Virus record (IMG/VR): IMGVR_UViG_3300029309_000343
Coordinates: 1-24,159 of that record
Length of the DNA: 24,159 bases
Strand: one strand, 5' to 3'
Source of the DNA: a virus
Each line of letters begins with the position of its first letter. Position 1 is the stretch's first letter. Below the pieces are notes generated by a model that searched no databases, had not been told where the DNA came from, and saw only the letters and a list, made by a program, of their open reading frames with translations. The position numbers and the translations under genes were made by a program. Shown piece after piece: positions 1-24,159 of this stretch.

Positions 1-1041
1 AAAGAACAATTAGAGTCATATTTTGGTAAAGACGCTTATAAATATAAAGTTTTAGAAGATACCGCAGAGATAAGATTTTGGGATTCTAACATAGGCGGTG
101 GATCTATAGAAAGATTATATTATTTTAAAGCTAAAATAGTATCTACTGATAAGCATTTACCAGATAAAGACATAGAAAAACTAATTAAATTAGCAAGTAG
201 TAAAAAACCACCACAAAAGAAAAAGAAACTAAAAAATTCACTAACTTTTACAATATGTTTATCAGATTTTCAGATTGGTAAGGTGGGTACAGAGGGATCT
301 ATTAATCGTTTTGTATCGTATATACCAAAAATTAAAGATCAGATAAAAAAACTACAAAAAACAGAGAACATAGATCAAGTTTTGTTCGCTGGTCTTGGCG
401 ATTTAGTAGAATCCTGCAGTAATCATTATTCTATGCAAGAATTTTCAACAATTTTAGATGAAAGATCACAACAAAAGGTAGCTAGGAGGATGATCTATAC
501 ACTTATAAAAGAGATAATGCCTTTGTTTAACAAAGGTCTAGTAGCTTTTATAGGTGGCAACCATGGCGAAAATCGTAAAAATGGAAAATCTTATACTACG
601 TTCGCAGATAATAAAGATGTAATGTTAGCAGAAGAATTACAAGAGATTTTTAATGAAGCTCCAGCATATAAGGATAGATTGTTATTTATGATACCGGATA
701 ATGAATTATCTTTGACTTTTGAAATATCAAATACAACTATATCTATTCTTCATGGGCACCAGATGAAAGGTGGGATGAACTCTCAAGCAAAATCTAGGAA
801 ATGGATCTCCGATCAAGCATTTTCAAGAAATGCAATAGCAGATGCAGATATTATTCTTCATGGCCATTATCATTATTTTTCTGCTTATGAATCTTCTGAT
901 CGTTTAATTATACAAGCTCCAACTCTTGATTCTGGTAGCGAGTGGTTTGAGAATACTAAAGGAGATCGGTCAAGATCTGGATTATTAACTTTTGTAATTG
1001 GAGGAGAACAGAAATGGGATTATATTAAGGTTATAAGGTAA
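1..1041 (+). CDS. Metallophosphoesterase, C-terminal 346 codons (gene continues from 23883-24059)
   Basis: This is the 3' part of a calcineurin-like metallophosphoesterase gene. The frame is open from base 1 with no stop, and it joins in frame with the ORF starting at 23883 once the terminal repeat is merged, giving 405 residues. All metal-site motifs are present (full-length numbering): D148-x-Q150 in LSDFQIG, GD193 in GLGDLVES, GGN246H247GE, HGH around 310-312, and H346-G-H348-Y-H350 near the end. These fit a two-metal phosphoesterase acting on a phosphomonoester or diester; the substrate cannot be read from sequence. The GTG at 283 is internal and would remove the first metal motif region, so it is not the start. 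The gene stops three bases before the DUF5675 gene, at the entry to the lysis genes. Related enzymes occur in many marine phages and actinophages; whether this one acts on DNA, nucleotides or the cell wall is unknown. Confidence 0.9.
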   Translation, partial: KEQLESYFGKDAYKYKVLEDTAEIRFWDSNIGGGSIERLYYFKAKIVSTDKHLPDKDIEKLIKLASSKKPPQKKKKLKNSLTFTICLSDFQIGKVGTEGSINRFVSYIPKIKDQIKKLQKTENIDQVLFAGLGDLVESCSNHYSMQEFSTILDERSQQKVARRMIYTLIKEIMPLFNKGLVAFIGGNHGENRKNGKSYTTFADNKDVMLAEELQEIFNEAPAYKDRLLFMIPDNELSLTFEISNTTISILHGHQMKGGMNSQAKSRKWISDQAFSRNAIADADIILHGHYHYFSAYESSDRLIIQAPTLDSGSEWFENTKGDRSRSGLLTFVIGGEQKWDYIKVIR

Positions 1042-1044
1042 ATA

Positions 1045-1659
1045 ATGAAACTAGAAGTATTAAGATTTAATAGTCAAGATGATTTCACTAATGGACTCTT
1101 ATTTGATGTAACTGATAACGTAAGGTCTTTCTTAGCATATACTCTTGAAGATGAGGCACGAACAACTAAAGTATGGGGCGAAACCAGAATACCTGCAGGC
1201 AAATATAAATTATCACTTAGAGCAGAGGGCGGTTTCCATACGCGCTACTTAGCTAAATATGGAGATTGGCATAAAGGTATGATCTTAGTTAATAATGTAC
1301 CTAATTTTGAGTATATTTTATGGCACGTAGGCAACAGCGATGAGGACACGGCAGGCTGCCTTTTGGTTGGAAAAACTTCACAAGAAAACTTCATAGGGAG
1401 TTCTACAGCGGCCTACAAGTCCATATATCCACCTATAAGAGATGCAATTCTATCTGGGGAGGATGTCTGGGTAGAGTATATTGATTATGATGGCACAATA
1501 TTATCTAATAAATCAACAGATTATGTTGTTAATAATTTTCAAGTTTCAGAAAATCAGGAGGATTTAATGAAAATATTATCTACAGATATGCAAAATTTGA
1601 AAGCTGATATGAAAGCTCTTAGACAAACAATAATCCTAAAAGGGATGCAAGCAAACTAA
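1045..1659 (+). CDS. DUF5675 family protein, candidate cysteine-type lysis enzyme
   Basis: A 204-residue protein resembling the DUF5675 family common in phages. The conserved core runs from about residue 1 to 140: an IPAGKY turn at 49-54 and a W-H94-x-G-N...D101-T102-x-G104-C105 block. The order His...Gly-Cys recalls the active site of YkuD-type L,D-transpeptidases, so a cysteine enzyme acting on peptidoglycan is a reasonable inference, but no activity is shown here. Residues 165-200 form a polar helical tail (ENQEDLMKILSTDMQ onward) that may be a coiled coil. It starts three bases after the phosphoesterase stop. A mini zinc ribbon, an r1t-type holin and a strong terminator follow, which places it as the likely endolysin of a lysis cassette. 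Family assignment is fairly firm; function is inferred. Confidence 0.75.
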   Translation: MKLEVLRFNSQDDFTNGLLFDVTDNVRSFLAYTLEDEARTTKVWGETRIPAGKYKLSLRAEGGFHTRYLAKYGDWHKGMILVNNVPNFEYILWHVGNSDEDTAGCLLVGKTSQENFIGSSTAAYKSIYPPIRDAILSGEDVWVEYIDYDGTILSNKSTDYVVNNFQVSENQEDLMKILSTDMQNLKADMKALRQTIILKGMQAN

Positions 1660-1669
1660 ATCGTTTCTA

Positions 1670-1792
1670 ATGAATTTAAAATGTAGTTCCTGTGGAACTA
1701 AACTAGAACTTATAGATAAAGTTTTTGTTTGTATAACAAAAAAATGTAATCAATTTAAAAAGATACAAACAAGATTAAAAGAAGAGGAGTGA
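1670..1792 (+). CDS. Mini zinc-ribbon protein (40 aa)
   Basis: A 40-residue ORF, MNLKCSSCGTKLELIDK..., with four cysteines at 5, 8, 21 and 26 (CX2C-X12-CX4C), followed by a charged tail ending KEEE. The cysteine pattern suggests a single bound zinc. The ORF fills the gap between the DUF5675 gene and the holin. Its last codons and stop overlap the holin ribosome binding site (GAAGAGGAG), which argues for translational coupling. It has no clear Shine-Dalgarno of its own. Function is unknown; an RNA- or protein-binding regulator of lysis timing is possible but unsupported. Confidence 0.6.
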   Translation: MNLKCSSCGTKLELIDKVFVCITKKCNQFKKIQTRLKEEE

Positions 1793-1793
1793 T

Positions 1794-1982
1794 ATGTCTG
1801 AAGATCTTAAAGACATGTTAGAGCGAGCCTTCTGGACTTTCTGCGAGGCATTTATCGGTGCATTAACTATTAGCCCACTTGTTGGCGTTGATGCGTCTGC
1901 TTTACAACTTGCAGCGATTTCTGGAGGATCTGCGGCATTGTCAGTAATCAAAACGTATGCTAAAAAACAAATAACAAAATAA
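1794..1982 (+). CDS. r1t-type phage holin (62 aa)
   Basis: A 62-residue protein with two hydrophobic stretches, roughly residues 12-30 (AFWTFCEAFIGALTISPLV) and 35-52 (ASALQLAAISGGSAALSV), and a basic C-terminus (KTYAKKQITK). Length, the aromatic RAFWTF start of the first helix, the short polar D-containing turn and the small-residue second helix match the r1t holin family. Holins form membrane lesions that release or activate the endolysin at a set time. A GAGGAG ribosome binding site lies at 1784-1789, five bases before the ATG. The gene is the last before the terminator at 2018, downstream of the DUF5675 gene, a typical end of a late operon. Confidence 0.85.
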   Translation: MSEDLKDMLERAFWTFCEAFIGALTISPLVGVDASALQLAAISGGSAALSVIKTYAKKQITK

Positions 1983-2017
1983 TCTGTATGGACTAGCAAT
2001 AGCTCATACACATAAAA

Positions 2018-2049
2018 AAAAGAGGAGGATATTGTTATCCTCCTCTTTT
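2018..2049 (+). terminator. Strong intrinsic terminator after the holin
   Basis: A perfect 14-bp inverted repeat (2018-2031 with 2036-2049) encloses a TTGT loop. The core is GAGGAGGATA/TATCCTCCTC, and A and T runs extend the stem on both sides. The right arm ends in TTTT, as expected for Rho-independent termination on the + strand. The A-run on the left could also let it act on the other strand. It separates the lysis genes from the early genes and is the only clear intrinsic terminator found in the genome. Confidence 0.9.
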
Positions 2050-2056
2050 GTTAAGC

Positions 2057-2127
2057 AAGAGAGGGAGGTTGAATTAGGGTACAACATATACTCAAAGGGG
2101 AGATATGTTATTAGGACTCTCTCTCTT
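2057..2127. other. Long nested hairpin between terminator and early promoter
   Basis: Bases 2057-2067 (AAGAGAGGGAG) pair with 2117-2127 (CTCTCTCTCTT) over 11 bp with a single G-U. Inside, 2083-2089 (AACATAT) pairs perfectly with 2103-2109 (ATATGTT) around a 13-base loop. The left arm covers a copy of the genome's usual start cassette (GGGAGGTTGAAT at 2063-2074) that here leads into TAG rather than ATG, so no protein follows. The element could be a small RNA, an RNA leader, or a DNA-level site for replication or packaging. The function is not deducible from the sequence alone. Confidence 0.5.
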
Positions 2128-2152
2128 TATGTATTATTTATACCATATATTG

Positions 2153-2195
2153 ATGACAATTTTTTTTTATTTTGTATGACAAAATTTTTTTTATA
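2153..2195. repeat. Two-copy ATGACA + poly-T direct repeat, 23-bp period
   Basis: ATGACAA followed by a run of eight or nine T and then AT occurs at 2153-2170 and again at 2176-2195, with the ATGACA hexamers exactly 23 bp apart, about two helical turns. The second copy also supplies the -35 element of the promoter called at 2176-2204. This looks like a duplicated regulator or polymerase contact site in front of the early genes. Confidence 0.5.
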
Positions 2196-2204
2196 TAGTA
2201 ATAT
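2176..2204 (+). promoter_or_regulatory. Candidate early promoter (sigma70-like)
   Basis: ATGACA (five of six matches to TTGACA) and TAATAT (four of six to TATAAT) are separated by exactly 17 bases that are almost entirely A/T. The expected transcription start, about 2211, falls on the ribosome binding site AGGAGG at 2211-2216, so the leader would be extremely short. It sits directly upstream of the first early gene and downstream of the only clear terminator. Prediction only; A/T-rich DNA gives many chance -10 matches. Confidence 0.4.
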
Positions 2205-2221
2205 ATTAGTAGGAGGTTGAA

Positions 2222-2608
2222 ATGAATAATTATCAAGTAGTAATATCTTATAGTATTTATAGAAATTGTGATGAAGAACTCATGTATTTAAATAGATCTG
2301 AAGATATAGACAATGGTAGGATTACTGAATTTACTGAAAAGGATCTAAAACACTTTTTCAAAAATAATATTACATTTAAAAAAGTTGGTAAAGGAGAACA
2401 GGTAATCTATTCAATTAAAAATCTTGTTGATTTAGAAATAGTAGAGAATATATTTTATGACATAGATTATTACGCGAAAATGCATTATTTTGAATATGAA
2501 CAAGTTACTCCGATATTTTCTAAAAGTGTACATAAAAAACATGTAGAAATATTAGAAAAAAAGTTTAATCATATTTATCATATAAAAAAAGAACTAAAAG
2601 GAGGTTGA
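2222..2608 (+). CDS. Unknown early protein (128 aa)
   Basis: First gene after the candidate promoter, with a perfect AGGAGGTTGAAATG start cassette. The 128-residue product is rich in Tyr, Phe, Asn and Lys and has no membrane segment or recognisable motif. Its C-terminus, KKELKGG, is unusual in how it is encoded: the final Gly-Gly-stop codons (GGA GGT TGA) are themselves the ribosome binding site of the next gene, so the two genes are tightly linked. Position as the first early gene suggests a host-takeover or anti-defence role, but that is only inference. I do not recognise a family. Confidence 0.75.
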   Translation: MNNYQVVISYSIYRNCDEELMYLNRSEDIDNGRITEFTEKDLKHFFKNNITFKKVGKGEQVIYSIKNLVDLEIVENIFYDIDYYAKMHYFEYEQVTPIFSKSVHKKHVEILEKKFNHIYHIKKELKGG

Positions 2609-2609
2609 A

Positions 2610-2876
2610 ATGAGTAGTTTTTACGATAACAGAAAACGAACTGATGAATCTGATAGGAGAACTGAACAGATTAGAAAAGAGGTAGATAAACTTCTAAGAG
2701 ATCGTTTTCAATACACAACACAAACAGAAAGAAACCATTATGTATTTGGAGAGATTTCTTCAGATATGTGGTCTATTTTTAATTTATTAATGGAAAGTAC
2801 TTTACTTTCTGATAAAGACAAAATTAGAATTAAAAATATAGTAAATAAAGAGGTAAGAAGAAGAATCAAATTCTAA
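2610..2876 (+). CDS. Unknown small basic protein (88 aa)
   Basis: An 88-residue, highly charged protein beginning MSSFYDNRKRTDESDRR and ending KEVRRRIKF, probably all alpha-helical. It starts two bases after the upstream TGA, from the AGGAGGTTGAAATG cassette at 2599-2612. The N-terminal Arg/Asp/Glu-rich stretch and basic C-terminus could bind nucleic acid, but no known DNA-binding motif is visible. Function unknown. Confidence 0.7.
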   Translation: MSSFYDNRKRTDESDRRTEQIRKEVDKLLRDRFQYTTQTERNHYVFGEISSDMWSIFNLLMESTLLSDKDKIRIKNIVNKEVRRRIKF

Positions 2877-2890
2877 AGGAGGTTGAAATC

Positions 2891-3061
2891 ATGATTCAAG
2901 AAAGAATCTATATAGGACTAATCTTGGTATCACTAATAATTATATTATTTGGTGGTGCGTATTTATTGTTGTGGATAGAACACAAGATCATGAGTAAAAA
3001 ATATGATTTTGAAGTAAGACTCCATAAGGGAGAAGTTTTAAACAAAGATAATATTTTCTAA
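2891..3061 (+). CDS. Small single-pass membrane protein (56 aa)
   Basis: A 56-residue ORF, MIQERIYIGLILVSLII..., with one strong membrane segment at about residues 7-29 followed by a charged tail (KIMSKKYDFEVRLHKGE). The start is supported by AGGAGGTTGAAATC just upstream (2877-2890). The stop overlaps the next ATG by one base (TAATG), indicating coupling. Candidates include a membrane-acting early protein such as a superinfection-exclusion factor, but there is no specific evidence. Confidence 0.65.
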   Translation: MIQERIYIGLILVSLIIILFGGAYLLLWIEHKIMSKKYDFEVRLHKGEVLNKDNIF

Positions 3062-3222
3062 TGTGTGAATATTGCGAAACATCAAAATTTATAGAGAATC
3101 ATATATCTTTTGATGTTAAAGTTCAAGTTTGTACAGATTGTGCAATAAAAAATGGTTATAGAACTGTAGATTGGTACAAAGATAATGAGCATAAACTTGA
3201 TTTTGACTGGAGAGAAATCTAA
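3061..3222 (+). CDS. Small CXXC/CXXC zinc-binding protein (53 aa)
   Basis: A 53-residue ORF linked by TAATG overlaps to both neighbours. It begins MCEYCETSKF and carries C2/C5 and C24/C27 (CX2C-X18-CX2C), a pattern of a zinc ribbon or treble-clef-like knuckle. A Trp-rich acidic C-terminus follows (VDWYKDNEHKLDFDW). Such mini zinc proteins are common in phage early regions; role unknown. Confidence 0.65.
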   Translation: MCEYCETSKFIENHISFDVKVQVCTDCAIKNGYRTVDWYKDNEHKLDFDWREI

Positions 3223-3452
3223 TGGTAAAGGCATATCCAGAAGTTAGAAAAAATAAATTTACATGGATCTATAGATTTATGTATTGGAACAGAAATATAG
3301 GTAGATTGTATTTATACACAATATCAACAGACAAAGGATTCCAAGTTGCAGAAAGTGCTGCATGGGGTAATGCACAGTTTGATGGATGTACAAATATGAA
3401 ATACTTAGGAAGAAATAAGGAGGTTGAAGATGGCACAACAACAAATGCCTAA
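3222..3452 (+). CDS. Unknown aromatic-rich protein (76 aa)
   Basis: A 76-residue protein starting from the TAATG overlap at 3222. The first half is rich in Trp, Tyr and Arg (FTWIYRFMYWNRNIGRLYLY), the second half is polar, and no domain is recognised. Its 3' end runs 23 bases into the next gene and carries that gene's ribosome binding site inside its own codons. Transcription and translation with the 3061 and 3430 genes are therefore likely linked. Confidence 0.6.
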   Translation: MVKAYPEVRKNKFTWIYRFMYWNRNIGRLYLYTISTDKGFQVAESAAWGNAQFDGCTNMKYLGRNKEVEDGTTTNA

Positions 3453-4101
3453 ATTCTTAGAAGATTATGTAAAGGTTGATGATCTTATTAAGGAAATGAA
3501 TAAACAATATCCAGAGGGTAGATTAGTTACAGAAATAGTAGAAAAAACTTCAGAAATGGTAGTTTTTAAAACATCTTTTTATGAAGATGGATCAGATGTT
3601 CCTAAATGTACCGGACATGGATCAAAACAAAGTAACGAAAGAGATTGGTTAGAGAAAGCTGAACAAAAGTCTAGGGGTAGATGTTTAAGAGTATTACTTG
3701 GATCAGAGCCTACCAGCGAAGAGATGGAGGGTATTGCACCTAGTAAAAATGAAAAGAAACCAATACAAAAACAAAAAGTAACATATAAATATGAAAATGA
3801 AGATACACCAAAAACTAATTTTAAAGTTAATAAAGTTATGTCTTTAGATGAAAAAGTAAAAGATCTGGAAGATGAGGGATTGGTTGAAGATGTATCTCAA
3901 AAGAAACAAGCTTTAATGGATAATATTAAGGACTTTACTTTGAGTTTAACCGGTAACGATCTTGATAAAGCAAAGTTAATAGCTGCACAAGCACTTGGAG
4001 AACTTCATATTAATAAAAATGATGTAAATATTAATAATTTACAAACTATAAAGAATACTATTCAAGACATAGTAACATTTAAAAAATCAGAACAAGTTTA
4101 A
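3430..4101 (+). CDS. Possible single-strand annealing / Rad52-ERF-like recombination protein
   Basis: A 223-residue protein. The start chosen is ATG 3430, six bases after AAGGAGG; the TTG at 3424 lies inside the cassette spacer. Residues 10-100 follow an architecture seen in many phages: DYVKVDD...YPEGRLVTEIVE, a beta-rich middle, TGHGSK, then a helix with E-x-A-x-x-x-x-x-G-R-x-L-R-x-L-L-G. That last helix resembles the E-T-x-x-x-R-A-L segment of Sak/ERF/Rad52-type annealing proteins. Residues 105-150 are a charged linker, and the C-terminal 70 residues look helical. It lies next to the replication-initiator-like gene, which supports a DNA replication or recombination role. The call rests on pattern resemblance only. 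Confidence 0.45.
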   Translation: MAQQQMPKFLEDYVKVDDLIKEMNKQYPEGRLVTEIVEKTSEMVVFKTSFYEDGSDVPKCTGHGSKQSNERDWLEKAEQKSRGRCLRVLLGSEPTSEEMEGIAPSKNEKKPIQKQKVTYKYENEDTPKTNFKVNKVMSLDEKVKDLEDEGLVEDVSQKKQALMDNIKDFTLSLTGNDLDKAKLIAAQALGELHINKNDVNINNLQTIKNTIQDIVTFKKSEQV

Positions 4102-4109
4102 GGAGAATA

Positions 4110-4532
4110 ATGTCAGGATGGGTGCAAGTAGATATATCTCTACTAAGAAATCCTAAACTTATCTTATTCGCTAGAAACAACAACTTATCAGAAATGGAAG
4201 CTATTGGATCTTTAGTTAAGTTGTGGGCGTATTCTTTTGAATTTGGTAAGAGAGGAGGAGAGATTCCTCAAGCTCAATTATGTAAGGATTTAATCTGGAG
4301 TGGTAACGATCTTTTAAATCCAATGATAAAAGCTGGTTTTGTTGATAAAAAGAAAACCGGATATTTTGTACATGATTGGGATGATAAATATAATCAATTA
4401 GATTCATATAGAAAAATGAACGCAAAAAGACAAGCGGAATATCGTAAAAGAAAAAAAATGGAGGAATCTCATAAAAAATACAAAGAAATACAAAAGAAGA
4501 TTCATCCAGAAATAAAAGATGAAATTAAGTAA
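4110..4532 (+). CDS. Replication initiator / replisome organizer-like winged-helix protein
   Basis: A 140-residue protein. Residues 1-90 (GWVQVDISLLRNPKLILFAR onward) match the N-terminal winged-helix domain found in phage replisome organizer and DnaD/DnaT-like proteins: a W-x-x-V-D-I start, a helical layer including AIGSLVKLWAYSFEF, and a recognition/wing part ending GYFVHDWDD. The rest (about 95-140) is a highly basic helix (RKMNAKRQAEYRKRKKM) likely to contact DNA. Such proteins bind the phage origin and recruit the host helicase loader. The genome encodes no helicase, primase or polymerase of its own, so this is the likely hand-over point to the host replisome. It has a good ribosome binding site (AAGGAGAATAATG). 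A repeat-rich candidate origin lies immediately downstream at 4541-4606. Confidence 0.65.
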   Translation: MSGWVQVDISLLRNPKLILFARNNNLSEMEAIGSLVKLWAYSFEFGKRGGEIPQAQLCKDLIWSGNDLLNPMIKAGFVDKKKTGYFVHDWDDKYNQLDSYRKMNAKRQAEYRKRKKMEESHKKYKEIQKKIHPEIKDEIK

Positions 4533-4540
4533 TATTATTC

Positions 4541-4606
4541 GTTGTAACAATGTTATAACAAGTAACATTACAGAGGCAGAGTAGAGTAGAGTAAAATAGA
4601 GTAGAA
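4541..4606. repeat. Candidate replication origin: palindromes plus five tandem pentamers
   Basis: Directly after the initiator-like gene is a 92-base gap. It holds TTGTAACAATGTTATAACAA (4542-4561), which contains the perfect 10-base palindrome TGTTATAACA (4551-4560), and related GTAACA words at 4544 and 4562. Five consecutive pentamers follow at 4581-4605: GTAGA, GTAGA, GTAAA, ATAGA, GTAGA. Inverted repeats plus short tandem repeats in AT-rich DNA beside an initiator gene are typical of phage origins. They could instead be an operator for the downstream genes. Confidence 0.45.
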
Positions 4607-4624
4607 TATATAAAGGAGGTTGAA

Positions 4625-4882
4625 ATGGGTATGAGAACGTTAATAGAAATGTCAGATAGACAAAAAATTCGCATACTTTTTGAAATGGATCAGGAAATCT
4701 GTTCTCTTGATCCAGAGTTTAATAAAGGATCTCTAAGAAAATATGCATATCAATTTAGTAAATTGTATGGATGGGTTATTTATAGAGAAAATTGTAATTG
4801 TGATAATAAAGCTAAGGGTACTTTAAATATGGATGGTACTCCTAGAAAACACAATAAATATATTAAAGATTGGGCAATATGA
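4625..4882 (+). CDS. Unknown protein (85 aa)
   Basis: An 85-residue protein with a perfect AGGAGGTTGAAATG start cassette (4614-4627). The N-terminal half looks helical (LIEMSDRQKIRILFEMDQEI). The C-terminal half has a C-x-C pair (ENCNCDNKAKG) and a basic stretch. No family recognised. Its stop codon overlaps the start of the transglycosylase-like gene (ATGA), so the two are co-translated. Confidence 0.65.
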   Translation: MGMRTLIEMSDRQKIRILFEMDQEICSLDPEFNKGSLRKYAYQFSKLYGWVIYRENCNCDNKAKGTLNMDGTPRKHNKYIKDWAI

Positions 4883-5304
4883 TAAGTCTTTTGTTATCTT
4901 GTTTTTTGTTAGGGAGTATTGAGCCAACAACGATAAATATCTACAAAATAATCAATACATCTTATCAATGTGAGGTAGCAAAAGAAGTGCAGGAGTGGAT
5001 TCCTTTAATAAACAAATACTTTCAGTCAGAGGAATCCTCTCTTGCCATAACTGTTTTATATTGTGAATCTTCTGGAAGATCTAAAGTTACCGGTAAAAAC
5101 AATGATGGATCTTTTGATCAGGGATTGTTTCAAGTAAATTCAAACACAGAAACATGGTTAGAAGAAAAAATATATAAAAAAGAATTAGATATGTATGATC
5201 CGGAAACTAATGTCAAAGTATCTTCATGGATTGTAAGAAATGTTGGAGATTGGTCTTGGTGGAATAGTAGTAAGAAATGTTGGGATAAACATGACTCCTA
5301 CTAG
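4879..5304 (+). CDS. Secreted lytic transglycosylase-like protein
   Basis: A 141-residue protein starting at ATG 4879, which overlaps the upstream stop as ATGA. It has a short hydrophobic N-terminus (MISLLLSCFLLGS) that may be a signal peptide or anchor. Residues 52-128 resemble an SLT/lysozyme-like domain: LAITVLYCE63SSG supplies the catalytic glutamate, then NNDGSFDQGLFQVNS at 74-88 matches the conserved D-x-G-L-F-Q-x-N block, and later helices include NVKVSSWIVRN. Such enzymes cleave the glycan strands of peptidoglycan. The placement is unusual: it sits in the early region beside the DNA modification genes, not with the holin. It may aid a late step or act on the wall separately from the DUF5675 protein. 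The com-like ORF starts inside its last 14 bases. Confidence 0.7.
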   Translation: MISLLLSCFLLGSIEPTTINIYKIINTSYQCEVAKEVQEWIPLINKYFQSEESSLAITVLYCESSGRSKVTGKNNDGSFDQGLFQVNSNTETWLEEKIYKKELDMYDPETNVKVSSWIVRNVGDWSWWNSSKKCWDKHDSY

Positions 5305-5467
5305 GTTTTTATGTAATCAGTGTGATCTCTGGAAAAAAAGAGGAACTATATTTAGAGGTTTTATTTTTCTTTGTTCTGATTGTGATGTTACCTATTGGAA
5401 AGAGAAAAAAAATTGGTCTAATGATGGAAGAGTTTATTATGCAAATATCAGTACAAAAAGTACCTAA
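5291..5467 (+). CDS. Com-like zinc-finger translational regulator of mom
   Basis: A 58-residue ORF, MTPTRFLCNQC..., with C8, C11, C28 and C31 (CX2C-X16-CX2C), then an acidic/basic Trp-containing stretch and ending ISTKST. The size, cysteine spacing and position, overlapping the first 29 bases of a mom-type gene, match what I recall of phage Mu com. Com is a roughly 62-residue zinc-finger protein that binds mom mRNA and opens its translation start. ATG 5291 overlaps the stop of the transglycosylase-like gene, so its translation is probably coupled to that gene. A longer in-frame start at 5240 would lie entirely inside the upstream gene and lacks support. The regulatory role is inferred from architecture. 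Confidence 0.6.
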   Translation: MTPTRFLCNQCDLWKKRGTIFRGFIFLCSDCDVTYWKEKKNWSNDGRVYYANISTKST

Positions 5468-6152
5468 ATCAGTTTATTCCGATTGGTTGTTAAATAAACA
5501 TTATGCTAAAAGACTTTGTTCAGTTTCTTATGCTTATGGTCTATATATAGATCAAGAGATAAAAGGAGTTGTAACTTATGGTATGAGTCCATCTGCAACT
5601 CTTGCTGAATCAATAGCTGGAGAAAAATATAAAAAAATAGTTTATGAATTAAATAGGTTAATTACTGTTGATGATCTTCCTAAAAATGCTTTAAGTCAAT
5701 TTGTTACAAAATCTTTTAAATTATTACCAAAACCATTAATTATTGTAAGTTTCGCAGATCCAAACAACGGCCACAATGGTTATATTTATCAAGCTACTAA
5801 TTTTATTTATACCGGTATTTCAAGTAACTCAATACAATATACCTTTCCAGATGGTAAAGAGTTTCACTTTAAAAACTTTAGACATAAAAAACATAGTTCT
5901 ACATTTCAAAAAGAAATAGGTAAAACAAAAGATCAAATATCTAATCAAGATATTATAAATTTTTACGATTTACAAAAGAAAAATATTGAGGGTAAGCATA
6001 GATATATACAGATTTTAGGAAGTAAAACAGATAAAAGATCTATAATGAGAGATTTTAAATTAGATGTTTTACAATATCCTAAAGGAGAAAATAAAAATTA
6101 TGAGGTTGAGTTTCAAGATATGAAGATTCAACTTAATTTATTTGGAGGTTGA
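5439..6152 (+). CDS. mom: Mom-family DNA modification enzyme (adenine methylcarbamoylation)
   Basis: A 237-residue protein from ATG 5439. The start was chosen because the Mom-like region begins here and GGAAGAG lies upstream; the longer frame from 5322 overlaps com and encodes a hydrophobic run unlike the family. Landmarks of the Mom acyltransferase (GNAT-like) family are HYAKR at 21-25, YGLYID at 33-38, YELNRL at 69-74, and SFADPNNGHNGYIYQATNF at 104-122. Length is close to Mu Mom (about 231). Mom proteins modify adenine in phage DNA to N6-methylcarbamoyladenine, protecting it from host restriction enzymes. The gene follows and overlaps the com-like ORF, as in Mu. Its last codons GGA GGT TGA double as the ribosome binding site of the next gene. 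Which adenines are modified cannot be told from sequence. Confidence 0.85.
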   Translation: MQISVQKVPKSVYSDWLLNKHYAKRLCSVSYAYGLYIDQEIKGVVTYGMSPSATLAESIAGEKYKKIVYELNRLITVDDLPKNALSQFVTKSFKLLPKPLIIVSFADPNNGHNGYIYQATNFIYTGISSNSIQYTFPDGKEFHFKNFRHKKHSSTFQKEIGKTKDQISNQDIINFYDLQKKNIEGKHRYIQILGSKTDKRSIMRDFKLDVLQYPKGENKNYEVEFQDMKIQLNLFGG

Positions 6153-6154
6153 AT

Positions 6155-6379
6155 ATGAGTGATAAACAAACAATATTAAATATATTAAAAAGAAATGAGA
6201 ATACCTACGTTTGTTCTGGAGTATTTATCTTTGAAAACAGGATCAAAGATTATGCTCAAAGAATTTCAGAGTTAAGAAGTGAGGGACATGACATTATAGG
6301 TTTTGTTTGTACTGAACATAATCATAAATTATTTATGTATAAGTTGAAAGTTGAGTATTTTGTAGATAGCTTGTTTTAA
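6155..6379 (+). CDS. Small winged-helix/HTH-like protein (74 aa)
   Basis: A 74-residue protein from ATG 6155 after GGAGGTTGAAT; the TTG at 6149 lies inside the ribosome binding cassette. The pattern ILNILKRN...RIKDYAQRISELRSEGHDIIGFV resembles the compact winged-helix fold of small phage HTH proteins, with a recognition helix at about residues 29-42 (RIKDYAQRISELRS) and a following beta-wing. It directly follows mom and could regulate the modification or early operon. Stop and next start overlap (TAATG). Confidence 0.55.
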   Translation: MSDKQTILNILKRNENTYVCSGVFIFENRIKDYAQRISELRSEGHDIIGFVCTEHNHKLFMYKLKVEYFVDSLF

Positions 6380-6783
6380 TGGAATATAAATCAGATGAAA
6401 TAAATATTGGTTATAGAACTGTAATGATGTTTATTGCTAATGAACATACTCTTTTAGATAAAATACAGAAACCTTATGAGGTCTTTCCTGATTATGAACT
6501 TGGAGAACAGGGAGGGTTAGGTTTTCATTGCGTAGTTAAAAATTCATTAAGCGGAGTAAATATAACACTTAATAATGATGGATCTTTCAATATTAAAACA
6601 GTAACTTATAAAGGGATGGTACAATTCCAAAAAGAACAGGCAGAAACACTTATTAATTATTTACATCTAATTTATGTAAATATGGTTGATGATGAGGATA
6701 AATTACTTAGTAGAGGTTTAGATCAATATAAATACAGGAAAGCTGCGAAAACAATGCACTACAGGGAGAAATATAATAGTTGA
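6379..6783 (+). CDS. Unknown protein (134 aa)
   Basis: A 134-residue mixed alpha/beta protein, MEYKSDEINIGYRTVMMF..., coupled by TAATG to the winged-helix gene. The centre (GFHCVVKNSLSGVNITLNND) looks beta-rich and the C-terminus is a basic helix (YKYRKAAKTMHYREKY). No family recognised. The next open frame (6776-6994) overlaps its end, is in the +1 frame and lacks a normal start codon; a translational or mutational link between the two is possible. Confidence 0.65.
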   Translation: MEYKSDEINIGYRTVMMFIANEHTLLDKIQKPYEVFPDYELGEQGGLGFHCVVKNSLSGVNITLNNDGSFNIKTVTYKGMVQFQKEQAETLINYLHLIYVNMVDDEDKLLSRGLDQYKYRKAAKTMHYREKYNS

Positions 6784-6994
6784 ATACAGAGGGATCAAAT
6801 ATAAAAAAAATCAAGAGGTAAGGTTTATAGTTCCAACTGATTATAGAATTGTTGATCCACAAACAAAGAGAATACTCTGGAAAAAGGGTAAAATAAAATA
6901 TTTTAGTAATAATAAAAAAAGTTGTTACCTCAATGAATCTGGGATAAAAGATACAATTAGAATTTCCTTATTTTGTGTTTTACCTCTACATTAA
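6776..6994 (+). pseudogene. Open frame without a standard start codon (about 72 codons)
   Basis: From 6722 to the TAA at 6992-6994 this frame is open and reads like a real basic protein: VEYRGIKYKKNQEVRFIVP, then TDYRIVDPQTKRILWKKGK, then an IRISLFC end. No ATG, GTG or TTG occurs in frame. Two ATA codons stand at 6773 and 6776, about seven bases after GGGAG (6764-6768), exactly where a start would be expected. Possible explanations are a start codon mutated from ATG, rare ATA initiation, a +1 frameshift from the upstream gene, or a sequencing error. It is listed as a broken or non-standard gene. Confidence 0.45.
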
Positions 6995-6998
6995 TATT

Positions 6999-7211
6999 AT
7001 GAAAGCACAAGTAAATTTAAGTCAAATATTGCAGGGAGGACTAGCTGCGCTAGTAGGTTGGTTATTCAAAACTGTAAATGATTTACAACAAGAAGTCGCA
7101 GTTTTACTTGTACAGATAGCAGATCTTAAAGATGATATTATGAGTTTAGCTATTAGAGAACAAGAGTTAAACAACGCGATAACAGAAATCCTGATTAAAT
7201 TAGGTGGATAA
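6999..7211 (+). CDS. Small membrane/coiled-coil protein (70 aa)
   Basis: A 70-residue protein from ATG 6999. The GTG at 6975 would extend into the preceding frame without a ribosome binding site. Residues 9-25 (ILQGGLAALVGWLFKTV) form one hydrophobic, probably membrane, segment; the rest is a heptad-like helix rich in Leu, Ile, Asp and Glu. The domain order is the same as in the 7263 product, suggesting two partner membrane-anchored helical proteins. A role in lysis (spanin- or antiholin-like) or membrane takeover is possible but unproven. It ends in a TAATG overlap with the 7211 mini-ORF. Confidence 0.6.
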   Translation: MKAQVNLSQILQGGLAALVGWLFKTVNDLQQEVAVLLVQIADLKDDIMSLAIREQELNNAITEILIKLGG

Positions 7212-7273
7212 TGTGTAGATGTAAGATCCTATGTTGTGGATGTTCATTACATTGTGTAAATTATGATAAGTAA
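7211..7273 (+). CDS. Cysteine-rich mini-ORF (20 aa)
   Basis: A 20-codon ORF, MCRCKILCCGCSLHCVNYDK, with six cysteines at 2, 4, 8, 9, 11 and 15. It is bridged to the upstream gene by TAATG, and its last 11 bases overlap the start of the 7263 gene, the same linkage used by clearly real genes here. It would bind a metal or form disulfides if made. Very short, so it may be no more than a translational coupling device. Confidence 0.35.
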   Translation: MCRCKILCCGCSLHCVNYDK

Positions 7274-7784
7274 GATAAAAGATAATCTAGCTTTAGTTGT
7301 TACAGCAATAACTTTGATGGGATCTATTGGGGCTGGAGTTCAAAGTTTGGGAGCAGTAATAAATACTCTTACTAATATTGATGAACGTATGAACACAATA
7401 GAATATGACTTTGAAACATTAAAAGAATCAACAATGGTTTCTAATGATATAGCTGTTCTTTATGAGAAGATCGGAGCATTAGAACAAATAGCTTATAACG
7501 CTGAATATTTAGAAACACGTTTAATTACACTTGAAACCAACTATCAAAATCTGGATCAAAAGGTAAGAGATTTAGAGTGGAAAGTAGAGGACTTTCAAGC
7601 AAGATACATTTCAGAATTAAATAATCCTCCTAATGATTCACAAGCTTATGAATTGCAAAAATGGGAGTGGCAAGATCTTTTGAAAAAGATAACAACTCTG
7701 GAAAATAATCAGTTAGAGTCTTGGGAGTTTGATAATCTTAGAGATAGAATAACCTATCTTGAAGCTTATATGCATCAGCATTAA
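7263..7784 (+). CDS. Membrane-anchored coiled-coil protein (173 aa)
   Basis: A 173-residue protein. The N-terminus has one hydrophobic helix (residues 9-33, LALVVTAITLMGSIGAGVQSL onward). A long heptad-patterned region follows to about residue 170, with repeated L-x-x-x-I/L spacing (ALEQIAY, YLETRLITLE, VRDLEWKVEDF, DRITYLEAYM). It resembles phage proteins with a single anchor and a periplasmic or cytoplasmic stalk. Paired with the similar 6999 product, it could take part in a membrane complex. No enzymatic motif is visible. AT-rich repeats and a gap follow. Confidence 0.65.
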   Translation: MISKIKDNLALVVTAITLMGSIGAGVQSLGAVINTLTNIDERMNTIEYDFETLKESTMVSNDIAVLYEKIGALEQIAYNAEYLETRLITLETNYQNLDQKVRDLEWKVEDFQARYISELNNPPNDSQAYELQKWEWQDLLKKITTLENNQLESWEFDNLRDRITYLEAYMHQH

Positions 7785-7836
7785 AAAAAATTTTTAAGTT
7801 GTCCCCTGAGCTAAAAAAATTTTCATTAGATAGGTT
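7782..7836. promoter_or_regulatory. AT-rich gap with repeated A-tract/T-tract element
   Basis: The gap before the 7837 gene holds TAAAAAAAATTTT at 7782-7794 and TAAAAAAATTTT at 7812-7823, copies 30 bp apart and on the same helical face. Between them is TTGTCCCC (7799-7806), GC-rich for this genome and able to act as a weak -35-like element. It may be a promoter or protein-binding site at the junction between early and structural genes. No GC hairpin is present, so it does not look like an intrinsic terminator. Confidence 0.3.
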
Positions 7837-8199
7837 ATGAGTGAAAAAGTATTTAAAGAAATAGAATATATTTTAGTCATACCATTATCTAAAAATTGGA
7901 AAAAGAAATGTTCTGAATTTGTTAATAAACATGGTTTTTTATTAACACTTGATGAGTGGGAGATTTTCAAAAAACATGCAAGATACAACAGTAGATCTCT
8001 TTATGTTGAAAAAGTTAAAGTATCAAATCAAACAGGGTATATCTTTTGTGAATATCATAATAATTTTATTTATATAAATAAATATATTAAAACATTTTGG
8101 GTATTTAGAAAATTAAATTTTAATAAAAAAGCATCATTTATTAAAAATAATCCAGATATTAAAACTATGATAGATAAATTAATTTCATATCCTTTATAA
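7837..8199 (+). CDS. Unknown basic protein (120 aa)
   Basis: A 120-residue Lys/Asn/Phe-rich protein (MSEKVFKEIEYILVIPLSK...), predicted pI high. No Shine-Dalgarno stronger than TAGGTT is seen upstream. Mid-protein YIFCEYHNNFIYINKYIK suggests beta strands. No family recognised. It stands alone between the 7782-7836 repeat gap and the terminase genes, and its codon use is more A/T-biased than the structural genes that follow, so it may be a separately acquired small gene. Confidence 0.6.
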   Translation: MSEKVFKEIEYILVIPLSKNWKKKCSEFVNKHGFLLTLDEWEIFKKHARYNSRSLYVEKVKVSNQTGYIFCEYHNNFIYINKYIKTFWVFRKLNFNKKASFIKNNPDIKTMIDKLISYPL

Positions 8200-8206
8200 T
8201 AAGAAC

Positions 8207-8704
8207 ATGGATTTTATAGATGATATGTCTTTGGCTTTACCTTATCAACAACAAGTAGGAGAATCTAATATAGACTTTAAAAGATTCAAATATTATATGG
8301 ATCTAGGAGCGAGAAGATCATTAAAAAAGGTTTCAGATAACTTCGGCATTACTGATCGTAGAGTTCAACAGATTTCTAGTAAAAATCAATGGGTAGATCG
8401 TATAAATGCTATAAATAAAATGTTAAATGAACAGATCATATCTATTGTTTTAGCTCAAGTTGGAGAAACTGTAAGAGATCTTGCAGAAGAAATAAAACCT
8501 TTAATATTTAAAATTATTAACGAAATAAACGAAAGAGATCTTGCATCAATGAATCCAACAGAACTAAAAGGAATATTAGATATTTGTTATAAAATGATTT
8601 CACAAATATATGGATTAGGAAATCCACAAGTACAAGTAACACAGGTTGATTATCCACAGATTAATTTTAAATGGGATTGGGAGCAAGATGATCCAGAGTA
8701 TTAA
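8207..8704 (+). CDS. terS: Terminase small subunit
   Basis: A 165-residue protein immediately before the large terminase and overlapping it by 17 bases. Residues 33-65 (GARRSLKKVSDNFGITDRRV onward) form a clear helix-turn-helix of the phage terminase small subunit type, with the typical R-S-L-x-K-V-x-x-x-F-G...W-x-x-R ending. The remaining helices (70-145) would be the oligomerisation region, and the tail (FKWDWEQDDPEY) the contact with the large subunit. The small subunit recognises phage DNA and activates cutting by the large subunit. Confidence 0.75.
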   Translation: MDFIDDMSLALPYQQQVGESNIDFKRFKYYMDLGARRSLKKVSDNFGITDRRVQQISSKNQWVDRINAINKMLNEQIISIVLAQVGETVRDLAEEIKPLIFKIINEINERDLASMNPTELKGILDICYKMISQIYGLGNPQVQVTQVDYPQINFKWDWEQDDPEY

Positions 8705-9917
8705 AGCAACTCCTCCGGATTTACATAAAGGACAATTAGAGGTAATTAAAGCTCTTAACGAACACAGACATATTATAGCTGTTTGTGGTCGCAGGTGGGG
8801 CAAAAGTACCTTAAGTTTGGTTTCAGCTATTGATCAAGCATTAAAAGGGCAAAAGGTATGGGTTATCTTTCCGGTATATCCACAAAGTTTAGAAGCATGG
8901 TTAAACCTTAAGTCTTTAGTTAGACAATTACCAGAAGATTATGCAGAAACAAGAGAAGTAGAAAAAAGAATAGTTTTAAAGAATAATGGATCAATACAGA
9001 TAAAATCTGCTAATAAACCAGAATCTTTAAGAGGTGCAGGTGGTATTAGTCTTGTAATCTTTGATGAAGTTGCTTACATGGAGAAAGAAACATGGGACAC
9101 AGTAAGGCCTATACTTGCAGATAATAAAGGTAAAAGTCTTATGATCTCAACTCCTAATGGGATTAATTGGTTTCATGAGTTGTTTGAATCAGCGAAGAAT
9201 AGGAAAGATTGGATCGTATTTCATTATCCAACTCAGCAATCTCCCAGAATAGATCCAAAAGAATTAGAGATAGCTAAAGAAGAATTAGGATCACTTGTTT
9301 ATGCACAGGAGTTTCTAGCAGAATTTACAGAAGTTGGACACATGTTTAAAAGAGAGTGGTTTAAATATTTTGAGGTTATTGATCAAGAAGATCCAGAATA
9401 TATAGTTGGAGATGAAGTAATAAAACATAGTGATCTATCTATTTTTGGAACAATGGACACTGCTCTTAGTGTTAAAGAAACAGCAGATTACTCTGTAATA
9501 GTAACAGTAGGATCATCTCCTAGTGGTAAGTTACTTGTATTAGATGTTTTTAGAGCTAGATTAGAGGCTCCAGAACTATTACCAAAAATAGAATCAATGA
9601 TTGATAAATATAACATGTCTTGGTTAGGAGTAGAAGATTCTTCTTTTGGTTTAGGTATTATACAGATGGCAAGAAGATCAGGACTACCTATAAGGAATCT
9701 TAAAGCAGATAAATCTAAAACAGCTAGAGCAGTACCTGCTGCAGCTGGAATAGAAAATGGCAGTATATGGTTTTTGAAAAATGCTAAATGGTTGATAGAA
9801 TTTGAAAGAGAACTTACGAGCTTTCCATCTGCTGGCTCTCATGATGATCAGGTAGATGCACTTAGTTATGCAGCTAGGTTTGGAATAGTAAGGAAAACGA
9901 ATTGGAGTGTTACCTAG
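8688..9917 (+). CDS. terL: Terminase large subunit
   Basis: A 409-residue packaging motor from ATG 8688, preceded by GGGAG; a start at 8646 would lie deep in the small subunit gene and add nothing conserved. The ATPase half shows Walker A CGRRWGKST (33-41), Walker B LVIFDE127 and coupling motif ISTPNG (153-158). The nuclease half shows D257 in FGTMDTA, E316/D317 in VEDSSFG, and HDDQVD390 near the end, the acidic residues of the RNase H-like headful nuclease. It cuts concatemeric DNA and pumps it through the portal. Somewhat short for the family but with every motif intact. Confidence 0.95.
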   Translation: MIQSIKATPPDLHKGQLEVIKALNEHRHIIAVCGRRWGKSTLSLVSAIDQALKGQKVWVIFPVYPQSLEAWLNLKSLVRQLPEDYAETREVEKRIVLKNNGSIQIKSANKPESLRGAGGISLVIFDEVAYMEKETWDTVRPILADNKGKSLMISTPNGINWFHELFESAKNRKDWIVFHYPTQQSPRIDPKELEIAKEELGSLVYAQEFLAEFTEVGHMFKREWFKYFEVIDQEDPEYIVGDEVIKHSDLSIFGTMDTALSVKETADYSVIVTVGSSPSGKLLVLDVFRARLEAPELLPKIESMIDKYNMSWLGVEDSSFGLGIIQMARRSGLPIRNLKADKSKTARAVPAAAGIENGSIWFLKNAKWLIEFERELTSFPSAGSHDDQVDALSYAARFGIVRKTNWSVT

Positions 9918-12900
9918 ATGGGTTTAACAGATAATATAAGAGGTTTCTTTAAACAACAGGGATCAGATGTAGATAAGAAGATGTATGGAAATGTTCCTAC
10001 TTCTCAAATAGTTTTTCCATTTAATACAGATGCGGGATATTATTCCGGAGTAAATCAAATGAGCCCAGAGGGTAACTCTGCAGCTTTAGCGTGCCTTAAC
10101 GTATTAGGTACTGCTTATTCTGAACCACCTCTTGAAGTGTATATAAAAACAGAAGAGGGATTACAGTTAGTACCGGATCATCCAGCAAGTAATCTTATAA
10201 TGAATCCTAATCCAAACATGAGTTCTAATTTATTTAATAATTATATTATGACTTCGGTTGCTGTTTATGGAGATGCGTTTCTTCTTAAGTTAAAAAATGA
10301 GGGAGGTAATGTTGCACAATTAATACCACTTTTACCAGATATGGTAGAGGTAAAGGGTAACAACGAACAACTTATTACTTCTTACGAATATAAACAAAAA
10401 GGTAATACTTTAGTTATACCTCCGGAAGATATAATCCACCTAAGAGAAAGAATAGATCCTAGAAATCACAGAAGAGGATTAGCTCCTTTAAGATCAGTTA
10501 TGGTAGAAGTTTTAGGAGATGCAGCAGCAAGTCAAATGGGAGCTGCTCTTGTAAAGAATACAGGAGTTCCTAGTGTTGTAATATCTCCTAAAAATGATTT
10601 ATCAATGACAAGCGATGAGGCAGAGAATATAGCAGAAGTATTTGGAAGAAGATTTGGAGGAGAGAACAGAGGTAGGCCTTTAGTAATCTCTGGAGGAGAA
10701 GTAGATATACAAACTCTTTCTTTCAGTCCAAAGGATCTTGAAATAGGAAAACTTAGATACATAAACGAAGAAAGAATATCTGCAGTTTTAGGTGTGCCTG
10801 CAATCCTTGCAGGACTCGGATCAGGACTAGAACGCGCAACCTACAGCAACGTAAGAGAGTTAAGAGAGTTCTTCACAGAACAAAAACTTATACCTAGTTG
10901 GAATCACTTTGCTAATGAATTAACAAAACAACTCTTATTACAAGACTTTGAATCAGATAGTAAATATTGTTTCCGATATAATTTATCAGATGTAAGAGCA
11001 CTTAGTCAGGATGAAGATGCAACAATGGCTAGAATTACACAGGGTTTTAATGCAGGTTTCGTAACTGTTAATGAAGCTAGAACATCTACACAATTACCTC
11101 CACTAGATAATGGAGATTATTTTGTAAGAAACTTATCTATCGTTGAAGTTCCAATTTCTGATTCTGGTAATGCTATTATGTATCAACAAAACAATAATGA
11201 TCAACTAAATTTTAAAGCAAAAATAGGAGATATAAAAGTTGGAGATTCTGTTTCATGGAGTATTGATAAAGATCCTGATCCTCCAAGTACGATAAATGGA
11301 GTAATTAAATCAATAAATACTACAGAAGAAACAGCGTCAGTAAAGGTATGGGCTATCTTAGAAGATGGAGGACACGAAGAAACAGATCGTACAGTAGAGG
11401 TAGAAGTATCTAAATTAAGAGTTATAAGTCCAATAGATACAGAAGAAAAACAATTATCAGCTAGAGTAGAAAAAGCTCTTAAGAAAAAAGTTGAGGATCA
11501 TAATTCAAGTAGTCCAAAGTATAGAGTAACTATTGGTAAATTAAGAAAGGTTTTTGAAAGAGGAGTAGGAGCTTACAGAAATAATCCAGGCAGCGTAAGA
11601 GGTAACGTAACCTCAGCTGATCAATGGGCAATGGCCCGCGTAAATTCGTTCTTAAAAGCATTAAAGACAGGTAAGTTTCCTAGATCTCCTTTTGATACAG
11701 ATTTACTTCCTCCAGATCATCCTGATGCGTCAGATGATAAATACGGCAAACCAAAGAAACCTAGAAGAAGAAAGAAAGCTATTGATAACGTTCCTAGTTA
11801 CATACAGAAGAACGCTAAAAGAGGTTTGGATTTATTAGAGTTCGCTGGTAGTGGTTTAACCGATAAAACCAAAAGAGAGGCCAGAGATATGGCTAATGGA
11901 AAGATTTCAGAAAATAAAGTTATTCGTATGGCCGCATGGTTTAGCAGGCATGAATCAGATTTAGATTCAGATGCTGCTGATGATTACTTGTCTGGAAAAA
12001 TTTTAGAGCCTACAGCTGGCCAAGTTGCTTGGCTACTCTGGGGAGGGGATATATCTAAATCTAACAAGATGAGAGCATACGATTGGGCAAACAGACAAGC
12101 AGAAAAAGTCAAAGAAGAAAAAACGTTTGAATATAATTTATCTGGATGGGAGGAGCCAACAACTAAATATCTTGGACTACCTACAGTAAAACATTATAAG
12201 TCAGAACAAGATAAGAAAGAATTATGGTCTGCTATAAATAACCTAGAAAACGTATGGATAGATTATATGTCCGGAGTATATTCTAAAGAACTAAACAGAC
12301 AAAAAAGAGGGTTAGTAAATGTTGCAAAAGGATCTAACGATTTAGGATCTTTAGAAACTAACGTAGAGATATTTTTATCAGAATCAAAGTTTGATAAAGA
12401 ATTACTTCCTTTGTTTTACAGTATTGGAGATGATTTTACTGTTAGAACTTACGATAATTTATTTCCAGCAAATGATAATTTTAAAGCTGCTGATCCTGTT
12501 GATCTTGATGTAACAATAGATCCAGAAGAATCTATTAGAACAGTATTTACTACAGTAGCAGGGATTCTTCCACAGGGTAGAAGTATTAGAAAGATTGTAG
12601 AAGATGGTTTTTACAGAGGACAAAGAGAAATACCGGTTGCAGCTAGATCATTATTTGAAGATGGTAAGGCTGCTGGATTTGTTCAAGAAAACGCTAAAAA
12701 AGTAATGAACGATCTTAACAATACAACTAAGAGAAGAGTTTTTAAACAAATAGAAAACACAATAAAAGAATTTGAGGATCTAGGAATAGTTAATCCTATA
12801 GCTAATACTCCAGAGGGAGATAGGTTTTTCAATGAATTATCTAAACGCATTAATACTGTTTTAGGAGGACAAAACTTAGGAAGAGCTAAGAATATAGCTA

Positions 12901-13166
12901 GAACTGAAGTAGGTAAGGTTAGTTCTTGGAGTCAAGAGAGAGCAGCTAAATCAACCGGTAAGAATTTAGAAAAAGAGTGGATCAGCAGGAGAGATGGAAT
13001 CGTAAGAGAGGCACATTTTGAGTTAGACAATCAAAGAGTTCCTCTGAATAGTTTTTATCTGTATAATGGAATTAAGTTAGACAGGCCAAGAGATCCTAAC
13101 GCACCGATAGGATTAATTGCAAACTGTAGATGTAGTGAAGCTTATATTGAGGTAATAGATGAGTGA
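9918..13166 (+). CDS. Portal protein fused to accessory domains and a C-terminal MuF-type head morphogenesis domain
   Basis: A 1082-residue fusion starting right after the terminase stop. Residues 1-420 are an HK97-type portal (SPEGNSAALACLNVLG, IDPRNHRRGLAPLRS, RERISAVLGVPAILAG-like block). About 435-503 is a small beta-barrel resembling SH3/Tudor-like folds (IKVGDSVSWSIDKD...VSKLRVIS). About 514-600 is a basic domain with RVTIGKLRKVFERGVGA and QWAMARVNSFLKALKTGKF. About 624-729 is a module with YIQKNAKRGLDLL, WFSRHE and VAWLLWGGD. The last 200 residues match Mu gpF/SPP1 gp7-type proteins: ARTEVGKVSS near 995, KEWISRRD, then CRC near 1070 after IAN. Portal and minor head protein are usually separate genes, so fusing them with three further modules is unusual. 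No frameshift or internal stop is seen. Confidence 0.9.
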   Translation: MGLTDNIRGFFKQQGSDVDKKMYGNVPTSQIVFPFNTDAGYYSGVNQMSPEGNSAALACLNVLGTAYSEPPLEVYIKTEEGLQLVPDHPASNLIMNPNPNMSSNLFNNYIMTSVAVYGDAFLLKLKNEGGNVAQLIPLLPDMVEVKGNNEQLITSYEYKQKGNTLVIPPEDIIHLRERIDPRNHRRGLAPLRSVMVEVLGDAAASQMGAALVKNTGVPSVVISPKNDLSMTSDEAENIAEVFGRRFGGENRGRPLVISGGEVDIQTLSFSPKDLEIGKLRYINEERISAVLGVPAILAGLGSGLERATYSNVRELREFFTEQKLIPSWNHFANELTKQLLLQDFESDSKYCFRYNLSDVRALSQDEDATMARITQGFNAGFVTVNEARTSTQLPPLDNGDYFVRNLSIVEVPISDSGNAIMYQQNNNDQLNFKAKIGDIKVGDSVSWSIDKDPDPPSTINGVIKSINTTEETASVKVWAILEDGGHEETDRTVEVEVSKLRVISPIDTEEKQLSARVEKALKKKVEDHNSSSPKYRVTIGKLRKVFERGVGAYRNNPGSVRGNVTSADQWAMARVNSFLKALKTGKFPRSPFDTDLLPPDHPDASDDKYGKPKKPRRRKKAIDNVPSYIQKNAKRGLDLLEFAGSGLTDKTKREARDMANGKISENKVIRMAAWFSRHESDLDSDAADDYLSGKILEPTAGQVAWLLWGGDISKSNKMRAYDWANRQAEKVKEEKTFEYNLSGWEEPTTKYLGLPTVKHYKSEQDKKELWSAINNLENVWIDYMSGVYSKELNRQKRGLVNVAKGSNDLGSLETNVEIFLSESKFDKELLPLFYSIGDDFTVRTYDNLFPANDNFKAADPVDLDVTIDPEESIRTVFTTVAGILPQGRSIRKIVEDGFYRGQREIPVAARSLFEDGKAAGFVQENAKKVMNDLNNTTKRRVFKQIENTIKEFEDLGIVNPIANTPEGDRFFNELSKRINTVLGGQNLGRAKNIARTEVGKVSSWSQERAAKSTGKNLEKEWISRRDGIVREAHFELDNQRVPLNSFYLYNGIKLDRPRDPNAPIGLIANCRCSEAYIEVIDE

Positions 13167-14229
13167 AATAAAAAGGCCAGAGGAGTTATCATTTAAAAAT
13201 GCTCCTATTGAGTTAAAAGAAGAGGGAGATAGAAGATACCTAGAGGCTGTATTTTCTTTATTTGATACTATTGATTCTGATCAAGATGTTACAAAACAGG
13301 GAGCGTTACGATCTGGTTATAATGGTAACAAAGTACCTCTAGTCTGGAATCATGATTGGTCTAAGGTTATTGGTAGAGGAATTATTGAAACTGATAATCA
13401 AAAAGCAGTTTTCAAAGGTTATTTTTTAGATACTGAGGCTGGTAAAGAGGCTTATAACACAGTAAAAGCAATGTCCGATATGCAACAATTTTCTTATGGT
13501 TTTCAAGTAATGAAATCAAGTAAAGGAACACATATTGACTCAAAAGGAGAAGAAGTTCCGGTAAGAGTCTTAGAAGATGTCAAAGTATGGGAGGTTTCTC
13601 CTGTTCTTGTTGGAGCACAGCAGAACTCTTTCGTACAAGCTCTTAAATCTGGATTAATAAACGAAGATCCAGAAGAAGAGGATATAGATGATGTTGATCA
13701 GGAATTTGAAGAAGTTAAGGAAATGGTCGGACAAGATGAATACACAACACAACAAGAGGCCGCAGAAAGAGCAAAAGAGATAGGTTGTGAGGGTACTCAT
13801 ACACACGAAAAAGAGGATGGCACTATGATTTATATGCCATGTGCAACTCACAATGAATATGTTAATAATGAAAAAGTAAAAGCCTATGGAAAAGAAAAAT
13901 GCACTTATGATAAAGATGGCAACTGCTTAAAAGATAAAAAAGTTTCAAGTGATAACTCTCAACAGGGTAAAAGACTTGGAGAACATGCTGTATCTTCACT
14001 AGAGGAGATTAAAGCATTTACAGAGAGAATAGAAGATCTTGCTCTTCTAAGGAACTCTGAGAAAAAAACACTTAGCTCAAAATCTACAGAGCTTATATCC
14101 AAATACTTAGAGGGATTAAATTCAACTTTTAATAGGTTGGATGATCTTCTTAATAGTTATGGTTATGATCCTGTTAAAGATAACGAGTTATTTATAGAAG
14201 TTCAAAAGAACTTAGCAAAAGGAGAATAG
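13159..14229 (+). CDS. Prohead protease (HK97 S78 type) with Cys/His motif and scaffold-like tail
   Basis: A 356-residue protein overlapping the portal fusion by 8 bases. Residues 1-165 are an HK97-family prohead protease with H65 in VWNHDW, S112 in FSYGF and E145 in VWEVSPVLVG in the expected order. A very acidic linker (170-190) leads to a compact Cys/His motif, GC210EGTH214TH216...MPC228ATH231, which could bind a metal and is not part of the classical protease. More cysteines follow at 248 and 256. The C-terminal 85 residues are helical (AFTERIEDLALLRN onward) and may serve as scaffold. The protease cuts the capsid N-terminus during maturation. Confidence 0.85.
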   Translation: MSEIKRPEELSFKNAPIELKEEGDRRYLEAVFSLFDTIDSDQDVTKQGALRSGYNGNKVPLVWNHDWSKVIGRGIIETDNQKAVFKGYFLDTEAGKEAYNTVKAMSDMQQFSYGFQVMKSSKGTHIDSKGEEVPVRVLEDVKVWEVSPVLVGAQQNSFVQALKSGLINEDPEEEDIDDVDQEFEEVKEMVGQDEYTTQQEAAERAKEIGCEGTHTHEKEDGTMIYMPCATHNEYVNNEKVKAYGKEKCTYDKDGNCLKDKKVSSDNSQQGKRLGEHAVSSLEEIKAFTERIEDLALLRNSEKKTLSSKSTELISKYLEGLNSTFNRLDDLLNSYGYDPVKDNELFIEVQKNLAKGE

Positions 14230-14231
14230 AT

Positions 14232-15458
14232 ATGAGTTTAAGAGAACTCAAGAACGAAAGCGCTGCAAAGCGTGAGGACTTAGCTAAGATTTTTGATTCT
14301 GTAAAGGATTTGTCTGAACTTTCTTCCGATCAAAAAGAAGAAATCAAAAAGAGAAATGATGAGTTAGCAGATTTACAACACAAGATCACAGAAATACAAG
14401 ATCTTGAAGAAGTTGCAAAATCTAATAACGATCAAATAGAATCTTCAAAGAAAGTTTCTGGAGTTCCTGTTTATGCGGAGCCAGAACAAGAAGAGGCAAA
14501 ATCTCTTGGACAACAATTTTTAGAGTCAAAAGCTTATAAGTCTTTTGTTGATCATGGTATTAAAAATGTTCCTTTTGAGTCTAAAACTACTGTTACAACT
14601 TCAGTATGGACTAGAGATACTATCTATCAACAGGTTATTCCTGCGATAGAGCCGAATCCTAATCCAGCTTTAGATCTCGTAGATTCAATTAATACAGATC
14701 AAACAACTTATTACTTCTTACAAGAATCAAGCACTAACAATGCTGCAGAAAAAGCAGAGGGAGCTGCATCTGGAGAAGATGCGTTTTCTTACACTGCAGT
14801 TACAGCACCTGTTAGAAAATTCATTACAACTCTACCGATAACAAGTGAGTTACTTGAAGATCAAGCAGGAGCTAGAGCTTATTTTGATGGAAGATTAGCA
14901 AACCATGTCATGCAAAGACTAGAGAAACAATTCTTAGTCGGTGGTGGTGTAGCTCCAGATATTAAAGGACTTACACAACATGCAGGCATTAACACAATTA
15001 CTTATACAGCTGGTGCATTTCCTGCAACTGCTGGAGGTAAGTTAAGAACTGTTTTAGATGGTATTAAAGATATTGAGGTAAATGGCAAGTTAGCACCAGA
15101 TGCGGTACTAATGAGCCCTGCAGCTTATAACGCTTTAGTTTCACAAGTTGATGGAAATAATAATTTCATGTTAGGTGCATCTGCACTTGCTGGAAGTCCA
15201 ACAATTTGGGGATTACCGGTTGTTAAATCTTCACAAATAGGTGGTGCTGTTTCTACGACAATAGATGTAGTAGTTGGTAAATTCGGTGGTGGTCTTGCTG
15301 CTAACCATGTATTTAGAAGAGGTATGGAATTACAGATTTCAGATTCTGCTAAAGATGGAGATTTCGGTAAAGATATTCTAACTGTTAAGGCATCTCTAAG
15401 ATATGCCCTTGCGGTCTATAAACCACAAGCATTTACAAGAATTAACGATATAGAATAA
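14232..15458 (+). CDS. Major capsid protein (HK97 fold)
   Basis: A 408-residue HK97-type capsid protein with AAAAGGAG upstream of the start. Residues 1-75 are a charged coiled coil (the delta/scaffold domain removed by the protease). The mature shell domain starts near residue 95 and shows family landmarks: TTSVWTRDTIYQQVIP, KFITTLPITSELLEDQ, LAPDAVLMSPAAYNALV, and GLPVVKSSQIG near 325. The end, ALAVYKPQAFTRI, is the usual A-domain strand. Placement after protease is canonical. Confidence 0.93.
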   Translation: MSLRELKNESAAKREDLAKIFDSVKDLSELSSDQKEEIKKRNDELADLQHKITEIQDLEEVAKSNNDQIESSKKVSGVPVYAEPEQEEAKSLGQQFLESKAYKSFVDHGIKNVPFESKTTVTTSVWTRDTIYQQVIPAIEPNPNPALDLVDSINTDQTTYYFLQESSTNNAAEKAEGAASGEDAFSYTAVTAPVRKFITTLPITSELLEDQAGARAYFDGRLANHVMQRLEKQFLVGGGVAPDIKGLTQHAGINTITYTAGAFPATAGGKLRTVLDGIKDIEVNGKLAPDAVLMSPAAYNALVSQVDGNNNFMLGASALAGSPTIWGLPVVKSSQIGGAVSTTIDVVVGKFGGGLAANHVFRRGMELQISDSAKDGDFGKDILTVKASLRYALAVYKPQAFTRINDIE

Positions 15459-15466
15459 GTTAAATT

Positions 15467-15736
15467 ATGGATCAGAGGCATGAATTTGTTATGAGTAACG
15501 AAGTGATTGCCTCTGTATTCCATGAAGAAAGTTTAAATATGAAAATTATAGAAAAAGAAACTGATTTTGTTTGGAAAGATTCTGAAACAGGTAAATTTGG
15601 TAAAGGTAAAAATTGTCCATTTAAAAGTGGAGTTTTAGTCGCTGGTATGGGAGATCCTGTTCCGGATGTAAAGATTGCTCCTAAAAAAGCACCTGCTCCT
15701 AAAACAAAAGCAGTAAAACCAAAAGAAAATAAATAG
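15467..15736 (+). CDS. Small head protein with Lys/Pro/Ala tail (89 aa)
   Basis: An 89-residue protein between capsid and connector genes. Start ATG 15467 is used here, but ATG 15491 (MSNEVIASVF) is equally possible; neither has a strong ribosome binding site. A polar core (FVWKDSETGKFGKGKNCPFK) leads to a flexible KKAPAPKTKAVKPKENK tail, typical of proteins that sit on capsid surfaces or between capsid and neck. A decoration or structural accessory role is inferred from position only. Confidence 0.55.
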   Translation: MDQRHEFVMSNEVIASVFHEESLNMKIIEKETDFVWKDSETGKFGKGKNCPFKSGVLVAGMGDPVPDVKIAPKKAPAPKTKAVKPKENK

Positions 15737-15739
15737 AAT

Positions 15740-16417
15740 ATGAGTCAGACTTATTGTGCTCTATCAGAGTTAAAAACTTGGTTAGGTCTTTCTGGATCTG
15801 GACAAGATGACAACCTAAATGCGTCTATTAAGTCTGCCTCTAGTTCTATTGCAAAGTTTTGTGGTAGGCAATTTGATATAGATTCTACAGTTCAAACTAG
15901 ATTGTATGATTGTGAATTTTTAGATTATGCATTTGTTGATGATATTGCAACTACAACAGGACTAATAGTCAAAACTTTAAACGCAGATGGATCTGTTCAT
16001 GAAACTTTGACTATTAATACCGATTTCTTATTAGCTCCATATAATGCTGATAAGTTAGATCCTGTAATACCTTTTGATAAAATTGTTATGAATATAGAGA
16101 GATCCGGTAAAGTTTTACCGGTAGAACACAGACAGGGACTACAGATTACAGCTAAATTTGGTTTTCCTAGTGTTCCTGATGATGTAAAACAAGCAGCACT
16201 TATTCAATCTGCAAGATATTTCCAAAGAAAAAATAGTCCAATGGGATTCTCTGGTAATCCAGAAACCGGCCAAGCTCCTATTATGTTTTTAAGTAAATTA
16301 GATCCAGATGTACAAACTATGGTAAAACACTACAAAAAATCTACAATAACTCTTGCAAGTGGTAGGCCTTATGTTGGGTTAGTAGCTATTGAAAACAATA
16401 GGCAATATGGGGTATGA
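15740..16417 (+). CDS. Head-tail connector (HK97 gp6-like)
   Basis: A 225-residue protein. The N-terminal helices (LSELKTWLGLSGSGQDDNLN, then SASSSIAKFCGRQF) are the signature of the gp6-like adaptor that docks beneath the portal. The middle is beta-rich and the C-terminus has the helix DVKQAALIQSARYFQRKNSP and the VGLVAIENNR end. Start follows the previous stop by three bases; the stop overlaps the next start (ATGA). Confidence 0.85.
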   Translation: MSQTYCALSELKTWLGLSGSGQDDNLNASIKSASSSIAKFCGRQFDIDSTVQTRLYDCEFLDYAFVDDIATTTGLIVKTLNADGSVHETLTINTDFLLAPYNADKLDPVIPFDKIVMNIERSGKVLPVEHRQGLQITAKFGFPSVPDDVKQAALIQSARYFQRKNSPMGFSGNPETGQAPIMFLSKLDPDVQTMVKHYKKSTITLASGRPYVGLVAIENNRQYGV

Positions 16418-16977
16418 AACTTACTCTAAATGGTGCATTAGATTTATCAAGATCAATAAATAATCAAAGTATTTGGAATAAAAGATCTTTAGAATTTGTA
16501 AATGGTTTAGCTAAAGATTTTAAACAAGAATCAATAGATAGACTACATTTACCTCCATCTCCAAGATCACAAAAAGGAAGAGGTAATAAAAATACAGGTA
16601 ACTTAAGAAGATCTATTTATACAAAAAAATTAGGTAATACAAACAGATTAAGGATGTCAGAGGGATTTAGTTTAGCTACAAATCAAAGATATGCACCTTT
16701 CGTGCATGGAAAACCAATATTTAGATCTTTTACTCCTGTAAAAAGAACTAAACCTTTCTTTCCTCCATATAAAGAGGGATCAGGACTTCATAAATGGGCT
16801 AACAGAGGTAATCCAAAAATGAATCCTTTTTTAGTTGCTAAGAAGATAAGTCAAAGAGGTTTAAAAATGAAACCTTTTATCGGCGGCGTAGTCTTTGAGA
16901 ATCAAAAAGAAATAAAGAAGAGAGGCGATAAAATGTTAGAATTGATTGCTAATGATATTGTAAGGAGTGTTAGATAA
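16414..16977 (+). CDS. Neck / minor tail protein (HK97 gp10-like)
   Basis: A 187-residue basic protein with the TGNLRRSIYTKK block, YAPFVHGKP, PPYKEGSGLHKWANR and KISQRGLKMKPFIGG, all typical of HK97 gp10-type neck proteins that join connector and tail. It overlaps the connector gene by four bases and the terminator gene by one (TAATG), keeping the conserved connector-neck-terminator order. Confidence 0.8.
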   Translation: MKLTLNGALDLSRSINNQSIWNKRSLEFVNGLAKDFKQESIDRLHLPPSPRSQKGRGNKNTGNLRRSIYTKKLGNTNRLRMSEGFSLATNQRYAPFVHGKPIFRSFTPVKRTKPFFPPYKEGSGLHKWANRGNPKMNPFLVAKKISQRGLKMKPFIGGVVFENQKEIKKRGDKMLELIANDIVRSVR

Positions 16978-17387
16978 TGGCAGCATTTAGTTCTATAAGA
17001 TCAGGATTAAAAACAAGATTAGAAACTATATCTGGACTTATGGTCTATGATTATGTTCCTGATTTTATTGATCCTCCTACAGCGTTAGTAGCTCCTTTCA
17101 ATTCTTTAAATTTTGACTCCACAATGCAGAGAGGATCTGATACTTACGAGATACCGGTAATACTGTATGTATCAAAAGTTGATGCAGAAACAGGACAAGA
17201 TAATTTAGATTCTTTCCTAGCTGCGTCTGGAAGTAACTCTATAAAAGCAGCAATTGAGGGAGATACAACTTTGGGAGGTGCTGCAATGTCTGTTAGAGTA
17301 GTTAATGCAACCGATTATGGAGAATATGAAGTTACACAGGGCACAAGTTTTCTTGGAGTAACTTTTAATGTAGAGGTAATAGGATAA
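16977..17387 (+). CDS. Tail terminator protein
   Basis: A 136-residue protein with the usual terminator layout: N-terminal helix SIRSGLKTRLETI, then VYDYVPDFIDPPTALVAP, a beta sheet (EIPVILYVSKVDAETGQDNL) and a C-terminal GVTFNVEVIG strand. It caps the finished tail tube. TAATG overlaps link it to both neighbours. Confidence 0.8.
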   Translation: MAAFSSIRSGLKTRLETISGLMVYDYVPDFIDPPTALVAPFNSLNFDSTMQRGSDTYEIPVILYVSKVDAETGQDNLDSFLAASGSNSIKAAIEGDTTLGGAAMSVRVVNATDYGEYEVTQGTSFLGVTFNVEVIG

Positions 17388-17554
17388 TGAAAATAAAAAT
17401 ATTAATAGGATCAAACTATCCAGAGGGTAAAGAAGAGATCAGAGTAGAGGCTGGCGATGTTGTAGATGTACCTGATAAGATAGGAAGAAGTTTGATTAAG
17501 AATAAAGCAGCAGTAAAGTTTGATAGTAAAATGATGAAAGAAGAAGAGGAATAA
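17387..17554 (+). CDS. Small conserved tail-region protein (55 aa)
   Basis: A 55-residue ORF from the TAATG overlap at 17387: MKIKILIGSNYPEGKEEIRV, EAGDVVDVPDKIGRSLIKN and an acidic end. The Y-P...R-V-E-A-G-D-V-V-D-V-P pattern is a recurring small protein between neck/terminator and tail tube genes of phages, function unknown. The final GAAGAGGAA codons overlap the tube gene's ribosome binding site. Confidence 0.65.
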   Translation: MKIKILIGSNYPEGKEEIRVEAGDVVDVPDKIGRSLIKNKAAVKFDSKMMKEEEE

Positions 17555-17555
17555 T

Positions 17556-18275
17556 ATGCCAACATTTTCACATGGTAAAGATGCAGAGATTTTATTAGAT
17601 AATACAAATTTATCTACAACACTTACAGACGCCACTATTTCTTTAACTTCTGATGTAGTTGAAACATCTACCTTTACTTCTTCAAGTAAAAATTATGTAA
17701 GTGGCCTTCGTGATGGATCTGCTACTTTGAGCGGTTTTTTTGAAACCTCTTCTCCAGATTCAGACGCAGAATTTTTAGCACAACTTGGAGGATCAGGATC
17801 AGCGTTTTCAATAATGCCTATAGGATCAACAAGAGGTAATCCAAGTAGTTTAGGTAAAGTAATAGAAGTTTCCTACGATAGATCAGCAGATATAGGAGGA
17901 GTAGTATCAGTAGCTGTATCATTTCAATTTGATACAGATAATTTTAATGGTTTTTCACTACTTGCTCCAACTGCTAAAACCTCTACCGGTAATGAAACTT
18001 CTGTAGATTTTGGAGCAGCAGGTACTAATGGAGGAGGAGGAGTAATTCATGTAACCGCAGCAAGTGGTACATCTCCTACATTAGATGCTAAAATCCAAAC
18101 AAGTTCAGATAATACCTCGTTTAGTGATTACATTACATTTTCACAATTAACAGGAGTAGGATCTGAATATAAAACAAGTACAAGCGCACCGAACAGATAC
18201 GCTAGAGCAGTATTAACTATTGGAGGATCTTCTCCTAGTTTTACTGTTGCTATCAGTTTTGGACAAGGAATATAA
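17556..18275 (+). CDS. Major tail tube protein with extra C-terminal domain
   Basis: A 239-residue protein. Residues 1-130 are a tail-tube domain (MPTFSHGKDAEILLDN, YVSGLRDGSATLSG, IMPIGSTRGNP, SYDRSADIGGVVSVAVSFQF). Residues 135-239 form a second beta-rich domain with glycine-rich and TS-rich stretches that resembles surface Ig-like or similar decoration on tail tubes. The first domain is clearly paralogous to the whole of the following protein. Confidence 0.8.
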   Translation: MPTFSHGKDAEILLDNTNLSTTLTDATISLTSDVVETSTFTSSSKNYVSGLRDGSATLSGFFETSSPDSDAEFLAQLGGSGSAFSIMPIGSTRGNPSSLGKVIEVSYDRSADIGGVVSVAVSFQFDTDNFNGFSLLAPTAKTSTGNETSVDFGAAGTNGGGGVIHVTAASGTSPTLDAKIQTSSDNTSFSDYITFSQLTGVGSEYKTSTSAPNRYARAVLTIGGSSPSFTVAISFGQGI

Positions 18276-18284
18276 AGGAGAATA

Positions 18285-18692
18285 ATGCCAACATTTACTC
18301 ATGGTAAGAACGCAGCATTTAAGTTTGATGATTCTGGAGGTACTCTAAGAGATGTTTCCAATGTCTTAACAGATGTATCAGTTTCAAGAACAGCTGATGT
18401 TAGCGAGGTCAGCGCATTTTCTAATTCTAGTAAAGCATTTGTATCAGGCCTTAAGGATGGATCTATATCCTTAACCGGCAGCTTTGATGCAACTGTAAAT
18501 GGTTACTTAACCGGAATATTAGGATCTGAAGTTGATTTTGAGTTCTATCCAATAGGAACTACCTCTGGTAATCCTAAAGCAAGTGGTAAAGCAATTCTAA
18601 CCTCGTATGATCGTAGCCCAGATATAGGCGGAGCAGTGGGATTCAGTGCGAATTTCCAACTCACAGGCGATATTACAGAGGGTACTGCTTAA
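18285..18692 (+). CDS. Second tail tube paralogue (135 aa)
   Basis: A 135-residue protein aligning along its full length with the N-terminal domain of its upstream neighbour: MPTFTHGKNAAF, FVSGLKDGSISLTG, FYPIGTTSGNPKASGKAIL, SYDRSPDIGGAVGFSANFQL. It lacks the second domain. Start is preceded by AAAGGAGAATA. Either both build a mixed tail tube with a spaced decorated subunit, or one serves as a specialised cap or initiator. Its DNA is somewhat richer in G and C near its 3' end than the neighbouring genes. Confidence 0.8.
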   Translation: MPTFTHGKNAAFKFDDSGGTLRDVSNVLTDVSVSRTADVSEVSAFSNSSKAFVSGLKDGSISLTGSFDATVNGYLTGILGSEVDFEFYPIGTTSGNPKASGKAILTSYDRSPDIGGAVGFSANFQLTGDITEGTA

Positions 18693-18729
18693 AATATAGA
18701 GATACTTAAAATAACTTTAGGAGGTCTTT

Positions 18730-19080
18730 ATGAAGAGATTAAAAATAGAGGATATATCTAATGCTCCATCTCTACCAGAAAAAGAGATAGAAATACCGGA
18801 GTGGGATGCCTCTGTTATTGTTACAGGATTAACTAAAGCAGATTCAGTTGAAATAAATGAGTTATCTACTGTTGATGGAGTTAGAAATGAAGTGTTATTT
18901 GAAAAACATTTACTTCTAAGGGGTCTAAAAGATCCACAGTTTGATGATATAGAACATATAGAAGAACTATATCAAAAAGCAACTCCAACGATTGTAGATA
19001 AGATTCTAATCGGTATTTATAGATGCATGGCATGGACTAAGGAGGATCAGCGAGAGATCGCTGAACAATTTTCAGAATAA
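18730..19080 (+). CDS. Tail assembly chaperone (G frame)
   Basis: A 116-residue protein with TTAGGAGG upstream, starting MKRLKIEDISNAPSLPEKEI. It has the small alpha/beta N-terminus followed by a helical end (IVDKILIGIYRCMAWTKEDQ, then REIAEQFSE), as in gpG-type chaperones. Located between tail tube and tape measure genes, where chaperones of the tape measure lie. A second frame (19073-19258) continues without its own start, so a frameshifted GT product is expected. An AAGGAGG at 19039-19045 lies inside the coding sequence 24 bases before the likely shift site. Confidence 0.75.
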   Translation: MKRLKIEDISNAPSLPEKEIEIPEWDASVIVTGLTKADSVEINELSTVDGVRNEVLFEKHLLLRGLKDPQFDDIEHIEELYQKATPTIVDKILIGIYRCMAWTKEDQREIAEQFSE

Positions 19081-19258
19081 CGAAGAAGTTCTTTTTGAAT
19101 TTACTTTAGCAAAAGATCTAGGTATGACTGTTGATTACTTAAGAAAAAATATGAGTATGCGCGAATTTGAGTCATGGAAGTTATACTATATTGATAGAAA
19201 TAAAAAAGAGCAGAAAGCTATTACAGAAGCTAATAGTAGATCTAAATTAAGGAGATAG
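19073..19258 (+). CDS. Tail assembly chaperone T-frame extension (via +1 or -2 frameshift)
   Basis: This frame, QNNEEVLFEFTLAKDLGMTV, then DYLRKNMSMREFESWKLYY and a basic end, has the hallmark of gpT-like extensions. It is open from 19010 but offers no ATG, GTG or TTG before the conserved LFEFTLAKDLG block; the first in-frame ATG (19124) would remove that block. It lies in the +1 frame relative to the G frame, so fusion needs a +1 (or -2) shift. TTT-T at 19069-19072, where tRNA-Phe can re-pair one base forward before CAG, is the best candidate site. It ends four bases before the tape measure ATG. Confidence 0.65.
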   Translation, partial: QNNEEVLFEFTLAKDLGMTVDYLRKNMSMREFESWKLYYIDRNKKEQKAITEANSRSKLRR

Positions 19259-19261
19259 TTT

Positions 19262-21133
19262 ATGGCAAGTGCAACTCTTGAAATGTTTATCAAGATTGTT
19301 GGTGCTAATAAAGTATCAAGAGCTTTAGATAATGTATCTGATGAGTTAAAAGATCTTCAACAACAAACAGAGAAAACAGACAAAGCTAATGCTAAATTCG
19401 CTGCAGGTATGTCTGGACTTCAAAAAACTGCAATAGCAGGTGGAGTAATATTCGCAGGAAAACAATTTATAGATTTTTCAAGACAAGCAGTAAATGCAGC
19501 AGTATCAGCAGAAGAGGCTGCAGCAGCTTTTGGAACTACTTTTGGATCTGCTGCAGAAAGAGCAACAAGATTCCTAGAGGGTTTCGCAATATCTGCTGGA
19601 CTTACAGTAGGAGAGGCACAACAACTTCAAGCTACTTTAGGTGCAGTAGCACAGGGTATAGGTTTTACACAAGAGGAGTCCGCTGATCTTTCTATTGAAC
19701 TTACAAAAATAGCAGCGGATGTTGCATCTTTTTCAAATATCTCTGCTGGCGCTGAGCCCGTTCTTCAAGCATTTCGCTCCGCGCTCGTTGGCGAGCGGGA
19801 GGCGCTTAAGACTTATGGCATCGCCATTACAGAATCAGAAGTACAAACAAAAGCCTTTTTATTAACATCCAAACGTACTACAGATGAACTAACAAGACAA
19901 GATAAAGCACTTGCAACTCTAGCTCTGATCCAAGATAAAGCAGCTGTTCAGATAGGAGATCTATCCAGAACTTCACAAAGTTTCGCTAATCAGTCAAGAG
20001 CAGTAGGAGCAGAACTTAGATCTTTAAGAGAAGAAATAGGAGCAGAGTTAATTCCTGCATTAGAAATATTACTACCAAAATTCAGAGAAATTGTTAATAA
20101 TGTTACTCCTAGTTTAATAAGTGGATTCGCAGGTATAGCAAACTCTGTTGTAACACTTGTATTAGCTTTAGATAGATTAGATGATATAGATCGTGGTTTC
20201 TTTTTCTTGATCTCAAACATGAGTACATTAGCAGAAGAACAAAGATTTTTAAATGAAATTACAGATAGAACAATAGATAAACAAAATTTATTAGCTATAC
20301 AAACAGGATTTACTGCAGCACAACAAGAAAAATCAAGACAAGCTGCATTAAAACAACAAGTACAATATAAAAAGGTTTCAGATACAATAGATCAATTTTT
20401 AAATCCGATTTTTGGCGAACAAAATGCTTTATTACTTACTAACATCCAATTAGAACAAGATAGAAACAGATTACTAAATTTAATCAGTTCTGCTAATGAT
20501 GATGTTGCTTTAGCTACACAAAATAGAAACAACGCTCTTAAAGTCTTAGAAGAATTACAAATACAAGAAAATCTAAACGATGCAAATGCAGCAATTAGAA
20601 AAGCACAATTACAAACTCAAATAGCATTACTTACAGATGCACAGAGTAAAGGTAAGAACGTAACTTTAGAACTAGGATTAGCAACAGCTGAATTAGCAGA
20701 GGCAGAATTTGAATTACTTAATGATTCTCCAAGATTAATTACTGCAAGAGAAAATCTAAATATAGCAGAACAAAACTTAGAACAAGCAGTACAAAGACAA
20801 GAATCTGCAATACAAAGAAGAAATGAAGAGTTACTAAAATCTATTGATCTTACAGATAAACAAACAGATGCAACTAAAAAACTTATAGATCAAGAAGATT
20901 TATTAAGACAATTTATGGCTATTGAAAGATCTGGAATAGGAGGTTTTTCTCCAACTACTGTAACTCCAGCACCTGTTCTTACTCCTCCAAGTGTTGTACA
21001 GAGTAATAATACAGGAGGTACTGATATAACTCTTACAACAAACTTAATACTAGAAGATGAAGTTTTAGCTACTGAAGTACAAAAAGTTAATACCAAAATG
21101 CAACAACGTGGTAAAACGTTTCTTGTTTCATAA
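19262..21133 (+). CDS. Tape measure protein
   Basis: A 623-residue protein that spans the tail lumen and sets tail length; by the usual 1.5 angstrom per residue this suggests a tail near 90 nm. N-terminal coiled coil (VSDELKDLQQQTEKTDKANA), hydrophobic helices at about 56-75 (TAIAGGVIFAGKQFIDF) and 287-303, the conserved PVLQAFRSALVGEREALKTYGI block at about 164-187, then long Gln/Leu-rich helices to about 545. The segment 19745-19835 is strikingly GC-rich with different codon use and a strong hairpin (19775-19804). AAGGAGA precedes ATG 19262. Confidence 0.9.
   Translation: MASATLEMFIKIVGANKVSRALDNVSDELKDLQQQTEKTDKANAKFAAGMSGLQKTAIAGGVIFAGKQFIDFSRQAVNAAVSAEEAAAAFGTTFGSAAERATRFLEGFAISAGLTVGEAQQLQATLGAVAQGIGFTQEESADLSIELTKIAADVASFSNISAGAEPVLQAFRSALVGEREALKTYGIAITESEVQTKAFLLTSKRTTDELTRQDKALATLALIQDKAAVQIGDLSRTSQSFANQSRAVGAELRSLREEIGAELIPALEILLPKFREIVNNVTPSLISGFAGIANSVVTLVLALDRLDDIDRGFFFLISNMSTLAEEQRFLNEITDRTIDKQNLLAIQTGFTAAQQEKSRQAALKQQVQYKKVSDTIDQFLNPIFGEQNALLLTNIQLEQDRNRLLNLISSANDDVALATQNRNNALKVLEELQIQENLNDANAAIRKAQLQTQIALLTDAQSKGKNVTLELGLATAELAEAEFELLNDSPRLITARENLNIAEQNLEQAVQRQESAIQRRNEELLKSIDLTDKQTDATKKLIDQEDLLRQFMAIERSGIGGFSPTTVTPAPVLTPPSVVQSNNTGGTDITLTTNLILEDEVLATEVQKVNTKMQQRGKTFLVS
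19775..19804. repeat. GC-rich hairpin inside the tape measure gene
   Basis: CGCTCG (19782-19787) and CGAGCG (19792-19797) pair perfectly around a TTGG loop. The stem extends outward through TCC/GGA (19778-19780 with 19798-19800) and CGC/GCG (19775-19777 with 19802-19804), with one unpaired G on each side. It lies at the core of the GC-rich island in an otherwise A/T-dominated genome. Confidence 0.7.
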
Positions 21134-22377
21134 TGGCAGTAAATTTTGATTCTAACGTATCTATCACAGTTGAGATAGCCTTTGACTCTAATCCTTTAGA
21201 CTCTTCACAAAGTTTTACAGATGTTTCAAGTTTTTTAAGATCTTTTGAAACTACAAGAGGTAGAGTTAGTAACTTAACAGATTTTCAAACAGGTACTGCT
21301 ATTGTAGAATTAGATAATAGAGATAATAGATTCTCTCCGAATCAAACAACTCATTACTACGATTCAGTAAATAATAGATCTAAAGTACAACCATTAAAAA
21401 GATTAAGAATAAAAGCTACATACGATTCTACAACCTACACTATCTTTCATGGTTTTGTGGAAAGTTTTCCGGTAAATTATGCAGGTCAGGGATCAGACTC
21501 AACTACAAAGATAAGAGTTGTTGATGCATTTAAACTTTTTTTTAATTCTACTTTAAATGGTATAGGTTGGAGATTAGGTATATCTTTACTAGGAGAATCT
21601 ACAAACCTTACCTTAACTCAAGCACAAGAATTATCTTCAGTAAGAGTAAAAAACATATTAGATTCTTTTGGATATTCTGATCAACAAATATCAACAGGGC
21701 AACTAGAAGTACAAGTACAAGATACAACAGATGATCTATTGACAGCATTAAGGAAAGTAGAATTAGCTGAAAATGGTACTTTTTTTATTGCAGCTGATGG
21801 AAAAGCTACTTTTAGAGATCGGAACTTTAGATTAACAAATACAACTACTCCTGCAGCTACTTTTGGTCAGGGAGTAGGAGAGTTACCTTATGTAGATATA
21901 ATTTCTTCTTTTGATGATAATAAAATAATTAATACAGTACAGAGAACAAGAACAGGAGGTACTACACAAATAGCGATAGATTCAGGATCATTACAGAGAT
22001 TTGGTAGTCATGTTCTTACTGAATCTGGAACTTTAAACGTAAGTGATGATAATACAGCAAGTATTGCTGCACAAAAAGTAAGAGCTAATGCAATACCACA
22101 AACAACTATAGAGAGTCTAAGTTTTACTCCACAACAAAATACTTCATTATGGCCAAAAGCTTTAGGATTAGATATAGGAACTTTTGTTGAGGCAAAAGTA
22201 ACAACTCCAAGTACAACAATAGAAACTTATGATCTTTTTATAGAAAGAATTAGACACAATGTAGATGCAAGCACTAGTACATGGAATTGGACTATAGGTT
22301 TAAGTCCAGCAGAAACAGGAGCTTGGATTCTTGGAGTAAATAGATTAGGAATTGATACAAACCTTAGTTATACTTAA
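21133..22377 (+). CDS. Minor tail protein (actinophage-like distal tail / hub)
   Basis: A 414-residue protein, overlapping the tape measure stop by one base. Residues 1-100 match the pattern of minor tail proteins common in actinophages: FTDVSSFLRSFETTRGRVSN, LTDFQTGTAIVELDNRDNRF, SP...VQPLKRLRI. The middle (150-260) contains QELSSVRVKNILDSFGYSD and a beta-rich gpD-like fold; the end includes LDIGTFVEAKV and W-N-W-T-I-G-L. It likely forms the tail tip, joining tape measure and fibre. The only other tail-tip gene present is the fibre, so this tip is minimal. Confidence 0.75.
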   Translation: MAVNFDSNVSITVEIAFDSNPLDSSQSFTDVSSFLRSFETTRGRVSNLTDFQTGTAIVELDNRDNRFSPNQTTHYYDSVNNRSKVQPLKRLRIKATYDSTTYTIFHGFVESFPVNYAGQGSDSTTKIRVVDAFKLFFNSTLNGIGWRLGISLLGESTNLTLTQAQELSSVRVKNILDSFGYSDQQISTGQLEVQVQDTTDDLLTALRKVELAENGTFFIAADGKATFRDRNFRLTNTTTPAATFGQGVGELPYVDIISSFDDNKIINTVQRTRTGGTTQIAIDSGSLQRFGSHVLTESGTLNVSDDNTASIAAQKVRANAIPQTTIESLSFTPQQNTSLWPKALGLDIGTFVEAKVTTPSTTIETYDLFIERIRHNVDASTSTWNWTIGLSPAETGAWILGVNRLGIDTNLSYT

Positions 22378-22397
22378 AAAAATAAAGGAGAAAATTT

Positions 22398-23270
22398 ATG
22401 GCCGCAGGCGGTTGGTTTGATTGGAGTACCGGAGATCTTGTAACAGAGGCAAGATTTCAAGATATACAGGATTCAATAGTCTTTATTTTCGCAAGTGAAA
22501 GTGCAGCAAACTCTGCTCTTACAAACAAAGTTGAAGGCACCATCTTTTTTGACACTACAGACAATTTAATCAAAGCGTGGTCGGGCTCAGCGTGGATCTC
22601 CGCTGAAACAGGAGATATAGAGGGTATTACTACAAGTTCTACTTCTGGTTTAGATGGTGGAGCAACTTCTGGAACTCCTAGTTTAAGTGTAAAGCCAAAC
22701 TCTGCAACTTCAGGTACAGTTGCAGCAGGAGATGAAATTTTATTTGGAGATATAAATGATAGCAATAATTTAAAAAAGACAACAGCACAAGATATTGCTA
22801 ATCTAGCTGCTGCAGGTGGTATTACTATGCTTGATGTATTTAAAACAACTGCTGATATTACTGCTACCAATGGGGATATTACTGCTAATTTATCTAGAGT
22901 ATCCTATTCAGGATTTTCACAGTTAGGTACAGGAATGACAGAAAGTTCAGGAATATTTACATTTCCTGCAACAGGCTTTTATGAAGTAACATTACAACCA
23001 AATTTTGAAATAAATAATGATCCTAGTGCAGAACTTATTTGCGTTTTTTCCAATGATAATTTTAGCAGTGAAACAAATGTTGCAGTTGCTAGTATGGGTA
23101 ATAGAAGTTCCACAGGTGCTCACTTTTATCAATTTGAAAAATCAGTTATTTTGGATATTACTAATGTTTCTACACATAAAGTTAAATTTAAGACAGATAG
23201 TTTTGCAAGTGGTACAATTTTATTTGATGACGCTACAAGATTTATTTTTAAGAAATTAGCCGATACATAA
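22398..23270 (+). CDS. Tail fibre / receptor-binding protein with C1q-like C-terminus
   Basis: A 290-residue protein with AAAGGAG upstream. The start (MAAGGWFDWSTGDLVTEARF) is a tail-attachment region seen in short fibres. Residues 44-70 (TNKVEGTIFFDTTDNLIKAW) is a common fibre repeat motif. A Ser/Thr/Gly-rich stalk follows. Residues 165-290 (SGIFTFPATGFYEVTLQPNF, then HFYQFEKSVILDITN) resemble a C1q/TNF-like jelly roll, probably a trimeric host-binding head. The host receptor cannot be predicted. Confidence 0.75.
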   Translation: MAAGGWFDWSTGDLVTEARFQDIQDSIVFIFASESAANSALTNKVEGTIFFDTTDNLIKAWSGSAWISAETGDIEGITTSSTSGLDGGATSGTPSLSVKPNSATSGTVAAGDEILFGDINDSNNLKKTTAQDIANLAAAGGITMLDVFKTTADITATNGDITANLSRVSYSGFSQLGTGMTESSGIFTFPATGFYEVTLQPNFEINNDPSAELICVFSNDNFSSETNVAVASMGNRSSTGAHFYQFEKSVILDITNVSTHKVKFKTDSFASGTILFDDATRFIFKKLADT

Positions 23271-23279
23271 AGGAAAAAA

Positions 23280-23591
23280 ATGGAAAGAAATGACAAATTA
23301 CAAAAAGCATTAGGGCATTTTAATTTAGGCATTCATCAATGGTGGGGTTGGAAAGATTTAGAAAAACCACAAACATATAATAATGTTGAATTGTTAGATG
23401 AAACTGCAACAATGCCAACTGAAGAAGAAGTAAATGCAAAGATTGCAGAACTAACAGTAATTGAAAATAGACAAAATGCTTATGCTTCTATTCCAGATCA
23501 ATTAGATATGCAGTATTGGGATAGTGTAAATGGCACTACTACTTGGAATGAACATATTGATAAAGTAAAAGCTGATAATCCTAAACCTTAA
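23280..23591 (+). CDS. Small fibre-associated / tail protein (103 aa)
   Basis: A 103-residue acidic protein following the fibre gene. The C-terminal half, AYASIPDQLDMQYWDSVNG then W-N-E-H-I-D-K-V-K-A-D-N-P-K-P, is a very common motif of small proteins after phage fibre genes (XkdW-type or fibre-assembly proteins). The N-terminus is rich in Trp and His (GIHQWWGWKDL). Probably helps fibre assembly or attachment. Confidence 0.7.
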   Translation: MERNDKLQKALGHFNLGIHQWWGWKDLEKPQTYNNVELLDETATMPTEEEVNAKIAELTVIENRQNAYASIPDQLDMQYWDSVNGTTTWNEHIDKVKADNPKP

Positions 23592-23635
23592 ATTTTGTCA
23601 TAATACCAGCCTAACCTAGACTTAAATAGGGTTGT

Positions 23636-23899
23636 ATGGAAAATTTAGAAAATTGGACTAAGAAGAATACAGTTGGACGCTTAAGCACTACGGCTCAATA
23701 TTCTCCAAGAAGATTTGTCTTAAATAATCCAGACGCAAAAGAGATCTTTCTCAAAGTCGCTAAAGATGCACAAGAAAAATATATATCAGATACTATAGCT
23801 GCACAATACTTAGTAGATAACTATGTTCAGTTTTCTCATCTTCACTACAACACAGTTAGAAGATACTTTAGGGATTTTAGAAATGGTAGAATCAAATAA
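23636..23899 (+). CDS. Small HTH-like DNA-binding protein (87 aa)
   Basis: An 87-residue basic protein whose stop overlaps the phosphoesterase gene by 17 bases. The C-terminal helices, SDTIAAQYLVDNYVQFSHLH followed by YNTVRRYFRDFRNGR, look like a helix-turn-helix with a strongly basic recognition helix. A similar small HTH protein often precedes the phage metallophosphoesterase in actinophage-type genomes. A regulator, or a partner of the phosphoesterase, is possible. The preceding 44-base gap lacks a convincing promoter. Confidence 0.55.
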   Translation: MENLENWTKKNTVGRLSTTAQYSPRRFVLNNPDAKEIFLKVAKDAQEKYISDTIAAQYLVDNYVQFSHLHYNTVRRYFRDFRNGRIK

Positions 23900-24159
23900 T
23901 TTAGAAAAATATAACAAAACTGTAAAAAATAGATCACCACAACACAAAAAAAGAAAAATAGAACATCCAAAAGGATTTGAGCCATCTTGTACCTATAAAA
24001 CATCTACAAAAACCGGAGAAATCGTTAGTTCTCCACAAAAAAACAACAAAATAGATTGGAAAGAACAATTAGAGTCATATTTTGGTAAAGACGCTTATAA
24101 ATATAAAGTTTTAGAAGATACCGCAGAGATAAGATTTTGGGATTCTAACATAGGCGGCG
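23883..24159 (+). CDS. Metallophosphoesterase, N-terminal part (continues at base 1)
   Basis: The 5' end of the gene listed at 1-1041. ATG 23883 overlaps the HTH gene. The first 59 codons, up to 24059, are unique; those after that repeat bases 1-100. Merging gives 405 residues. The N-terminal 140 residues carry a basic segment (QHKKRKIEHPKGFEPS), then a conserved pre-domain (IDWKEQLESYFGKDAYKYKV, later W-D-S-N-I-G-G) before the catalytic domain. This N-terminal layout is shared with HTH-linked phage phosphoesterases. The single base difference in the repeat is synonymous (GGT versus GGC). Confidence 0.9.
   Translation, partial: MVESNNLEKYNKTVKNRSPQHKKRKIEHPKGFEPSCTYKTSTKTGEIVSSPQKNNKIDWKEQLESYFGKDAYKYKVLEDTAEIRFWDSNIGG
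24060..24159 (+). repeat. Terminal direct repeat identical to 1-100 (circular map)
   Basis: Bases 24060-24157 equal 1-98 exactly, and 24159 equals 100; only 99 (T) and 24158 (C) differ. The reading frame continues across the join. The repeat therefore marks either assembly overlap of a circular or circularly permuted genome, or a short terminal redundancy. The non-redundant length is 24,059 bp. Confidence 0.95.

Follow-up and report, generated by a model that had tools for sequence, protein, structure and literature searches.

A look-alike of the Com-Mom pair in a marine phage fragment: a probable zinc-ribbon microprotein gene overlapping mom

The pair of overlapping genes examined here, a small cysteine-containing open reading frame (ORF) followed by mom, is a look-alike of the com-mom pair of phage Mu in a marine phage fragment, and not a travelling Com-Mom cassette. 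The window, that is, the whole stretch of DNA analysed, is the 24,159-base linear virus contig IMGVR_UViG_3300029309_000343. We favor, as a fairly probable reading of the whole locus, that the small gene encodes a lineage-specific, probable zinc-ribbon microprotein, that it sits in an exchangeable slot for DNA-modification genes, and that its tie to mom is translational coupling at the most. Mom genes are widespread in phages, and a sequence-only reading of this DNA had taken the pair for a Com-Mom cassette; this is a tempting reading, but it is unsupported and is hereby corrected. Directly before mom, a small zinc-ribbon gene and entire DNA methyltransferase genes replace one another; this exchange marks a compact modification/counter-restriction slot, and it adds an undescribed microprotein family to the candidates for these functions.

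The mom gene and the small gene before it

The two ORFs, the 58 codons of the small one, the 29-nt overlap, and the CX2C-X16-CX2C spacing (C8, C11, C28, and C31 form the presumed zinc module) were all found where the sequence-only reading had placed them, and the cell-wall enzyme that it saw before and overlapping the small ORF is an SLT/lysozyme-like gene (Table 1). Its description of a 24-kb phage is not established, because the record is a linear contig and the contigs of relatives extend up to 29 to 31.6 kb. A scan for promoters and terminators returned sites no more numerous than in shuffled sequence.

Table 1. Features of the mom locus in the window
Feature	Position	Strand	Evidence
SLT/lysozyme-like gene, 14-nt overlap with small ORF	4870..5304	+	PF01464 8.4e-10, PF18896 1.1e-8
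Small ORF, 58 aa, CX2C-X16-CX2C, probable zinc-ribbon microprotein, com-like only by position	5291..5467	+	Kept in 16 of the 20 close-relative contigs; selection is purifying in its own frame only
Shine-Dalgarno-like GGAAGAG, 6 nt before mom ATG	5426..5432	+	Read from sequence; GGGAGAG or GGGAGGA in several relatives
Overlap of small ORF and mom, 29 nt	5439..5467	+	In L018, an N6/N4 methyltransferase ORF stops at the same place
mom-family gene, 237 aa, ATG start	5439..6152	+	Matches to PF25680, phrog_1384, Mu Mom, and PDB 8bv8, with motifs
76-aa ORF after mom	6149..6379	+	phrog_4973 4.7e-4; neighbor kept in relatives with and without small ORF

The assignment of the larger gene to the mom type was confirmed. 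Its product matches the Pfam Mom family (PF25680, 9.6e-36), the PHROG Mom-like family (phrog_1384, 2.8e-53), the solved Mom structure (PDB 8bv8, 1.9e-12), and Mu Mom, and the HY..R, ELNR, S.AD, and YQA.N residues are invariant across ten Moms, Mu included. Judged by these matches, 5439-6152 is a genuine Mom-family gene and a new member of the family. The family is adenine modifying and occurs in phages and bacteria (PMC7824862). The window Mom is most likely an acyltransferase-fold enzyme that would modify adenines of the phage's own DNA and thereby block host restriction, with the family membership as the ground for this function and Mu as the model for its chemistry. In one collection, 285 records matched the window Mom; an approach to the host through the terminase gave, among the matches listed, none above 30% identity. 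Longer Mom versions also occur. ORFs of 423 to 424 aa with an extra C-terminal part are present in the IMG/VR contigs L035, L036, L049, L051, L052, and L058-L064 (the extra part in L058 matches phrog_12251 at 3.3e-13 and YunG weakly), and versions of 309 to 315 aa are present at other distant loci (L027, L034, L047, and others). Elsewhere in the window, a single frame at 9918-13166 encodes 1,082 aa with a portal match in its N-terminal half and a head-morphogenesis match in its C-terminal part.

The mom protein, used as the query in a search of contigs, yielded 80 loci, among which L001-L020 are close relatives with 72 to 100% identity. The small ORF lies directly 5' of mom in 16 of these 20 contigs, with an overlap of 29 or 41 nt. 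Upstream of the overlap, nine sequences gave a pN of 0.141 versus a pS of 0.452 in its own frame (pN/pS 0.31), while the other two frames, with a pN of 0.19 to 0.20 versus a pS of 0.14 to 0.19, showed no constraint. All 11 aligned sequences share the four cysteines and CSDCD..YW without change, and the ATG at 5291 is backed by L020, in which no earlier start is possible. Because pN falls below pS only in its own frame and these residues are invariant, the 58-codon ORF is, on such sequence measures, a real protein gene. Lack of conservation in relatives, which the sequence-only reading had named as a sign against its proposal, is not what these contigs display.

The small protein is confined to few relatives. 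An IMG/VR profile search recovered 17 loci in total, namely, the 16 close relatives and the more distant L094; bacterial genome contigs gave no homologues, and isolate phages gave chance-level matches only. Zinc binding is probable from the four invariant cysteines. Two structure predictions reached a pLDDT of 49.7 and 40.8, too uncertain for a fold search. A weak profile match to the anti-sigma factor Gin (E 0.0039; PDB 5n7y) was considered and rejected as an indication of a Gin-like anti-sigma role; being a single weak match, it was read as generic zinc-ribbon likeness and kept as a lead only. Phages of this group commonly have small CX2C..CX2C ORFs, and we found several other, unrelated families of them. 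One such ORF, of 53 aa, lies at 3061-3222 in the window and is kept in L014 and L015; it has a weak, subthreshold likeness to the restriction-alleviation protein Lar (E 0.022), and no relation to the 58-aa ORF was found.

The small protein and the distribution of Com

The sequence-only reading had treated the small ORF as a com gene by its resemblance to that of Mu. The resemblance stands in cysteine spacing, size, and position, and in these three only. With a Mu Com sequence checked against the Mu record, the Coms of Mu, JD024, B3, Mcat3, and Chuche all matched PF10122 (Zn_ribbon_Com) at 2.7e-9 to 4.3e-22, and each matched at least one PHROG Com family (phrog_13819 or phrog_6417) at 3.4e-17 or better. 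The window protein and its relatives matched none of the three models, and NCBIfam gave no support for a Com. A six-frame PF10122 search was positive in the five Com records and in 0 of 22 contigs from the window lineage and the distant Mom loci. BLASTP produced no alignment of the small protein with Mu Com, and hhalign against six Coms returned a probability of 3.8%; a run of one Com against an alignment that already included it was circular and did not serve as a control. In those six Coms, the CPRC second knuckle and the LL after the first knuckle are invariant; the window family has CSDC and no LL. A Com homologue was accordingly rejected as a candidate after failing in Pfam, PHROGs, NCBIfam, BLASTP, and hhalign, and the small protein is, as far as such comparisons can detect, not homologous to Mu Com.

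It had also been suggested that Com control travels with Mom, which was not seen. We examined 12 Mom-encoding isolate phages, which infect Exiguobacterium, Acinetobacter, Proteus, Listeria, Staphylococcus, Mycobacterium, Microbacterium, Enterococcus, Arthrobacter, Salmonella, Vibrio, and Synechococcus; PF10122 was found anywhere in the record in none of the 12, and a CX2C..CX2C ORF overlapping mom was likewise found in none. The distant Mom loci lack the small ORF, and two of them (L047 and L048) carry a different, unrelated Cys-rich small ORF before mom. Among five bacterial-genome Mom loci, one (L116, in an Enterobacteriaceae assembly) shows mom preceded by a true Com of the Mu type. In everything sampled here, Mu-type Com is confined to the Mu-like phages and a small number of others. 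A com-like regulator next to mom in a small phage had been supposed to be little described; in phages other than Mu, Com beside a modification gene is known from annotation or can be detected, the partner being Mom in JD024 and a methylase in B3 and Chuche.

The start of mom and the exchangeable slot before it

Mu Com binds a hairpin that adjoins a translation-inhibiting structure containing the mom start codon (PMC6483171). In our folding calculation, the start codon had a probability of being unpaired of 0.00 in Mu and also 0.00 in Chuche, in which a methyltransferase follows Com. The same calculation gave 0.21 for JD024 and 0.72 for B3; the hairpin is thus not clear in every Com phage, and the test does not decide the matter. 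For the mom start, nine sequences from the window lineage gave a probability of 0.23 to 0.72, and the folds were no stabler than shuffles (z of -0.3 to 1.3). The alignment consensus fold had no pairs at the mom start, the 19 weakly covarying pairs at the junction included none there, and the final 14 codons before mom showed no lowering of the synonymous rate. With a partly unpaired start codon, an empty consensus, no synonymous constraint, and a Shine-Dalgarno-like purine run before the ATG, a Mu-type switch is not indicated at the window mom by these sequence features. In Escherichia phage Chuche (L099, 1637), the methyltransferase after Com starts inside a predicted CCCCAC...GTGGGG hairpin like that of Mu, which suggests that the same switch may control the methylase in this phage.

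In near relatives, the place of the small ORF before mom is taken by other genes. In L016, L017, and L019, a methyltransferase-like gene lies between the lysozyme-like gene and mom (phrog_757, 5.8e-67, was scored for L016, and the other two were assigned by visible sequence likeness). In L018, an N6_N4 methylase (3.3e-32) fills this slot, and its stop lies 29 nt inside mom, the same overlap as in the window, so that the overlap is a property of the 5' end of mom, independent of the identity of the upstream gene. The Moms of L016-L019 are 82 to 88% identical to those of L012-L015, in which the small ORF is present. Conversely, L094 has a copy of the small ORF (47 to 48% identity); an SLT gene and a methylase precede it, and no mom follows. 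This copy lacks exactly the C-terminal part that overlaps mom and may for that reason be decayed or differently used. In L020, the small ORF is 97% identical, while the Mom is just 73% identical, alike at its ends and diverged in the middle. These findings in L016-L019, L094, and L020 separate both the overlap and Mom from the small protein.

Two further observations concern the same region. The mom gene of L020 (6001-6708) is a mosaic, with ends near-identical to those of the window and a diverged middle, suggesting recombination inside the gene. The surroundings of the lysozyme-like gene and mom resemble a hotspot of modification genes, in which phrog_757-type, N6_N4, MT-A70, and Dam genes and the small zinc-ribbon ORF interchange; examples lie upstream of mom in L016-L019, at 4618-5160 in L020, and at 3912-4430 in L018.

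Competing explanations and known systems

The claim that the small ORF is com thus fails on several sides: on the Com family models and the profile comparison, on the lack of a Mu-like hairpin, on the exchangeability of the upstream gene, and on its one occurrence without mom. A true but highly diverged homologue of Mu Com would have the identical cysteine spacing and the place before mom, but since PF10122 and both PHROG families are negative where five Mu-like Coms are positive, alignment and profile comparison find nothing, and the Com-invariant LL and CPRC are missing, we regard this as very improbable. A second possibility is convergence, in which an unrelated zinc-ribbon protein binds the mom mRNA leader and turns on translation with no Mu-type hairpin. 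Position, near-equal size, cysteine spacing, the overlap with mom, and retention in 16 of the 20 close-relative contigs would all fit; if true, Com-type control would be a convergent solution, reached in an uncultured marine phage lineage. This account must nevertheless contend with a mom start that has neither stable nor covarying structure, no synonymous constraint before mom, and a Shine-Dalgarno-like site of its own, with closely related Moms that manage without the small ORF, and with the small ORF of L094 that stands without mom, and we consider it a long shot.

At the other extreme, the small gene might be a passive neighbor, sharing an mRNA with mom and overlapping it through the usual compactness of phages, with neither function nor coupling linking the two. 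The distant loci speak for this: of 56 mom genes there, 32 are placed between -20 and +60 nt from the stop of an ORF upstream, 19 of these with an overlap, and the genes upstream of mom differ in length and sequence. However, the association with the small ORF persists through the lineage, across Moms differing by up to about one-fourth of their residues, and we hold pure neighborhood to be unlikely. We prefer the reading of a lineage-specific, probably zinc-binding ribbon, nonhomologous to Com as far as detectable, which most likely would act as an independent small nucleic-acid-binding or counter-restriction/host-interaction factor, because its slot is filled with different DNA methyltransferases in near relatives. 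The counter-restriction role is suggested by the gene neighborhood, which is a weak point of this reading. In this preferred reading, the small ORF and mom would be linked by a common mRNA and by their overlap, whose topology is such that ribosomes may pass from gene to gene. All 16 relatives with both genes keep the order, the tight overlap, and the purine-rich site before mom; this retention is equally expected of a regulatory pair and counts against the reading that we prefer.

Among known systems, the Mom family itself (PF25680, phrog_1384; PDB 8bv8) gives a near whole-length match with the four motifs in common; the window protein is just 31% identical to Mu Mom over 140 residues, and its chemistry is presumed from family membership. 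Gin, an anti-sigma-G factor zinc ribbon, resembles the small protein over the C..CD..K.RG..FiC.DC segment, but the Pfam Gin model gave only 0.28, in one family member. The Com and methylase pairs of B3 and Chuche likewise consist of a small zinc-protein gene overlapping a DNA-modification gene, and their Coms match PF10122, whereas the window protein does not. The Mu com-mom operon (AF083977; PMC6483171) shares with the window a CX2C-X16-CX2C gene of near-equal length (62 aa in Mu versus 58 aa) placed before and overlapping mom. The two differ in the overlap (50 nt in Mu, 29 nt in the window), in the mom start codon (GTG versus ATG), in its sequestration by a hairpin, found in Mu and not in the window, and in the gene upstream (gin versus a lysozyme-like gene), and it is in the window lineage that close relatives keep mom without the small gene.
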